Shown: positions 1-64,000 of the stretch, one piece after another
Layout: each line of letters begins with the position of its first letter
How positions within the stretch are numbered: the stretch's first letter is position 1
NCBI GenBank assembly: GCA_017937065.1
Contig: JAGBEI010000031.1
Span: 186,001-250,000, forward strand
Direction of reading: 5' to 3'
Length of the DNA: 64,000 nt
Origin: Clostridia bacterium
GTDB lineage: Bacteria; Bacillota; Clostridia; Oscillospirales; QAKW01
The notes under the pieces: model-generated
What the model saw: the letters and a program-made list of their open reading frames with translations, nothing else
What the model was told of the DNA's origin: nothing
Databases searched by the model: none
Position numbers and translations under genes: made by a program

Positions 1-1742
1 TCAATAACAATCCGAGCGAAAAATACCTTGATACACCGCACGTGCGCGATGTGCTGGCATATCTTCAGTCCATAGACAATCCGTATAATGACATACCTCT
101 TATAACGCTCATGTATTCCGACTACTTCGGCTTTACTGTAAACGAGCTGGGAAAAATACGTGCCCGGAATAAGAATATGCTGTTTTTTGACGCGGTGAAA
201 AGCTACGCTGAAAAGGACGAAAAGACAAAGAACTTTGTCAATACGCTGGAAAACCTGCGTCAAAAGAGCACCGTCACCGACGTTTACGGACTTTTAAATA
301 TAATATACGAGCAAAGCGGGATTTTGCTGCGCGTGCTCAGTGAGCCCGACGGTGAAGCCGCACGGGCAAACCTCATGCTGCTTCTGGATTTTGCGGCACA
401 GTTTGAAAGCATGCGATACCGCGGACTGTTTTCGTTTATAAACTACGTCTTAAAGCTGATTGAAAGAGATCAGACGGTACCTGCGGCAAGACTGAGAAAA
501 TCGTACAGCTGCGTACATCTGCTGTCAATACACCGTTCAAAAGGACTGGAGTTTCCCGTCGTATTTCTTGTAAACGCCGGCAACGACATAACGCTGAACA
601 TCAGCGGCGACATTCTCGCCGACAGCGAGCTGGGAGCCGGCGCATATCTGCGCGACAGTGTAAAGCACCGTGATTTCAGTACTCTTTGCAGAACGGCAAT
701 AAAGGAAAAAATCAAAGAGGATGAAATTTACGAGTATATAAGGCTTTTGTACGTTGCGCTTACACGCGCAAAAAGTCACCTGTTTATCAGCGCCGCCATG
801 AACGCCGACGACGCGGAAAAGGCGATACTGCGCGCCGAACGTTCGGGCGGTATGCCGTCAGACTGCGATATCTGCGATAAAAAGAACTTTTTCATGTGGA
901 TACTCTATTCGGTAATCGGGTGCGCCGACGCCGCGCCGTTTGCAGCCTTTGCAGGAGCTCAGGCAATGCCCCGAAAGGAGGGAAGCGGTCTTTTCAAGGC
1001 GGAAATTTTTACACTCGGCAGTGAAAGTGAAAGCCCGTTATCGGAGGACGCCTGCAACGAGAGTGACGAAAGCGTATTTTCGGCAAAATATATAGAAGAA
1101 ATGATTTCGCGTAAGTACGCCTTTGAAGAAAGCACGAAAATCCCGTCAAAGCTCTCGGTATCTGAAATAAAAAGCATGAAAAATGCCGATACGGAGGTCA
1201 AAAAAAGCGTGCCGCAGCCGCGGTTTCTTCAAAACGGCGTAACGGGCGCCGACCGCGGCAATGCAACGCACAGATTTTTGCAGTTCTGCGATTTTGACGC
1301 CGTCTGTGACATGGCTTCACTTGAACGCGAGGCTAAGCGCCTGACTGAAAACGAATTTATTTCAAAACGCGACGGAGAGCTTATCGAAAGGGAAAAGATA
1401 CTCGCCTTTTTACAAAGCGATACAATGCGCCGCCTCAGTACGCTCGGCACCTGCAGTAAAGAACAGCGTTTCTTGTTTACTCTGCCCGCAAACGAGGTTA
1501 TGGATACAGACAGTGACGAACAGATAATAATACAGGGCGTCATTGACTGCTGGTATGTCGAAAACGGAAAAGCCGTAATCGTAGACTATAAAACAGACAG
1601 CGTAAAGTGCGCCGCAGAGCTTGTGCGCCGATATGAAGTCCAGCTTCAGATGTATGAGAAGGCGCTTTTGAAGCTAAATGGAATAGAAACCGCGCACAAA
1701 TATATATACAGCTTTGCGCTGTCCGAGTTTATCGAGGTCTGA
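1..1742 (+). CDS. addA: ATP-dependent helicase/nuclease subunit A, C-terminal part (5' end outside window)
   Basis: C-terminal part of AddA, the helicase-nuclease subunit of the AddAB complex that resects double-strand breaks for RecA. The frame is open from base 3, so the start codon lies upstream. Visible are late UvrD/SF1A helicase motifs (SIHRSKGLEFPVVF near bases 525-575, YVALTRAK near 746-775) and the terminal PD-(D/E)XK nuclease core (GVIDCW followed by IVDYKTD near 1535-1600). Helicase plus nuclease in one chain separates AddA from UvrD/PcrA, which lack the nuclease. The reading frame ends with ordinary spacing before the ATPase gene. AddB would be expected upstream, out of view. Confidence 0.9.
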   Translation, partial: NNNPSEKYLDTPHVRDVLAYLQSIDNPYNDIPLITLMYSDYFGFTVNELGKIRARNKNMLFFDAVKSYAEKDEKTKNFVNTLENLRQKSTVTDVYGLLNIIYEQSGILLRVLSEPDGEAARANLMLLLDFAAQFESMRYRGLFSFINYVLKLIERDQTVPAARLRKSYSCVHLLSIHRSKGLEFPVVFLVNAGNDITLNISGDILADSELGAGAYLRDSVKHRDFSTLCRTAIKEKIKEDEIYEYIRLLYVALTRAKSHLFISAAMNADDAEKAILRAERSGGMPSDCDICDKKNFFMWILYSVIGCADAAPFAAFAGAQAMPRKEGSGLFKAEIFTLGSESESPLSEDACNESDESVFSAKYIEEMISRKYAFEESTKIPSKLSVSEIKSMKNADTEVKKSVPQPRFLQNGVTGADRGNATHRFLQFCDFDAVCDMASLEREAKRLTENEFISKRDGELIEREKILAFLQSDTMRRLSTLGTCSKEQRFLFTLPANEVMDTDSDEQIIIQGVIDCWYVENGKAVIVDYKTDSVKCAAELVRRYEVQLQMYEKALLKLNGIETAHKYIYSFALSEFIEV

Positions 1743-1794
1743 CAGACGCCACCGCAGTCTGCTTCAATCGGATTTTTCTTTTTATATACGCTGC

Positions 1795-1822
1795 GTTTTA
1801 ATTTGCGGCAAAGCAATTAAAA
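1795..1822 (+). terminator. possible weak terminator of addA
   Basis: An AT-rich inverted repeat (gttttaatttgc / gcaattaaaac, one bulge) follows addA by about 50 bases. It has no clear U-tract, so termination here is uncertain. Confidence 0.3.
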
Positions 1823-1894
1823 CAGTACGTGAGAATTTTATAAAATAAAAATAAAAGACATGGCATATATTTTTCTGTAAGGAGAAATAAAGCC

Positions 1895-4456
1895 ATGTCA
1901 TTTTTATTACCATGTGATATCAAATACAATCCTCACGGAATACGCTCGAAAGATGCCGAACAGCTTAGACGGCAGCACGGCGACAACAGCTTTACAAAGC
2001 GCCCGCGCAAGACATTTTTCAGACAGTATCTGTCCGCGTTCGGAGATCCGATTATAAAAATTCTGCTTGCGGCGCTCGCACTGAATATTCTCATTGCAAT
2101 TAAAAATGCCAATATTTACGAGCCGCTGGGCATTGCAATCGCGCTGTTTCTCGCCACCTTTGTATCAACGCTGTCCGAATACGGAAGCGAAAGCGCATTT
2201 TTAAAGCTGGAGCAGCAAGCCGTGACGGCGGAGTGCCGCGTAATGCGGGATAAAAAGCTGATAACACTGCCCGTGAGTGAGCTTGTTGTAGGAGATACCG
2301 TATATCTGAGTGCAGGCGAGCGAGTCCCTGCGGACGGCATAATAATGCAGGGAAATATATTCACCGACCAGTCGGCGCTTAACGGAGAAAGCGCCGAGGT
2401 ACAAAAAAGTCCCGGACATGCGGGAGAGCAGTGGGAGCTTTCATCAAAAAGCCAGATTTTCCGCGGAAGCGTTATTACATCCGGCGAGTGCATAATGACG
2501 GTCGGCAGAACAGGCGACCGCACATTTTACGGAAATGTCGCCGCCGAAATACAGAGCGAGGGGATAAAAAGTCCTCTGACCCAAAAGCTCGGCAAACTTG
2601 CAAGCGTGCTCAGTAAAATAGGCTACGGTGCGGCATCGCTCGTATTTCTTGCCGACATGTTTAATCTTTTGGTTTTGGACAATATGTTCAACCTTGCAAG
2701 CATCCGCACGGAAATTCTGACTCCGTCCGTCATGATTTCAAACGTACTGCACGCCGTAACGCTTGCAATAACGGTAATGGTAGTCGCCATACCGGAGGGA
2801 CTGCCGATGATGATAACCGTAGTACTGTCCGCAAATATGCGAAGGCTGAAGCGTGATCATGTGCTTGTACGGCGGCTTATGGGGATCGAAGCAAGCGGCA
2901 GCCTGAATATACTGTTCTGTGACAAAACGGGAACACTGACAAGCGGACGTCTCTCCGTCACCGGATTTTATGACATAAACGGACGCTTTTTCCGTGAGAT
3001 ACCGTCTGCAGAGCGGGAGGACGTTCTATGCTGCTGTCAGCTGGGCAGCGACAGCACGATGATAGGCAACAAGCCGGTAGGGGGAAATGCAACCGACCGC
3101 GCGGTACTGAGCTTTGTATATGACAGAGCCTACGACAGCGTAACAGTATCCAAAAAAATTCCGTTTGACAGCACAAAAAAATACGCGGCAATAAAGCATG
3201 CAGGCACATGGTACATAAAGGGCGCCCCGGAAGTATTATTTGAAAAAGCTGAATATGTAAGCGATGCACTGAGAAAGCGCTGGCATGAGCTGGCAGGAGA
3301 AGGTGTGCGTGTAATAGCTCTTGCCAAAAGCCGGGATATGGAGCATTACAATATTATAGGAATTCTCGCAATTAAGGACAGCGTTCGCCGTGACGCCAGA
3401 TTTTCCGTTAAAACAGTACAAAATGCCGGAATTTATGTCTGCATGGTTACGGGCGACAATGCCGACACCGCAAAAGCGGTGGCGGAATCCTGCGGAATAC
3501 TGACGCCTGACGCCGTGACACTCACAAGCAGCGAAATGGCACTCTTGTCTGACAGTGAGCTTGCCGAGCTGCTGCCGCGGCTGAAGGTTGTCTCGCGCGC
3601 TCTGCCCGCAGACAAGAGCAGGCTTGCAAGAGTATCACAGAGTGCGGGGCTTGTGTGCGGCATGACGGGAGACGGCATAAATGACGCCCCTGCTCTCAAA
3701 CGCGCCGACGTCGGCTTTGCCATGGGCAGCGGCACGGAGGTTGCAAAGCAGGCGGGTGACATTGTGATACTTGACGACAACTTCACCTCAATCTCAAAAG
3801 CGATACTTTACGGCAGAACAATTTTCAAAAGCATACGCAAATTTATTGTATTCCAGCTGACAATGAATCTCTGCGCCGTCGGAATATCTATAATCGGACC
3901 GTTTATCGGCGTCGATACGCCCGTTACCGTAATGCAGATGCTGTGGATCAATATTATAATGGATACCCTGGCAGGACTTGCGTATGCAGGAGAGCCGCCG
4001 CTAACACGGTACATGGATGAAAAACCGATTAGCCGCAGCGAGCACGTATTGAACGGAAAAATGGCGGGACAGATATTTACTATGGGCGCTTACAGTCTGC
4101 TGCTGTGCGTTGTGTTTTTGGCAAGCGGATATTTCAGAGAAAGATTCGGCTTTTACACGGATAACCTAAGATTTATGACCGCATTTTTCGCGCTGTTTAT
4201 ATTCAGCGGAATATTTGCCAGCTTTTCGGCGCGCAGCGACGGAATCCGCATTTTTGCAAACCTTGCAAAAAACCGAGCCTACATATTTATATTCATGCTG
4301 ATAATCGCAGTTCAGCTCTGGCTTATTTATTTCGGCGGAAGCATGTTCCGCACATCGGGAATACCGTTCGGTATGCTTCCTGAAATACTTGCTCTGAGCG
4401 CGGGGGTTATACCGGCTGATATGATAAGAAAGCTCATCATAAGGAAAAAAAGATAA
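1895..4456 (+). CDS. cation-translocating P-type ATPase, Ca2+-transporting (PMR1/SERCA-like)
   Basis: P2-type ATPase of 853 residues, predicted to export Ca2+ (or Mn2+) from the cytoplasm. Visible in order: an N-terminal cation-ATPase segment (HGDNSFTKRP), the actuator loop with NGES, the TM4 ion-site motif VAIPEGLP, the phosphorylation site FCDKTGT, the nucleotide-binding KGAPE, the hinge [12 protein letters not shown], and TM5/TM6 carrying MNLCAVG and WINIIMDTLAG, whose Asn and Asp are ion ligands in Ca2+ pumps. PEGLP rather than CPC excludes a heavy-metal pump. A clear Shine-Dalgarno (aaggag) lies 10 bases before ATG. It is a single-gene unit facing a convergent terminator. Ca2+ versus Mn2+ cannot be settled from sequence alone. 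Confidence 0.88.
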   Translation: MSFLLPCDIKYNPHGIRSKDAEQLRRQHGDNSFTKRPRKTFFRQYLSAFGDPIIKILLAALALNILIAIKNANIYEPLGIAIALFLATFVSTLSEYGSESAFLKLEQQAVTAECRVMRDKKLITLPVSELVVGDTVYLSAGERVPADGIIMQGNIFTDQSALNGESAEVQKSPGHAGEQWELSSKSQIFRGSVITSGECIMTVGRTGDRTFYGNVAAEIQSEGIKSPLTQKLGKLASVLSKIGYGAASLVFLADMFNLLVLDNMFNLASIRTEILTPSVMISNVLHAVTLAITVMVVAIPEGLPMMITVVLSANMRRLKRDHVLVRRLMGIEASGSLNILFCDKTGTLTSGRLSVTGFYDINGRFFREIPSAEREDVLCCCQLGSDSTMIGNKPVGGNATDRAVLSFVYDRAYDSVTVSKKIPFDSTKKYAAIKHAGTWYIKGAPEVLFEKAEYVSDALRKRWHELAGEGVRVIALAKSRDMEHYNIIGILAIKDSVRRDARFSVKTVQNAGIYVCMVTGDNADTAKAVAESCGILTPDAVTLTSSEMALLSDSELAELLPRLKVVSRALPADKSRLARVSQSAGLVCGMTGDGINDAPALKRADVGFAMGSGTEVAKQAGDIVILDDNFTSISKAILYGRTIFKSIRKFIVFQLTMNLCAVGISIIGPFIGVDTPVTVMQMLWINIIMDTLAGLAYAGEPPLTRYMDEKPISRSEHVLNGKMAGQIFTMGAYSLLLCVVFLASGYFRERFGFYTDNLRFMTAFFALFIFSGIFASFSARSDGIRIFANLAKNRAYIFIFMLIIAVQLWLIYFGGSMFRTSGIPFGMLPEILALSAGVIPADMIRKLIIRKKR

Positions 4457-4490
4457 AAACACCGGAGTGCTTTGGCACTCCGGTGTTTTT
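4456..4490. terminator. bidirectional terminator between the Ca-ATPase and sigma/partner operons
   Basis: A perfect 13-14 bp hairpin (aacaccggagtgc / gcactccggtgtt, loop tttg) has A-tract and T-tract flanks, so it can stop transcripts from both converging units. Confidence 0.9.
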
Positions 4491-4491
4491 A

Positions 4492-6729
4492 TTACGGTCC
4501 TGTACCTACCGAATTTAAAACCATCTCTCCGTTATATACATTTGCATAGCATACGGCATATTTATCAATTATCCAGCCGTCATCTCCCATAACACCGTTG
4601 CCTGCAATCCAATCATATCCGAGCCCTAAGGCATCGCTTTTTGGCTTTACCGAGTAAGTGACAGACACCTGATACTGAGACCTCTCATCGGGGTCTGAAT
4701 ATTGACTTACCTTTATATCAAGTATTCTGTAATCCTCAAGCCCGCCTATACCCTCGATATATTTACAGAAGGCACGCTCGGCATAAATTTTAAGCGTCTC
4801 GTCATTGCTGCGCCAGGCGCCGTCGTCGCTCTTGTAGTAAGTTGTTTTACCCGTAAATCTTTCGGGCGTTACGCCGTCAGATGAAAGATAGGTTACGATA
4901 TATCTGCATTTTGGCTCGCCGTAGCTTCCCATACTGCCGTTGCCCACTGCAGTGCGAATAAACTCTTCCGCGCTTTTACCCGATTTCTTTACAGCCTCCT
5001 CAAGAGCGGGCATTGAGCCGACATAGCCCTCCTCATATCCGTCGTACTCATCAAGCTGTACTGTAACTATATTGCTTTGCTTGTCATATTCATAGAAAAC
5101 AAGCTCCATATACGTATTTGGATTGTACGAACCGATTTCAATCGGGACATTATAATTTTCATCAAGGTCAAAGTCCAAGCCGTACAGCTTGCTCGCCGCC
5201 TTACTGAATGCATCACCGCTAAGGCTTTCGGGAAAGTCCAGATACGCGTATATATTCCACCGGAGGTCAGAAACGGTAAGCTCGTCGTCTTCTTTAAAAT
5301 CGGGCATGTAGTCAATGCGGTATTCCCCGGCAAAATCGTAATATTTAAGTCTCTGTTCCTTCGTTACGGACGGTACGTCAGCACTGTCATCGTCCGAAAC
5401 AAGGTCTAAAACAAGCTTTATGAAATTATCGCTTATTCTGACCGCCATCTTATTGCCAAACGAATATTCAATGCTGAAATCATCCAAAATACCGCCGTTA
5501 TCATCCTTATAAGCGTAAATTTTTACATAATCATTCAGCTTTAAGCAATAATCGGGATTATCACGCGGCAGCATTTTCAGCTCTTCGGGCGGATTTTCTT
5601 TAAGCTCACGTGTCAAAAGCTCAGCAATGTCTTTGGAAACGCCTTTTGAGCCTGTCGCTGAAATATTATACAGAATAATATCCGCCGAATTATAAAGAAT
5701 GCCGAGTCTTTTTATCTCATCATAATCAAGCTCTACAACTGTTTCTCTGCTGCTGTTATCTGCAGCAAATCCAAACCACATTATGCCTAATCCGACTGAA
5801 TAATCGTTATTTATAATGCTTATGTCGGCAGTACCGCCGTAGTTCCTTGAAAACTCCGTCTCCTCACCGTTTTCATAGATTTCAAAGCCTTCTTTTTTGC
5901 CCTTATACAGATATGTCCTGCCGTTTATTTCGGCTGATACATAATGCCCCTTAATGTAGCTTTCAAAAAAATCGGAAATTGTATTTTCACCCGAAATTAC
6001 CCTGCCGTTTTCAACCGTTACGGGCAGCGCTTTTTCGCTGTCGTATACTCTGACGGAATTCTCATGGCTGTTTTTTATAATATCAAGATTCAAAGGCGTA
6101 TCGATTTGCATGCCGTCATAAGACACAAATTGCGCAAAATACTTATTTTGAGCTCTGTCAAGTATTAGCTTCATACTGTCAAATTCCTGCTCATTAAAAG
6201 CAAATTCAATCAAACCGTACGTGCCTGTCGGCTGGTCAAGCTTGTATAAAACCGTGCCGTTCTCTCTGCATACAAAGGTTGCCACATATGACGGCGGCAC
6301 CTCTCCCTGCTCCAAGCCCTCATAATTGCCGGGTCTGTCCATATGCACCATTTCAAGCGTACACATCCTGCCGCTGACATAATCGTCAAAAAATCCTTGG
6401 AGCATGTCTTTGCCGTCTATCAGCTTGCCGTCATGAGATACGGTTACAGTGTATATATTATAGTTTATCTCATCGTCCGGCGCGCCCGGTGTATCACCGA
6501 TTATTCTTATTCCGCGTCCCAGCAGCGCCCAGAGTGAAAACGCTGCTACTAAAACAACCGCAGCGGCAACCGCGGATACTATTTGTATTATTTTACCGTT
6601 ATTTGACTTTTTGTATTTGAGTTTTTGCAGTTTTTCTATATATTCGGCATCATTTTCAGAAATTTTATCGAGTAAATCCTTCATGGCTTTTTCATCAGGT
6701 TTTATATCTCTGAACTTATTAAGATTCAT
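4492..6729 (-). CDS. large membrane-anchored protein paired with ECF-like sigma factor, probable anti-sigma/sensor
   Basis: 745-residue protein whose family I do not recognise. The N-terminal 50 residues are charged and presumably cytoplasmic. One transmembrane segment follows at about 50-70 (IVSAVAAAVVLVAAFSLWAL), then a long, acidic, Tyr-rich external region with no cysteine-rich or catalytic motif I can name. The external part seems to contain a duplicated unit: DGKDMLQGFFDDYVSGR near residue 100 resembles SGENTISDFFESYIKGH near 250. The start ATG overlaps the sigma stop codon (ATGA), so the two are translationally coupled. Cytoplasmic tail, single TM, large external domain and position directly behind an ECF sigma gene fit an anti-sigma or sensor role; this is inferred from context. 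Confidence 0.7.
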   Translation of the reverse strand: MNLNKFRDIKPDEKAMKDLLDKISENDAEYIEKLQKLKYKKSNNGKIIQIVSAVAAAVVLVAAFSLWALLGRGIRIIGDTPGAPDDEINYNIYTVTVSHDGKLIDGKDMLQGFFDDYVSGRMCTLEMVHMDRPGNYEGLEQGEVPPSYVATFVCRENGTVLYKLDQPTGTYGLIEFAFNEQEFDSMKLILDRAQNKYFAQFVSYDGMQIDTPLNLDIIKNSHENSVRVYDSEKALPVTVENGRVISGENTISDFFESYIKGHYVSAEINGRTYLYKGKKEGFEIYENGEETEFSRNYGGTADISIINNDYSVGLGIMWFGFAADNSSRETVVELDYDEIKRLGILYNSADIILYNISATGSKGVSKDIAELLTRELKENPPEELKMLPRDNPDYCLKLNDYVKIYAYKDDNGGILDDFSIEYSFGNKMAVRISDNFIKLVLDLVSDDDSADVPSVTKEQRLKYYDFAGEYRIDYMPDFKEDDELTVSDLRWNIYAYLDFPESLSGDAFSKAASKLYGLDFDLDENYNVPIEIGSYNPNTYMELVFYEYDKQSNIVTVQLDEYDGYEEGYVGSMPALEEAVKKSGKSAEEFIRTAVGNGSMGSYGEPKCRYIVTYLSSDGVTPERFTGKTTYYKSDDGAWRSNDETLKIYAERAFCKYIEGIGGLEDYRILDIKVSQYSDPDERSQYQVSVTYSVKPKSDALGLGYDWIAGNGVMGDDGWIIDKYAVCYANVYNGEMVLNSVGTGP

Positions 6730-7229
6730 GACAACTCCTCCTCATATATTTTTTTAAGCATATCACGTGCGCGTGAAAGCCTTGTTTTAACCGCCGACGT
6801 CGAAATTTTGAGTATCTCTGAAATATCCTTTATGCTCATATCCTCGATATAAAAAAGCACGGTTACCTCGCGGTACTTTTCTTTAAGCACACTTAAATAA
6901 TCATAAAGCTCGGCACAGCCGGCGTCATATTCGCCCTGCTCACCCGCATCATTCAGTGAAACGGTGCGGGAATTATCCGCACGTCTGCGCTCTGCGGCTG
7001 CTGTCTTGCGTGCGCAGCGCATCAGCCACACATTGAGCTGTGCGCGGTGAGTGAATTTCGGCTTCTTTTCAAGCAGCAGCAAAAACGTCTGCTGGTAAAT
7101 ATCGTTTGCAAGCTCCTCGTTTCCCGTAAGCGACAGTGCATAGCGATAAATTCCGGGACCAAATTCATTCATCATTTCCGAAAATGCCCTGCGAAACTCC
7201 GACTTATCCGCCACAATCTCTTCCCCCAT
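6726..7229 (-). CDS. RNA polymerase sigma factor, sigma-70 family, ECF-like
   Basis: 167-residue ECF-type sigma factor. Region 2 is at about residues 20-85 (YRYALSLTGNEELANDIYQQTF, then LNVWLMRCARK). Region 4 is at about 110-160 with a helix-turn-helix (MSIKDISEILKISTSAVKTRLSRAR). Regions 1.2 and 3 are absent, as expected for group 4. The listed ATG has GAGGA directly against it; an in-frame GTG at 7214, preceded by GGGGGAAG at better spacing, is an equally good start. It is coupled to the membrane protein downstream. Upstream on the same strand, around 7277-7291, is TGTAACCTTTTTATG, which resembles AAC-type ECF -35 elements and could mean autoregulation; that is weak evidence. Confidence 0.88.
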   Translation of the reverse strand: MGEEIVADKSEFRRAFSEMMNEFGPGIYRYALSLTGNEELANDIYQQTFLLLLEKKPKFTHRAQLNVWLMRCARKTAAAERRRADNSRTVSLNDAGEQGEYDAGCAELYDYLSVLKEKYREVTVLFYIEDMSIKDISEILKISTSAVKTRLSRARDMLKKIYEEELS

Positions 7230-7309
7230 TCCTCATTAATCAAACCATGGTCTTCAGTGATATAATGCTTTCAGAGCATAAAAAGGTTACAAAATATATT
7301 TAAAAAACA

Positions 7310-7338
7310 TTGAATTTTTCCAAAGTATAGTATATAAT
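7310..7338 (+). promoter_or_regulatory. sigma-A promoter of the serS T-box transcript
   Basis: TTGAAT (7310-7315), 17 bases, TATAAT (7333-7338). The transcript should start near 7345, just ahead of the T-box leader. Confidence 0.8.
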
Positions 7339-7344
7339 AAATTC

Positions 7345-7560
7345 GGCAGTGATGAAAGAATAATCTGAGCTTTTGTTTTAAAGAGAGTCGGTGGATGCTG
7401 TAAACCGACAGCAATATTCAGAGTTTCCGCTTTCGGAGCCGGCGGTCAACAGCCGCGGGGCACGCCCCTTACAGCGTATGCGAGCGGCGGGTATCCCGCA
7501 ATTTGGGTGGCAACACGGAAATCTTCTTCGTCCCATTGGTCGAGGGGGATTTTTTTATTT
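7345..7560 (+). promoter_or_regulatory. T-box riboswitch, tRNA-Ser, controlling serS
   Basis: The leader carries the conserved T-box tract gggtggcaacacgg at 7505-7518. Its UGGC (7508-7511) pairs with the GCCA end expected of tRNA-Ser (discriminator G). A 12-pair terminator follows: AAATCTTCTTCG (7519-7530), loop 7531-7540, CGAGGGGGATTT (7541-7552), with a T run behind it. An AGAGAG/GGTGG stem-I-like segment lies near 7382-7395. An AGC serine triplet at 7410-7412 sits on the 3' side of stem I, where a specifier is expected; that assignment is tentative. In this family, uncharged tRNA-Ser favours the antiterminator and turns serS on. Confidence 0.9.
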
Positions 7561-7589
7561 TCAGAAAAAACTTTCAGGAGGAAATATAA

Positions 7590-8885
7590 ATGCTGGATTT
7601 AAAATTTGTAAGAGAGAATCCCGAAATTGTCAGGCAGAATATAAAAAACAAATTTCAGGATTCCAAGCTGCCTTTGGTCGACGAGGTTTTAAAGCTTGAT
7701 GAGCAAAACCGCAAAAACAAGCAGGAGGCGGACAACCTGCGAGCAAACCGCAACAGAATTTCCAAGCAGATAGGCGCGCTTATGGGTCAGGGGAAAAAAG
7801 AAGAGGCGCAGGAAATGAAAAGGCTTGTGACCGAGCAGTCCGAAAAGCTGGCTGAGGCGGAGAAAAAAGAGGCGGAGCTTTCCGCAAAGGTCAGAGAAAT
7901 TATGATGACGCTGCCCAACATTATCGATCCGTCGGTTCCGATAGGACGCGATGACAGCGAAAATGTTGAGGTGGAACAATTCGGTAAGCAGACAAAAGCG
8001 GATTTTGAAATTCCGTACCACACTGATATAATGGCGCTTTTCAACGGAATTGACAAGGAGTCCGCCGGCAGAGTATCGGGCGAGGGATTTTACTATCTCA
8101 TGGGCGACATTGCAAGACTGCACAGCGCTGTTCTCGCTTATGCGCGCGATTTTATGATTGACAAGGGTTTTACCTACTGCATACCGCCGTTTATGATTCG
8201 CTCCAATGTCGTCACGGGCGTTATGAGCTTTTCGGAAATGGACGCAATGATGTATAAAATTGAGGGCGAAGACCTGTATCTGATAGGAACAAGCGAGCAC
8301 TCGATGATAGGAAAGTTCATCAATACAATGACAGCTGAAAGCGAACTGCCGCTGACGCTTACAAGCTACTCACCCTGCTTCAGAAAGGAAAAGGGTGCGC
8401 ACGGAATTGAGGAGCGCGGTATTTACCGCATACATCAGTTTGAAAAGCAGGAGATGATTGTCGTCTGCAAACCGCAGGACAGCATGGAGTGGTTCAACAA
8501 AATGTGGAGCTTCAGCGTAGAGCTTTTCCGCTCGCTTGACATACCTGTGCGCACACTGGAGTGCTGTTCGGGAGACCTTGCAGACCTCAAGGTGAAATCC
8601 TATGACGTCGAAGCGTGGTCACCCAAGCAGGGCAAGTATTTTGAGGTTTGCTCCTGCTCCAACCTCGGCGATGCGCAGGCAAGACGTCTGGGAATCAGAA
8701 TAAAGGGCGAAAACGGCGAGAAATATCTCGCGCATACGCTTAACAATACGGTTGTTGCACCGCCCAGAATGCTGATTGCTTTCCTGGAAAACAACCTTGA
8801 GTTTGACGGAGAGAAATATTCTGTGCGTATACCTCAGGCGCTTCGTCCGTATATGGGCGGCAAGGATAAAATTGTGCAGAAATAA
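7590..8885 (+). CDS. serS: serine--tRNA ligase
   Basis: Class II seryl-tRNA synthetase of 431 residues, usual bacterial length. It charges tRNA-Ser (and tRNA-Sec where present) in the cytoplasm. The N-terminal third (about residues 25-110, LDEQNRKNKQEADNLRANRNRISKQIG onward) is the long coiled-coil arm that binds the tRNA variable arm. The catalytic core has motif 2 (SPCFRKEKGAHG...GIYRIHQFEKQEM) and motif 3 (NNTVVAPPRMLIAFLENN). A strong Shine-Dalgarno (caggagg) precedes the ATG. It is transcribed alone, from the T-box promoter to the hairpin after the gene. Confidence 0.97.
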   Translation: MLDLKFVRENPEIVRQNIKNKFQDSKLPLVDEVLKLDEQNRKNKQEADNLRANRNRISKQIGALMGQGKKEEAQEMKRLVTEQSEKLAEAEKKEAELSAKVREIMMTLPNIIDPSVPIGRDDSENVEVEQFGKQTKADFEIPYHTDIMALFNGIDKESAGRVSGEGFYYLMGDIARLHSAVLAYARDFMIDKGFTYCIPPFMIRSNVVTGVMSFSEMDAMMYKIEGEDLYLIGTSEHSMIGKFINTMTAESELPLTLTSYSPCFRKEKGAHGIEERGIYRIHQFEKQEMIVVCKPQDSMEWFNKMWSFSVELFRSLDIPVRTLECCSGDLADLKVKSYDVEAWSPKQGKYFEVCSCSNLGDAQARRLGIRIKGENGEKYLAHTLNNTVVAPPRMLIAFLENNLEFDGEKYSVRIPQALRPYMGGKDKIVQK

Positions 8886-8899
8886 GCCTAAATATTTAT

Positions 8900-8935
8900 A
8901 AAAGTCCGAAGAAAACTCTTCGGACTTTTCTTTAC
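8900..8935 (+). terminator. serS terminator
   Basis: Perfect 13 bp stem (aaaagtccgaaga / tcttcggactttt) with loop aaac, ending in a T-rich run. Confidence 0.9.
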
Positions 8936-8959
8936 AAGCAAAAAATAATAGTATATAAT
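8931..8959 (+). promoter_or_regulatory. promoter of araC-type regulator/amidohydrolase pair
   Basis: TTTACA (8931-8936), 17 bases, TATAAT (8954-8959). The -35 element lies in the tail of the serS terminator. Confidence 0.6.
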
Positions 8960-8995
8960 GATTGAAAATAAAACATCAATAGCGGCGGCGATTTT

Positions 8996-9808
8996 ATGAA
9001 AAAACATAACAATCTTGAAATGTTCTTGGAAACTGATAAAAAATATTTAGGCACCGAGCCGTATCCGCTGCCGTTTGTTCTTTATACCGTCGGTCATGCA
9101 ATAAAACAGCCTGCCACAAAGCGGCCTCAGGGGTATGAGGCGCATCAGATACTGTGGGTTGAAAAAGGCAGCGGTGTATTTACGGCAGGAAACGAAACAT
9201 TTACGCTGAATGAGGGTGAGGGATTTTTTTCCCGAAAAAGCACAGCGCACAGCTACCGCGCTAACGGCGATGAATTCTACACGGCATGGCTTGCATTTAT
9301 GTGCAGCGACAGCCTTCTGGAGTATTATTCGCTGCCGGATCATTTCATATTTACGACAACACCGCTTTTTCGCTCTCAGGTAAACGAGCTGTACACCCTC
9401 TGTATGTCGGACAGCACGGTTTTATCCCGCTCTGCCGCGGGCTATTCACTTATTGCAGAATGGCTGACTGAAAATTTTGAGCCGGCGCCGACAAAAGAGA
9501 CGGTTATCAGAAAATATCTTGAAAAAAACTACAGCCGCCCGATAACTCTTGAAGAAATTGCCGAATACGTCGGTATGAGTAAATATGCCCTGTGCCATTA
9601 CTACAAAAAAAACTGCGGATGCTCGGTAATGGAGCAGCTGAAAAAAATACGCATTGCCAAGGCAAAGCAGCTCTTAAATCAGGTACCGCTCCGCGCGCAG
9701 GAGGTCGGACGTATGTGCGGCTTTGACAGCACAAGCTACTTCTGCAAGCTTTTTCGCGAGGAAACGGGGCGCACCCCGCTCGAATACAGAAAACGTCATA
9801 ATAAGTGA
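8996..9808 (+). CDS. AraC family transcriptional regulator with cupin sensor domain
   Basis: 270 residues. Residues about 20-120 form an AraC-type cupin ligand-binding domain (QILWVEKGSGVFTAGNETFTLNEGEGFFS). Residues about 165-268 form the double helix-turn-helix (ITLEEIAEYVGMSKYALCHYYKK, then AQEVGRMCGFDSTSYFCKLFREETG). Such proteins usually sense a sugar or small catabolite and control adjacent genes. The only neighbour in the unit is the amidohydrolase 9 bases downstream, which makes that enzyme's substrate pathway the likely target. The Shine-Dalgarno is weak, but the ATG fits the start of the fold. Confidence 0.88.
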   Translation: MKKHNNLEMFLETDKKYLGTEPYPLPFVLYTVGHAIKQPATKRPQGYEAHQILWVEKGSGVFTAGNETFTLNEGEGFFSRKSTAHSYRANGDEFYTAWLAFMCSDSLLEYYSLPDHFIFTTTPLFRSQVNELYTLCMSDSTVLSRSAAGYSLIAEWLTENFEPAPTKETVIRKYLEKNYSRPITLEEIAEYVGMSKYALCHYYKKNCGCSVMEQLKKIRIAKAKQLLNQVPLRAQEVGRMCGFDSTSYFCKLFREETGRTPLEYRKRHNK

Positions 9809-9817
9809 GGTAAAAGT

Positions 9818-10732
9818 ATGAAAAAAATTGATTTTCACGTTCACATCAACAGTCCTATCCCTATAGAAGACACAGTGAAATATTTCAACGATATGTGCAA
9901 ACGCTTCGGGTACTGCGGCGTAGGGATTATGTCAACTATCGCTGCCAGCAGTCACGGAGATGACCCCGAATGCAACAACCGGGCGCTTGAAATCAAGCGA
10001 CTGATGCCCGGTTCATTCGCTTTTGCCTCGCTTGACCACAAGCGTGATTTTATCAGTCAGACGCGGGAATACATGTCATCGGGCTTTGACGGAATTAAAA
10101 TTTTAGAGGGAAAGCCGTCCGTTTACAGATATTACGGTTACGGACTTGACTGTGAGCGGTTTGACCGCTTTTTCGAATATGCACAAGATGAACAGATACC
10201 TATTCTGCTGCACAACTGCGACCCCGAACAAAACTGGGATATATCCCGCGCAGACGAGCGCGCAAAAGAAAAAGGATGGTACTATGACGAGAATATGCCA
10301 AGACAGCAGTATTTTTATCAAGCTTTTGAAAATATACTCTGCAAGTACCCGCAGCTCAGAATAGCGGTAGCTCACATGGGCTTTTACGCCGACAGACTCG
10401 ATATCGCTTCAAGACTTCTTGATAGCTGCCCGAATATGTATTTTGATATCACGCCGGCACTTATAATATACTCTCAGCTGTCAGAAAATAAAGACGCACC
10501 CGAATTTTTCAGAAAATATCAGGACAGACTGATATACGGAACTGACGCCGACAACGGACTTTTCGGATTTGCACGCGAATACAACGACAAAAAGGTGCGT
10601 GTGATAACAGCGTTTTTGGAAAACAGCTCGCCCTGCGTTATTGACGGTATAAAAATAAACCCGATAGCTGCCGGCAATTCGATTTTACAGAAAATATACG
10701 CTCAAAATGCAATGAACTTTCTGTCAAAATAA
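9818..10732 (+). CDS. amidohydrolase family protein (metal-dependent TIM-barrel hydrolase)
   Basis: 304 residues, Amidohydrolase-2-like fold. Metal-binding features are the N-terminal DFHVH, HNCDPE in the middle, VAHMGF at about residue 185-190, and YGTDADNG near 240, in the order used by this family (HxH, His, His, Asp). Family members hydrolyse or decarboxylate small carboxylated or cyclic substrates; the substrate here cannot be read from sequence. The gene follows the AraC regulator by 9 bases with a gaggt Shine-Dalgarno, so the two form one unit. No transporter accompanies them. Confidence 0.8.
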   Translation: MKKIDFHVHINSPIPIEDTVKYFNDMCKRFGYCGVGIMSTIAASSHGDDPECNNRALEIKRLMPGSFAFASLDHKRDFISQTREYMSSGFDGIKILEGKPSVYRYYGYGLDCERFDRFFEYAQDEQIPILLHNCDPEQNWDISRADERAKEKGWYYDENMPRQQYFYQAFENILCKYPQLRIAVAHMGFYADRLDIASRLLDSCPNMYFDITPALIIYSQLSENKDAPEFFRKYQDRLIYGTDADNGLFGFAREYNDKKVRVITAFLENSSPCVIDGIKINPIAAGNSILQKIYAQNAMNFLSK

Positions 10733-10751
10733 AACCGCAAAACATTATTCA

Positions 10752-10911
10752 ATTAAAAAATGCGCAGCCATTGGCTGCGCATGAAAAACACACGCTCTAT
10801 CGCTGCTACACAAAACCTCGGTACATCACATGGTATGTCCAAAGAGAGCATGCATTTTTACCAATTTCACAGACACACATGTGACGTAACCTTATAAAGT
10901 TTTGTGTAGCA
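10752..10911 (-). ncRNA. candidate small RNA, rod-like fold, own promoter and terminator
   Basis: No open reading frame covers this minus-strand transcript of about 155 nt. From a start near 10910 the RNA can fold into one long rod. GCTACACAAAAC (10910-10899) pairs perfectly with GTTTTGTGTAGC (10816-10805). After a small internal loop, GG-TACGTCACATG (10891-10878) pairs with CATGTGATGTACC (10832-10820). TGTGTC (10877-10872) then pairs with GACATA (10839-10834). The 32 nt apex contains the self-complementary GCATGC. A terminator hairpin with six U closes the gene. No known family was recognised; a 6S-like regulatory RNA is possible, but the large central bubble is not evident. Confidence 0.72.
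10755..10782 (-). terminator. terminator of the candidate small RNA
   Basis: Perfect 10 bp stem atgcgcagcc / ggctgcgcat. The T-tract (TTTTTT) is on the minus strand only, so it ends a minus-strand RNA rather than the amidohydrolase transcript. Confidence 0.85.
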
Positions 10912-10916
10912 TACAA

Positions 10917-10945
10917 ATTTTAACACAAAATTACAGAAAAATCAA
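10917..10945 (-). promoter_or_regulatory. promoter of the candidate small RNA
   Basis: On the minus strand: TTGATT (10945-10940), 17 bases, TAAAAT (10922-10917). This is optimal spacing for sigma-A, with a start expected about 6-7 bases downstream. Confidence 0.75.
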
Positions 10946-11018
10946 CATTTTACAGATTTTAGTTAAAAAATTTTTAAAAACATACGGTATTTCCTTAATA
11001 AACATATAAAAATCAAAT

Positions 11019-11048
11019 AAAAAAAGACGGATTTACCGTCTTTTTTTA
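11019..11048 (-). terminator. noc terminator
   Basis: Hairpin aaaaagacgg / ccgtcttttt with loop attta and long A/T flanks, directly downstream of noc. A second short stem-loop (tttcttg / caagaaa, 11050-11073) lies between it and the stop codon. Confidence 0.8.
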
Positions 11049-11087
11049 CTTTCTTGCTTGGGGGAACAAGAAAAAATAATAAGGGGA

Positions 11088-11882
11088 TTAGGATGTTTTG
11101 GGTATCTTGATTATATATTCAACAAACCCTTCCCGGTCTAAAAGCTCGGTCTGGGGCTTGATACCCGACTTTTTAATCAGGTTGACCGCCTTGTTAATAG
11201 TATTTACAAATATACGCATATCTCCGACCTTGCACACCCTCTGCGGTCTCCGGGGAGTTCCTTTTTGCAGCTCTTCAATATACTGCTCGGTCTGAGAGAC
11301 ATTAAGTTTTTTTACTATGATATGGTCAAGCGCGCAGAACAGCTGCTGCTTATCACGAAGTTTTAGCAGCTCGCGCGCGTGGCGTTCGGTAAGATTATTA
11401 GCTATAATCATAACCTGCGCCGTCGGCGGCAGCTTTAACAGCCGCAGCTTATTGGAAACAGTTGACTGCTTTTTTCCAAGCCGCTGAGCAATTTGGGACT
11501 GAGTAAAACCGAATTCGTTTATCAGCCTTTCATAACCCGCAGCCTCTTCAAAAAACGAGAGCTGTTCGCGCTGAATATTTTCTATAAGCGAAATCTCGGC
11601 ACATTCCCGACTGTCACGCTCCAGTATTATTGCAGGAATTTTTTTAATTCCGGCAAGCCTTGATGCACGCAGTCTGCGTTCTCCCGCAACAAGACTGTAC
11701 CCGTCGTCGTTCTTTACCGCAAGCACAGGCTGCAAAACCCCGTGTTCCTTTATCGACGCGGAAAGCTCGGACAGTGCCGCATCCGAAAAAACCTTGCGCG
11801 GCTGATATTTTGACGGCACTATCAAATCTATATCCAGCTCCGTCACCTGTTTATTTTCTGTCTTTGAAAATAAAAACGGCAT
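11088..11882 (-). CDS. noc: nucleoid occlusion protein, ParB/Spo0J family
   Basis: 264-residue ParB-family DNA-binding CTPase. The N-terminal ParB domain has GERRLRASRLAG and ENIQREQLSFFEEA; the helix-turn-helix at about residues 145-170 is TQSQIAQRLGKKQSTVSNKLRLL. The order mnmG-rsmG-this gene, without a parA/soj neighbour, matches noc rather than spo0J. Noc binds scattered sites and keeps the division septum off the nucleoid; the short hydrophobic start MPFLFS could serve as its membrane-touching segment (inference). The start has gagg 8 bases upstream. It has its own promoter in the 94-base gap after rsmG. Confidence 0.82.
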   Translation of the reverse strand: MPFLFSKTENKQVTELDIDLIVPSKYQPRKVFSDAALSELSASIKEHGVLQPVLAVKNDDGYSLVAGERRLRASRLAGIKKIPAIILERDSRECAEISLIENIQREQLSFFEEAAGYERLINEFGFTQSQIAQRLGKKQSTVSNKLRLLKLPPTAQVMIIANNLTERHARELLKLRDKQQLFCALDHIIVKKLNVSQTEQYIEELQKGTPRRPQRVCKVGDMRIFVNTINKAVNLIKKSGIKPQTELLDREGFVEYIIKIPKTS

Positions 11883-11934
11883 TATTTTATCCTCGCTTCC
11901 GACAGGACATATGCTTGTCCTTCGCTTTGATAAA

Positions 11935-11963
11935 ATAATACCATTTATTTACATTTTTGTCAA
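11935..11963 (-). promoter_or_regulatory. separate promoter for noc
   Basis: TTGACA (11963-11958), 17 bases, TATTAT (11940-11935) on the minus strand, between rsmG and noc. The 5' leader includes a small hairpin (ggaca / tgtcc). Confidence 0.7.
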
Positions 11964-11976
11964 TATCTTTCGCTCG

Positions 11977-12699
11977 CTAAATAATCGGGTTTTTCGACAT
12001 TGTTTTCGCAGAGCGCGGATACAAGGGATGCGTAGGCTTGATTTTCCTAATAACTATCAGTGTTCGCGTGCCCATGTTTTCAGGGAGCTCATAATGCAAA
12101 ATGTCTTCAAGCTCACCTGACAATTTGGAAATTGCAGGCAAAGCCGCATCGATTTCATTTTTGTCCGGCACGCCTTTATACGCTAAAAATACACCGCCCG
12201 GCTTTACAAACGGCATACAGTACTCACAGAGCAGGTTCAAAGAGGCAACCGCACGGGAAACCGCGACATCAAAGCTGTCGCGCAGTCCCTTTTGCCGGCC
12301 CGCCTCCTCGGCGCGGGCATGAAGAGTCGCTATATTTTCAAGACCGAGCATAGAATGAACATTATCAAGAAACGCAAGACGTTTTTTAAGCGAGTCAAGC
12401 TGAAGCATGTCAAGGTCAGACCGGACAAGCTTAATCGGCAGTGAGGGAAAACCGCCGCCGCAGCCGACGTCTATCACTCGCGCATTTTCAGTGAAATAGC
12501 CGAACTTCAGCGGATACAGCGAGTCAAAATAATGCTTTATCATGACCTCGTGCGGCTCTTTTATTGCCGTAAGATTAAGTGTTTGTGCCGTTTTCAGGAA
12601 AAAATCGGTGAATTGAAGAAGCTTGTCACCAAAATCCGTGCCGTACAAAATTTTGCTGTCGTTCATAAGGGACATTAAACCGTTTATTTCATTTTTCAA
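11977..12699 (-). CDS. rsmG: 16S rRNA (guanine(527)-N(7))-methyltransferase RsmG
   Basis: SAM-dependent methyltransferase that modifies G527 of 16S rRNA. The GidB signature is clear: LNLTAI near residue 45, the SAM-binding VIDVGCGGGFPSLPIKLV, then KKRLAFLDNV and VAVSRAVASLNLLCEYCMPFVKPGG. The frame is open to a TTG at 12723, but no ribosome-binding site is visible there. The TTG at 12699 has GGAG 10 bases upstream, gives 240 residues (usual length) and overlaps the mnmG stop by 11 bases, so I chose it. It is transcribed behind mnmG. Confidence 0.92.
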   Translation of the reverse strand: MKNEINGLMSLMNDSKILYGTDFGDKLLQFTDFFLKTAQTLNLTAIKEPHEVMIKHYFDSLYPLKFGYFTENARVIDVGCGGGFPSLPIKLVRSDLDMLQLDSLKKRLAFLDNVHSMLGLENIATLHARAEEAGRQKGLRDSFDVAVSRAVASLNLLCEYCMPFVKPGGVFLAYKGVPDKNEIDAALPAISKLSGELEDILHYELPENMGTRTLIVIRKIKPTHPLYPRSAKTMSKNPII

Positions 12700-14575
12700 G
12701 ATGTTCACGCTCCGTCTGCTCAAGATATATCATTAAAACAGTTATATCGGCTGGACTTACGCCCGAAATGCGTCCCGCAGCGCCCAGACTGCGCGGACGG
12801 ATACTTTGCAGCTTCTGCTGTGCCTCAATGCGAAGTCCCTTTATAGCGGTATAATCAATATCCTGCGGCAGAAGTCTGTTTTCCATGCGCGTAAACTCGC
12901 GCGCGGCGGCAAGCTGTTTTTCAATATATCCCTTGTATTTTATTGAAATCTCCACCTGTTCCGTAACACGCCGCGGCAAAGACGGACGGTCGGGGTCGGC
13001 ACAGGCAAGGTCGGCATAGCTTATCTGCGGGCGTGCAAGCAGGTCGCAGAGCTTTGCTCCGCTCACAAGGCGCGGTGTACCGCGGCACTCAAGCAGTTGC
13101 TGAAGCTTATCATTTTTCGGCGTTGCCGTGACGCCTTTAAGGCGTGCAAGCTCATTTTCTATCATCTGCCGCTTTCGTACAAAGCGGGCATACCGCTCAT
13201 CGCTTATAAGACCTATTTCGTGCCCCATGTCAGTCAGGCGCAAGTCGGCGTTATCCTGACGCAAAATCAAACGGTACTCGCTGCGCGAGGTCATCATACG
13301 ATAGGGTTCGGGCGTGCCCTTGGTGGTGAGGTCATCAATCAGCGTGCCGATATATGAGCTTGCCCTGTCAAGCACAAACGGAGATTTTCCGCATATTTTG
13401 AGAGCAGCGTTTATACCGGCTACAAGACCCTGTGCCGCCGCCTCCTCATAGCCCGACGAGCCGTTGAACTGCCCCGCGCCGTACAGTCCGCCTATTTCTT
13501 TAAATTCCAGTGTAGGGAAAAGTGCCAGCGGATCAACACAGTCGTATTCAATGGCATATGCCACACGCATAATCTGTGCATTTTCCAGTCCTTTTATTGT
13601 CTTGATAAATTCACGCTGCACAAATTCGGGAAGCGAGGAGGACAAGCCCTGAATATACATTTCCTGGGTATTAAGACCGCACGGCTCGATAAAAAGCTGA
13701 TGTGCGGTCTTATCCGCAAAACGCATCACCTTATCCTCAATGCTCGGACAGTAACGGGGGCCTACGCCCTTAATCATTCCGCTGTAAAGAGGCGAAAGTC
13801 CGATATTACGGCGGATTATATCGTGTGTTTTTTCGTTGGTATGCGTAAGATGGCAGACGACCTTATTTTCACCTATCTCATCGTTTTCAAAGGAAAACGG
13901 GACTATTTCATCGTCTCCCCTTTGAACCTCCAAGCCGTCGAAATTAATTGAACGGCGGTTGACACGCGCGGGCGTACCCGTTTTAAAGCGTCGCAGAGGC
14001 ACGCCCAGCTTTTCAAGGCACTGTGACAGGCGGGTGGCGGCGAACATGCCGTCGGGGCCGCTCTCATAGGACTTGTCCCCTATAATAACACGGCCAGCAA
14101 GATAAGTACCGCTTGCGACAACAACGGCTTTTGCTCCGTATTGAGCGCCAAGGTGTGTGACAACGCCGCAGACCTTGCCGTTTTTCGTCTGAATATCAGT
14201 GATTTCCGCCTGAATAAGAGATAGATTTTCGGTGTTCTCCAGCATATTTTTCATATACTGCGAATATGCGCGGCGGTCTGACTGCACTCTGAGTGAGTGA
14301 ACGGCGGGGCCTTTTCCGAGATTCAGCATTCGGCTCTGCAAAAAGGTGGCGTCAGCCGCGCGTCCCATTTCGCCGCCCAGCGCGTCTATTTCGCAGACAA
14401 GATGTCCCTTTGCCGTGCCGCCGATTGAAGGATTGCAGGGCATGTTGCCGACAGAGTCCAGATTTATTGTAAATACCGCTGTTTTACAGCCAAGCCGCGC
14501 AGCGGCAAGCCCCGCCTCAATACCGGCATGGCCCGCGCCGATAACCGCGACGTCATAATCATCTACATGATACAT
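12689..14575 (-). CDS. mnmG: tRNA uridine-5-carboxymethylaminomethyl(34) synthesis enzyme MnmG
   Basis: 628-residue FAD protein that, with MnmE, installs the (carboxymethyl)aminomethyl group on wobble U34 of certain tRNAs. It has the N-terminal Rossmann motif DVAVIGAGHAGIEAGLAAARLG, then the GidA signatures GNMPCNPSIGG and GPRYCPSIEDK, and the C-terminal helical MnmE-binding domain (ISYADLACADP, IKYKGYIEKQ). Length is normal. In most Firmicutes mnmE lies directly upstream; here a small flavin-split-barrel gene takes that place. Coupled to rsmG by a short overlap. Confidence 0.96.
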   Translation of the reverse strand: MYHVDDYDVAVIGAGHAGIEAGLAAARLGCKTAVFTINLDSVGNMPCNPSIGGTAKGHLVCEIDALGGEMGRAADATFLQSRMLNLGKGPAVHSLRVQSDRRAYSQYMKNMLENTENLSLIQAEITDIQTKNGKVCGVVTHLGAQYGAKAVVVASGTYLAGRVIIGDKSYESGPDGMFAATRLSQCLEKLGVPLRRFKTGTPARVNRRSINFDGLEVQRGDDEIVPFSFENDEIGENKVVCHLTHTNEKTHDIIRRNIGLSPLYSGMIKGVGPRYCPSIEDKVMRFADKTAHQLFIEPCGLNTQEMYIQGLSSSLPEFVQREFIKTIKGLENAQIMRVAYAIEYDCVDPLALFPTLEFKEIGGLYGAGQFNGSSGYEEAAAQGLVAGINAALKICGKSPFVLDRASSYIGTLIDDLTTKGTPEPYRMMTSRSEYRLILRQDNADLRLTDMGHEIGLISDERYARFVRKRQMIENELARLKGVTATPKNDKLQQLLECRGTPRLVSGAKLCDLLARPQISYADLACADPDRPSLPRRVTEQVEISIKYKGYIEKQLAAAREFTRMENRLLPQDIDYTAIKGLRIEAQQKLQSIRPRSLGAAGRISGVSPADITVLMIYLEQTEREHLEK

Positions 14576-14605
14576 ATTATTCTCCGTTTTTAAATCCTCA
14601 GTAAA

Positions 14606-15076
14606 TCAAACATGCTGCTTGCACGACCAGTCGGTTATATCCAGCCTCAGCACAGCAACATGCTCCAGCGCAGCAGGTGAAAAATCACGTGAGCTTGTAT
14701 CCCCGTAATGCTCCATAATCCTTTGAAGTCCGAATATTTTTTCTTCATCGTCAGAGACCACCACAGCATCTGCGCTGCCGATAATGCTGCGGTACATAAA
14801 AGTACACTCGCAGGAAATCTCGTTTTTTACAAGCCTGTGCCCGGTATCCATTTCAAAGCCGACGCTCCCGTTTGAATTTATCAGATCAATTTTTCTGCCC
14901 TTATCGGCACAGTGAAAATAAAGGCTGATTTTTCCGTCACGCTCGTAAATTCCGAAGTTTAACGGCACTATGTAAACACTGCCGCAGTCTGCAAGACCCA
15001 GGCGGCAGCAGTCACAGCTGCGCATTATTTCAAGCATTGTGTTAAAATCCGTAACTTCCCTGTCTTTTCTTCGCAT
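14606..15076 (-). CDS. pyridoxamine 5'-phosphate oxidase family protein (NimA-like flavin split-barrel)
   Basis: 156 residues. The start MRRKDREVTDFNTMLEIMRSCDCCRLGLADCGSVYIVPLNFGI and the later FHCADKGRKIDLINSN match the small FMN- or heme-binding split-barrel proteins of the NimA/PNPOx-like group. These are annotated as possible nitroimidazole reductases, but the physiological substrate is usually unknown. The gene lies 30 bases before mnmG and right behind the cysS terminator, with a gagg Shine-Dalgarno. I found no convincing promoter of its own, so mnmG-rsmG expression may depend on read-through or on a promoter I missed. Confidence 0.75.
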   Translation of the reverse strand: MRRKDREVTDFNTMLEIMRSCDCCRLGLADCGSVYIVPLNFGIYERDGKISLYFHCADKGRKIDLINSNGSVGFEMDTGHRLVKNEISCECTFMYRSIIGSADAVVVSDDEEKIFGLQRIMEHYGDTSSRDFSPAALEHVAVLRLDITDWSCKQHV

Positions 15077-15096
15077 TTGTTTATCCTCAAAATTTA

Positions 15097-15127
15097 AAAC
15101 CGGCTGCCGCTAATCAGCAGCAGCCGA
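15097..15127 (-). terminator. terminator of the recA-cysS operon
   Basis: Stem cggctgc / gcagccg (15101-15107 with 15120-15126), followed on the minus strand by GTTTTAAATTTT. Confidence 0.65.
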
Positions 15128-15137
15128 GACCTTACTA

Positions 15138-15153
15138 TACCGCCGCGGCGGTA
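15138..15153. repeat. 16-bp perfect GC palindrome downstream of cysS
   Basis: TACCGCCGCGGCGGTA is fully self-complementary and lies between the cysS stop codon and its terminator. No second copy was noticed. It could be an mRNA-stabilising hairpin or a protein site. Confidence 0.6.
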
Positions 15154-15170
15154 CCGCTTATATAAAACCG

Positions 15171-16565
15171 TTATTTTTTCATCAGAACCTTAACGCCGTC
15201 CTTGGTATCCTCTAAAATTACGCCCATATCTGCCAGTCTGTTTCTGATTTCGTCCGCCCTTGCAAAGTCGCGTTCGCGGCGCGCCTGTGCACGCTCATCC
15301 ACAAGCGCCTGCACATCGGCGGGAATTTGGGCGGGCATATCGTTTGTCAGAATATTCAAAACACCGCAAAGCTCCGTAAATCTATCAAGCAACGCCTGAC
15401 CGAACTGTACGGAAACCGCCTGCTCGCCGTTAATTTTGCGCGCAAAATCAAACAGCACCGAAATAGCGTCAGCCGTGTTCAGGTCGTCGTCCATTTTCTC
15501 ACAGAATTTGGTTCTGAATACGTCATACTCGGCAAGAGAAGCCTTTTCGGCATCCGTCATATCCTGCGTCTTTGCGCTTTTTATCGAAAATTCAAGATTG
15601 TTTTTTGCCGTATACAGCCGCTCCAGCCCCGCCTTGGCGGAGACAAGCACATCGGCGCTGTAATTTATCGGACTTCTGTAATGACTGGACAGCATGAAAA
15701 AGCGGATTGTCTCATACCCGTAAGCCTGCGCCGCATCGCGCACGGTAAAGAAATTACCCAAAGACTTGCTCATCTTTTTGCTGTCTACATTTATATGCCC
15801 GTTATGCAGCCAAAAGTGCGCAAACTCACAGCCGTTTGCCGACTCCGACTGGGCAATTTCATTTTCATGATGCGGAAATATAAGGTCAACGCCGCCGCAG
15901 TGAATGTCAATAGTCTTGCCCAAATATTTATTAGCCATTGCCGAGCACTCGATATGCCAGCCGGGTCTGCCCTTTCCCCAGGGCGAATCCCATGACGGCT
16001 CGCCGGGCTTTGCCGCCTTCCAGATAACAAAATCCAGCGGGTTTTCCTTATTGTCGTTTACCTCAATGCGCGCGCCGCTCTCCAGCTGCTCAATTGGATA
16101 ATGGGACAGCTTGCCGTAGCCCTTAAACCTTGTCGTTCTGTAAAAAACGTCTCCGTTTTTCTCGTATGCCATATCCTTGTCCACAAGGGTCTGCACAATT
16201 CTTATAATATCGCTTATACATTCGGTAGCGCGCGGATGCACCGTAGCTCGCCCGACACCAAGCTCGCCCGCGTCCTTATAGTATTCCTCTATAAAACGGT
16301 CGCCCAGCTCCTTGACGGTTATACCGTCGGCATTTGCCCGCTTTATCATTTTATCGTCAATATCGGTAAAATTCTGTACAAACCGAACCTTTTTGCCGCA
16401 AAACTCAAAGTACCTGCGAAGCACGTCGAAGGTAATAAACGGGCGGGCATTGCCGATATGAAAATAGTCGTAAACAGTCGGCCCGCACGCATAGATTGTA
16501 ACCGTTCCGGGCTTTATCTCGTGAAATTCCTCTTTTTTGCGGGTTAATGTATTATAGAGCTTCAT
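15171..16565 (-). CDS. cysS: cysteine--tRNA ligase
   Basis: 464-residue class I synthetase. The HIGH-type motif is YFHIGNARPFITFDVL and the KMSKS motif is KKMSKSLGNF. Zn-binding residues include the N-terminal ACGPTV cysteine and the WHIECSAM / FPHHENEIAQSE block. The C-terminal end (RDFARADEIRNRLADMGV) is the anticodon-binding tail. The start codon overlaps the cysE stop (ATGA), so Cys-tRNA formation is coupled to the cysteine-synthesis gene upstream. In Bacillus, cysE-cysS has a T-box; here cysE follows pgsA by 12 bases, leaving no room for one. Confidence 0.97.
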   Translation of the reverse strand: MKLYNTLTRKKEEFHEIKPGTVTIYACGPTVYDYFHIGNARPFITFDVLRRYFEFCGKKVRFVQNFTDIDDKMIKRANADGITVKELGDRFIEEYYKDAGELGVGRATVHPRATECISDIIRIVQTLVDKDMAYEKNGDVFYRTTRFKGYGKLSHYPIEQLESGARIEVNDNKENPLDFVIWKAAKPGEPSWDSPWGKGRPGWHIECSAMANKYLGKTIDIHCGGVDLIFPHHENEIAQSESANGCEFAHFWLHNGHINVDSKKMSKSLGNFFTVRDAAQAYGYETIRFFMLSSHYRSPINYSADVLVSAKAGLERLYTAKNNLEFSIKSAKTQDMTDAEKASLAEYDVFRTKFCEKMDDDLNTADAISVLFDFARKINGEQAVSVQFGQALLDRFTELCGVLNILTNDMPAQIPADVQALVDERAQARRERDFARADEIRNRLADMGVILEDTKDGVKVLMKK

Positions 16566-17194
16566 TTATTTTTCTCCTCGAGTTGTTTTTCAAGCTTGCG
16601 TATACGCGAATCCAACCGACAAAGCTCCTGTGCCACAGGGTCGGGAATATGTACCTGGTCCAGCTCGCACACAGGCTTGCCGCCGATACGTACAATCCGC
16701 GCCGGAACGCCGACTGCCGTGGAGTCGTCGGGAATATCGCTCAGCACGACAGCGCCCGCAGCAATCTTCACATTATTGCCGATTTTGACGGGGCCGAGAA
16801 CCTTGGCGCCGGCACCAACCATGACGTTGCTGCCCAGCGTCGGATGACGCTTGCCCGTCTCCTTGCCTGTGCCGCCCAAAGTCACGCCCTGATAGATAAC
16901 GCAGTTATCCCCGATTTCGGTAGTCTCGCCGATAACGACGCCGGAACCGTGATCTATGAAAAAGCCTTTGCCTATCTTTGCACCGGGATGTATCTCAATT
17001 CCCGTTTTAAACTTCGCCCGCTCGCTTATCATTCTTGCACGAAAGAATTTACCCTTCTGATACAGCTTATGAGCACGGCGGTAATAGCGCAGCGCACGAA
17101 AACCCTTATACAGCAGAAAAATTTCAATATCACTTCTTGCCGCAGGGTCGCGCTGCTTTATAAAATCAATTTCATATCTGTATTTACTGAACAT
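16562..17194 (-). CDS. cysE: serine O-acetyltransferase
   Basis: 210 residues. Catalyses serine + acetyl-CoA to O-acetylserine, the committed step to cysteine. The left-handed beta-helix hexapeptide region is clear (GIEIHPGAKIGKGFFIDHGSGVVIGETTEIGDNC, then GVTLGGTGKETGKRHPTLG), including the catalytic DHG and the CoA-binding GKETGKRHP. The N-terminal helical part is shortened, as in Firmicute EpsC/CysE forms. The last 25 residues are a charged helix (LDSRIRKLEKQLEEK). It sits 12 bases behind pgsA. Confidence 0.93.
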   Translation of the reverse strand: MFSKYRYEIDFIKQRDPAARSDIEIFLLYKGFRALRYYRRAHKLYQKGKFFRARMISERAKFKTGIEIHPGAKIGKGFFIDHGSGVVIGETTEIGDNCVIYQGVTLGGTGKETGKRHPTLGSNVMVGAGAKVLGPVKIGNNVKIAAGAVVLSDIPDDSTAVGVPARIVRIGGKPVCELDQVHIPDPVAQELCRLDSRIRKLEKQLEEKNK

Positions 17195-17206
17195 GTTACC
17201 CCCGAA

Positions 17207-17782
17207 TTATTTAGTAGGGTCTATAAAGTCCTTGTTCTGCTTAACATAAACAAGTCCGCTGATAACGGTCAAAACGGCGCTGATCCACAAAACAATGTCG
17301 GTTGCGACCGAATATACGGTCTGAAGCTGCGCCGACGTCTCGGTCACGCTCATTATATACTGAGCGGCGAGCACGAAAACAATGGCAAACATCTGACTTA
17401 CCGTCTTGCACTTGCCCCACATGTTGGCAGCGATAACCTTGCCCTTGCCTGAGGAGATAAGGCGCAGCGACGTTATGAGAAATTCACGCAGCAAAACGAT
17501 AAATGCAATCCATGTAATACCGTGGCCGATTTTAAGCTCGATAAAGCCTAAAAATGCCGCGGTCGTGAGCATTTTGTCCGCAAGCGGGTCAAGAAACTTT
17601 CCGAAGTCGGTGATTAGGTTGTGCTTGCGCGCCATTTTTCCGTCGATAAGATCTGTGACGGACGCGGCGGCAAAGAGAATAAGCGCCACTAAAAAGTGGT
17701 GGTCGAAATCAATGAGCATGGCAGCCATGAAAAACGGCGTTGCGATTATTCTGGCAACCGTCAGCTTATTAGGTGTGTTCAC
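17207..17782 (-). CDS. pgsA: CDP-diacylglycerol--glycerol-3-phosphate 3-phosphatidyltransferase
   Basis: 191-residue integral membrane enzyme that makes phosphatidylglycerol-phosphate, the precursor of PG and cardiolipin. The CDP-alcohol phosphotransferase signature is complete: DLIDGKMAR then GKFLDPLADKML, giving D-x2-DG-x2-AR-x8-G-x3-D-x3-D. Several hydrophobic helices follow. Start is GTG, overlapping the rimO stop by 4 bases. Linkage rimO-pgsA-recA is common in Firmicutes; cinA, often between pgsA and recA, is absent here. Confidence 0.95.
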   Translation of the reverse strand: MNTPNKLTVARIIATPFFMAAMLIDFDHHFLVALILFAAASVTDLIDGKMARKHNLITDFGKFLDPLADKMLTTAAFLGFIELKIGHGITWIAFIVLLREFLITSLRLISSGKGKVIAANMWGKCKTVSQMFAIVFVLAAQYIMSVTETSAQLQTVYSVATDIVLWISAVLTVISGLVYVKQNKDFIDPTK

Positions 17783-19113
17783 TGTACTATCTCCCCAATT
17801 AATTCAAAATCCATACACTCGGTTATGCGCACTCGCACGATATCCCCCGAACATACGATATTTTCACTGCTGAAAAATATTTTTCCGTCTATATCGGGCG
17901 CCTCCATATAGCTTCTGCCGAAATAGCATTCGGCAAAACGGTCAAAGCCCTCGCATATAACCTCAAACGTCTGCCCTACAAGCGCGTCTGATTTTTCCAG
18001 CACAATCTGAGACTGCAAAAGCTCCACCGTTTCCGCACGGGCGGTTTTTACATCGTCTTGCACCTCGTTTTGCATTTCGGCGGCGGGAGTTCCCGTCTCC
18101 GACGAGAATGCAAACACGCCCAGCCTGTCAAAACGCGCCCTTTTCAGGAACACGCACAGTTCTTCAAAATCCTCATCGGTCTCGCCGGGAAAGCCGACCA
18201 TGACGGTGGTGCGCAGAATAACGCCCGGAATTCTTTCGCGCAGAGTTTGAACAAGTGAAAGGAGTGAATCGCTGTCTCCGGGGCGGTTCATCGCCGAAAG
18301 CACATTTTTTGATGCGTGCTGAATCGGCATTTCGATATACTTTACGATTTTAGCCTGAGTTTTAATAACGTCTATCAGCTCATCGGTTATTTTGTCCGGA
18401 TAGAGATACATTATCCTTATCCACTCAATACCATCTATTTTGCAAAGCTCATTCAGAAGCTCGGGCAGCGCGCGCCTGCCGTAAATATCTATACCGTAGT
18501 TTGACGTGTCCTGAGCAATGACAATAAGCTCCTTGGTTCCGCTTTGCGCAAGTGCTTTTGCCTCCGAGAGAATATTTTCCATCGGTCTTGAGCGAAACGG
18601 GCCGCGGATAAGCGGAATAGCGCAGTAACTGCATCTGTTTGAGCATCCGTCGGCTATTTTAAGATATGTAGAAAACGGCGGACTTATTACAAAACGCTCA
18701 CCCTCAAGCTGGAGATTTGAAATATCATCAAAAAACATTACGCGCTGACCGGAAAGCACCTTTTCCACAGCCTCTGCAATACGCTGAAAGCTGCCGACGC
18801 CCACAAAACCGTCCGCTTCGTAAAGCTCGTCCGCTATCTCCCGCTCATAGCGCTGGGCAAGACAGCCGCAAACTATAATTTTTTCGATTTTTTTCTCCCT
18901 TTTAAGCGCCGCAGCCTCAAAAAAAGTCTCCAGTGCCTCTTTCTTTGCGTCCTCTATAAATCCGCAGGTATTGATAACGCATACCTTCGACTTTTCCGGC
19001 TCGCCCGTTATATCATACCCCGCATTTTTCACGGCGGCTATCATTATTTCGGTGTTTATCTGGTTTTTTGCACAGCCCAGCGATATAAAGCTGACAGCCG
19101 TCTTATCACTCAT
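17779..19113 (-). CDS. rimO: ribosomal protein uS12 methylthiotransferase RimO
   Basis: 444-residue radical-SAM methylthiotransferase acting on an Asp of ribosomal protein S12. The N-terminal UPF0004 domain has the three cluster cysteines (SLGCAKN, VINTCGF, VCGCLAQRY). The radical-SAM CxxxCxxC is CSNRCSYC. A C-terminal TRAM domain (about residues 375-440) binds the substrate. SLGCAKN and overall similarity favour RimO over MiaB. Strong Shine-Dalgarno (gaggagg). Overlaps recX by 8 bases. Confidence 0.95.
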   Translation of the reverse strand: MSDKTAVSFISLGCAKNQINTEIMIAAVKNAGYDITGEPEKSKVCVINTCGFIEDAKKEALETFFEAAALKREKKIEKIIVCGCLAQRYEREIADELYEADGFVGVGSFQRIAEAVEKVLSGQRVMFFDDISNLQLEGERFVISPPFSTYLKIADGCSNRCSYCAIPLIRGPFRSRPMENILSEAKALAQSGTKELIVIAQDTSNYGIDIYGRRALPELLNELCKIDGIEWIRIMYLYPDKITDELIDVIKTQAKIVKYIEMPIQHASKNVLSAMNRPGDSDSLLSLVQTLRERIPGVILRTTVMVGFPGETDEDFEELCVFLKRARFDRLGVFAFSSETGTPAAEMQNEVQDDVKTARAETVELLQSQIVLEKSDALVGQTFEVICEGFDRFAECYFGRSYMEAPDIDGKIFFSSENIVCSGDIVRVRITECMDFELIGEIVQ

Positions 19114-19744
19114 ATATTTCCTCCTCGTCCGTCATTTCCGACAGGGACGATTTTATCGTATCATAGTCATGCCCGCAGCGTACCAGCGCCGCAATCAGCT
19201 TTTGAATCTCACGCGGGTCGGACATATCGCGCCTGAGCCTTCCGCGCGCAAGAGCTTTCACGCTTTCGGTAAAGTTTGTTTCAAGACCGTCAAGCGCCTC
19301 TTTTGCCGTTTCGGAATCAATTCCGCGCCGATAAAGCTCCTGTTCAATACGCCGCGGACCGTACAGTCTGGAATTTGCAAGGCTGTCCGCAAGCGATGCG
19401 GCATAACGGGCATCATCTACAAAGCCCATTTCCCGCATTTTACCGACGCATTCCGCGGCGATACTGTCTTCAAACCCGCAGCGGCACAGCTTCTGAAAAA
19501 GCTGCCTCTCACTCATATCACCGTAGCTTAAATAGCTGTACGCCTTGTTTTTGGCGCGTGTCAGAGAAACCGAATGCTCAACCTCTGAAAGCGCGTCACT
19601 GTCCAAAACCATACCGACGCGCAGCTTTGCCTCAAGCGCTGCATCCTCGCTCACCGACATAAGATATTCACCGTCGGCATACACATCCACCCTGCCCTTT
19701 TTGTCGGGCGGCTGAAGCAAGGCTGTAATCTTACTCGAAGTCAT
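19106..19744 (-). CDS. recX: regulatory protein RecX
   Basis: 212 residues; a modulator that binds RecA filaments and limits their activity. Three-helix repeats typical of RecX are visible: [24 protein letters not shown], then [34 protein letters not shown]. The start ATG lies inside the last codons of recA (14-base overlap), so synthesis is coupled to RecA, the common arrangement. Confidence 0.92.
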
Positions 19745-20831
19745 CGGCGCTCACATCTATATCAGCGGCAGACGGCTTAGCCGCCGCGGCTTTTACCGAT
19801 GTCTTTTTGTCAGCGGGCTTTGCTGCAGTGTCCTCGGAATCCTGTGTCTCACCCGCGAGCTTTTCACGAATACGGCGTTCAACCTCGTCGGCAATATCGG
19901 GATTATCGCGCAGAAACTGCTTTGCATTTTCCTTGCCCTGTCCGATACGGTTTTCACCGTAGGAAAACCATGTGCCGCTCTTTTTAATAATATCGTACTG
20001 CGCGCCCAAATCAACGAGCTCGCCGAAGCGTGAAATTCCCTCGCCGTACAAAATCTCAAAGGAGGCAACCTTAAAGGGCGGCGCAACCTTGTTTTTCACT
20101 ATTTTGCACTTGACATTATTTCCTATTATTTCCGTACCGTTTTTAATAGCCTCGCCCTTGCGGATATCCATTCTGACAGAGGCATAGAATTTAAGCGCGC
20201 GACCGCCCGTTGTCGTTTCGGGGTTACCGTAAATAACACCGACCTTATCGCGCAGCTGATTGATAAAAATGGCAACGCAGTTGCTCTTTGCAATAACGCC
20301 CGCAAGCTTACGAAGCGCCTGAGACATAAGCCTTGCCTGAAGTCCGACGTGAGAGGCGCCCATGTCGCCCTCAATTTCGGTTTTGGGGACAAGCGCCGCG
20401 ACCGAGTCCACGACGACAACGTCAATGGCGTTGGAGCGCACAAGCGCCTCGGTTATTTCAAGCGCCTGCTCTCCCGTATCCGGCTGAGACACAAGCACAT
20501 TGTCGACATCGACGCCCAGCGCCGCAGCATAAACGGGGTCAAGCGCGTGCTCCGCATCGATAAACGCAACCTCGCCGCCCAGCTTTTGAGCCTGAGCAAT
20601 TATATGAAGGGCAACCGTAGTCTTACCGGAGGACTCCGGACCGTAAATTTCAACAATTCTCCCCTTCGGTACGCCGCCGATACCGAGTGCCGCGTCCAGC
20701 GCAAGAGAGCCGGTCGGAATAGCGTCCACTTTCATCTTGGCGTTGTCGCCCAGCTTCATAACGGTACCCTCGCCGTACTGCTTTTCAATCTGTGCGAGCG
20801 CCGTTTCAAGCGCCTTCTTTTTATCAATCAT
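19731..20831 (-). CDS. recA: recombinase RecA
   Basis: 366-residue strand-exchange ATPase. Walker A is [13 protein letters not shown] and Walker B lies in [13 protein letters not shown]. Loop L1 has [23 protein letters not shown] and loop L2 has [18 protein letters not shown]. The C-terminal tail is Lys/Ala-rich and ends in an acidic patch ([10 protein letters not shown]). It heads the recA-recX-rimO-pgsA-cysE-cysS operon from a near-consensus promoter. No inverted repeat resembling a Firmicute LexA box was seen between promoter and start. Confidence 0.99.
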
Positions 20832-20868
20832 TTACAGTTTCCTCTTTCAACGATATTTATATAGGGTA

Positions 20869-20897
20869 ATTATATAATTTTTATATATTAATGTCAA
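20869..20897 (-). promoter_or_regulatory. recA operon promoter
   Basis: TTGACA (20897-20892), 17 bases, TATAAT (20874-20869): a consensus sigma-A promoter. No GAAC-N4-GTTC-like LexA site overlaps it. Confidence 0.85.
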
Positions 20898-20899
20898 TA

Positions 20900-20933
20900 A
20901 AGGAACGGAAAATCAAAAGAATTTCCGTTCCTT
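20900..20933 (-). terminator. terminator between the CxxC protein gene and recA
   Basis: 12 bp stem (aaggaacggaaa / tttccgttcctt, 10-base loop) just upstream of the recA -35 element. The U-tract is short, so it is a moderate terminator. Confidence 0.6.
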
Positions 20934-20943
20934 GTCCTTTATA

Positions 20944-21144
20944 TTAAAACAGTGCACAAATGCCGCTTTCGGTATAATAGTCTATAAGTCGCTCAATCGC
21001 CTCTCTGGGCATCTGCACATACTCTGCAAGGCAGTCGATACACATAAATTCCTCGGCTGCTCGGTTTATCAGCTTTTTATATATCGGTATAGCATCCGAC
21101 TCCAAGGCTTTACCGCATTTAAAGCAAGTACTCTCGTTTGCCAT
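20944..21144 (-). CDS. small zinc-ribbon-like protein, function unknown
   Basis: 66 residues with two knuckles, CFKC near residue 7-10 and CIDC near 35-38. That spacing suits one Zn2+ ion. The last 25 residues form a helix (REAIERLIDYYTES). No function can be assigned. It follows the alpha-galactosidase by 6 bases and so is probably translated from the same transcript. It ends at the terminator ahead of recA. Confidence 0.7.
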   Translation of the reverse strand: MANESTCFKCGKALESDAIPIYKKLINRAAEEFMCIDCLAEYVQMPREAIERLIDYYTESGICALF

Positions 21145-21150
21145 TGTACG

Positions 21151-22314
21151 TTATTTTATATCCTCTATCCTGCAGCGGAAGATTTTACAGTCATGCGGCT
21201 CGACATGCACATACACGCTCTGCGGAAGAATCCCGAAATCCTCACCGTTTACGCAGTCGTAAGCGCGCAGGCACTTTCCCGTTGTGGCAGGCAGACCCAA
21301 ATCAAACAGCTGAAGCGCCATGCCGCGCTTTTTATCGGAAAAGTTAAACACACCCAGGGCAATATCGCCGTTTGACAACATTTTATACATCCAAAAATAC
21401 TCGCGCGGTGTTTCGGGCGTGGAGCCCAGATAATAGGGGCTTCTGCCCTCGATATCCTGATTTATCGCAATAAGGTCGCGGTTTGTAAGAATTTTCTTTG
21501 TCGCCTCATTCATATTTCTTATATCGCAGCCTATCATCAGCGGAGAATTCATCATGCACCAAAACGCAAAATGGGTTCTGTAATCAATGTCGGTGCACGC
21601 TGAAATATCGGCATTGGCAATATATTCGTTTGTGCTCTTGCCGTACATGCCGACAACCAGCATGTCGATATCATTAAAGCAGTAAGAGCCGCTGTGCGAA
21701 ATCTTGCAAATCTGCGACAACGCAAGACTTTTTATCGACTGCCATGAATCACGGATATCGCCTGTCGAGCGGTACATATGGGCACCGGTTGAGCGTATCC
21801 ACTTTTCGCTCTCCTCCGCACCCCAGTTACATGCGGAAAACAGGATATCCCTGCCGCAGTTGCGAAGTGCCATTGCCATACGTCTGTAAAGAATATTTCC
21901 CGCTATTGCAGGCTTGAAACAGTTGTCATACTTCAAAAAGTCCACGCCCCACTCCGCAAGGGTATCAGCGTCGATAAATTCGTGGTCAAAAGAACCGGGA
22001 TAGCGCGCGCAGGTGAGAGGACCGTCACATGAATACATACCGAATTTAAGTCCCTTTGAATGTATGTAATCGGCAAGCGCTTTTATACCGGACGGGAACT
22101 TTTCGGGGTCAGCCTGAAGTCTGCCGTTTTTGTCACGCTCTCTGAGGCTCCAGCAGTCATCGATTACAACGTATTCATAGCCGCAGTCGGCAAGCCCGCT
22201 TTCCACCATAGCGTCGGCGGATTCCCTGACGACTTTTTCGTTAATTTCCTCCGTAAAGGTGTTCCATGAGTTCCAGCCCATCGGCGGGGTGAGACCGAGA
22301 TACTTATTATCCAT
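21151..22314 (-). CDS. alpha-galactosidase, glycoside hydrolase family 27
   Basis: 387 residues, GH27/clan D. Signatures: LTPPMGWNSWNTF at the start, YEYVVIDDCW, then FLKYDNC, whose Asp is the nucleophile, and RSTGDIRDSWQS, whose Asp is the acid/base. A C-terminal beta-sandwich follows (about residues 300-387). There is no signal peptide, so it acts in the cytoplasm on imported alpha-galactosides such as melibiose or raffinose-type sugars (specificity not provable here). No transporter is adjacent. The small CxxC gene shares the unit. Confidence 0.9.
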   Translation of the reverse strand: MDNKYLGLTPPMGWNSWNTFTEEINEKVVRESADAMVESGLADCGYEYVVIDDCWSLRERDKNGRLQADPEKFPSGIKALADYIHSKGLKFGMYSCDGPLTCARYPGSFDHEFIDADTLAEWGVDFLKYDNCFKPAIAGNILYRRMAMALRNCGRDILFSACNWGAEESEKWIRSTGAHMYRSTGDIRDSWQSIKSLALSQICKISHSGSYCFNDIDMLVVGMYGKSTNEYIANADISACTDIDYRTHFAFWCMMNSPLMIGCDIRNMNEATKKILTNRDLIAINQDIEGRSPYYLGSTPETPREYFWMYKMLSNGDIALGVFNFSDKKRGMALQLFDLGLPATTGKCLRAYDCVNGEDFGILPQSVYVHVEPHDCKIFRCRIEDIK

Positions 22315-22365
22315 ACTATTTCCCTTTTCTGCTGTCTTGCAGCCGATAAAATTTGATTTAAGGTC

Positions 22366-22394
22366 ATTATATAACCATATAATTTCAATGTCAA
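22366..22394 (-). promoter_or_regulatory. promoter of alpha-galactosidase unit
   Basis: TTGACA (22394-22389), 17 bases, TATAAT (22371-22366) on the minus strand. Confidence 0.8.
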
Positions 22395-22413
22395 TAATTT
22401 ATACAAACAAAAC

Positions 22414-22442
22414 TGTACAAACACTCAAAGATATATTATAAT
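22414..22442 (+). promoter_or_regulatory. promoter of CapD-like gene
   Basis: TGTACA (22414-22419), 17 bases, TATAAT (22437-22442). It diverges from the alpha-galactosidase promoter only about 20 bases away. Confidence 0.55.
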
Positions 22443-22469
22443 GTTTTATCATATTATCGGAGAGCTTAA

Positions 22470-23555
22470 ATGAACATATCGGAAATAAAAAAAATACTTT
22501 CAAAGCAGCCTGAGCCTAATATCAGCTTGGCAGGCTTTGAAAGCAGTGTACGCAATAAAATCTGTCTTGTAACCGGAGGAGGGGGCTCTATCGGTTCTCA
22601 GCTTTGCCGCCTGATTGCAGAGTGCGCGCCGAAAAAGCTGATACTCACCGATATCTACGAAAACGGCGCATATGATTTACAGCAGGAGCTGAAAATGAAA
22701 TACGGCGAAAGCCTGCCGCTTGCGCTTGAAATAGCGTCGGTCAGGGACAGGCGCAAAACAGATGTTATATTTGAACGCCACAGACCTCAGCTTATATTGC
22801 ACACCGCTGCACACAAGCACGTGCCGCTTATGGAGAGCGCGCCTGAGGAAGCGGTCAAAAACAACGTACGCGGTACATTTGACACCGCAGAGAGTGCGGC
22901 AAAGCACGGAGCGGAAAAATTTTTGCTTGTCTCCACCGATAAGGCGGTAAACCCGACAAGTGTAATGGGTGCTACAAAGCTGTGCTGCGAAATGATAATG
23001 AAGCGGTTTTCCGAAAAATATCCGGACACCGCATTTATTACATTAAGATGCGCAAACGTAATCGGTTCAAGCGGTTCTGTTATTCCGCTTTTTGAAAGAC
23101 AGCTGAAAAACGGCGGTCCGCTCACTGTAACACATCCTGAAATCACACGATATTTCATCTCGGTTGCCGAGGCTGCGGCGCTTGCACTGCGCGCCGCGGC
23201 AGAGGCAGAAAGCGGGCAGGTGTGCATACCGTACACGGACAGTCCCGTCAAGATTGCGCAGCTTGCGCGCGAAATGGCGGACAGTTACAGCAAATGCGTA
23301 CAGAATGCAAATCAAAAGCCCGTTGAAATAAAATTCACCGGACTCCGTCCCGGAGAAAAGCTGCACGAGGAGCTTTTTTACAAAAATGAAAATCCCGTAC
23401 TGTCGGCAGACAAGAAAATTTTCTACGCTTCACTTTGCGGCGTATCGGACAATTTTGAAGAAAAGCTTTCCGCGCTTTTTGAAGCTGCGGAGCAAAACGA
23501 CAGTAAAAAAGTCATTCAAATCCTGAAAAAAATCTGCCCGTCGTTTACGGCATAA
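22470..23555 (+). CDS. polysaccharide biosynthesis protein, CapD/FlaA1-type nucleotide-sugar 4,6-dehydratase
   Basis: 361-residue extended short-chain dehydrogenase. The NAD(P) site is LVTGGGGSIGSQLCRLI. HTAAHKHVPLME and STDKAVNPTSVMGATK are hallmark CapD/FlaA1 segments, in which Met replaces the usual catalytic Tyr. The C-terminal GLRPGEKLHEEL binds the UDP-sugar. Known members are UDP-GlcNAc 4,6-dehydratases or epimerases for capsule, glycan or flagellin sugars. Unlike PglF/WbpM forms, this one lacks N-terminal membrane helices, so it is cytosolic. It is a lone gene with no glycan cluster around it. Confidence 0.85.
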   Translation: MNISEIKKILSKQPEPNISLAGFESSVRNKICLVTGGGGSIGSQLCRLIAECAPKKLILTDIYENGAYDLQQELKMKYGESLPLALEIASVRDRRKTDVIFERHRPQLILHTAAHKHVPLMESAPEEAVKNNVRGTFDTAESAAKHGAEKFLLVSTDKAVNPTSVMGATKLCCEMIMKRFSEKYPDTAFITLRCANVIGSSGSVIPLFERQLKNGGPLTVTHPEITRYFISVAEAAALALRAAAEAESGQVCIPYTDSPVKIAQLAREMADSYSKCVQNANQKPVEIKFTGLRPGEKLHEELFYKNENPVLSADKKIFYASLCGVSDNFEEKLSALFEAAEQNDSKKVIQILKKICPSFTA

Positions 23556-23582
23556 ACAGTTTGATACAAATTAAATTCATAA

Positions 23583-23618
23583 TAAAAACCGACCGAGAAA
23601 CGGTCGGTTTTTATTTTT
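23583..23618. terminator. bidirectional terminator between CapD-like gene and copA
   Basis: 12 bp stem aaaaaccgaccg / cggtcggttttt with loop agaaa. A and T flanks suit both converging genes. Confidence 0.88.
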
Positions 23619-23629
23619 CCGCAAATACC

Positions 23630-23833
23630 TCAGTCGAGCACGGTATAACCGGCATGCTCGACAGCGTCGGTAAGGTCTGACTGAGCGACCTCCTGCGTCA
23701 TCGAAACAACGGCGGTTCCGGCTTTATGGCTGACAGCCGCAGACTGTACACCGGGCACCGACTCCAGTGCCTCTTTTACGTGTGCTTCACATTTAGGGCA
23801 CATCATACCCTGAATTTTCAGTGTTTTTTCCAT
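23630..23833 (-). other. possible internally initiated CopZ-like copper chaperone within copA
   Basis: Within copA, an in-frame ATG at 23833 is preceded by AAAAGGAGAT (23850-23841) at 9-base spacing, as good as any ribosome-binding site in the window. Translation from it would give a 67-residue stand-alone HMA protein ([16 protein letters not shown]...), the size of CopZ. The upstream linker is Lys/Thr-rich and looks like translated former intergenic DNA. Separate production is inferred, not shown. Confidence 0.5.
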
Positions 23834-26122
23834 GGTTTTTATCTCCTTTTTTATTGTTTTATTTTTATCGGTTTTGTCCGATTTATACGCTTTAAAAAGA
23901 TTCAGGCGCAGCGCATTGCCGACAACACACACGCTTGAAAGACTCATAGCCGCAGCCGCAAACATCGGGTTGAGCGTCCAGCCGAAAATCGGTATCCAGA
24001 CACCCGCAGCAAGCGGAATACCTATAACATTGTAAATAAATGCCCAAAACAGGTTTTCATGAATATTTCGCAGCGTAGCTCTGCCGAGCATGAGCGCATT
24101 TACGGCGTCGGTCAGCGAGCTGTTCATAAGTACGATATCAGCCGCGTCAATTGCGATATCCGTGCCGGCGCCTATTGCAATTCCGACATCTGCACGGGTA
24201 AGCGCGGGTGCGTCGTTTATTCCGTCTCCGACCATTGCAACACCGCTGTTTTTACTCCGGTCTGAAAGACGGCGGATAACACTCTCCTTTTCATCGGGCA
24301 TAACTCCCGCTATTACTTCATCCACACCGGCAAGAGCTCCGATTGCATTTGCCGTGCGCTCGTTGTCACCTGTCAGCATAACCGTACGAATACCCATTTT
24401 CTTTAAATGCGCAATCGCCGCCCCACTGTCCGGCTTTACCGTATCGGCTGCGGCAATAAAGCCTAAAAGCCTGCCGCCGTCTGCAAAAAACAGCGGTGTT
24501 TTGCCGTCGTTTGCAAGCGCTCGAGCGTAAAGCCTCATATCCTCCGGTATCGCGGCAACTCCGTCTATAAATTCCATGCTTCCTCCGGTTACAACACTGC
24601 CGTTTATACTGCCGCGGAGTCCGCTGCCCGGTAGAATTTCAAACTCTTCGGTCTCATATTTTACGGTACCGAGGGATTTGGCGTAACCGATAACAGCCTT
24701 TGCAAACGGGTGCTCGCTTTGCTGTTCAAGAGAATAAGCCAGGGACAAAAGCTCCCTTTGACTTACACCGTCGGCGCTTACTACGTCGGTAACAGACGGC
24801 TGACCGCGCGTAATGGTACCCGTTTTGTCAAGCGCTGCGGTTTTTACGCGCCCTGCACCTTCAATGGCGGACGCGGTTTTAAAGAGAATACCGTGCTTTG
24901 CACCGACTCCGCTGCCCACCATGATTGCAACGGGAGTTGCAAGCCCCAGCGCGCAGGGACAGCTTATCACAAGCACGGAAACCGCACGCGCGACAGCGGT
25001 GCCGACGCTTCCGCCGACTATAAGCCAGACTATTGCCGTCACTAAAGCTATCGCCATAACAGCCGGAACGAAAATACCCGAAATTCGGTCTGCCGCACGC
25101 GCTATCGGTGCCTTGGACGACGCGGCGTCGCTTACCATGCGTATTATCTGAGACAGTGTTGTGTCCTCGCCTATCTTCGTAGCTTTACAGCGTAAAAACC
25201 CGGAACGGCTGACGGTAGCGGCGCTCACCCTGTCGCCCGCGACTTTATCGACAGGCACGCTCTCGCCCGTCAGCGCCGATTCATCAACGGCGCTGCTTCC
25301 CGACAGCACCTCACCGTCAACGGGTATGCTCTCGCCGGGGCGTACAACAAATATATCACCGACGGCAACCTCTTCAATCGCGACCGTATGCTCAATGCCG
25401 CCGCGCTCTACCGTCGCCGTTTTGGGAGCAAGCTCCATAAGCGATTTAAGCGCATTTGTCGTCTTGCCCTTTGAGCGTGCTTCAAGCATTTTTCCGACCG
25501 TGATAAGAGTGAGTATCATTGCCGCCGATTCAAAATAGAATTCATGCATATAGTGCATCACGGCGTCACCTGTTGCAAATGTCATTGCAAACAGGGCATA
25601 GGTACTGTAAATATAAGCCGCTGCCGAACCGATAGCCACAAGCGCATCCATATTGGGCGCTCCTCTGATAAGGCTTTTAAAGCCGCTGATAAAAAATTTC
25701 TGGTTGATAACCATAACGGCAGTTGTCAAAATCAGCTGTAAAATCCCCTGAGCCACAAGGTTCTGCGCCAGCGGGACGGGAAGATACCAGCCCCACATCA
25801 TATGTCCCATAGAGATATACATTAAAACTATAAGAAGAATAACAGACGATACGAGTCTGCCTATAAGCTGTGGAGTCTCCCTGTCGGCAATCGTGCCGCC
25901 GTCCGCCGCTGCCTCGGCTTTTTTACCCTGTACCGACGCACCGTAGCCTGCGCCGACTACTGCCGAGATTACCGCCTCGTCTAAAAAATCGCCCTCAACC
26001 GTCATGGAATTTGTAAGCAGGCTCACATCGCACCCCGTAACGCCCTGTGTTTTCATGACAGCGCGGGTAACGGCGGCAGAGCAGGCGGAACAGCTCATGC
26101 CGGTAACATTAAATTTTTTCAC
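23630..26122 (-). CDS. copA: copper-translocating P-type ATPase with N- and C-terminal metal-binding (HMA) domains
   Basis: 830-residue P1B-1 Cu(I) exporter. Order: N-terminal HMA with GMSCSACS (about residues 8-14); membrane helices; actuator TGES; TM6 CPC ([12 protein letters not shown]); phosphorylation DKTGT; the HP motif [19 protein letters not shown]; the TM7 YN and TM8 MSLSS residues that complete the Cu(I) site. Unusually, the frame continues through a linker ([15 protein letters not shown]) into a second HMA ([11 protein letters not shown]), equal to a whole CopZ chaperone. That C-terminal part retains a Shine-Dalgarno and ATG. Placed 39 bases behind csoR under copper control. Confidence 0.93.
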
Positions 26123-26161
26123 AAAATCACCTCTGCTAAAACCGTACTGCTTTTATAAATG

Positions 26162-26458
26162 TTATCTGATAAGTTTCTGAAGCGTTTCCGTCAGCTCGTC
26201 CACCGTCTCGTATTTACCCGCTCGGATATCCTCCGAAACACAGGTGCGGATATGATTTGACAAAAGCTCTCTGGAAAACGCGCTGAGCGCCGACTGCACC
26301 GCCGAGGTCTGAATGAGTATATCGGGACAATACGAATTGTTTTCCACCATATTCTTTATTCCGCGTATCTGCCCCTCCAGACGGTTAAGACGGTTAATAA
26401 GCCGCTTGTATTCCTGCGGCGTTCGTATTTTGGTGCGTTTACAGCAATCCTTCTCCAT
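26162..26458 (-). CDS. csoR: copper-sensing transcriptional repressor CsoR
   Basis: 98 residues, DUF156/CsoR all-helical repressor. Cu(I) ligands are visible in the family pattern: Cys in NSYCPDI, then His and Cys in SNHIRTCV. The N-terminal RLNRLEGQIRGIKNMVE is the DNA-contacting helix. Apo-CsoR represses and Cu(I) releases it. It is first in the csoR-copA unit and its own promoter contains a CsoR-type operator. The Cys-His-Cys set favours CsoR over the formaldehyde sensor FrmR or nickel sensor RcnR. Confidence 0.92.
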   Translation of the reverse strand: MEKDCCKRTKIRTPQEYKRLINRLNRLEGQIRGIKNMVENNSYCPDILIQTSAVQSALSAFSRELLSNHIRTCVSEDIRAGKYETVDELTETLQKLIR

Positions 26459-26497
26459 ATATAGCCTCTTTCCTTATAGTTTATCCGTTTTTATTAT

Positions 26498-26526
26498 ATT
26501 ATATACCCCACGGGGGTATTTTGCAA
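26498..26526 (-). promoter_or_regulatory. csoR-copA promoter with CsoR operator in the spacer
   Basis: On the minus strand, TTGCAA (26526-26521), 17 bases, TATAAT (26503-26498). The palindrome ATACCCC-acg-GGGGTAT (26503-26519) fills the spacer and matches the GC-rich CsoR operator type. Confidence 0.85.
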
Positions 26527-26572
26527 CAGAAAAATAAAAAATTTGCATAGTCTTTTTCCATATAAAAAAATG

Positions 26573-26601
26573 TTGTATTTTCGGATATATTCTGTTATAA
26601 T
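26573..26601 (+). promoter_or_regulatory. promoter of the AGCS symporter
   Basis: TTGTAT (26573-26578), 17 bases, TATAAT (26596-26601). A strong aggaggg Shine-Dalgarno follows before the ATG. Confidence 0.75.
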
Positions 26602-26637
26602 GTTTGCGGTTTTTATACCTTTTTACAGGAGGGAAAT

Positions 26638-28173
26638 ATGGGTACTGTCACAGAGACTGTCACGGAAATAAACTCAGTCATAAATGATTTTGTATGGGTC
26701 AAAGTCGGGCTAATACTGCTTATGGGTACCGGAATACTGCTGACATTATGCACCAAATTCTTTCAGCTGCATCATATCGGGCACTGGTGGAAAAATACAA
26801 TAGGAAGCGTTTTCAAAAAGAACAGCTCCTCCACCAAAAAAACCGATAAACAGACTATTTCGCAGTTTCAGGCACTTTGCACGGCGCTTGCGGCAACCAT
26901 TGGCACGGGAAACATAGCGGGCGTTGCCGCCGCCATTGTCATCGGCGGTCCGGGAGCGGTATTCTGGATGTGGGTTGCCGCATTTTTCGGCATGATGACT
27001 AACTTTTCCGAAAACGTGCTGGGAATTTATTTTCGCCGCCGCAACAGCCGCGGAGAATGGTCGGGCGGCGCCATGTACTATCTTGAAGACGGATTCGGCA
27101 GTAAAATAAAAAGCAAAATCACAGGCAGGGTATTGGGGATTATATTTGCGGTCTGTGCCATACTTGCGTCCTTCGGAATAGGAAACATGGGACAGGTCAA
27201 CAAAATAACGCTCAACATTCAGTCGGCGTTTTTTGCAAATATTGACGCACCGCAGATAGGCGGTATTTCCGTTATAAATATTATTATAGGCATTGTGCTT
27301 ATGATAATTGCCGCACTGATAATAATAGGCGGACTCCAGCGAATTGCCGCTGTTGCAGAGCGGGTTGTACCGTTTATGGCAATATTATACGTTGTCGGCG
27401 CACTGATTGTATTTTTCACAAATATAACACAGGTCGGGGCGATGTTTGTATCAATTTTCAGGTTTGCTTTCGGCATAAAGGCGGTGGGCGGCGCAGCAGT
27501 CGGAATTGCACTCAAAGAGGTTGTAACGCAGGGCTGCAAGCGCGGCGTTTTCTCCAATGAGGCAGGGCTTGGCTCGTCGGTCATGGTACACTCGGCGTCA
27601 AATGTCAGGGAGCCTGTAAGACAGGGAATGTGGGGTATATTCGAGGTGTTTTTTGATACCTTTGTGGTATGCACCATGACCGCAATAGTTGTTCTGTCAT
27701 CCGGCTACATTGACCTTGAAACAGGGCTGGCGGTAAGCGGAGTCAGCGATGCGACGCTCGTTGCACAGGCGTTCAAGAATGTATTCGGCAAGGGCGGCGA
27801 AATCTTTATTGCGCTTGCCATGCTGCTGTTCGCATTTACAACCGTGCTCGGCTGGTCGCAGTACGGAACAAAGGCAGTGGAATATCTGTTCGGTGAAAAG
27901 GCGGTGCCCGTATACAAGGTGATATTCGTCCTTATGATAATTTCCGGAGCCGTTATGACCTCGTCTCTTGCATGGGATATCTCGGACACATTTAACGGAA
28001 TGATGATGATACCGAACTTAATCGGTGTGCTGTTTTTATTCCCGCTTGTAATGAAAATCACAAAAAACTATACAGACCGTAAAATTAAAAAATATAAAAT
28101 CGAGCCTATGCTGTCTTTTGACAAGGACATACAAAAAGAAATGGCAGACGCAGTAAAACGCGGCGAGGAATAA
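26638..28173 (+). CDS. alanine/glycine:cation symporter (AGCS family)
   Basis: 511-residue inner-membrane transporter that imports alanine or glycine with Na+ (or H+). The AGCS signature region is GTGNIAGVAAAIVIGGPGAVFWMWVAA, followed by GMMTNFSENVLGIYFR. About ten hydrophobic helices are visible. The C-terminus is a charged cytoplasmic tail (KKYKIEPMLSFDKDIQKEM). Single-gene unit with promoter and terminator. Substrate (L-Ala, D-Ala or Gly) cannot be told apart by sequence. Confidence 0.9.
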   Translation: MGTVTETVTEINSVINDFVWVKVGLILLMGTGILLTLCTKFFQLHHIGHWWKNTIGSVFKKNSSSTKKTDKQTISQFQALCTALAATIGTGNIAGVAAAIVIGGPGAVFWMWVAAFFGMMTNFSENVLGIYFRRRNSRGEWSGGAMYYLEDGFGSKIKSKITGRVLGIIFAVCAILASFGIGNMGQVNKITLNIQSAFFANIDAPQIGGISVINIIIGIVLMIIAALIIIGGLQRIAAVAERVVPFMAILYVVGALIVFFTNITQVGAMFVSIFRFAFGIKAVGGAAVGIALKEVVTQGCKRGVFSNEAGLGSSVMVHSASNVREPVRQGMWGIFEVFFDTFVVCTMTAIVVLSSGYIDLETGLAVSGVSDATLVAQAFKNVFGKGGEIFIALAMLLFAFTTVLGWSQYGTKAVEYLFGEKAVPVYKVIFVLMIISGAVMTSSLAWDISDTFNGMMMIPNLIGVLFLFPLVMKITKNYTDRKIKKYKIEPMLSFDKDIQKEMADAVKRGEE

Positions 28174-28195
28174 AAGCCGTCCATTTAAAATAGAG

Positions 28196-28240
28196 AAAGG
28201 ACATCGTTTCTCAAAGAAACGATGTCCTTATTATTTTTAC
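28196..28240 (+). terminator. terminator of the AGCS symporter
   Basis: 14 bp stem (aaggacatcgtttc / gaaacgatgtcctt) with a T-rich tail to about 28240. The opposite gene ends at 28288, so the hairpin may serve both. Confidence 0.88.
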
Positions 28241-28287
28241 TTATGACAACATTCAAATATTTTTTATACAAAAACGCTGTTTGCAAA

Positions 28288-29862
28288 TTATTGTATATGT
28301 GTAAGAGTCTGTTTTACTCTATCGGATATTTTTGTTGTCCCGACGCCGAATATAGATGTATGAAGAATATCTTTTATAGGATCTGTCCATGCATTACCTA
28401 TACTGTTTAATCCGTTTGCCATTCCGATAACAGAACCAACGGTAGCGCCGTTGCAGTCTGTGTCGAATCCGTTTTCCACTGCCATACAAACAGATTTTCC
28501 GAAATCCCCGTTTCCGTAAAGAAGAGAAGCAGTAACAATCATGGCATTTGATATTGTATGACACCAATCATGCTCCGAATTCTCGTCAAATCTTTCGTGA
28601 ATATCAGCAAAACATCTTTTCTGAGAAATTCCATTTTCAAAGCCGGTCAATACACAGTTAATTGCCTCATATAATCTGGAGGTATACGGAATTTGTTCAA
28701 GACCGCCGGCAATCACAGTCTTTATATTATCGGTACAAGCGGCAACCGCAAGCATTGCTGCGACAAACATTTCACCATATATACCATTTTTAACATGAGA
28801 AATGCAAGCGTCACGAAATGCCATCTCGGCAGCAATTTCAGGTTTACCGGGATTTATATAACCAAAATAGTCTCCCCTTATCTGAGCCCCTATCCACTCT
28901 CTGTACGGATTTTTATAAACAGCTGATTCAGGCGGTTCAAATCCGTTGATAAAATTACAATAAGCTACTCGTTCGGCAGTACAGTACGCATCCTTGCCTT
29001 GCAATGCAAGCCATGACCTTGAAACATCATATGAGGTAAAATCCCTGCCGTATTTTTCAATTATTTTTTGTGCAAGTACAACATAATTCGTGTCGTCGTC
29101 TGCCGGCATACCATCGATTTTGTCTGCATAGCACCGATTGGCAAAACGATATTTATATTTATTCAATATAACGTCATTCAAATCGCTGTATAAAATATAT
29201 CTATGCATAGGATAATTTTCTGTCTCTTTAAGAAACGGAATCAATTCATCTGTTTTAATACCTTCTACCGTTTTGCCTAAAAGGCAACCGCATATCCTGC
29301 CCATCCACGCTCCGTGGATTTTATTTTCCAGCAAATTTTTATCTACATTTGGCAGCACCTGTGCACATTTACTTAACTTTTTTATTTCTTTGAGGTCAGA
29401 CGGTTCAATATACGTATATTTTTCCGATGTTTTGGAATGAAGCACAACTTCAAACAGAATATCACCTAATCTCTTTTTCGTCTCATTTTTCGGAAGCATT
29501 GATACAGCGGAAAATACATTTTCATATTGCTCTATATCCAATCCTTCTTCAATTGACTGCCGGTATTCTGTAATTAAATTTGAAGAATAAGACTCCCACT
29601 CATGCATATTTGCATATTTGGGTCTAAGCACTTTATTAAAATTCAATTCTTCCGTTATACGAGTATCACTATCCAAAATCAGAGTGTCAAGAGAAATATC
29701 AAAATACTTAGCAATTTTAATTAGCTTATCAATTTCAGGCAACGAGGTCTCACTTTCCCATTTCTGAACAGATTGTCTTGAAACGCCGAACATCTCCGCA
29801 AATTGTTCCTGAGACATATTTGTGTCTGTCCGCAGTTTATTTATTATTTTACCTATTGCCAT
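28288..29862 (-). CDS. XRE-type HTH domain fused to ADP-ribosylglycohydrolase-fold protein
   Basis: 524 residues. Residues 1-62 are a Cro/CI helix-turn-helix (MSQEQFAEMFGVSRQSVQKWE). Residues about 70-185 are helical and unassigned. From about 190 the ADP-ribosylglycohydrolase fold begins: GAWMGRICGCLLGKTVEG, the metal site DGMPADDDTNYV, EHDWCHTISNA and GFDTDCNGATVGSVIG. The Asp clusters DDDTN and DTDCNG match the two-Mg2+ site of DraG-type hydrolases. Codons look more AT-rich than in flanking genes, suggesting recent acquisition. The fusion suggests a regulator that senses or cleaves an ADP-ribosyl or nucleoside ligand; no partner ADP-ribosyltransferase is adjacent. Start ATG has a strong caggagg. 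Confidence 0.8.
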   Translation of the reverse strand: MAIGKIINKLRTDTNMSQEQFAEMFGVSRQSVQKWESETSLPEIDKLIKIAKYFDISLDTLILDSDTRITEELNFNKVLRPKYANMHEWESYSSNLITEYRQSIEEGLDIEQYENVFSAVSMLPKNETKKRLGDILFEVVLHSKTSEKYTYIEPSDLKEIKKLSKCAQVLPNVDKNLLENKIHGAWMGRICGCLLGKTVEGIKTDELIPFLKETENYPMHRYILYSDLNDVILNKYKYRFANRCYADKIDGMPADDDTNYVVLAQKIIEKYGRDFTSYDVSRSWLALQGKDAYCTAERVAYCNFINGFEPPESAVYKNPYREWIGAQIRGDYFGYINPGKPEIAAEMAFRDACISHVKNGIYGEMFVAAMLAVAACTDNIKTVIAGGLEQIPYTSRLYEAINCVLTGFENGISQKRCFADIHERFDENSEHDWCHTISNAMIVTASLLYGNGDFGKSVCMAVENGFDTDCNGATVGSVIGMANGLNSIGNAWTDPIKDILHTSIFGVGTTKISDRVKQTLTHIQ

Positions 29863-29990
29863 AAGGCACCCCTCCTGTTTGCTTCTATTATTTACAATAT
29901 ATCAAACATCAAGCATATACGCAACAAACCGGAAAGTGCTGTTTTTGCACCCGTTAATTGTCAAAGAAAGAAGTGCTATTAAGAATGTTA

Positions 29991-30020
29991 CCGAGCATCG
30001 TTCTTTCAGAAGACGCTCGG
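29991..30020. repeat. imperfect hairpin downstream of nrdG
   Basis: ccgagc...gctcgg with inner pairing (cgttct / agaagacg) forms a stem of about 12 pairs and a 3-4 base loop. There is no U-tract on either strand. It may end nrdG mRNA or protect its 3' end. Confidence 0.4.
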
Positions 30021-30100
30021 CATCAAGCTGATTGGCTTCAGATTAAAAATTATCCTTGCATACTAAACAGCATAGAAATTTTCCCAATACGTTTATATCT

Positions 30101-30619
30101 TTACCGATCCCAAATCACCGCGCGGTTTTCCTCAAGCGATTTCTTAACATCGAGCAGGCGCTGATTTTCCGAACCGCGAAAGCGCAGGGAAATATTGCGT
30201 CTGTCCTTCATGTACCGCCCGTCAACAAGCACGTCCAAAAGCGAAAGTATCTCGAAAATATGCTCGGTATGCGCGCGGCTTTCCCCCGTCAGCTCTTCAA
30301 ATGTAAAGCCGCTGTAACACCAGATATCCTTTTCAGGCAGTTCACGACGAACGCGCCGTAAAATTTCCAGCACACGCGGCTGGTTTTCCGGCTCCAGCGG
30401 CTCGCCGCCGATAAGCGTCAGCCCGCGGATATAGCTTTTTGACAGCGCGCCTATAAGCTCGTCCTCAACTGCCGGTGTAAATTCATGACCGTAACCGAAA
30501 TTCCACGTCACTGCATTAAAACAGTCCTCGCAGTGATGCCGGCATCCCGAAACAAACAGAGACACGCGCACGCCTGTGCCGTTGGCAATATCGCATTTTT
30601 TTATTTCACCGTAGTTCAT
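30101..30619 (-). CDS. nrdG: anaerobic ribonucleoside-triphosphate reductase activating protein
   Basis: 172-residue radical-SAM activase that generates the glycyl radical on NrdD. The cluster motif is GCRHHCEDCFN (CxxxCxxC), and the SAM-contacting GGEP occurs in LIGGEPLEPEN. Usual length. Placed 61 bases after nrdD, separated from it by a hairpin whose U-tract runs straight into the nrdG Shine-Dalgarno (cggaggag). Confidence 0.95.
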   Translation of the reverse strand: MNYGEIKKCDIANGTGVRVSLFVSGCRHHCEDCFNAVTWNFGYGHEFTPAVEDELIGALSKSYIRGLTLIGGEPLEPENQPRVLEILRRVRRELPEKDIWCYSGFTFEELTGESRAHTEHIFEILSLLDVLVDGRYMKDRRNISLRFRGSENQRLLDVKKSLEENRAVIWDR

Positions 30620-30630
30620 ATGCTCCTCCG

Positions 30631-30660
30631 AAAAACGCCCGTCAGACTGACGGGCGTTTT
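30631..30660 (-). terminator. attenuating terminator between nrdD and nrdG
   Basis: Perfect 13 bp stem (aaaacgcccgtca / tgacgggcgtttt, 4-base or shorter loop) and a five-U run on the minus strand, inside the nrdD-nrdG gap. The ribosome-binding site of nrdG starts right after it. Confidence 0.75.
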
Positions 30661-30679
30661 ATATTTGCGGGATGTAAAA

Positions 30680-32854
30680 TCAAAGATGAAGTACCCGTTC
30701 CTTTATTTCCTGTGTTCTGCCCTGATTCCAAAACTGCGTGCCTATATAACCGCAGGTGCGGCGCGCAACATTCATTTTGGACTGATCACGGTTTTTACAG
30801 TTGGGACACTCCCAGATAAGCTTTTTATCCTCCTCGATAATCTGTATCTCTCCGTCATAGCCGCACACCTGGCAGAAATCACTCTTGGTGTTAAGCTCGG
30901 CGTACATGATATTGTCATAGATAAATTTCATAACCTGCATGACGGCGTCAATATTATCGTTCATATTGGGCACCTCTATATACGATATGGCGCCGCCCGG
31001 CGACAGCGCCTGAAATTTTGACTCCAGCGCCAGCTTTTCAAACGCGTCAATAGGCTCTGTTACATGTATATGATAGCTGTTTGTAATATAGGTTTTATCG
31101 GTAACGCCCTTTACAATGCCAAACCGTTTTTGCAGACACTTTGCAAATTTATAGGTGGTGCTTTCAAGCGGCGTGCCGTACAGGCTGTAATCGATATTCT
31201 CCTCCGCCTTCCATTTTGCCGTATACTCATTGAGCTTACGCATAATTTCAAGTCCAAGCTGCTCGCCCTCTTCCTCGGTGAGCTTTTTACCTATCAGGCT
31301 GTAAACGCACTCCCAAAGACCGGCATAGCCAAGCGACAGCGTGGAGTATCCACCGTGCAGGTATTTGTCGATAGTCTCGCCGCTTTTCAGCCGCAAAAGC
31401 GCGCCGTGCTGCCAAAGTATCGGTGCGGCGTCGGACAAAGTGCCCGTCAGACGCTCGTGTCTGTACTGAAGCGCGCGATGACACAGCTCCATACGCTCGT
31501 CGAAAATCTGCCAGAAACGGTCCATATCCTTATTCGCCGAAAGACCGATATCAACAAGGTTTACCGTAACAACTCCCTGATTGAAACGACCGTAATATTT
31601 AGGCTTGCCGTTTTCATCTACATACGGGGTTAAAAAGCTGCGGCAGCCCATGCAGGTATAGCAGTTTCCGTTTCCGTTTTTATCAATCTTATTCCGAAGC
31701 ATTATTTTCTCGGAAATATAATCGGGAACCATACGCTTTGCCGTACACTTTGCGGCAAGGCGGGTAAGATAGTAATACTTGCTGTCGGGCTCGACATTGT
31801 CGTCCTCCAGCACATAGATGAGCTTTGGAAACGCGGGAGTTATCCACACGCCGCGCTCGTTTTTAACGCCCTGACAGCGCTGGTTGAGCGTCTCCTCGAT
31901 TATCATTGCAAGGTCAGCCTTTTCCTGCTCGCTGCGAGCCTCGTTGAGGTACATAAAAACGGTGACAAAGGGTGCCTGTCCGTTTGTGGTCATAAGCGTT
32001 ACGACCTGATACTGTATCGTCTGAACACCGCGGCGAATTTCGTCACGCAGTCTGTTTTCCACTATCTTTTTGACAGCGTCTGCGCTCACCTCAACGCCTG
32101 CGCCTTCAAATTCCTCACGCACCTCTTTTGTTATCTTTTTTCTGCTGATATCGACAAAGGGCGCAAGATGGGTAAGACTTATCGACTGTCCGCCGTACTG
32201 ACTGGACGCAACCTGCGCTATTATCTGCGTTGCGATATTGCAGGCAGTGGAAAAGGAATGGGGTTTTTCGATCAGCGTACCGCTGATTACGGTTCCGTTT
32301 TGCAGCATATCCTCAAGGTTGACAAGGTCGCAGTTGTGCATATGCTGTGCAAAATAGTCCGCGTCGTGAAAATGGATAATCCCCTCGTCGTGCGCCGAAA
32401 CTATATCCTGGGGCAAAAGTATTCTGCGGGTGATATCCTTGCTTACTTCACCCGCCATATAGTCACGCTGAACGCTGTTGACAGTGGGGTTTTTATTGGA
32501 ATTTTCCTGCTTTACCTCTTCATTATTACACTCGATAAGCGACAAAATCTGATTATCCGTCGTGTTGGACTTGCGCACCAGCTCGCGTGTATAGCGATAG
32601 GTGATATATCTGCGCGCAACCGAAAAAGCGCGTTGATTCATAATCTGATCCTCGACCATATCCTGAATTTCCTCAACGCTGAGAGAACGGTTCATATTAA
32701 GCGCAGCACTCTCCACGTCCTCCGCAATACGCTTTATCTGTATCTCGCTCATACGCTCGCTCGGAATAACGCTTTCATTGGCTTTGCTTACCGCAACTTC
32801 TATTTTCCTCCTGTCAAACGGCACCTCCGTACCGCTTCTTTTTATTATCTTCAT
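30680..32854 (-). CDS. nrdD: anaerobic ribonucleoside-triphosphate reductase (class III)
   Basis: 724 residues. Reduces NTPs to dNTPs under anoxia with a glycyl radical. An N-terminal ATP-cone (MKIIKRSGTEVPFDRRKIEVAVSKAN) gives allosteric control. Near the C-terminus are the Zn-binding pairs CQVCGYDG and CPNCKNRD, then the glycyl-radical loop RTCGYIGTQFWNQGR. Thiyl-radical cysteines lie in the barrel (e.g. NGNCYTCMGCR). Strong ggagg before ATG. Controlled by two NrdR boxes upstream; nrdR itself is not in the window. Confidence 0.97.
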   Translation of the reverse strand: MKIIKRSGTEVPFDRRKIEVAVSKANESVIPSERMSEIQIKRIAEDVESAALNMNRSLSVEEIQDMVEDQIMNQRAFSVARRYITYRYTRELVRKSNTTDNQILSLIECNNEEVKQENSNKNPTVNSVQRDYMAGEVSKDITRRILLPQDIVSAHDEGIIHFHDADYFAQHMHNCDLVNLEDMLQNGTVISGTLIEKPHSFSTACNIATQIIAQVASSQYGGQSISLTHLAPFVDISRKKITKEVREEFEGAGVEVSADAVKKIVENRLRDEIRRGVQTIQYQVVTLMTTNGQAPFVTVFMYLNEARSEQEKADLAMIIEETLNQRCQGVKNERGVWITPAFPKLIYVLEDDNVEPDSKYYYLTRLAAKCTAKRMVPDYISEKIMLRNKIDKNGNGNCYTCMGCRSFLTPYVDENGKPKYYGRFNQGVVTVNLVDIGLSANKDMDRFWQIFDERMELCHRALQYRHERLTGTLSDAAPILWQHGALLRLKSGETIDKYLHGGYSTLSLGYAGLWECVYSLIGKKLTEEEGEQLGLEIMRKLNEYTAKWKAEENIDYSLYGTPLESTTYKFAKCLQKRFGIVKGVTDKTYITNSYHIHVTEPIDAFEKLALESKFQALSPGGAISYIEVPNMNDNIDAVMQVMKFIYDNIMYAELNTKSDFCQVCGYDGEIQIIEEDKKLIWECPNCKNRDQSKMNVARRTCGYIGTQFWNQGRTQEIKERVLHL

Positions 32855-32901
32855 GTCGCCCTCCGAGATTTCTATATATTGTATTTTTCAAAAGCATAAA
32901 T

Positions 32902-32958
32902 AGAATACCACACTAAATATTGTATGTCAATAGGCAACTTGCATAATATATATTGTGC
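32902..32958 (-). promoter_or_regulatory. nrdD promoter with two NrdR boxes
   Basis: Promoter on the minus strand: TTGACA (32930-32925), 17 bases, TATTCT (32907-32902). Box 1 is ACACTAAATATTGTAT (32910-32925, plus-strand reading) and lies inside the promoter. Box 2 is CATAATATATATTGTG (32942-32957). Their centres are 32 bp apart, about three helical turns, as typical of NrdR sites. Confidence 0.82.
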
Positions 32959-33014
32959 TTTTTGTTTATTCTGTCAAATCCTCTTATAAATATTCGGCTC
33001 TCAAAGCAGTAAAT

Positions 33015-33056
33015 AAAACCATCTCAAAAACACAGTCTCTGAGATGGTTTTTTTCT
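33015..33056 (-). terminator. terminator of the SLH gene
   Basis: Stem aaaaccatctca / tgagatggtttt with a 13-base loop. A/T flanks exist on both sides, so it may also insulate nrdD's upstream region. Confidence 0.7.
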
Positions 33057-33066
33057 TAGAAAAATG

Positions 33067-34068
33067 TTAACTGTTCAAATACTCTTTAAACGGCAGCATC
33101 ATATTCGTTTCGTAAATGCGCCCCTTATGCATGACAGCGCCTAAATCAGTAAATCCGAAAGCAAAGATATAATCATTACGGCTGTTATCAAAAAGCGTAA
33201 AGCTGTACTCATAAGGATTTATGCCGTTTTCCTCACGGGAGGACGTAATGCTAATCGTATTCATATACTCAAGCGTCAGCGCAATTTGGGATTTATCGGT
33301 TATTGACTTTTCCCTGACTTGATCTCCGGTATTTGCCGATATGCGGATTTCATCATATCTGTCCGTTTCAAAATTAAAGCTGTAAACAGCGTCCTTTGCG
33401 GCTTCATAAAGCCTGCACAGCATAGCCGCCGCCTCAGCGCGCGTTGCCGTGCTCTTCGGTGCAAATTTATCGTTTCCGACACCGTTTACAATACCGGTAA
33501 GACGCATACATTCAACCGCGTCTTTTGCAAAAGCGGACGGCGCATCGGTAAAAGCTCCCGCAGGTTCTTTTGCAAAAGGCACGGATACGGCAATAAACCT
33601 GTTGTTGAGATAGCGGTAAATGAATGTCGATATCTGTTAGCGGGTAACAGGCATTCCGACGCCGAAATTATTTTCGTCAATACCCAGCGTCACTCCCATA
33701 TCCGTCGCCCATGCAACAGGGTAATAATACCATTTGTTTTTATTATTATAATTCACATCGTCATATTCAAATAAAAACGCGCCCTCATTCGCAACGCCGA
33801 TCTGCGCCATTCTGTAAAGCGCGGTGACAAACATTTCCCGCGTCATGGGCAGCTCAGGAGCAAAAAGGTCATCCGCCGTGCCCGTCATTATTCCAAGCTC
33901 ATTAGCTTTTTGCACAGTCTCATAATACCATTTATCCTCTGAGACATCTTTGTAAGGATTTTCCCCTAAAGCGCTTGAATATTTTGAAAATCCGGAGGCA
34001 AGCAGTGAAACTGCGCATAGCATACACAAAACAGTCAGCGGTTTTTTCGGTTTAAGCAACTTTTTCAT
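33067..34068 (-). pseudogene. S-layer homology (SLH) domain protein interrupted by an in-frame stop
   Basis: Starts at ATG 34068 (Shine-Dalgarno aaagga at 8 bases; the TTG 21 bases earlier has none). Residues 1-30 form a signal peptide (KKPLTVLCMLCAVSLLASGF). Three SLH repeats follow: YKDVSEDKWYYETVQKANELG, then DDVNYNNKNKWYYYPVAWATDMG, then FTDAPSAFAKDAVECMRLTG. A TAA at 33639-33637 cuts the second repeat between PVTR and QISTFIYRYLNNR. The frame is otherwise unbroken to 33067, and SLH repeats usually read TREQ here, so one G-to-T change (GAA to TAA) explains it. The C-terminal 100 residues are unassigned. The intact protein would sit on the cell wall. Confidence 0.85.
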
Positions 34069-34257
34069 AATCCTAATCCTTTCTGCCAAAAATCAATATG
34101 CCGATTGTATTAAGTTAACAGCAGTATCCTTTCTTAATTATATTATATATATTTTTTATACAAAAGCAATAAAAATATATAAAGCATTACACGGTATCAA
34201 AAATTCAACGCTCATCTGTGTGTATTATAATTATGTATATGTTAATTCATTCTGATA

Positions 34258-34286
34258 TTGAATTTAGCTTGCGTATTTGATACAAT
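34258..34286 (+). promoter_or_regulatory. promoter of the wecG-thyX-tmk operon
   Basis: TTGAAT (34258-34263), 17 bases, TACAAT (34281-34286); the ATG follows with cggaggcg. Confidence 0.75.
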
Positions 34287-34313
34287 ATTAATATAATAGA
34301 TACGGAGGCGGCT

Positions 34314-35051
34314 ATGAAATATGATATTTTGGGCGTAATGGTTGACAACGCCACAATGGACGAGGCAGTGAGAGACATTTCCCGGTATTTCGGGAGCAAA
34401 GAGGCTCACATGGTAGTTACGCCGAACGCTGAAATTCTGCTGATGTGCGAAAACGACCGCGAGCTTTTGCAGGCAATATCAAAAGCATCGTTTGTATCTG
34501 CGGACGGCGTGGGAGTTTTAAAGGCGGCAAAAATTCTAAAAACCCCGCTCAAGGAAAAGGTGGCGGGCTGCGACCTGGGATTTAATCTCCTCAAGGAAGC
34601 GGCAAAGGGCGGACACGGCGTGTTCCTTTTCGGGGCAAAGCCGGGCGTGGCGGAGGCTGCTGCCGAAAAGCTGTGTGAAAAAATCCCGAGGCTGATAATT
34701 TCGGGCACACGCGACGGATATTTCAAGCCTGAGGACGATGATGAAATAGTGCGTCAGATAAACGAAAGCGGCGCGGATATACTGTGGGTATGCCTGGGGG
34801 CACCCAAGCAGGAAAAATGGATGGCAGAAAATAAGGACAAGCTGCAGGTCAGCGTAATGCTGGGTTTGGGCGGCAGTCTTGATGTATACGCCGGCAACGT
34901 AAAACGCGCACCTAAAATAATGATAAAATGCAAAGCCGAATGGCTGTACCGGCTTATAAAGGAGCCGTGGCGCTTTTCACGCATGATAAAAATACCGCGG
35001 GTTGTAAAGCTCGCAAAAGCAGAGCTTAAGAGGAGACAAAACAATGCCTGA
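34314..35051 (+). CDS. WecG/TagA/CpsF family glycosyltransferase
   Basis: 245 residues, GT26. Contains TPNAEILLMCENDRELLQAISKASFVSADGVGV, GVFLFGAKPGVAEAAAEKL and the family signature ADILWVCLGAPKQEKWM. TagA-type enzymes add ManNAc to undecaprenyl-PP-GlcNAc at the membrane for wall teichoic acid or related polymers; other members make different linkages. The basic C-terminal end (CKAEWLYRLIKEPWRFSRM) is the membrane-touching appendage. First gene of a six-gene operon; overlaps thyX by 8 bases. No other teichoic acid gene is nearby, so the polymer is unknown. Confidence 0.88.
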   Translation: MKYDILGVMVDNATMDEAVRDISRYFGSKEAHMVVTPNAEILLMCENDRELLQAISKASFVSADGVGVLKAAKILKTPLKEKVAGCDLGFNLLKEAAKGGHGVFLFGAKPGVAEAAAEKLCEKIPRLIISGTRDGYFKPEDDDEIVRQINESGADILWVCLGAPKQEKWMAENKDKLQVSVMLGLGGSLDVYAGNVKRAPKIMIKCKAEWLYRLIKEPWRFSRMIKIPRVVKLAKAELKRRQNNA

Positions 35052-35793
35052 ACTTAAAGTAACACTTTTGACATACACGCCGGAGCCGCAGAAAATAATG
35101 GCGGCGGCGGCAAAGCTGTGCTATGCCCGTGCGGACATAGATACCGTAATGGAGGGACTGACACCCGAAAAAACAGAAGGGTTTATCGACATGCTGTCGG
35201 GGTTGGGGCATGAAAGTCCCATGGAGCACATGAACTTTACCTTCGGGATAGAAAACGTATCCCGCTCGCTGCTGGCACAGATTACGCGGCATCGCCACGC
35301 CTCCTTCAGCGTACAGAGCCAGCGGTACGTTAAAGAAATGGATTTTGAATTTATAACCCCGCCTCAGATTGAGGAAAACGCGGCGGCAAAGCAGCTGTAT
35401 CTTCGGACAATGAAGGATATTGCCTCCTCCTACAACAGTCTTGCCGACAATCTGAAAAAAGCCAACATCGAAAGCGGCATGGAGGAGCGCGCGGCGGAAA
35501 AAAAGGCGATAGAGGACGCGCGGTATGTACTTCCCAACGCCTGCACAACAAAAATGATTGTGACCATGAACGCCCGCTCTCTCATGAACTTTTTTAAGCT
35601 GCGCTGCTGCAACCGCGCGCAGTGGGAAATTCGTGAGCTTGCATGCCGAATGCTAAAGCTTGTAAAGGACGTCGCACCAAACGTGTTCTGCAACGCAGGT
35701 CCCGCCTGCGTGCGCGGCGGCTGTTCGGAGGGCAGCATGAGCTGCGGCAAGGCGAATGATGTGCGCCGCAAATTCAAAAAGTCGGGTAACTGA
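35044..35793 (+). CDS. thyX: FAD-dependent thymidylate synthase
   Basis: 249 residues. Makes dTMP from dUMP with flavin and methylene-THF, without needing DHFR. The ThyX motif RHR-x7-S is present as RHRHASFSVQS. Other family features are SPMEHMNFTF and the C-terminal NFFKLRCCNRAQWEIRELA. It is followed by tmk with one base between, so dTMP synthesis and phosphorylation are made together. ThyX use is common in anaerobes that lack ThyA/FolA. Confidence 0.95.
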   Translation: MPELKVTLLTYTPEPQKIMAAAAKLCYARADIDTVMEGLTPEKTEGFIDMLSGLGHESPMEHMNFTFGIENVSRSLLAQITRHRHASFSVQSQRYVKEMDFEFITPPQIEENAAAKQLYLRTMKDIASSYNSLADNLKKANIESGMEERAAEKKAIEDARYVLPNACTTKMIVTMNARSLMNFFKLRCCNRAQWEIRELACRMLKLVKDVAPNVFCNAGPACVRGGCSEGSMSCGKANDVRRKFKKSGN

Positions 35794-35794
35794 T

Positions 35795-36481
35795 ATGCCT
35801 CTTATAGTAATCGAAGGGCTGGACGGCAGCGGCAAGGCGACCAGCGCCGCACTTCTTGAAAAACGGCTGACAGACGAGGGAAAGCAAACGCTGAAAATAT
35901 CCTTTCCCGATTATGAAAGCGAGTCGTCCGCACTTGTAAAAATGTATCTTTCGGGAAAATTCGGGGACAAGCCGCAGGATGTAAACGCATATGCCGCGTC
36001 TGCGTTTTACGCCGTGGACAGGTATGCCGGCTATAAATCAAGCTGGGGTAAAAAGCTAATGCAAGGGGCATGGGTGATTGCCGACCGCTACACCACCTCC
36101 AACGCCGTGCATCAGGCGTCAAAGCTGGACGGAAGCGAGCGCGACGCATACCTTGACTGGCTGTACGATTTTGAATTTGAAAAGCTGGGGCTCCCCCGCC
36201 CCGACTGCGTTATATATTTGGACGTACCGCCAAAAGTTTCACAAAAACTGATGGCAGACCGCTACAACGGAGACAGCTCAAGAAAGGATATTCACGAAAA
36301 AGACGTACAGTATCTTGAAAAAAGCCGCGCAGCGGCGCTATATGCCGCCCAAAGGCTCGGCTGGTTTATTGTCAGACCGTGCAAGGACGGGCAGATGCTG
36401 CCGCCCGACGCTGTTTTAGAGCTTATATACAACAAAATAAAGGATTTTTATGGAGATAGATTTACACAAAATAACACTTGA
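35795..36481 (+). CDS. tmk: thymidylate kinase-like protein
   Basis: 228 residues from ATG 35795, placed one base after the thyX stop; the longer frame upstream lies inside thyX and adds no domain. The P-loop is EGLDGSGKATSA; the substrate-binding DRY motif is WVIADRYTTSNAVHQ; the lid region is near SRKDIHEKD. It phosphorylates dTMP to dTDP. The sequence departs somewhat from the classic Tmk (longer insert around the YAASAFYAVDRYAGYKSSW block). Its place after thyX supports the assignment. Confidence 0.87.
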   Translation: MPLIVIEGLDGSGKATSAALLEKRLTDEGKQTLKISFPDYESESSALVKMYLSGKFGDKPQDVNAYAASAFYAVDRYAGYKSSWGKKLMQGAWVIADRYTTSNAVHQASKLDGSERDAYLDWLYDFEFEKLGLPRPDCVIYLDVPPKVSQKLMADRYNGDSSRKDIHEKDVQYLEKSRAAALYAAQRLGWFIVRPCKDGQMLPPDAVLELIYNKIKDFYGDRFTQNNT

Positions 36482-37331
36482 GGACAAGGCGGCAGTCGAT
36501 AAGATTTTAAAGCGCTCGGACAGACGATTTTGCGAATACACCTTCGGCAACATGTACTGCTGGGGCGGATCTGCAGGTCTGGAGCTTTCCGCTTCAGATG
36601 AAGTGCTGATTTTCGGCTACCCCAAGACCGAGCGGTTTTATATGCCGGTCGGGAATGACACAGAGAAAATCACGGCTGCCGTAAATGAGCTAATACGCAA
36701 TTACAAAAAACTCGCGCTGATGTCAATTTCGGCACAGGACAAGGAGCTTTTGGAGCATAAGTTTGACGGAGTGTTTGAATTTTCAGAGGACACCCGGTAT
36801 TTTGACTATATTTACGAATCGCAGAAGCTGCAGTCACTTAGCGGCAAAAAGCTTGCGGCAAAAAGAAATCATATCAATGCTTTTTTATCCGACGGACAGT
36901 GGAGAACCGAAAAAATCACGCAGGACAATGAAAAGCAGCTTTTTACATTCAACCGACAATGGTGCAAGGATGTCTGCGGGCATATGTCCGGTTCGCTGAA
37001 AAGTGAAATGTGCGCCGCAGAGCTGGGAATTAAAAACTTTGACGCGCTCGGCTTTTGCGGGATTATGCTCTATAAAAACGACGCACTTGTCGCTTACAGC
37101 TACGGCGAGCCGATAAACGGCGACACCTTCTGCGTTCATGTGGAGAAGGCAGACACAGAGGTGCGCGGCGCTTATCAGATGATAAACCGCGAGTTTGCGC
37201 GGGAATTTTGCACTGATTTTGAGTATATAAACCGCGAGGATGATGCGGGCGACGAAGGTCTGAGACGTGCAAAGCAAAGCTACTGCCCCACAGACAAAGG
37301 GCAGAAATTCAAGGCGGTAATAAAGGAGTAA
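36450..37331 (+). CDS. DUF2156 domain protein (phosphatidylglycerol lysyltransferase C-terminal-like)
   Basis: 293 residues, a GNAT-like double fold. The start (LEDKAAVDKILKRSDRRFCEYTFGNMYCWG) and the second half (FCGIMLYKNDALVAYSYGEPINGDTFCVHVEKADTEVRGAYQMINREFA) match DUF2156 proteins related to the soluble part of MprF. There are no membrane helices, so it is not MprF itself. Cytosolic aminoacyl- or acyl-transfer is plausible but unproven. It overlaps tmk by 32 bases and has its own aaagga. Confidence 0.8.
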   Translation: MEIDLHKITLEDKAAVDKILKRSDRRFCEYTFGNMYCWGGSAGLELSASDEVLIFGYPKTERFYMPVGNDTEKITAAVNELIRNYKKLALMSISAQDKELLEHKFDGVFEFSEDTRYFDYIYESQKLQSLSGKKLAAKRNHINAFLSDGQWRTEKITQDNEKQLFTFNRQWCKDVCGHMSGSLKSEMCAAELGIKNFDALGFCGIMLYKNDALVAYSYGEPINGDTFCVHVEKADTEVRGAYQMINREFAREFCTDFEYINREDDAGDEGLRRAKQSYCPTDKGQKFKAVIKE

Positions 37332-37337
37332 GGTTTG

Positions 37338-37889
37338 ATGAAAAAAGTATATATTTATCTTGCGGAGGGCTTTGAGGAAATAGAGGCGCTGGCACCTGCC
37401 GATATACTCCGCCGTGCGGGAGCGCAGGTTACTCTTGTATCCGTAAGCGGACACACAACCGTCACGGGTGCGCGCGGCGTCCGCGTTATTGCCGACTGTA
37501 CAATAGACTCCGCAGGTGATGATGCGGATATGATTGTTCTTCCGGGCGGCTATCCCGGCTATGAAAACCTCGCAAAGTGCAAAGAGCTTGAGCAGGTGAT
37601 AAAAAATATGCTTGCAGACGGGAAAACTGTCGCCGCAATCTGCGGTGCGCCCGCGGCGGTTTTAGGTGAAAAGGGATTTCTGAAAGACCGCCGCGCAGTA
37701 TGCTATCCCGGAATGGAGAACAAGCTTTTCTGTAAGGAAACGCCCGACAGCGGAGTGTGCGTTGATAAAAATATAATCACCGCTAAAAGCGCGGGTTTTG
37801 CAGTGGATTTTGCTCTGACACTGGTTGAGCATCTGCTGGGCATCGAACAAAAAACCGAAGTCTCAAACGGAATAGTTTATCATGGCTGA
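37338..37889 (+). CDS. DJ-1/PfpI family protein (YajL/ThiJ type)
   Basis: 183 residues from ATG 37338 (Shine-Dalgarno aaaggag). Glutamine-amidotransferase-like flavodoxin fold: N-terminal YIYLAEGFEEIEALAPADILRRAG, then VLPGGYPG, then AAICGAPAAVLGEKG with the conserved nucleophile-elbow Cys, and a late His-containing segment. Members act as redox-linked chaperones or as glyoxalase/deglycase enzymes; the activity here is open. It overlaps the CPBP gene by 8 bases. Confidence 0.88.
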   Translation: MKKVYIYLAEGFEEIEALAPADILRRAGAQVTLVSVSGHTTVTGARGVRVIADCTIDSAGDDADMIVLPGGYPGYENLAKCKELEQVIKNMLADGKTVAAICGAPAAVLGEKGFLKDRRAVCYPGMENKLFCKETPDSGVCVDKNIITAKSAGFAVDFALTLVEHLLGIEQKTEVSNGIVYHG

Positions 37890-38796
37890 AAGAAAAAAAA
37901 GTTTTGTATCCAATAAAATAGCCGCTCTGCTGTTTTCTGTGCTGACTCTGCTGCTGCTTCTTGAATTTCTGTCGCCGTACCTTTTGAAAAACATCACAAA
38001 CCTGCATAAAATAATAATTTACATTGTGATTTTTTTACTTCCCATAGATATTTACATTCGCGCAAACCGTTACAAGCGGGCACAGATACTGAAGCTTAAA
38101 TTTGTCAAGGTTAAGTACCTGCCGTTTATTCTGCTGTTCGGACTGTCGGCATCGGTTATATGCGCACTGATAAACACGGGCATAGCGGCAATGGCTGACG
38201 GGTTGTGGGACATACGTGCCGCAGCATCAACTGTCGGGTTTGTCAGTGAAAACCCGTTTATAACTGCCTTTACAATGGTATTCATGCCGGCAATATGCGA
38301 GGAGCTGCTGATTCGCGGACTTGCTCTGTCGGAATATGAAAAGTACGGCGTGTCGGTATCGGTAATCATGACCTCGCTTGTTTTTTCGCTGTTTCACGGG
38401 TCGCTGCTCACAATACCGTCGCTGTTTGTAGCCGGTGTGTTTTACGCCGTGCTGACCCATCTTTTCAAAAGCGTATACCCCGCAATAATCTGTCACTGTA
38501 TAAACAACGGGCTTGCGGTATATATAAGTCTGAACCGCGATTTTGTAAGTTATCTTTTAGGCGATGTGATTTTTGTTATAATTCTGATAATTGTATTATT
38601 TGCGGTTTTATACCTGACGCTGCGCCTTACGGAAAATGTGATAGATGATTTGGGCGATAAAAAACGGCTTAAAACCAACAGGCGTGCGCTTGTATACGGC
38701 GACCCGCTCAAGGCAGTATTTATATGGCTGTTTTTTGCGGTTAGCATTACGGCGGCAATACTTAAAATTGTTGATTTCCATATACCGGGATTATAA
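37882..38796 (+). CDS. CPBP family intramembrane metalloprotease
   Basis: 304-residue membrane protein with about eight hydrophobic helices. The Abi/CPBP signature is intact: PAICEELLIRG (EExxxR), FSLFHGS (FxxxH), and a late CHCINN. Family members (Rce1-like) cleave or bind substrates in the membrane; in Firmicutes some give bacteriocin self-immunity or process signal proteins. No bacteriocin gene is adjacent. Last gene of the wecG-thyX operon. Confidence 0.88.
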   Translation: MAERKKSFVSNKIAALLFSVLTLLLLLEFLSPYLLKNITNLHKIIIYIVIFLLPIDIYIRANRYKRAQILKLKFVKVKYLPFILLFGLSASVICALINTGIAAMADGLWDIRAAASTVGFVSENPFITAFTMVFMPAICEELLIRGLALSEYEKYGVSVSVIMTSLVFSLFHGSLLTIPSLFVAGVFYAVLTHLFKSVYPAIICHCINNGLAVYISLNRDFVSYLLGDVIFVIILIIVLFAVLYLTLRLTENVIDDLGDKKRLKTNRRALVYGDPLKAVFIWLFFAVSITAAILKIVDFHIPGL

Positions 38797-38819
38797 CGTA
38801 AATATCTCCGTAATTTATA

Positions 38820-38862
38820 TAAAAAAGGTCTTTGCGAATTTTTTCGCAAAGACCTTTTTAGT
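38820..38862 (+). terminator. terminator of the wecG-CPBP operon
   Basis: About 17 bp stem (aaaaaaggtctttgcga / tcgcaaagacctttttt-like) with loop attttt and a T run. Confidence 0.9.
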
Positions 38863-38952
38863 AAATAAAATTATTTTAACTCCGCCGAGTTTTGAAATAC
38901 CCGGTCAAAACAGCTGTTGGAGATTAGTCATGCCTTAGTAAGCATACAGCCG

Positions 38953-39414
38953 TCAGTTTGATTTGCTCCCGCGGTTTTTCCAAACATGATACAAAATATC
39001 TTTAAGAACCAACATCGCATCCTGTTCATCAAACTGATATTCCCGCTTTAACTCATCCAGCAGAATACCTAATCTGTAAGCATAATTCGGAATATTAACA
39101 ACTGACCGGTATTTGAGAAGAATAGGGTATTTTTTCCCCCAAGCACTTGTCCAGTCGATTTTTTGTTCGGCTTTCTCGCTTGTCTTGTCAATGGCTTCCC
39201 GGATTTCCCTGATATCCATGTCAAAGTCAATCAATTCATCCAAAGACACATTATACAATACCGCCATTTTCTTTGATTGCCTTATGTCTGGAACAGTTTC
39301 ATCAGTCTCCCATTTTGAAACAGTTTGTCTGCTTACGCCCAGTTTTTCAGCTACATCCTCCTGCGAAAGTCCGCATTTTTTTCTTGCCTGAAATAAGCTG
39401 TTTCCTAAATTCAC
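38953..39414 (-). CDS. XRE family transcriptional regulator
   Basis: 153 residues. A Cro/CI helix-turn-helix occupies residues 5-60 (LSQEDVAEKLGVSRQTVSKWE). The rest is helical (TSEKAEQKIDWTSAWGKKYPILLKYRSVVNIPNYAYRLGILLDELKREYQF) and has no named domain. GTG start with ggaga. The promoter region contains an inverted repeat that also covers the Shine-Dalgarno, suggesting autoregulation. It stands between the CPBP and gpmI genes; no target gene is obvious. Confidence 0.8.
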   Translation of the reverse strand: MNLGNSLFQARKKCGLSQEDVAEKLGVSRQTVSKWETDETVPDIRQSKKMAVLYNVSLDELIDFDMDIREIREAIDKTSEKAEQKIDWTSAWGKKYPILLKYRSVVNIPNYAYRLGILLDELKREYQFDEQDAMLVLKDILYHVWKNRGSKSN

Positions 39415-39422
39415 TTTTTTCT

Positions 39423-39461
39423 CCTTATCGTTTGATATAAATATTATATGATTTGATAAGG
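39423..39461. promoter_or_regulatory. putative operator/promoter of the XRE regulator
   Basis: CCTTATC (39423-39429) and GATAAGG (39455-39461) are perfect inverted arms. Between them lie two TTTGATA copies and the -10-like TATAAT of the minus-strand promoter (39448-39443). Confidence 0.5.
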
Positions 39462-39579
39462 ACAGTTTCTACCAATTATAATTGTCAAATATGCCCGTTT
39501 CATTTGCTTTCAGTACAAAAACACCCTGCATTTCAATTTGAATAGACGAAATCGGCAATATTCAAATTAAAGAATACTA

Positions 39580-41112
39580 TTATTTGATTATCGACTCGCC
39601 TGTCATCTGCGCGGGCTGTTTAAGTCCAAGCATTTTCAGCATTGTCGGCGCAATATCGCACAGTCTGCCGCCGTCACGCAGTGTACACGGATAGTTTACA
39701 ACCGTAAACGGAACGGGGTTTGTGGTGTGAGCCGTAAACGGCGAGCCGTCCGTCTCGTACATTTTATCTGCATTACCGTGGTCAGCCGTGATAATGGCAC
39801 TGCCGCCCATTTTCACAACGGACGCTATAACCTTCCCGACGCAGGTGTCAACCGCCTGAACAGCCGCCTTTGCCGCGTCGAAAATTCCGGTATGTCCGAC
39901 CATATCACAGTTGGCAAAGTTGAGTATCACAACATCAAACTTACCGCTTTCGATATTTTCACATGCCTTTGAGGCAACCTCAAACGCACTCATCTCCGGC
40001 TTTAAATCATAGGTCGCAACCTTGGGTGAGTTGACAAGCACGCGCTCCTCCCCTTCATACACTGTCTCAACGCCGCCGTTGAAGAAAAACGTGACATGCG
40101 CATATTTTTCCGTCTCGGCAATGCGCAGCTGAGTCATGCCCTCTTTCGACAGGTACTCGCCCAGAGTATTCTCAAGCGACTGGGGCTTAAACGCAATATG
40201 AACATTCGGCATTGACGCGTCATACTGCGTCATGCATACAAAGTAAAGATTGATAAAGCCTCTTTTACGCTCAAAGCCCGCAAATTCAGGGTCAACAAGC
40301 GTTCTTGTTATCTCTCTTGCACGGTCGGGACGGAAGTTGAAAAATATCACGCTGTCCTTTTCGTTTATCTCAGCATTTTCAAGGCATACCGTCGGGACGA
40401 CAAACTCATCAGTAATGTTTTTACCCTCGCTGTCAATCTGTTCATATGACGCGCGAACCGCGGCGACGGGGTCGGGATTCTTATTGCCCTGACCGTATAC
40501 CATTGCGGCATACGCTTTTTCAACGCGCTCCCAGCGGTTATCACGGTCCATGGCGTAGTATCTGCCCATTACGGTAGCAATCCTGCCGACGCCGATTTCC
40601 TTACACTTATCTTCAAGCTCTGACACAAAATCCGCACCGGAGGTCGGGGCTACGTCGCGCCCGTCCAAAAACGCATGGATATAGACCTTTTCAAGTCCCG
40701 CGCGCTTTGCAAGCTCCAGAATTGCATACATGTGAGTATTGTGACTGTGAACACCGCCGTTTGACACAAGTCCCATTATATGCAGCGCAGAGCCGTTCTC
40801 CTTTGCGTTTGCAACAGCGCCGGAAAGCGCTTCGTTTTCAAAAAAGTCGCCGTCCGAAATACTCTTTGTAATACGGGTCAGCTCCTGGTAAACAACACGG
40901 CCGGCGCCGATATTGGTATGCCCTACCTCACTGTTGCCCATCTGACCGTCGGGAAGCCCGACGTCCATGCCGGAAGCACCGATATAAGTAGTCGGATTTT
41001 CCGCAAACAGCTTTGTCAGATTAGGAGTGGCGGCAGCCTTGATAGCGTTGCCGTATTCACTGTCATTTCTTCCAAAACCGTCAAGAATACATAAAACCAA
41101 TGGTTTCTTCAT
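39580..41112 (-). CDS. gpmI: 2,3-bisphosphoglycerate-independent phosphoglycerate mutase
   Basis: 510 residues, Mn2+-dependent alkaline-phosphatase-like mutase (3-PG to 2-PG). Visible: LCILDGFGRND, the catalytic-serine segment GQMGNSEVGHTNIGAGR, FLDGRDVAPTSG, FFNFRPDRARE, NCDMVGHTG and the metal-binding ADHGNADKM. Length is standard. Third in pgk-tpiA-gpmI. I saw no convincing terminator after it. Confidence 0.97.
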   Translation of the reverse strand: MKKPLVLCILDGFGRNDSEYGNAIKAAATPNLTKLFAENPTTYIGASGMDVGLPDGQMGNSEVGHTNIGAGRVVYQELTRITKSISDGDFFENEALSGAVANAKENGSALHIMGLVSNGGVHSHNTHMYAILELAKRAGLEKVYIHAFLDGRDVAPTSGADFVSELEDKCKEIGVGRIATVMGRYYAMDRDNRWERVEKAYAAMVYGQGNKNPDPVAAVRASYEQIDSEGKNITDEFVVPTVCLENAEINEKDSVIFFNFRPDRAREITRTLVDPEFAGFERKRGFINLYFVCMTQYDASMPNVHIAFKPQSLENTLGEYLSKEGMTQLRIAETEKYAHVTFFFNGGVETVYEGEERVLVNSPKVATYDLKPEMSAFEVASKACENIESGKFDVVILNFANCDMVGHTGIFDAAKAAVQAVDTCVGKVIASVVKMGGSAIITADHGNADKMYETDGSPFTAHTTNPVPFTVVNYPCTLRDGGRLCDIAPTMLKMLGLKQPAQMTGESIIK

Positions 41113-41167
41113 AAAAAAATTCCTTTTTTATATTTTCTCCGTCTGTCAGGCGGAAAATTACAAGCTC

Positions 41168-41920
41168 TTATTTTGCGGCGTTTACAATAACCGCAAAGTC
41201 CTGTGCTTTGAGCGACGCACCGCCGATAAGACCGCCGTCAATATGCTCCTTTGCAAGCAGTCCCTCTGCATTTTTGGCGTTCATGGAACCGCCGTACTGA
41301 ATAACGATGCTGTCTGCGACATCCTTGCCGTAAATCTCGGCAATAACGTTTCTGATAGCGCCGTTTACCTCGTCCGCCTGCTCGTCGGTCGCGGTCTTGC
41401 CGGTGCCGATAGCCCAGACCGGCTCGTAGGCAATAACGGTATTCTTCGCATCAGCCGTGCTGATATCACGGAAAGCGATCTTGGTCTGCATTGCAACCGT
41501 CTCGACAGTGATGTTCTTCTCACGCTGCTCCAGCGTCTCACCGACGCAGACAATGGGGGTAAGCCCCGCAGCAATCGCAGCCTTTAGTCTCGCGTTTACG
41601 GTGTCGTCCGTCTCGCCGAAGTACTGACGTCTTTCGCTGTGACCGATAATTACGTACTCCGCGCCGGCGGCTTTCAGCATATCACCGCTGATTTCGCCGG
41701 TAAACGCGCCGCTTTCTGCCCAGTGGATATTCTCGGCGCCGATTTTGATATCGGAGCCCTTTGCCGCCTCAACCGCCGCCGCAATATCAACAAACGGCAC
41801 GCAGAGAACCACCTCGCATGAGGCACCTGCTACAAGCGGCTTCATCTCATTTATAAGCTCTTTTGTCTGAGCGGGAGTGTTATTCATTTTCCAGTTTCCC
41901 GCAATAACATACTTTCTCAT
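41168..41920 (-). CDS. tpiA: triose-phosphate isomerase
   Basis: 250 residues from ATG 41920, which has AAAGGA upstream; the frame 24 bases longer is not needed. TIM barrel with GNWKMN, the catalytic His in IIGHSERRQYF and the Glu in VIAYEPVWAIGTG, plus the phosphate-binding YGGSMNAKN. It interconverts DHAP and GAP. It follows pgk by 24 bases. Confidence 0.97.
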   Translation of the reverse strand: MRKYVIAGNWKMNNTPAQTKELINEMKPLVAGASCEVVLCVPFVDIAAAVEAAKGSDIKIGAENIHWAESGAFTGEISGDMLKAAGAEYVIIGHSERRQYFGETDDTVNARLKAAIAAGLTPIVCVGETLEQREKNITVETVAMQTKIAFRDISTADAKNTVIAYEPVWAIGTGKTATDEQADEVNGAIRNVIAEIYGKDVADSIVIQYGGSMNAKNAEGLLAKEHIDGGLIGGASLKAQDFAVIVNAAK

Positions 41921-41944
41921 TTTACGATTCCTTTCAAACCTCAA

Positions 41945-43138
41945 TTATTTATCCATAAGGCACGCGATGCCGGGCAGCTCCTTACCCTCAAGGAACTCAA
42001 GCGACGCGCCGCCGCCGGTGGAGATATGAGTCATCTTATCGGCAAAGCCGAGCTTTTCAACGGCAGCCGCAGAGTCACCGCCGCCGATAATCGAAACAGC
42101 GCCGCTTTCGGCAACGGCAGCAGCAACAGCCTCTGTGCCGGCAGCAAAGTTCTTCCACTCGGAAACACCCATAGGTCCGTTCCATACAACGGTACCTGCG
42201 CCCTCGATAGACTTTGCAAACAGCTCGCGTGTAACGGGACCTATATCAAGACCCATCCAGCCGTCCGGGATTGAGTCGGAGTAAATCGTCATATGGGTTG
42301 TATCCTCGCTGTACTCCCTGCCTATCTCGTTATCAACGGGAATCATGAAGTTTACGCCCTTTGCGCGCGCTTTTTCCATCATTTCCTTTGCAAGATCAAG
42401 CTTATCCTCCTCACAGATAGATGTGCCGATATTGTTTCCGTCTGCTCTGAAGAAGGTATACGCCATGCCTCCGCCTATAATAAGCGTGTCCACCTTGTCG
42501 ATAAGGTTTGTGATAACGCCGATTTTATCGGATACCTTAGCACCGCCCAGGATTGCGACAAACGGACGCGCGGGGTCAGCAAGCGCCTTGCCCATAACGC
42601 CGATTTCCTGCTGAATGAGATAGCCGCAGACCGCGGGCAGATAATCGGCAACGCCGGCAGTTGATGCATGAGCACGGTGAGCTGCGCCGAACGCGTCGTT
42701 TACAAATACGTCAGCCATTGAGGCAAGCTCCTTGGCAAACTCAGGGTCATTTTTCTTCTCGCGCTTGTCAAAGCGTGTGTTCTCAAGCAGCAAAACCTCG
42801 CCGTCCTTCAGAGCGGCTGCCTTTGTCTTGGCGTCCTGACCGATAATATCCTTTGCAAACTTAACTTCTGTTCCCAAAAGCTCGGTCAGACGCTTTGCAA
42901 CGGGAGCAAGCGTAAACTTCTCGGCATCCTCAGGCTCGCCCTTGGGCTTGCCCATATGTGAACAGAGGATAACCTTTGCGCCCTTGCCCATAAGATACTT
43001 GATAGTGGGCAATGCGGCAACAATTCTCTTTTCGCTGGTAATCTTACCGTCCTTCATAGGCACGTTGAAATCACAGCGGGTGAGAACTCTTTTGCCCGAT
43101 ACTTCAATGTCTTCGATAGTTTTTTTGTTGTAGTTCAT
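41945..43138 (-). CDS. pgk: phosphoglycerate kinase
   Basis: 397 residues. RCDFNVPM and the substrate-binding [10 protein letters not shown] are in the N-domain, [17 protein letters not shown] in the middle, and the nucleotide-binding [20 protein letters not shown] and GGGDSAAA in the C-domain. It generates ATP from 1,3-BPG. It heads pgk-tpiA-gpmI. gap, often first in this operon, is not here; secA diverges upstream. Strong aaggaga before ATG. Confidence 0.98.
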
Positions 43139-43181
43139 TGCAGTTCTCCTTATCTGAAATATTATTATTTACCAAATAGTT

Positions 43182-43210
43182 ACTATACCATATAATTACG
43201 GAAATTTCAA
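43182..43210 (-). promoter_or_regulatory. promoter of pgk-tpiA-gpmI
   Basis: TTGAAA (43210-43205), 17 bases, TATAGT (43187-43182) on the minus strand. Confidence 0.75.
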
Positions 43211-43324
43211 TATTTTTATTGTATTAAGTTTTTTAACAAAATTACGGTAGATATTTACAAAGATATATGATAGAATATATTTTAATCAAAACCGCGGCTT
43301 TGAAAGCCTTAAAGGAGACAACAG

Positions 43325-46111
43325 ATGGGTTTATTTGATAAAATGTTCGGCAGCAGCTCCTCACGCGAGCTGAAAAAGATTCAGCCGCTTGTTGACGCAA
43401 CGCTTGCCCTTGAGGATAAATTTTCAAATATGAGCGAGGATGAGCTGCGCTCAATGACAGACAAGCTGCGCGACAAGCTTGTGCTGTCAAGCGATATCGA
43501 CGCAATACTGCCCGAGGCATTTGCCACCGTGCGCGAAGCGGCATGGCGGGTGCTGGGCATGAAGCACTATCCGGTACAGATAGTCGGCGGAATTGTTCTG
43601 CATCAGGGCAGAATCGCCGAAATGAAAACAGGAGAGGGTAAAACAATGGTTGCAACGCTGCCCGCGTACCTAAACGCGCTGACCGGCAAGGGCGTTCACA
43701 TTGTTACCGTAAACGACTACCTTGCAAAGCGCGACAGCGAATGGATGGGAAAAATCTATCGTTATTTGGGTCTTACCGTAGGTCTTGTCGTTCACGGAAT
43801 GACGCCGGACGAAAAGCGCGCGGCATATGCCGCCGATATAACCTACGGAACAAATAACGAGTTCGGCTTTGACTACCTGCGCGACAACATGGCTATATAC
43901 AAGGAAAACATGTCCCAGCGCGGACATAACTTTGCCATTGTGGACGAGGTGGACTCGATACTCATAGACGAGGCGAGAACGCCGCTCATTATTTCGGGCG
44001 CGGGCTCAAAATCCACGCAGATGTATGAAATTGCCGACAGGTTTGTAAATACGCTTATTCCCGTAAAATTTACCCGTACGGATGACAAGGCGGATTACGA
44101 CAAATTCATAACGATGGATTATGACGAGCTGGAAATGGGCAGGTTTATCACCCCCCAGCAGCACGCCGACCTCAAGCGCGCCGATTATATTATCGACGAA
44201 AAGAACAAAAATGTTACGCTGACCGCAAACGGCATTGCCAAGGCGGAGCAGTATTTCAATGTGGAAAATCTGTCGTCGGCGGAAAATATGGAGCTTAACC
44301 ATCACATTCAGCAGGCAATCCGCGCGCACGGCATTATGAAAAAGGATATAGACTATATCGTCAAGGACGGACAGATTATAATTGTCGACGAATTTACGGG
44401 TCGCCTCATGTACGGCAGACGCTACAACCAGGGTCTGCATCAGGCGATTGAAGCAAAAGAGCACGTAAAGGTGGAAAAGGAGTCCAAAACCTACGCGTCC
44501 ATCACGCTTCAGAATTATTTCCGCATGTATGCAAAGCTGTCCGGCATGACGGGTACCGCGATGACGGAGGAGGACGAATTTCGGCACATTTACTCGCTGG
44601 ACGTCGTGGAAATCCCGACTAACAAGCCCAACATACGCCGCGACTATCAGGACAGTGTTTTCAAAACAGAGCCGTCCAAGTTCAATGCGGTTATCGAGCA
44701 GATTTGCGAGTGCCATCAAAAGGGTCAGCCGGTGCTGGTCGGTACAATCTCAATCGAAAAGAGCGAGCTGCTGTCAAAGCTTTTATCAAAGCGCGGCATA
44801 AAGCATCAGGTGCTCAACGCCAAGCATCACGAAAAGGAGGCGTCCATAATCGCTCAGGCGGGCAAGGAGGGCGCCGTCACGATTGCCACAAACATGGCGG
44901 GGCGCGGCACCGACATTATGCTGGGCGGCAACGCCGAATACATGGCAAAGGACCAGATGGCAAAAAAAGGATATACCGACGAGCTTATAAACGAAGCGAC
45001 CGGATTTGCCGAGACGGATAACGAGGAAATAATCGAAGCCCGAAAAACATACAGTGAGCTTTATGATAAATACAAGGCTGAAATAAGCGATGAGGCGCAG
45101 CGCGTCAAGGACGCGGGCGGACTGTTTATCATAGGCACCGAGCGGCATGAAAGCAGACGTATCGACAATCAGCTCAGAGGCCGTGCCGCGCGCCAGGGCG
45201 ACCCCGGTTCAACAAGGTTTTTCCTGTCGCTGGACGACGACCTTATGCGGCTGTTCGGGGGCGAGCGGGTTATGAACGTCATGAATACGCTCAAGGTGCC
45301 CGACGATATGCCGATAGAGAATAAAATGCTGTCCTCCACCATTGAAAAGGCACAGGAAAAGGTAGAGGGCATAAACTTCCAGCGCAGAAAGAGCGTGCTG
45401 GAATATGACGACGTCATGAACAAGCAGCGCGAGGTCATATACAATCAGCGCAGAATGGTTTTGGACGGAGAGGATCTGACCTCTACAATCGACAAAATGA
45501 TAACGGACAGCGCACAGATTATCGCCGCCGAGTTTGTTGCGGGCGAGGACAAAAACGCATGGAACCTTGCGGGACTGCGCGAGCGGCTTTTATCGTTTGG
45601 CGAATATGAAAACGAGGTGGATACCGACAGTATAGAAAACGCAGATGACGCGGCAGAGCTTACCGAAAAAGTTCTGCGCGGCAGGTATGCAAGACAAAAA
45701 GCAACGCTGGGTGAGGATTTTGAGGAGGCACAGCGCGTTATCATGCTGCGCTCGGTTGACCGCCGCTGGATGGATCACATTGACGACATGGACGAATTAA
45801 AGCGCGGTATCGGACTTGCCGCCTACGGTCAGCGCGACCCTGTCGTTGAATTTAAGTTCCAGAGCTACGATATATTCGAGGAAATGGTAAACAATATAAA
45901 AACAGATACGGTTATCGGTCTGCTCTCGCTTGTAATCAAAAAAGAGGAAAAGCTTGAGCGCGAGCAGGTTGCAAAAGACGCGCACGAATCACACGGAGGG
46001 GAAAACGTTACAAGCAAAACGGTTGTAAATAAAAACAAAATCGGCAGAAACGATCCGTGCCCTTGCGGAAGCGGCAAGAAATACAAAAAATGCTGCGGCG
46101 CGGATAAGTAA
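43325..46111 (+). CDS. secA: preprotein translocase subunit SecA
   Basis: 928-residue motor ATPase of the Sec pathway. Walker A is [14 protein letters not shown], Walker B/DEAD is [23 protein letters not shown]2 has [12 protein letters not shown] and [14 protein letters not shown]. The helical scaffold has [20 protein letters not shown]. The C-terminus ends in the zinc SEC-C motif ([18 protein letters not shown]), which binds SecB or ribosomes in other species. Good aaaggag. A possible promoter is TTTACA (43254-43259), 16 bases, TATATT (43276-43281). Single-gene unit. Confidence 0.98.
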
Positions 46112-46150
46112 AAGAAAACAGTCCGGACTTTCAGTCCGGACTGTTTTCTT
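46112..46150. terminator. bidirectional terminator shared by secA and hisJ
   Basis: 18 bp perfect stem (aagaaaacagtccggact / agtccggactgttttctt, loop ttc) with A and T flanks. Its right arm is also the last codons of hisJ. Confidence 0.92.
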
Positions 46151-46937
46151 TAAACCCGCTTTTTGTAAAAGTTACGATATTTTTTACACCGAGTGATTTT
46201 AAAAGAGCTGCGGCGTCATCAAAATAAGCGCAGATTCCGTTTACGTCATGCGCGTCACCCGACAGGATGACCCGTCCTCCCCGCTCGGAAATACGCTTGA
46301 GTATAAACGGAGCAGGATAAGGAGTTTTTCTGTACCCGCGCGATATCGCGCCTGTATTTACTTCAAACACTTTGTCTTTATCAAGCAGCGTATCAAGTGC
46401 CGTCAGAGCCGACAGACGATAGCGGCGCGAGGACATATCAAACAGCTCCTCCCGCTCGCAGAATTTTGTTATAAGATCAAAGTGCCCGATAATATCGGCA
46501 TTTTCAAGCTGTGACACTTGCTCAAAATACCGTTCGCAAAGAGACAGCATATCTGCGCCGAAATACTGCTGCGCTGCATTTTTAAGTATCTGCGGCGTAT
46601 TGTCGACATCAATGTATCTGCCGTCTATATTAATATAATGAACAGATCCGATAATATAATCAAAGCGCTCTCTGTCGTAAACGCTGTATAAATCCGCCTC
46701 CAGCCCTGCATAGATATCCATTCTGCCGAGGTACTGCTCTTTGAGAGCGGAAATTTCGGACAGATACCGATTGGTGTCATTTTGCGTCATGCAGTAGCTT
46801 GAGTCAAACGGAGTATATCCGTGCCCCGAAAAGCCGAGCGCCGAAAACCCAGCGTCATACGCCGCGCGCGCCATTTCAAAAGCAGTATTGTTCCCGTCGC
46901 AAAAGACGGTGTGAGTGTGAAAATCACATTTTATCAC
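46131..46937 (-). CDS. hisJ: histidinol-phosphatase, PHP family
   Basis: 268 residues. Removes phosphate from histidinol-phosphate, the step between HisC and HisD. PHP metal motifs are DFHTHTVFCDGNN, GFSGHGYTP, GSVHYIN, HFDLITK and SGDAHDV. GTG start (ggagaaaatggcaa upstream), overlapping hisIE by 14 bases. Last gene of the his operon; its final six codons lie in the stem of the terminator shared with secA. Confidence 0.92.
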   Translation of the reverse strand: MIKCDFHTHTVFCDGNNTAFEMARAAYDAGFSALGFSGHGYTPFDSSYCMTQNDTNRYLSEISALKEQYLGRMDIYAGLEADLYSVYDRERFDYIIGSVHYINIDGRYIDVDNTPQILKNAAQQYFGADMLSLCERYFEQVSQLENADIIGHFDLITKFCEREELFDMSSRRYRLSALTALDTLLDKDKVFEVNTGAISRGYRKTPYPAPFILKRISERGGRVILSGDAHDVNGICAYFDDAAALLKSLGVKNIVTFTKSGFKENSPD

Positions 46938-47583
46938 TTGCCATTTTCTCCTGCTTTACCTTTTTGTTGATAACATGCCTGCCGGCAAGCTCCCGCCGCA
47001 CATCTTCCACCGATATGCCCGCCTGCACCATAAGCACCAGCACATGATATGCAAGATCTGCAATCTCATATACCGTCTCCGCCTTATCCTGCGCCTTACC
47101 CGCGATTATAACCTCGGTACACTCCTCGCCGACCTTTTTGAGAATTTTATCCAATCCCTTCTCAAAAAGATATGAAGTATATGAACCCTCCGACGGATTT
47201 TCACGGCGATTTTCAAGCAGCGAGTACAGACCGTCAACAGAAAAGGAAGAAAGCTGCCCGCTCTGATAAACCGTATTGAAAAAGCAGGAGTCCGCGCCTG
47301 TATGGCAGGCGGGACCGTCCTTTACTACCTCAACGGTCAGCGCATCATTATCACAGTCGGCAGTGATGCTGACAATATGCTGAAAGTTTCCCGACGTCTC
47401 CCCCTTGCGCCACAGCTTTTGGCGCGAGCGCGAAAAAAAGCAGGTTTTGCCTTCTTTTATGCTGATTTCCAGACTTTCGCGGTTCATATACGCTAAGGTC
47501 AGCACCTTTTTTGTATATGCGTCGGTGACAACAGCCGGGATAAGTCCGTTATCGTCAAATTTGAGTTCATCTATATTTATCAT
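46924..47583 (-). CDS. hisIE: bifunctional phosphoribosyl-AMP cyclohydrolase/phosphoribosyl-ATP diphosphatase
   Basis: 219 residues, fused HisI and HisE covering steps 2 and 3 of histidine synthesis. The HisI part is residues about 1-110 (LTLAYMNRESLEIS, FFSRSRQKLWRKGETSGN, DCDNDALTVEV, and Zn-ligand Cys in GPACHTGADSCF). The HisE part is about 118-205 (GSYTSYLFEKGLDKILKKVGEECTEVIIAGK, then LAYHVLVLMV). Good aaaggag before ATG. Confidence 0.96.
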   Translation of the reverse strand: MINIDELKFDDNGLIPAVVTDAYTKKVLTLAYMNRESLEISIKEGKTCFFSRSRQKLWRKGETSGNFQHIVSITADCDNDALTVEVVKDGPACHTGADSCFFNTVYQSGQLSSFSVDGLYSLLENRRENPSEGSYTSYLFEKGLDKILKKVGEECTEVIIAGKAQDKAETVYEIADLAYHVLVLMVQAGISVEDVRRELAGRHVINKKVKQEKMASDKM

Positions 47584-47594
47584 AATTTTCTCCT

Positions 47595-48356
47595 TTATAC
47601 AATTCTTGCGGGTATGCCGTTTTGTGCAAGCAGTTCCTTGAGTTTGGGAATTTTAACCTCACCGAAATGAAAAACAGATGCGGCAAGCCCCGCACTGACA
47701 CCGGGCAGAGCTTTAAAAAGCTTTACAAAATCCTCTGCGCTTCCCGCGCCGCCCGACGCGATTACCGGCACATGCACAGCCTCAAGCACGGCGCTGAGCA
47801 TTTCAATATCAAAGCCGCCCTTCACGCCGTCTGTGTCAATGCTGTTTACAACCACCTCGCCGGCGCCCGAATCCACACAGCGGCGTATCCACTCGATAGC
47901 CTCCATGCCGGTGTCCTCACGCCCGCCTTTGGCAAAAACGCGGAAAGATCCTCCCACGCGCTTTATATCCGCAGACAGTACGACACACTGGTCGCCGTAG
48001 CGCTTTGCCGCCTCATAGACAAGAGACGGATTGCGGATTGCACCGCTGTTGACGCTCACCTTATCCGCGCCGCAGGACAGAACACGCTCAAAATCGGAAA
48101 GCCCGTTTATACCGCCGCCGACTGTCAGCGGAATAAAGATGGTTTTTGCGACCTCTTTCAATATACCGGTAAACAGCGCACGGTTTTCAAAGGACGCAGT
48201 GATATCGTAAAACACAAGCTCGTCAGCGCCGTTTTCGCTGTAATATTCAGCAAGCTCTACCGGTGAGGACACGTCGCTCAGTCCCTCAAAGTTCACGCCC
48301 TTGACAACGCGAGAATTTCTGACGTCAAGGCACGGAATAATACGTTTTGTTATCAT
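47595..48356 (-). CDS. hisF: imidazole glycerol phosphate synthase subunit HisF
   Basis: 253 residues from ATG 48356, which overlaps the hisA stop as ATGA; six upstream codons in the same frame belong to hisA. (beta/alpha)8 cyclase: RIIPCLDVRNSRVVKGVNF with the catalytic Asp, PLTVGGGI, VVLSADIKR and VNSIDTDGVKGGFD. With HisH it makes ImGP and AICAR. Confidence 0.97.
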   Translation of the reverse strand: MITKRIIPCLDVRNSRVVKGVNFEGLSDVSSPVELAEYYSENGADELVFYDITASFENRALFTGILKEVAKTIFIPLTVGGGINGLSDFERVLSCGADKVSVNSGAIRNPSLVYEAAKRYGDQCVVLSADIKRVGGSFRVFAKGGREDTGMEAIEWIRRCVDSGAGEVVVNSIDTDGVKGGFDIEMLSAVLEAVHVPVIASGGAGSAEDFVKLFKALPGVSAGLAASVFHFGEVKIPKLKELLAQNGIPARIV

Positions 48357-49078
48357 GATTCCGCCTCCCCGCACAAGCGCAGCGCGTCGGAAAGCTCCAG
48401 CGCTCCGGCATACAGCGCCTTGCCTAAAATTGCGCCGTACATATCCATGGCACAGAGCGTCTTTATATCTGACAGCGTACTGACCCCGCCCGACGCGGTA
48501 ATATCAATACTGTATTTTTCCGACAGTGCCCTGTAAAGCTCAATATTTGTTCCGCCCAGCATTCCGTCGCGGGATATATCGGTGCAGATTATATTTGAAA
48601 TGCCCTTTTTCTGCATTTTCTCAAAAAAGCTGTCACAGGTATATCCCGAAAGCTCGGTCCAGCCGCGTATTGCGACAAAGCCGTCCTTTATGTCTACGCC
48701 TACGGCGATTTTTTCGCCGTAGATCTCAAGGCAGCGGTCAAGAAAAGCCTCGTCTGTGACAGCGGCGGTACCGAGTATTACGCGCGACACTCCCGCGTCA
48801 AAATACTTTTTCACCGTGTCAAGGCTGCGTATCCCTCCGCCGAGCTCGGTAAACAGCCCGCTCTCCGACACGATTTTTTTCACCGTATCAAAATTGTCTG
48901 TTCTGCCGCTCCTTGCACCGTCAAGGTCTACAAGATGCAGATATTGTGCGCCCTTTTCGGCAAAGCCGCGCGCAACGTCGGACGGATTTTGACTGTACAC
49001 GGTTTTTTTGCTGTAATCGCCCTTTTCAAGGCGCACGGCGCAACCGCCGATAAGGTCTATTGCAGGAAGGATTATCAT
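48353..49078 (-). CDS. hisA: phosphoribosylformimino-5-aminoimidazole carboxamide ribotide isomerase
   Basis: 241 residues. HisF-like barrel with LPAIDLIGGCAVRLEKGDYSK (catalytic Asp), ELGGGIRS, RVILGTAAV, GVDIKDGF and CTDISRDGMLGG. Amadori-type isomerisation of ProFAR to PRFAR. ATGA overlaps with both neighbours indicate tight coupling. Confidence 0.97.
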   Translation of the reverse strand: MIILPAIDLIGGCAVRLEKGDYSKKTVYSQNPSDVARGFAEKGAQYLHLVDLDGARSGRTDNFDTVKKIVSESGLFTELGGGIRSLDTVKKYFDAGVSRVILGTAAVTDEAFLDRCLEIYGEKIAVGVDIKDGFVAIRGWTELSGYTCDSFFEKMQKKGISNIICTDISRDGMLGGTNIELYRALSEKYSIDITASGGVSTLSDIKTLCAMDMYGAILGKALYAGALELSDALRLCGEAES

Positions 49079-49689
49079 GCTTTCACCTCACAAAATGCTT
49101 TAAGTATTTTAAGCCCGACATTCCCGCTCTTTTCGGGGTGAAACTGCGTACCGTATACATTGTCCCGCGCCACCGCAGCCGTGACGGGAACGGAATACTC
49201 CGTATATGCCGTTACAAATTCAGCACAGTCGGCACCGTAAAAAGAGTGAACAAAATAAACAAAATCACCCTCGTTTATGTATTTAAAAAGCTCGCTGTGC
49301 CTTGGAAAGGACAAACCGTTCCAGCCGATATGCGGAATATTAAGCCCGGGCGCCGTAATATCGCGCAGCGGGCGCACGGTTCCCGGCACAAGCCCCAGTC
49401 CGGAATGCTCTCCGTATTCATATGATTTATCAAACAGCAGCTGCATACCAAGACATATTCCCAGCAGCGGCTTACCGCTGCGCGCTTGATTTACAACAAG
49501 CTCCGACATGCCGCCGGCGCGCAGCTTTTCCGCCGCGTCGCCGAACGCGCCGACGCCCGGAAGTATTATTCTGTCGCTTTTCTCTATCGTTGCTTTATCG
49601 CCTGTAACAACCGCGCTGCACCCCAAAAACTCAAGCGAGCTTTTAAGAGAAAAAAGATTGCCGACGCCGTAATCTATTATAGCTACCAT
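49075..49689 (-). CDS. hisH: imidazole glycerol phosphate synthase subunit HisH
   Basis: 204 residues from ATG 49689; the TTG three bases earlier is less likely. Class I glutamine amidotransferase: IDYGVGNLFSLK, ILPGVGAFGD, nucleophile elbow LLGICLGMQLLF, and the C-terminal catalytic YGTQFHPEKSG. It feeds ammonia to HisF. The stop and start share a base with hisB (TGATG). Confidence 0.97.
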   Translation of the reverse strand: MVAIIDYGVGNLFSLKSSLEFLGCSAVVTGDKATIEKSDRIILPGVGAFGDAAEKLRAGGMSELVVNQARSGKPLLGICLGMQLLFDKSYEYGEHSGLGLVPGTVRPLRDITAPGLNIPHIGWNGLSFPRHSELFKYINEGDFVYFVHSFYGADCAEFVTAYTEYSVPVTAAVARDNVYGTQFHPEKSGNVGLKILKAFCEVKA

Positions 49690-50276
49690 CAAAGCATCCC
49701 CTTTGTGGACGGGATATCGTCCGCCGCCGCCTGATCTACCGTGCAGGCAGCTCTGAGACAGCGGGCAAGAGCTTTAAATACGCCCTCTATTATATGATGA
49801 GTATTTTTACCGGACAGCTGACGGACATGCAAGGTCACAGCCGCGTTTGACACAAACGCGCCCAAAAATTCCTCGCAAAGCTCGGTGTCGAAGCTGCCGA
49901 CACGCGGCGACGGCAGAGAGAGCTCACAGGTAAGGTGGCTTCTGCCCGAAATATCGACGGCGGCAAGTATCAGAGCCTCGTCCATCGGAAGCACCGTATG
50001 TGCGTAGCGGGTAACGCCGCGCTTGTCGCCGAGAGCATTTTTAAACGCCTGACCCAGGCATATTCCTATATCCTCCGCGCTGTGATGAAAATCAACGCCT
50101 ATATCTCCGATACAGTTGACATTCAAATCAAATCTTGCGTGGCGCGCGAGCAGAACAAGCATATGATCAAAAAATCCGTTTCCCGTTCTGATTTCGCTTT
50201 TTCCGCTGCCGTCGATATTTATCGTAAGCGAAATGTCCGTTTCAGACGTTTTTCGATTTACAGTAGATGTTCTCAT
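49689..50276 (-). CDS. hisB: imidazoleglycerol-phosphate dehydratase
   Basis: 195 residues, monofunctional HisB without the phosphatase domain of enterobacteria. Mn-binding repeats FFDHMLVLLARHARFD and FHHSAEDIGICLGQA are in the first half; FLGAFVSNAAVTLHVRQLSGKNTHHIIEGVFKALARCL is in the second. It converts IGP to imidazole-acetol phosphate. The start overlaps the hisC stop. Confidence 0.97.
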   Translation of the reverse strand: MRTSTVNRKTSETDISLTINIDGSGKSEIRTGNGFFDHMLVLLARHARFDLNVNCIGDIGVDFHHSAEDIGICLGQAFKNALGDKRGVTRYAHTVLPMDEALILAAVDISGRSHLTCELSLPSPRVGSFDTELCEEFLGAFVSNAAVTLHVRQLSGKNTHHIIEGVFKALARCLRAACTVDQAAADDIPSTKGML

Positions 50277-51340
50277 TTCATTTCCTCCGTAAGCCCGGAA
50301 AGCGCTCCCGCAAGCGTTTCCATCTGTTCTTTGGTTCCTATTGTTATACGAAGCCAGTCGCTTATGCGCGGATTGTCAAAGCGGCGCACAAGTATCCCGT
50401 TTTCCTTAAGTCTCGTATAAAGCTCAAGCCCGCTGACGCCGCTTTTCCTTGCAAACACAAAGTTTGCGCTTGAGGGCAGATAATCAAACCCGAGCTTTTC
50501 AAGCCGACGGCAAAACGCATTGCGGTTATCAATTATCCTATTGCAGTTTGCGGAATAATACTCATCGCTTTCAAGCGCCGCCTTTGCCGCCTGCTGGCTC
50601 ATGCTGTTTATATTATAGGGATTTGTTGAATATTTTATCTTATTCAGGTCTGCCGCAAGCCCGCTGTCCGCGATTGCAAAGCCCACGCGCGCGCCCGCAA
50701 GCGAGCGGGATTTTGAAAAGGTCATAACCACTATCAGGTTTTTGTATTTTTTAATCAGCGGCACGCAGCTCTCACCGCCGAAATCAACATACGCCTCGTC
50801 TATTACGACAATATTGTCCGGGTTGGAGGACACTATTTTTTCAATATCGGAAAGCCCGAGCGCGATTCCCGTCGGCGCGTTGGGATTGGCAAGCACTATA
50901 TTCTTGTTTGCGCCTATGTAATCGTCAGGGTTGACACGCAGCCCGCTATCAAGCGGCACCTGAGTATAATCGGAGCCGTACAAATCTCCGAACACCTTAT
51001 AGAATCCGTAGGTTATATCGGGAAAAATCACGGGCGACAGTCTGTCAAAATACGCCGCAAAGCAGAAATTAAGTATCTCGTCGGAGCCGTTGCCCAATAC
51101 TATATTTTCCCGTCCGACGCCGTAGCGTCCTGCAAGCGCGTCCGAAAGCTCGGTACAGTCAGGTTCAGGATAGAGCTGAAGGCTTGCCGCCCTGCCGCTT
51201 GTCACCGCCGCCTTAACCTCGGGCGACGGTTCAAACGGAGACTCGTTGGTATTGAGCTTAATATACCGCATAGTCTGCGGCTGCTCGCCCGGAACATAAG
51301 CCTCAAGCTCCTTCAGCCGTGCCGATATAAATTTGCTCAT
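50273..51340 (-). CDS. hisC: histidinol-phosphate aminotransferase
   Basis: 355 residues, PLP fold type I. YIKLNTNESPFEPSP at the start, NIVLGNGSDEIL, LANPNAPTG, VIDEAYVDFGG and the PLP-lysine segment MTFSKSRSLAGARVGFAI, with a late RITIGTKEQME. It begins right after the hisD stop (TAAATG). Confidence 0.96.
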   Translation of the reverse strand: MSKFISARLKELEAYVPGEQPQTMRYIKLNTNESPFEPSPEVKAAVTSGRAASLQLYPEPDCTELSDALAGRYGVGRENIVLGNGSDEILNFCFAAYFDRLSPVIFPDITYGFYKVFGDLYGSDYTQVPLDSGLRVNPDDYIGANKNIVLANPNAPTGIALGLSDIEKIVSSNPDNIVVIDEAYVDFGGESCVPLIKKYKNLIVVMTFSKSRSLAGARVGFAIADSGLAADLNKIKYSTNPYNINSMSQQAAKAALESDEYYSANCNRIIDNRNAFCRRLEKLGFDYLPSSANFVFARKSGVSGLELYTRLKENGILVRRFDNPRISDWLRITIGTKEQMETLAGALSGLTEEMK

Positions 51341-52624
51341 TTACCTTTCACTTCCTTCAAACCGAATTGCAACGCTTCTGGCATGGGCGGTAAGCCCCTC
51401 CGCCCCTGCAAACGCTTCGACATCCCCCGATATATCTTCAAGCGCCTCACGCGTATAATATGTATACTGAGTCTTTTTTACAAAATCGTCCACCGAAAGA
51501 GGACTGGAAAAGCGCGCCGTACCGCTTGTCGGCAGCGTGTGGTTGGGGCCTGCAAGGTAGTCGCCCACTGCCTCGGGGCAGTACTTGCCCAAAAATACCG
51601 AGCCTGCGTTTTTTATGCTGCTTAAATAATCAAAAGGATTGTCAGTACATATTTCAAGATGCTCGGGTGCAAGCTCGTTTGCAATTTCCACTGCGGCAAA
51701 AAGGTCGTCCGCTATTATTATCTTGCCGTTATTGTCAACAGATGCGCGCGCTATATCCGCGCGGGACAGCTTCGGTATCTGTTTTTCAAGCTCCTCCGAC
51801 ACGGCAACCGCAAGCTCCTTGCTGTCCGTCACAAGCACGGCGCTTGCCATTGCGTCATGCTCCGCCTGTGACAGCAGGTCGGCGGCGACATACGCCGGAT
51901 TGCAGGTTTTGTCAGCAACTACAAGTATCTCGCTCGGTCCCGCTATCATGTCGATAGCGACCTTACCGAAAACCTGCCGCTTTGCCTCGGCGACATACGC
52001 ATTGCCGGGCCCCGTTATTTTATCGACGGCGGGCACGGTTTCGGTGCCGTAGGCGAGCGCTGCTATTGCCTGCGCACCGCCAGCCTTGAAAATGCGGTGT
52101 ACGCCCGCAATTTTTGCCGCTGCAAGTATCTCGGGATTTACAGTGCCGTCCGCCGAAGGCGGAGTAGTCATAACAATAAGCTCACAGCCTGCAATAACCG
52201 CCGGAATGCAGTTCATAAGCACCGACGACGGGTATGCAGCCGTACCGCCGGGAACATATAAGCCCACCTTTTCTATGGGCAGCACGCGCTGACCGCTTAT
52301 CACCCCGCCGGTGCTGTTTGTTATAAAACCGGAACGCACCTGGTTTTTATGAAAGGCACGGATATTTTCCGCCGCGCGCTCCAGTATCCCCAAAAGCTCG
52401 GGAGATACCCGCTCACAGGCGTCCTTTAGCTCGCTTTGAGTCACCTCAAGCGAAGAGAGCGACACCTTGTCAAAGTGCAGGGCATAGTCCAAAAGCGCAC
52501 GGTCGCCGTTACGGCGCACATTCTCTATAATCTCTGCTACAGTTGCGCCGACACGTGTGACGGATTCGTCGCGCAGAAACAGAGTGCTTTTATCAACCTC
52601 GGAATATTTCAGTATCTTAATCAT
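51341..52624 (-). CDS. hisD: histidinol dehydrogenase
   Basis: 427 residues. Zn- and NAD-dependent oxidation of histidinol to histidine. Visible: VGLYVPGGTAAYPSSVLM, GAQAIAALAYGTETVPAVDKI, GPGNAYVAEAKRQVFG, DMIAGPSEILVVAD, SQAEHDAMASAVL and NAGSVFLGKYCPEAVGDYLAGPNHTLPT. Overlaps hisG by 8 bases. Confidence 0.98.
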   Translation of the reverse strand: MIKILKYSEVDKSTLFLRDESVTRVGATVAEIIENVRRNGDRALLDYALHFDKVSLSSLEVTQSELKDACERVSPELLGILERAAENIRAFHKNQVRSGFITNSTGGVISGQRVLPIEKVGLYVPGGTAAYPSSVLMNCIPAVIAGCELIVMTTPPSADGTVNPEILAAAKIAGVHRIFKAGGAQAIAALAYGTETVPAVDKITGPGNAYVAEAKRQVFGKVAIDMIAGPSEILVVADKTCNPAYVAADLLSQAEHDAMASAVLVTDSKELAVAVSEELEKQIPKLSRADIARASVDNNGKIIIADDLFAAVEIANELAPEHLEICTDNPFDYLSSIKNAGSVFLGKYCPEAVGDYLAGPNHTLPTSGTARFSSPLSVDDFVKKTQYTYYTREALEDISGDVEAFAGAEGLTAHARSVAIRFEGSER

Positions 52625-53264
52625 TGCTCTTATCCTTACATATACTACTTATCTTTTTACAAATCTGCGTTATCTCGCTGTTTTTGAATTTATAGCTTAC
52701 CTTATTGGAAATAAGCCGCGCACTGACAGGCGCCACCGTTTCACACGGCACAAGATTATTCTCCAAAAGCGTCTTTCCCGTCTCGACGATATCGACAATG
52801 ACGTCGCTGAGCCCCAAAAGCGGCGCAAGCTCTATGGAACCGTTGAGCTTTATAATTTCTATCTCACGGCTTTTTTCGGCATAGTAATGCTTAGCTATGT
52901 TTGGGAACTTTGTCGCAACTCTCAGCGCTGTATCGGGATTATCCTTAAAGTCCCGCTTTGCGGCAACCGCCATGCGGCATTTTCCCATATGCAGGTCGCA
53001 CAGCTCATACACATCGGGGCTGTACTCCAGAAGAATGTCCTTGCCTGCGATGCCTATGTCCGCCGCACCCTTTTCCACATATATTGCAACGTCTGACGGC
53101 TTTACCCAGAAATAGCGCACGCGGTTGTGAACGCTCTCGAATATAAGCTTGCGGTTAGGCTCATGTATTTCGGGACAGGCATAGCCGGATTTTTCAAAAA
53201 TATCGTACGCCGCCTCGCCCAGCCTGCCCTTGGGCAGCGCCACATTTACATACTTATCCGCCAA
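52617..53264 (-). CDS. hisG: ATP phosphoribosyltransferase catalytic subunit, short form
   Basis: 215 residues from TTG 53264. That codon has GGAGG at 8 bases, overlaps hisZ by 11 bases, and puts NVALPKGRLG at the N-terminus as in the family; the 51 extra codons upstream are hisZ read out of frame. Other features: GAADIGIAGKDIL, VYELCDLHMGKCRMAVA, the PRPP-site-like IVDIVETGKTL. It lacks the C-terminal regulatory domain, so it is the short HisG that needs HisZ, which is encoded just upstream. Confidence 0.95.
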   Translation of the reverse strand: MADKYVNVALPKGRLGEAAYDIFEKSGYACPEIHEPNRKLIFESVHNRVRYFWVKPSDVAIYVEKGAADIGIAGKDILLEYSPDVYELCDLHMGKCRMAVAAKRDFKDNPDTALRVATKFPNIAKHYYAEKSREIEIIKLNGSIELAPLLGLSDVIVDIVETGKTLLENNLVPCETVAPVSARLISNKVSYKFKNSEITQICKKISSICKDKSND

Positions 53265-54210
53265 TGCTCTCACCTCCGCACGTATCGGTATCCGAGAACA
53301 GTCTGTCAAGTCCGTCAAGGTAAACGGCAAAGCCGACAGCGCCCTGCTTTCTGCCCAGCCTTGAAAGCAGACTGTCATACCTTCCGCCTGACAGCACGCT
53401 CTGAGGTATACCGTCAATAAAGCCCTTAAATATTATTCCGTTATAGTAATTTGTATCGTTAAGTATAGAAAAATCTATACGAAGATTTTGCGCAAGCCCG
53501 CTTTTCTCCATATAGCCCGAAATTTTTTCAAGCGCGTCATAAGATGCGCGCATCTCATCGTTTAAGCAGAGCGGACGCGCCTTTTCAAGCACCTCACGCG
53601 GAGTGCCGTAAAGCAGACACGCTGCCGAGAGCGCGTCGGCATATTTTTTGTCAGCCCCGATATCAGAGCAGACGGCGCGCACGGTATCGGCGCTTTTTCT
53701 GCCGACGGCGGACATAAGCTCCGACCTTGCCGCCCCGTTTTGCGTTATCATTCCGATAAGCCCCGTTACAAAGCCCATATGCGACACGTCCAAAAGAAAG
53801 CTGCCGCTTATACTCTCCAGGCTTTTATAGGCAAGCGAGATGACCTCCGCTGTCGAAAAATCGTCAATATCCCCTATACATTCCAAACCGGTCTGCATAA
53901 TTTCCTTAAAACCGCTTCCGCCCGCACGGTAAACACATTCGTTATAAAATACTTTCTGCATACCGCTGCTGTCCTTGGTGTTTTTTATAATGGACAGGGT
54001 TATGTCCGGCTTCAGCGCCATCAGTCTGCCGTCAGTATCGGTAAAGGTTAGAATGCTTTTATCCGAAAGAAAGCTCTTATTCTCCGCGTATAAATCGTAT
54101 TCCTCAAACTTGCTTACCTTATAGCGCCTGTAACCGAAGCTCAGATACAATGTGCGCAGCGTGTATACCGCCCGCTCGGACGGCAGCAGCTCATTGTCAT
54201 TCAATATCAT
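53254..54210 (-). CDS. hisZ: ATP phosphoribosyltransferase regulatory subunit
   Basis: 318 residues, a class II HisRS paralogue that lost aminoacylation and forms an octamer with short HisG, giving histidine feedback control. It retains HisRS-like core segments (KPDITLSIIKNT, YNECVYRAGG, MQTGLECIGDID, SGGRYDSLLSRLGRKQGAVGFAVYLD). There is no C-terminal anticodon domain. Overlaps yerC by 14 bases. Confidence 0.93.
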   Translation of the reverse strand: MILNDNELLPSERAVYTLRTLYLSFGYRRYKVSKFEEYDLYAENKSFLSDKSILTFTDTDGRLMALKPDITLSIIKNTKDSSGMQKVFYNECVYRAGGSGFKEIMQTGLECIGDIDDFSTAEVISLAYKSLESISGSFLLDVSHMGFVTGLIGMITQNGAARSELMSAVGRKSADTVRAVCSDIGADKKYADALSAACLLYGTPREVLEKARPLCLNDEMRASYDALEKISGYMEKSGLAQNLRIDFSILNDTNYYNGIIFKGFIDGIPQSVLSGGRYDSLLSRLGRKQGAVGFAVYLDGLDRLFSDTDTCGGESIGG

Positions 54211-54502
54211 CGTCTTTACCTCTGTTCAATCTTTTAAATACCGTCTTATATCCGTCCTTACCATAGGTAAAGGCGCGGTTTACACGGCTTATTGTCGCCG
54301 AGCTGGCTCCGGTCTGCTCCGCTATCTTATTATATACTTTTTTTTCCGTGAGAAGCTTTGCCACCATCACCCGCTGCGACATATCCAGCATTTCCTTGGT
54401 AGTAAGCAAATCCTCCAAAAAGTCTGCATACTCCTCTTTTGTTTCAAGCGACATCAGCGCGTCGATAAGAAGCTGCGCGCCTTCTGTATGAAAAACGTCC
54501 AT
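54197..54502 (-). CDS. YerC/YecD family TrpR-like protein, candidate his operon repressor
   Basis: 101 residues, TrpR-superfamily helix-turn-helix: LTTKEMLDMSQRVMVAKLLTEKKVYNKIAEQTGASSATISRVNRAF. First gene of the his operon. From the family and this placement, it is probably the histidine-responsive repressor that comparative genomics has named HisR; I infer this from position and fold. It ends in an acidic tail (GKDDDIE). No T-box is present in the short leader, which fits protein-based control. Confidence 0.85.
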   Translation of the reverse strand: MDVFHTEGAQLLIDALMSLETKEEYADFLEDLLTTKEMLDMSQRVMVAKLLTEKKVYNKIAEQTGASSATISRVNRAFTYGKDGYKTVFKRLNRGKDDDIE

Positions 54503-54535
54503 TGCAATACCTCTTTATGATTATTGTACTTTAAC

Positions 54536-54564
54536 ATGATAGCGCTTTAATGCGTAAAAGTCAA
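54536..54564 (-). promoter_or_regulatory. his operon promoter
   Basis: TTGACT (54564-54559), 17 bases, TATCAT (54541-54536) on the minus strand. An imperfect palindrome around AGCGCT (54541-54546) overlaps the -10 side and could be a repressor site. Confidence 0.72.
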
Positions 54565-54594
54565 TAGTGTTTAAAAAATTTTTGAAAAAACGTA

Positions 54595-54632
54595 TAGACA
54601 AATACAGAGTGCAATGGTATAATTGTATACAA
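54595..54632 (+). promoter_or_regulatory. citrate-branch operon promoter with GntR-type operator
   Basis: TAGACA (54595-54600), 17 bases, TATAAT (54618-54623). The perfect palindrome TTGTATACAA (54623-54632) overlaps the expected start of transcription. Its form fits sites of FCD-type GntR regulators, and such a gene is second in the operon. Confidence 0.7.
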
Positions 54633-54664
54633 AAATACATAAATTTATAAAGAGGAGGAAAAAT

Positions 54665-56041
54665 ATGCTTGAAATTTCACCGAAGTCAAACCTTTTGGAG
54701 CAGAACAGTTACAGATACAAGCTTCAGGACGTTGAAAATCCTAATCTTTACCGTGATATATACAGCTATGACGAGGTGCCCAAGGTTGCATTCAATCACA
54801 GGCGCGTGCCTCTTTCCATGCCGGAGGATATTTGGATAACAGACACATCATTCCGCGACGGGCAGCAGTCGGTAAATCCTTATACTGCGGATCAGATTGT
54901 GGATTTATACAAGCTGATGGCAAAGCTGGGCGGGCCGTACGGGATTATACGCCAGACCGAGTTTTTCATATACAGCAGAAAGGACCGTGAGGCGATTGAG
55001 CGGTGCATGGAGCTGGGGCTTAAATTTCCCGAAATCACCACCTGGATACGCGCCAGCCGCGAGGACTTCAAGCTGGTGCGAGAGCTCGGCATACGAGAGA
55101 CCGGAATACTTGTGAGCTGCAGCGACTATCACATCTTTAAAAAGATGAAAATGACACGCGCTCAGGCGATGGATCACTATCTGGCGACCGTAAAGGACGC
55201 GTTTGAAGCGGGCGTTATGCCGCGCTGTCACTTAGAGGATATAACGCGCGCAGATTTCTACGGCTTTGTCGTGCCGTTTGTAAACGAGCTCATGCGACTG
55301 TCACGCGAGGCAAAAATCCCCGTGCGTATCCGTGCCTGCGACACCATGGGCTACGGAGTGCCATATACGGAAGTAGACCTTCCAAGAAGCGTTCCGGGCA
55401 TTATCTACGGGCTTCAGCACTACGCCGACGTAAAAAGCGAGCTTTTGGAATGGCACGGACACAACGATTTTTACAAGGCTGTCGCAAATGCTTCCACAGC
55501 ATGGCTGTACGGCGCTTCGGGCGTAAACTGCTCCCTTTTGGGAATAGGAGAGCGCACCGGCAACGTACCGCTTGAGGCGATGGTGTTCGAGTACGCCTCG
55601 CTCAGAGGCTCGCTTGACGGCATGAACCCGACGGTTATTACCGAAATTGCCGATTACTTCAAGCACAATATCGGCTATAAAATACCGCCTATGACGCCGT
55701 TTGTCGGCAAAAATTTCAATGTAACGCGCGCGGGGATACACGCCGACGGGCTTTTGAAGGACGAAGAAATATACAATATTTTCGACACAAAAAAGCTGCT
55801 GAACCGCCCTGCCTCCGTCATGATAAGCAAAACCTCCGGACTTGCCGGCATAGCATACTGGATAAATCAGAATTATGACCTTGCGGGAGATGAGCTTATT
55901 GACAAGCGTGATCCGCTTGTCGCGGCAGTCAAGCAGTGGGTTGACTGCGAATACGAGGGCGGGCGCACCGCGTCGCTTTCCACAGAGGAGCTGGAACTTA
56001 AGATAGAACAGCTTTCAAACGGAAAATACAAACGCTTGTAA
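54665..56041 (+). CDS. Re-citrate synthase-like (homocitrate/isopropylmalate synthase family)
   Basis: 458 residues from ATG 54665 (agaggagg); the 14 upstream codons are not needed. DRE-TIM metallolyase: ITDTSFRDGQQS near residue 55, RCHLEDITRADFYG, RIRACDTMGYGVPYTEVDLP, and the metal HxHND in EWHGHNDFYKA. The neighbours aconitase and isocitrate dehydrogenase make citrate the likely product (acetyl-CoA + oxaloacetate), as in the Re-citrate synthase of Clostridium kluyveri, rather than homocitrate or isopropylmalate. No LeuA-type C-terminal regulatory domain is present. Product assignment rests mainly on family resemblance and context. Confidence 0.82.
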   Translation: MLEISPKSNLLEQNSYRYKLQDVENPNLYRDIYSYDEVPKVAFNHRRVPLSMPEDIWITDTSFRDGQQSVNPYTADQIVDLYKLMAKLGGPYGIIRQTEFFIYSRKDREAIERCMELGLKFPEITTWIRASREDFKLVRELGIRETGILVSCSDYHIFKKMKMTRAQAMDHYLATVKDAFEAGVMPRCHLEDITRADFYGFVVPFVNELMRLSREAKIPVRIRACDTMGYGVPYTEVDLPRSVPGIIYGLQHYADVKSELLEWHGHNDFYKAVANASTAWLYGASGVNCSLLGIGERTGNVPLEAMVFEYASLRGSLDGMNPTVITEIADYFKHNIGYKIPPMTPFVGKNFNVTRAGIHADGLLKDEEIYNIFDTKKLLNRPASVMISKTSGLAGIAYWINQNYDLAGDELIDKRDPLVAAVKQWVDCEYEGGRTASLSTEELELKIEQLSNGKYKRL

Positions 56042-56054
56042 CGGGGGATTAATT

Positions 56055-56717
56055 ATGAAAGAACACAAGAGCATATCCATAGCCGACCAGATATTCGAGC
56101 AGCTCGAGCACGATATTCTTATCGGAAAATATCAGCGCGGCGAAATCCTGACGGAGCTAAAGCTATGTCAGTCTTTAGGCGTATCCCGTACGCCGATACG
56201 CGAGGCGCTGCGCCGTCTCGAGCAGGAGCATATAATTGAGGAGACCAGCCGCGGCGCCGTTGTTATCGGAATATCGCGCGAGGATCTTTTCGATATGTAT
56301 GAAATACGTATGCACGTCGAGGGGCTCGCGGCAGCGCGCACTGCAGAAAAAATATCGGACGAGGGACTTGCAAAAATGAAAGAGGTGCTGGATCTCCAGC
56401 GCTATTATGTGGACAAAACGGACGCGGACAATTCTGACAATTCGGACAACATTAAAAATCTTGACTCCGAGTTTCACCGCCTGCTGTATATTTTCAGCGG
56501 CAGCAAGGCGTATTACGACACGCTTTTGCCCATACACAAAAAGATGATAAAGTACCGAAAGGCTGCAGTTAAAAGCCACAGCCGGGCAAGACAGTCACTG
56601 AGCGAGCACGAGGGAATCTACCGTGCGCTGGAAGCGCACGACCCGGAGCTTGCAAAAAATCTTACAATAGAGCACGCCTCAAGAGCGCGCGACAGTATAC
56701 TTGAAAAGGAGATATAA
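56055..56717 (+). CDS. GntR family transcriptional regulator (FadR/FCD subfamily)
   Basis: 220 residues. Winged helix at about residues 8-75 (KYQRGEILTELKLCQSLGVSRTPIREALRRLEQEHII). The FCD all-helical sensor follows (DLFDMYEIRMHVEGLAAARTAEKIS, then EFHRLLYIFSGSKAYYDTL, and HEGIYRALEAHDPELAKNLTIEHA), with the Asp/His residues that bind a metal and an organic acid. Embedded between citrate synthase and aconitase genes, it probably responds to a TCA-type acid and acts on the palindrome at the operon promoter. Confidence 0.88.
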   Translation: MKEHKSISIADQIFEQLEHDILIGKYQRGEILTELKLCQSLGVSRTPIREALRRLEQEHIIEETSRGAVVIGISREDLFDMYEIRMHVEGLAAARTAEKISDEGLAKMKEVLDLQRYYVDKTDADNSDNSDNIKNLDSEFHRLLYIFSGSKAYYDTLLPIHKKMIKYRKAAVKSHSRARQSLSEHEGIYRALEAHDPELAKNLTIEHASRARDSILEKEI

Positions 56718-56722
56718 CAGCA

Positions 56723-58654
56723 ATGGGACTTACAATCGCACAAAAAATCATTAAAAGCCATCTTGTCAGCGGCGAAATGACGCCGGGGCAGGAAATTTCA
56801 ATTAAAATCGATCAGACACTCACGCAGGACGCAACCGGCACCATGGCGTACCTTGAATTCGAAACAATGGGTATCGAGCGCGTACGCACGGAACGCTCGG
56901 TTGCTTACATAGACCACAACACGCTCCAGTCGGGCTTTGAAAACGCGGACGACCACCGCTATATACAGTCGGTTGCCAAAAAGTACGGCATTTACTTTTC
57001 CCGCCCCGGCAACGGAATCTGTCATCAGGTACATTTAGAGCGGTTCGGTATACCAGGAAAAACGCTTATCGGCTCGGACAGCCATACCCCGACGGGCGGC
57101 GGCATAGGAATGCTCGCATTCGGCGCGGGCGGACTGGACGTTGCGGTTGCCATGGGCGGCGGCGCGTATTACATAACAATGCCCAAAATGATAAAGGTTA
57201 ATCTCACCGGAAAGCTCCGTCCGTTTGTCACGGCAAAGGACGTAAGTCTTGAAATACTGCGCATACTGTCCGTCAAGGGCGGTGTGGGATATATAATCGA
57301 GTGGGGCGGCGAGGGTGTAAAAACACTGTCCGTGCCCGAGCGCGCAACCATTACCAACATGGGCACAGAGCTTGGCGCCACAACGTCGATATTCCCGTCA
57401 GACGAGACCACTCGCGCGTTTTTAAAAGCGGAGGGCAGAGAGCAGGACTACATACCGCTCGAAAGCGACGCCGACGCTGTCTATGACCGCGTGATAGACA
57501 TAAACCTGTCCGAGCTGGAGCCGCTTATTGCAAAGCCGCACATGCCCGACAACGTCGTAACGGTCAGCAGTCTCAAGGGAACCAAGGTTGACCAGGTCTG
57601 CATCGGCTCCTGCACCAACTCGTCACTGCTCGACATGCTCAAGGTCGCGGCAATGCTCAGGGGCAGGACAATATCTCCGTCCGTAAGTCTTTCCATCTCC
57701 CCCGGCTCAAAGCAGGTGCTTACAATGCTTGCCGACTGCGGCGCACTGACCGATATTCTCGCCTCAGGCGCCCGCGTTCTGGAATGCGCATGCGGTCCCT
57801 GCATCGGCATGGGCTTTTCTCCCAATTCGGGCGGCGTGTCGCTGCGCACCTTTAACCGCAATTTTGAGGGCAGAAGCGGCACGGCAGACGGCAAGGTTTA
57901 TCTTGTTTCGCCGGAGACTGCGGTAGCCGCGGCGCTGACGGGCGAGATTACAGACCCCTCTGCGCTTGACATGAGCATTAAAATTGACTTCCCCGATAAA
58001 TTCCGCATCGACGACAGCGCGGTAATACCTCCCGCATCGCCAAAAGAGGCAAAGTCGCTTGAGGTTTTGCGCGGGCCGAACATCAAGAAATTCCCCGACA
58101 GTATGCCTCAGACCGACTCGATAAAGGCACCGCTGATATTAAAGGTGGGCGACAACATCACGACCGACCACATCATGCCGGCGGGCGCCAAGATCCTGCC
58201 GTTCCGCTCAAACATTCCCTACCTCTCGCAGTTCTGCTTCGGAGTCTGCGACAAGACCTTCCCCGAACGCGCAAAGGCGGCGGGACAGAGCATAATTGTG
58301 GGCGGCACAAACTACGGTCAGGGCTCGTCACGCGAGCACGCGGCGCTTGTTCCGCTGTATCTGGGCGTGCGTGTTGTTATTACAAAAAGCTTTGCCAGAA
58401 TACACATTGCAAACCTCATAAACGCGGGCATCATGCCGCTGACCTTTAAAAATCCCGACGATTACGACAAGCTCAATCAGGGTGATACACTCTCAATAGA
58501 CGGCGTATTCGACGGCATGGACAGCGGCGAAATGACGCTTATAAACGAGACGACGGGCGACAGAATCCCGCTTGTCTGCTCCTACACGCAAAGACAGAAG
58601 GATATACTCAAGGCGGGCGGACTCTTAAGCTACACAAAGAAAGAAGGAAAATAA
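56723..58654 (+). CDS. aconitate hydratase
   Basis: 643 residues, the compact bacterial aconitase form, shorter than the roughly 900-residue AcnA. 4Fe-4S ligands: Cys in IGSCTNSSLLD and CACGPCIGMGF. Also visible: VHLERFGIPGKTLIGSDSHTPTGGG, the swivel domain GDNITTDHIMPAGAKILPF and NYGQGSSREHAAL. It isomerises citrate to isocitrate. Isopropylmalate isomerase is excluded by the single-chain layout and by context. It is spaced 5 bases from gntR and 1 base from the next gene. Confidence 0.93.
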   Translation: MGLTIAQKIIKSHLVSGEMTPGQEISIKIDQTLTQDATGTMAYLEFETMGIERVRTERSVAYIDHNTLQSGFENADDHRYIQSVAKKYGIYFSRPGNGICHQVHLERFGIPGKTLIGSDSHTPTGGGIGMLAFGAGGLDVAVAMGGGAYYITMPKMIKVNLTGKLRPFVTAKDVSLEILRILSVKGGVGYIIEWGGEGVKTLSVPERATITNMGTELGATTSIFPSDETTRAFLKAEGREQDYIPLESDADAVYDRVIDINLSELEPLIAKPHMPDNVVTVSSLKGTKVDQVCIGSCTNSSLLDMLKVAAMLRGRTISPSVSLSISPGSKQVLTMLADCGALTDILASGARVLECACGPCIGMGFSPNSGGVSLRTFNRNFEGRSGTADGKVYLVSPETAVAAALTGEITDPSALDMSIKIDFPDKFRIDDSAVIPPASPKEAKSLEVLRGPNIKKFPDSMPQTDSIKAPLILKVGDNITTDHIMPAGAKILPFRSNIPYLSQFCFGVCDKTFPERAKAAGQSIIVGGTNYGQGSSREHAALVPLYLGVRVVITKSFARIHIANLINAGIMPLTFKNPDDYDKLNQGDTLSIDGVFDGMDSGEMTLINETTGDRIPLVCSYTQRQKDILKAGGLLSYTKKEGK

Positions 58655-58655
58655 G

Positions 58656-59804
58656 ATGGAAAAATACATTGACAGCGCGGTCGAGCAGTTCAGGGCACTT
58701 ATCACCGAACAGCTCGCACGCCAGAACCGTATGGAAAACGACAATTTTGTAAAGGACTTCAAAAATGCGGATAAAATCATAATCGGAATCTGCGGCGGCG
58801 ACGGCATCGGGCCCATTATTACAAACGGTGCGCAGCGCGTTTTGGAGTATCTGCTCTCCGACGAGATAAAATCGGGTAGAGTAGAAATGCGCGTCATAGA
58901 CGGGCTCACGATAGAAAACCGTCTTGCATGCGGCAAGGCGATACCCGACGATGTCTTAGCCCAAATAAAAGCGTGCGACGTTATTTTGAAGGGGCCGACT
59001 ACAACTCCGAAGGGCGGCACTATGGAGAGTGCCAACGTCGCCATGCGCCGTGAGCTGGATCTGTATGCCAACGTGCGCCCCGTCAGCGTGCCGGAGCTTG
59101 ACATAGACTGGATTTTCTACCGCGAAAACACTGAGGGCGAATATGTTCTGGGCAGCCGCGGCGTGGAAATTCCAGAAAAGCTGGCAATGGACTTTAAGGT
59201 GACGACAAACGCGGGAACAAAAAGAATTGCCCGTGCTGCGTTTGAATATGCAAAAAACAACGGCAAGACAAATGTCGCAATCGTCACAAAGGCAAACATC
59301 ATGAAAAAAACGGACGGGAAATTCTCAGAGCTGTGCCATGAGGTTGCAAAGGACTATCCCGGAATTACGGCTGACGACTGGTACATCGACATAATGACCG
59401 CAAATCTTATAAACGAGAACAACCGCTCAAAATTCCAGGTATTTGTGCTGCCCAATCTCTACGGCGATATTATAACGGACGAGGCGGCGCAGATTCAGGG
59501 CGGCGTAGGCACGGCGGGCAGCGCCAACATAGGCGACAGATACGCTATGTTTGAGGCAATCCACGGCTCAGCGCCCAGAATGATGGAACGCGGCGACGGA
59601 AAGTACGCTAACCCATCAAGCATGCTTAAAGCGTCAGAAATGCTGCTTCGCCATATCGCCATGAGCGACAGGGCAGACAAACTTGCAAAAGCTATGAAAA
59701 TATGCACCGAGACTGAAAAGAAGCTTATAATCACAGGCAGAAATACAGGCGCTACCTGCATTGAGTTTGCAGACTACGTCATGGAAACGCTGGGCTCGCT
59801 TTAA
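58656..59804 (+). CDS. isocitrate dehydrogenase (isocitrate/isopropylmalate dehydrogenase family)
   Basis: 382 residues. Beta-decarboxylating dehydrogenase: GICGGDGIGPIIT, RRELDLYANVRPV, FYRENTEGEYVLGSRGVE, VTKANIMKKTDGKF, LYGDIITDEAAQIQGG and HGSAPRMMERGDGKYANPSSM. Directly after aconitase, it should make 2-oxoglutarate for glutamate synthesis. I could not decide NAD versus NADP. An unusual charged N-terminal helix of about 40 residues (EQFRALITEQLARQNRMENDNF) precedes the Rossmann core. Confidence 0.9.
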   Translation: MEKYIDSAVEQFRALITEQLARQNRMENDNFVKDFKNADKIIIGICGGDGIGPIITNGAQRVLEYLLSDEIKSGRVEMRVIDGLTIENRLACGKAIPDDVLAQIKACDVILKGPTTTPKGGTMESANVAMRRELDLYANVRPVSVPELDIDWIFYRENTEGEYVLGSRGVEIPEKLAMDFKVTTNAGTKRIARAAFEYAKNNGKTNVAIVTKANIMKKTDGKFSELCHEVAKDYPGITADDWYIDIMTANLINENNRSKFQVFVLPNLYGDIITDEAAQIQGGVGTAGSANIGDRYAMFEAIHGSAPRMMERGDGKYANPSSMLKASEMLLRHIAMSDRADKLAKAMKICTETEKKLIITGRNTGATCIEFADYVMETLGSL

Positions 59805-59834
59805 TTTAATATTACAAATAGCAGGTATAATATT

Positions 59835-61115
59835 ATGAAACAATATGATGTCATAGTTGCCGGCGGCGGCTTTGCAGGCGCCGCCGCGGCGCTTGCCGCA
59901 GCACGTGAGGGACTTTCGGTGCTGCTCTTTGACAAATCAAACTGCCTGGGCGGCGCGGCGGTCAACTGCCTTGTAAATCCTTTTATGCCGTATACGACAC
60001 AAATAAACGGCAAAACCACCGAGCTGTCACAGGGAATTTTCAAGAAAATACGCGACAGTCTGTACGATATGCGAAAGCAGACAGGCGAAATGCAGTTCCC
60101 CGAAAAAATAAACATGTTTTCCGAAGAACATTTAAAAGTGCTGCTCAACCGCATGATGAGAAATGCGGGAGTGGAGCTGCTGTTTCATGTATATCTCTGC
60201 GGAGTCAGCTCCGAAAACGGTAATATAAAAAATGTGCTTGTCGCTTCAAAATCCGGTATTTTAACACTGAAAGCAGACTATTTTATTGACGCGACCGGAG
60301 ACGGGCTGCTGGCTGCTATGTCCGGCTGTAATTTCAGACTCGGACGGCCGCAGGACGGTCTCTGTCAGCCAATGACCCTTTGCTTCAGACTGTCAAACGT
60401 GGATATTGACAAATACAAAGAGCAGAAAGATGAAATACAAAAAAAGTACAAACAGTTCAAAAGCGAGGGCAAAATAAAAAATCCGCGCGAAGATATACTT
60501 GTTTTCAACATGCCTCAAAAAGGGGTTTTACATTTTAATACGACACGTATAGTAAAGCTCAACCCCACCGACCCGTTTGACGTTACGCGCGCGGAGCTTG
60601 AAGTCAGAGAGCAGGCATTTGAAATATATTGCTTTTTAAAGGATAACTTTGAAAGCTTTAAAAACTGCGAGCTTATATATACGGCTCCCGAAATCGGAGT
60701 CAGGGAAAGCCGTATGATAGACGGGCTGTACACGCTTACCGGTCAAGACCTGCGCGCCTGCGCACGCTTTGACGATTCCGTTGCGTTGGGAAATTATGAT
60801 ATAGATATCCATAACCCCGAGGGCGAGGGCACCAGTCACTACTATTTTCCCGCAGGTCAATATTACGAAATACCGTACCGCTGCCTTGTGCCAAAGGATA
60901 CGGGCAACCTGCTTGTCGCAGGACGCTGCATATCCGTTGATCATGAGGCGCAGGCGTCAATCCGCATTATGCCGATAGTCTGCTGTCTGGGCGAGGCTGC
61001 GGGCGCCGCTGCCGCCGCGGCAAAAAAAGACGGTGTTTCGTTTAAGGACGCAGATATCGCTAAAATCCAGCGCATACTCACCGCAAACGGAGCGATTATC
61101 CACGCCGGATGTTGA
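59835..61115 (+). CDS. FAD-dependent oxidoreductase
   Basis: 426 residues, FAD_oxidored family (thiazole-synthase/fumarate-reductase-like FAD fold). The N-terminal dinucleotide motif is DVIVAGGGFAGAAAALAAAREG, followed by LFDKSNCLGGAAV. A second FAD-contacting piece is DYFIDATGDGLLAAMSGC, and the C-terminal one is GNLLVAGRCISVDHEAQASIRIMPIVCCLGEAAG. Cytosolic. Substrate unknown; many homologues sit in carbohydrate loci. It follows isocitrate dehydrogenase by 30 bases and is likely co-transcribed. Confidence 0.8.
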   Translation: MKQYDVIVAGGGFAGAAAALAAAREGLSVLLFDKSNCLGGAAVNCLVNPFMPYTTQINGKTTELSQGIFKKIRDSLYDMRKQTGEMQFPEKINMFSEEHLKVLLNRMMRNAGVELLFHVYLCGVSSENGNIKNVLVASKSGILTLKADYFIDATGDGLLAAMSGCNFRLGRPQDGLCQPMTLCFRLSNVDIDKYKEQKDEIQKKYKQFKSEGKIKNPREDILVFNMPQKGVLHFNTTRIVKLNPTDPFDVTRAELEVREQAFEIYCFLKDNFESFKNCELIYTAPEIGVRESRMIDGLYTLTGQDLRACARFDDSVALGNYDIDIHNPEGEGTSHYYFPAGQYYEIPYRCLVPKDTGNLLVAGRCISVDHEAQASIRIMPIVCCLGEAAGAAAAAAKKDGVSFKDADIAKIQRILTANGAIIHAGC

Positions 61116-61140
61116 CAGGGCGCATTGCGTGATATATAAT
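61112..61140 (+). promoter_or_regulatory. glyS promoter
   Basis: TTGACA (61112-61117), 17 bases, TATAAT (61135-61140): consensus. The -35 hexamer overlaps the stop codon of the FAD oxidoreductase. The 45-base leader is too short for a T-box. Confidence 0.85.
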
Positions 61141-61185
61141 ATTGAAACAATATGAAAGTAAAATAAATTCCAACGGAGCTTTAAA

Positions 61186-62589
61186 ATGAACAATAAAGAC
61201 AAAACAATGGATAAAATAGTCGCACTGTGCAAAAACCGCGGATTTGTGTATGCGGGCAGTGAAATTTACGGCGGTCTTGCAAACAGCTGGGACTACGGTC
61301 CTTTGGGTGCGGAGCTTAAAAATAACGTAAAGCGCATGTGGTGGAAAAAGTTTGTGCAGGAATGTCCGTATAACGTAGGTCTTGACAGCGCGATACTGAT
61401 GAATCCCCAAACTTGGGTGGCGTCGGGGCATCTCGGCGGTTTTTCCGACCCGCTGATGGACTGCAAGGTGTGCAAAACACGCCACCGCGCGGACAAGCTG
61501 ATAGAGGACTACGCCGCACAGAACAACACAGACGACAATCCCGCCGGTTGGAGCGATGAGCAGATGTTTTCCTTTATAAAGGAAAAGCACATCGTCTGCC
61601 CTGCCTGCGGCTCGTCCGACTTTACAGATATCCGAAAATTCAACCTTATGTTCAAGACGTTTCAGGGCGTCACGGAGGATTCCTCCTCCACGCTTTACCT
61701 GCGCCCGGAGACCGCGCAGGGTATTTTTGTAAATTTCAAAAATATCCAGCGCACCACGCGCAAAAAGGTGCCGTTCGGCGTAGGTCAGATAGGCAAGTCC
61801 TTCAGAAACGAGTTAACCCCCGGCAACTTCACCTTCCGCACACGTGAGTTTGAGCAGATGGAGCTGGAGTTTTTCTGCAAACCGGGCACCGACCTTGAAT
61901 GGTTTGACTACTGGCGCGGATTCTGCCGCGACTGGCTGTACGGGCTGGGAATTAAGGAGGAAAACCTCAGACTGCGCGACCATGACAAAGAAGAGCTGTG
62001 CTTCTACTCAAAGGCGACAACAGATTTTGAATTTCTGTTCCCGTTCGGCTGGGGCGAGCTGTGGGGTATCGCAGACCGCACCGACTACGATCTTTCGCAG
62101 CATGCGGAGCACTCCAAGGAGCCGATGGAATACTTCGACCCCGAAACCAATGAAAAATACGTGCCTTATGTAATAGAACCGTCGCTGGGCGCCGACCGCG
62201 TTGTTCTGGCATTTCTGTGCGACGCCTACGACGAGGAGAACATTTCAAACGATCCAGCCAAAGAGGACATACGCACGGTGCTGCGCCTGCATCCCGCACT
62301 CGCGCCGTTTAAGGCGGCAGTTCTCCCCTTATCCAAAAAGCTGAGCGACAAGGCGACTGAGGTATTCACCGAGCTGTCCAGGAGCTTTTGCGTCGAATTT
62401 GACGACGCGGGCTCTATCGGCAAACGCTACCGCCGCCAGGACGAAATCGGCACGCCGCTTTGCATCACCTACGATTTTGACAGTGAGCAGGACGGCTGCG
62501 TAACAGTCCGCGACCGCGACACAATGCAGCAGGAACGCATAAAAATCGGGGAGCTGACAGCGTACATTGCGCAAAAAATTAACTTTTAA
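61186..62589 (+). CDS. glyS: glycine--tRNA ligase (homodimeric type)
   Basis: 467 residues, alpha2 GlyRS rather than the alpha2beta2 glyQ/glyS type. Class II motifs: [23 protein letters not shown], the [11 protein letters not shown] segment, [31 protein letters not shown] (motif 2), and [18 protein letters not shown] (motif 3). The C-terminal anticodon domain is at about 365-465. A Zn site is suggested by [11 protein letters not shown] and CPACGSSD. Good cggag upstream. Confidence 0.97.
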
Positions 62590-62598
62590 AAATTTGTG

Positions 62599-62627
62599 TT
62601 GACAAACGCCCTTATATTTTGTATAAT
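62599..62627 (+). promoter_or_regulatory. rpmH promoter
   Basis: TTGACA (62599-62604), 17 bases, TATAAT (62622-62627): consensus. Confidence 0.85.
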
Positions 62628-62633
62628 GCTAAC

Positions 62634-62711
62634 TGCTAATGTTAATAATGGGGAATTACCCCGAAATACGGGATAACACCCCTCATCGTATAAAGTCAGG
62701 AGGGAAACGCA
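62634..62711 (+). promoter_or_regulatory. structured 5' leader of rpmH
   Basis: Four alternating G/C blocks: GGGG (62650-62653), CCCCG (62659-62663), CGGG (62669-62672) and CCCC (62679-62682). Each block can pair with its neighbour, so alternative hairpins compete before the Shine-Dalgarno (aggaggg). A regulatory function is a guess. Confidence 0.35.
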
Positions 62712-62846
62712 GTGGTTCGCACTTATCAGCCTAAGAAGAGACAGAGAAGCAAGGCACACGGCTTCAGAAAAAGAATGAGAACAGCTAACGGCAGAAAGGT
62801 TCTTGCCAGAAGACGCGCAAAAGGCAGAGTAAGATTATCTCATTAA
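62712..62846 (+). CDS. rpmH: 50S ribosomal protein bL34
   Basis: 44 residues, full length for L34: [29 protein letters not shown], then [15 protein letters not shown] start with a strong aggagg 8 bases upstream. The extreme Arg/Lys content and the TYQPKK and [14 protein letters not shown] segments are diagnostic. dnaA, the usual divergent neighbour, is not present; glyS is upstream instead. Confidence 0.98.
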
Positions 62847-62852
62847 TAACAG

Positions 62853-62880
62853 GGGGCTCCGTCAAGAGCCCCTTTTTATT
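62853..62880 (+). terminator. attenuating terminator between rpmH and rnpA
   Basis: Stem ggggctc / gagcccc, six-base loop, TTTTTATTT. It lets rpmH be made in excess over rnpA, which has no clear promoter of its own. Confidence 0.78.
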
Positions 62881-62902
62881 TAAAATCACCCGGAAAGAAA
62901 AA

Positions 62903-63226
62903 ATGAAAATTGAAAGCGTAAAGGAAAACGTCAGCTTCCGCAGGGCATATCACAAGGGCAAGTCGTATGTCACGCCCGTTCTGAGCGTGTACTGGCGGAA
63001 AAACGGAACGAAAAAAATGCGGCTGGGCATCACTGTATCAAAGAAAATCGGAAATTCGCCGTGCCGCAACAGGCTGCGCAGAATTATCCGCGCGGCGGCA
63101 TACTCCTGCCGTGATATTCTGCCGCAGGACTGCGATATTATAATTGTTGCAAGAAGTGCAATGAAAGGGCTAAAAAGCTGCGATGTTGAGCGGATTCTTA
63201 CGGAAAGATTCGGGCGGCGGCATTGA
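62903..63226 (+). CDS. rnpA: ribonuclease P protein component
   Basis: 107 residues. Basic protein that helps RNase P RNA bind precursor tRNA. SFRRAYHKGKSYVTPVLSVYW and the RNR signature region KKIGNSPCRNRLRRIIRAA are visible. Second in rpmH-rnpA-yidD-yidC. It overlaps yidD by 4 bases. Confidence 0.95.
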   Translation: MKIESVKENVSFRRAYHKGKSYVTPVLSVYWRKNGTKKMRLGITVSKKIGNSPCRNRLRRIIRAAAYSCRDILPQDCDIIIVARSAMKGLKSCDVERILTERFGRRH

Positions 63227-63486
63227 AATTTATTAAACTGCTTCGCCGTGCTTTTGTTTTTCCTATACGTTTTTATCAAAAACATATCTCTTCACATACA
63301 CCCGCGCGGTGCAAATATTATCCGACCTGTTCGCAGTATGCCGTAAACGCAATCGAGCGGTACGGACTGATTGTAGGCGGCGCGCTTGCATTCTGGCGGC
63401 TTCTGCGCTGCAATCCGTGGTCAAAGGGCGGTTTTGATTACGTGCCCGAGCATCTGTTTTCCAAAAATAAAACAAGGAGAAAATAA
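63223..63486 (+). CDS. yidD: membrane protein insertion efficiency factor YidD
   Basis: 87 residues. FVFPIRFYQKHISSHTPARCKYYPTCSQYAVNAIERYG and LLRCNPWSKGGFDYVPEHLF are hallmark YidD segments with three conserved cysteines. TTG start overlapping the rnpA stop (TTGA). It binds the inner face of the membrane and aids YidC. Confidence 0.95.
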   Translation: MKFIKLLRRAFVFPIRFYQKHISSHTPARCKYYPTCSQYAVNAIERYGLIVGGALAFWRLLRCNPWSKGGFDYVPEHLFSKNKTRRK

Positions 63487-64000
63487 ATGTCACTTTGGAA
63501 TTATCTTGTTATCCCTTTCGGATACATCATGCGCTTTTGTTACAGCTTATTCAACAGCTACGGCGTAGCGCTGTTTCTGTACGCGATAATCACAAGGGTG
63601 CTGCTGCTCCCGCTTTCGATTAAGCAGCAGAAAACTCAGCTCAACATGGTGCGGCTCAAGCCCTATCAGGACGAGCTGATGAAAAAGTACGGCGGAAACA
63701 AGCAGCGCTATCAGCAGGAGCTGATGAATCTCTATCAGCGCGAGGGATACAGCCCGATGTCAAGCTGTCTGCCCACCTTTATCCAGCTGCCCATAATCAT
63801 GCTTATCTATACGATTGTGCGCCGCCCGCTCACATACCTTGCAGGCTTCAGCCTGACAGAAATTTGGACAAAAATGCAGCCGTACATCGAAAAGTTTCCG
63901 GACGTTTTCAAGGGTGTAACTGCGGAAAACTTCAACCGTTACGAGCTCCAGCTGTTCACTCACCTGTCCTCAGACGGGGTTATAGACATAAATTCCAAAT
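63487..64000 (+). CDS. yidC: membrane protein insertase YidC/OxaA family, N-terminal part (3' end outside window)
   Basis: The frame is open from ATG 63487 (directly after the yidD stop) to the window edge, 171 residues. The start LWNYLVIPFGYIMRFCYSLF is the first membrane segment, and TRVLLLPLSIKQQKTQLNMVRLKPYQDELMKKYGG is the cytoplasmic hairpin of the family. SPMSSCLPTFIQLPIIMLIYTIVRRPLTYL is the next segment. No lipobox signal peptide (as in Bacillus SpoIIIJ) is apparent. After it come about 40 residues (from FSLTEIWTK) of an external loop insert. Confidence 0.93.
   Translation, partial: MSLWNYLVIPFGYIMRFCYSLFNSYGVALFLYAIITRVLLLPLSIKQQKTQLNMVRLKPYQDELMKKYGGNKQRYQQELMNLYQREGYSPMSSCLPTFIQLPIIMLIYTIVRRPLTYLAGFSLTEIWTKMQPYIEKFPDVFKGVTAENFNRYELQLFTHLSSDGVIDINSK

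Follow-up and report, generated by a model that had tools for sequence, protein, structure and literature searches.

Transcriptional riboswitches of Firmicutes are 5′ leaders in which a terminator and an antiterminator exclude each other; they govern regulons of unlinked genes and occur in tandem copies, and c-di-GMP riboswitches control adhesins and lipoproteins in some Clostridia. The RNA family described here, one member of which lies in the 64,000-nucleotide stretch of DNA that we analysed (the window), shares the leader design of these riboswitches, but it matches no known aptamer and its anti-antiterminator is an apical pseudoknot strand (the B:D pairing, below). T-box leaders are likewise multi-copy and choose between terminator and antiterminator, whereas no Rfam T-box match was reported for the window or the homologous loci, and the genes behind our family are neither aminoacyl-tRNA synthetase genes nor otherwise related to amino acids. 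In the EAR (epsC) RNA and LoaP systems of processive antitermination, too, a leader affects terminators upstream of envelope or exopolysaccharide genes; unlike these, the family has no Rfam match and a single adjacent terminator with a dedicated antiterminator. True LoaP, tried as a partner and rejected, exceeds its cut-off in only 2 of the 295 genomes of the order, compared with 103 of 295 for the RNA, and is therefore unlikely as a general partner. 6S RNA (RF00013) is rod-like and of similar size, but this genome carries its 6S gene separately on contig C23 (71.8 bits), and the family has an apical strand switch in place of a central bubble and sits as a gene leader.

The window copy lies in a gap of 355 bases between the stop of an amidohydrolase gene (9818-10732, stop at 10732) and that of noc (minus strand, 11088-11882, stop at 11088). 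A sequence-only reading had proposed a structured RNA with promoter, rod and terminator in this gap, and we confirm one of about 155 nt at 10754-10911 on the minus strand. The same reading had placed it divergent from noc, which is wrong: noc and the RNA are both on the minus strand, with the RNA downstream of noc and behind noc's own terminator-like hairpin (11015-11051, minus strand), and the amidohydrolase gene is convergent with the RNA. Congeners keep that hairpin after noc, with AraC as the immediate next gene. Between 10733 and 11048 we found no plus-strand terminator for the amidohydrolase gene ahead of a bidirectional hairpin at 11018-11048, so the amidohydrolase mRNA could run antisense over the whole RNA.

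The promoter, TTGATT and TAAAAT at a spacing of 17 with a TG before the -10 element, is of sigma-A type and present as proposed at 10945-10917. Taken alone, this match is not above chance (2 found against 2.4 expected), but about 100 homologues have a promoter equally placed with respect to the RNA, with the consensus TTGACA-17-TGnTATAAT. Comparison with homologues puts the transcription start at about 10911, and the RNA ends in the U-run at 10759-10754. Its predicted fold has an energy of -67.5 kcal/mol (z = -7.48), with none of 200 dinucleotide shuffles as good. The basal helix P1 is formed by UGCUACACAAAAC (10899-10911) and GUUUUGUGUAGCA (10804-10816) and has 13 perfect pairs, slightly better than the 12 first claimed; across 100 family sequences, cognate P1 duplexes differ from shuffled ones with z = -22.7. 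A 5′ bulge, AUAA (10892-10895), separates P1 from P2; the family consensus here is AAUA, with AUA near-invariant. In the fold, the P2 5′ arm (10872-10891, its inner part being segment A) and the P2 3′ arm (segment C, 10820-10840) flank the apical strand B, AAAAAUGCAUGCUCU (10845-10859). Segment D in the linker, AGAGCGUGUGUUUUU (10784-10798), is the pseudoknot partner of B and, in the family, the antiterminator strand, degraded in the window copy. A terminator hairpin of 10 bp follows at 10782-10760 (AUGCGCAGCC AAU GGCUGCGCAU), then six T in the DNA, read as six U. The motif GCATGC at the apex belongs to a strand that pairs with the linker. No reading frame explains the element, as had been noted: the longest within it on either strand encodes 45 amino acids and none is convincing.

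At the window locus, cmscan with Rfam gave no match at gathering scores, and only chance matches at permissive E-values. The suggestion that the RNA is 6S-like fails here, with no RF00013 match at 10600-11100 up to E = 10 and the genome's 6S RNA elsewhere. Scans of the homologous loci L010-L012 and L032-L051 likewise returned no Rfam family at the RNA site, and no known riboswitch aptamer class was matched at the RNA in the window or in these loci. No description of the family was found in the literature searched; an unnamed entry may exist in the supplementary tables of PMC8040213, a large structured-RNA survey of the human microbiome. In kind, the RNA is a terminator/antiterminator leader; the family and its pseudoknot-based anti-antiterminator appear new.

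At the DNA level the window RNA is unique in its own genome. A blastn search against 40 relatives gave three matches, one of them shorter and two in which the 3′ half is largely conserved; blastn by itself thus yielded homologues at 72% and 70% identity. The homologues have the full architecture while their arm sequences differ: a TTGACA-like promoter, a UGCGACAC..GUGUCGCA stem, the apex UUGGUAAAAAUGCA, a linker with a UUUUUC end and the terminator GUGCGUAGC..GCUGCGCAC. A covariance model built from four sequences scored 149.5 bits on the window copy, which had itself gone into the model. With this model, matches came from 103 of the 295 genomes examined within the order, spread over 62 of 148 genera (E down to 1.9e-29), and from 84 of the 341 examined within the class, spread over 54 of 203 genera; in a phylum sample of 398 genomes, searched under strict filters and with about a dozen class members visible among the genomes listed, the one positive was the RNA's own genome. 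Copy number reaches 16, in one 1.6-Mb genome. When GTDB species contigs were scanned with an exact pattern, 97 stretches matched; the 80 listed belong to MAGs of Clostridia, Oscillospiraceae, Ruminococcaceae or similar Bacillota, many of which derive from the guts of herbivores. The window RNA belongs to a large, conserved and previously uncatalogued family with compensatory changes, which supports the 'new structured RNA' that the sequence-only reading had offered as one option.

Some loci hold two or three leaders in tandem (L208:1252-1810, which is G140:C48:10251-10809; L129:1204-2047; L067:1376-1855), every one of which has a separate promoter and terminator, and only the last precedes a gene; their arms differ and the pairings are kept. 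Gut-1 RNA (RF01706) lies close to one family member (L034:2217-2292 / L034:2093-2175; 72.5 bits, with a second match below threshold at 40.4), and a weak Gut-1 match (27.8 bits) lies upstream of the leader in L012. Leader-like sequences also occur on the faecal phage records MT835845.1:2060-2234 and MT837627.1:2227-2338 and on the IMG/VR contig L221:28-45. Because similar sequences sit on these few faecal phage and viral contigs, the leader may travel on phages; a phage origin was rejected, the material being just the one IMG/VR contig and the two unannotated records.

Elsewhere the usual order is promoter, RNA, terminator, ribosome-binding site and gene, so that the family, unlike the window copy, lies between a promoter and a gene with its terminator upstream of the ribosome-binding site. 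An open reading frame with a strong ribosome-binding site begins within 60 nt of the terminator in 60 of the 120 copies with enough downstream sequence, and the distance to the gene start peaks sharply at 16-25 nt, with Shine-Dalgarno sequences. Under a looser ribosome-binding-site criterion, which kept 90 distinct downstream reading frames, 25 of 115 copies (about a fifth) lack a gene nearby, and some copies may therefore act in trans. The description as a stand-alone small RNA gene fits only the window copy and some tandem copies; elsewhere the RNA mostly serves as a 5′ leader that carries an attenuator before a protein gene. In the window's own genome, three further copies precede genes, one of them (C8:56611-56772) that of a zinc-ribbon protein at 18 nt, the others those of a membrane protein and a lipoprotein; divergent copies in genomes G140 and G248 are also in leader position.

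Simple heuristics rather than a signal-peptide predictor gave a hydrophobic N-terminus or lipobox, as in secreted, lipo- or membrane proteins, for 61 of the 90 downstream genes, compared with 53 of 260 background reading frames, which were other reading frames of the named loci. Pfam families of the downstream genes include LRR_5 (BspA-type leucine-rich repeat proteins; 15 of 76), AMP-binding (6 of 76) and SLH (3 of 76), among others, and no regulator gene stands out among them. The N-terminal motif (S)IDKPWxKYY marks AMP-binding ligases that are encoded repeatedly downstream of the leader (L031, L044, L079, L126 and L138) and are a candidate core regulon gene. By sequence and statistics, the RNA is a family with a promoter, mutually exclusive pairings, a leader position and a bias in its genes.

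The pairings involve four competing segments: A (5′ arm), B (apex), D (linker) and T (terminator 5′ arm). In 100 sequences, cognate duplexes were compared with shuffled ones, giving z = -11.2 for B:D, -12.6 for A:B and -4.3 for D:T, whereas the control duplexes were null (A:D 0.4, B:T 0.1, A:T 1.0); relatedness of the sequences is ignored in these tests, although the null controls pair the same segments. The tests are alignment-free, which disfavours covariation as an alignment artefact. In ungapped pair tables, seven B:D pairs are present in 94 of 94 sequences and switch among U-A, U-G and C-G; the D:T pairs reach 92-100% at most positions, also with exchanges. In a 65-sequence alignment, pseudoknot and terminator have 14 pairs changed on both sides, a number equalled in 0 of 500 shuffles, and, by every measure used, the two together outscore each of the 500 shuffles as well as all column slides. 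For the antiterminator alone, 1 of 500 shuffles was as good in percentage paired and 2 of 500 in covariation score, and the count of doubly changed pairs was not above shuffles, which makes it, in formal terms, the least secure of the helices; it is supported mainly by the cognate-energy tests. The 15 divergent copies of G140 strengthen it (D:T z = -4.8, with B:D -4.6, A:B -5.8 and controls of -0.3 to 0.2), as in AAUGAGG/CCUCAUU in C45 and GAGGGAA with UUCCUUC in C48. Through D:T the family has an alternative pairing that excludes the terminator. In gene-linked copies the mean helix energies are nearly equal (D:T -16.2, B:D -16.3, A:B -16.1 and terminator -15.6).

Other pairings and products were considered for the same segments. 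A leader peptide was rejected, with no ribosome-binding site and reading frame before the switch in the sequences read, and although D includes GGAGUUAUG, its spacing is too short and the AUG is missing in many copies. A helix between the P1 3′ strand and the terminator 3′ arm seemed feasible on visual inspection of common copies, showed no covariation in variant copies and was given up; only a GCA...UGC extension of this idea is retained, in the ON fold.

We consider it likely that the RNA belongs to a family of cis-acting 5′ leaders, present in multiple copies, through which transcription termination is controlled, with the window copy as an OFF-locked relic or a derived stand-alone RNA. Transcription would start at the conserved UGCGACAC, and a long rod would form from P1, the AAUA bulge and a variable P2. 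The apical strand B (consensus GGUAAAAAUGCAUnCUCU) could then be caught either by the 5′ arm A, as a hairpin, or by the linker D (GGAGUUAUGCAUUUUU), as a pseudoknot. In the OFF state B would hold D, the terminator GUGCGUAGC-UUCG-GCUGCGCAC would form and transcription would end. In the ON state B would remain with A, and D would instead bind the 5′ arm of the terminator together with its loop (GGAGUUAUGCA with UGCGUAGCUUC); this antiterminator would prevent the terminator, allowing the downstream gene to be transcribed. We infer this direction of the switch, and its bias by some signal, whether a small molecule or a protein.

The window copy has departed from this design. Neither a gene nor a ribosome-binding site lies behind its terminator, in which AAU replaces the usual UUCG loop. 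The alternative pairing is essentially lost: the antiterminator, at -7.1 kcal/mol, is the weakest of 116 (gene-linked mean -16.2), and A:B is weak as well (-6.5), while B:D has 15 continuous pairs (-19.1 kcal/mol). In forced folds, computed with no pseudoknot entropy penalty, the difference ON minus OFF is +21.5 kcal/mol, the most OFF-biased of 116 copies (mean +7.5), and on these models the copy looks stuck in the off position. In the congeners G001 and G003, AraC comes immediately after the noc terminator, RNA and amidohydrolase gene are missing from that site, and no family copy was detectable in either genome. The block of RNA and amidohydrolase gene (window 9810-10940) is thus absent from their noc locus, a lineage-specific insertion or deletion. 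Because gene and antiterminator have been lost and G001 and G003 lack the RNA, the window copy reads, by its sequence, as a lineage-specific, gene-less, OFF-locked derivative, and it is probably either a relic or a derived stand-alone RNA. It would terminate constitutively and release an RNA of about 155 nt.

What the leader responds to can be read in more than one way. It may be a riboswitch for a metabolite or second messenger, a reading we hold tentatively, in which P1, the AAUA bulge and the rod form the aptamer and the ligand sets B with A or with D; a single global ligand would then govern the surface proteome, in analogy to the c-di-GMP riboswitches. The attenuator design found in many transcriptional riboswitches, the conserved unpaired AUA, a diverse and mostly envelope-related regulon, up to 16 copies per genome and the exclusion of LoaP-type antitermination as general partner all favour it, but few unpaired positions beyond the switching strands are strictly conserved, P1 differs in sequence among copies of one genome, and no ligand-specific gene association is seen. 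As a conjecture of the same standing, the family could be a new riboswitch class with its apical pseudoknot strand as anti-antiterminator, in which one signal controls as many as 16 unlinked genes per genome in gut Clostridia, most of them for surface proteins, and gene-less copies such as the window's serve as decoys or released small RNAs. Somewhat less probable is a response to an RNA-binding protein or transcription factor (an antitermination protein, or NusA/NusG-dependent pausing) rather than to a small molecule. The conserved P1, the linker sequence and the extended -10 promoter would suit a protein partner, but LoaP is as rare as noted above and no regulator gene is prominent among the downstream families.

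The remaining alternatives concern the window copy or the element as such. It is unlikely that the window copy works as a small RNA in trans or in antisense, with other transcripts or the amidohydrolase mRNA (at its 3′ end) as targets: an intact promoter, a perfect 15-bp B:D, a strong terminator, the absence of a gene behind it and gene-less tandem copies elsewhere would fit, but the remaining copies in its own genome are leaders, and no orthologue is conserved behind noc in congeners, so that selection on this copy is not demonstrable. A 6S RNA or second 6S paralogue, suggested by the rod shape, the length of about 155 nt and the dedicated promoter and terminator, can practically be dismissed, since there is no match at the locus, the real 6S lies elsewhere, and homologues precede protein genes and carry an antiterminator. 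Just as implausible is a chance fold, a mobile repeat (MITE) or a composition artefact, despite a long inverted repeat with conserved ends: the window sequence is single-copy in the genome, on which a mobile repeat was rejected, arms vary among copies while pairing is maintained, and promoter and ribosome-binding site stand at fixed distances.

A family of terminator/antiterminator leaders of this kind would be a large, uncatalogued gene-control family in a substantial share of class Clostridia genomes, many of them from animal guts. It precedes secreted lipoproteins, BspA-type leucine-rich repeat proteins and AMP-binding ligases, accounts for a group of leaders before genes of unknown function, and offers a clear-cut model of a switch in which three helices compete. 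In gut Clostridia the leaders probably decide whether secreted and surface protein genes are on or off, and identifying the signal would show what these hard-to-culture bacteria sense while remodelling their surface.
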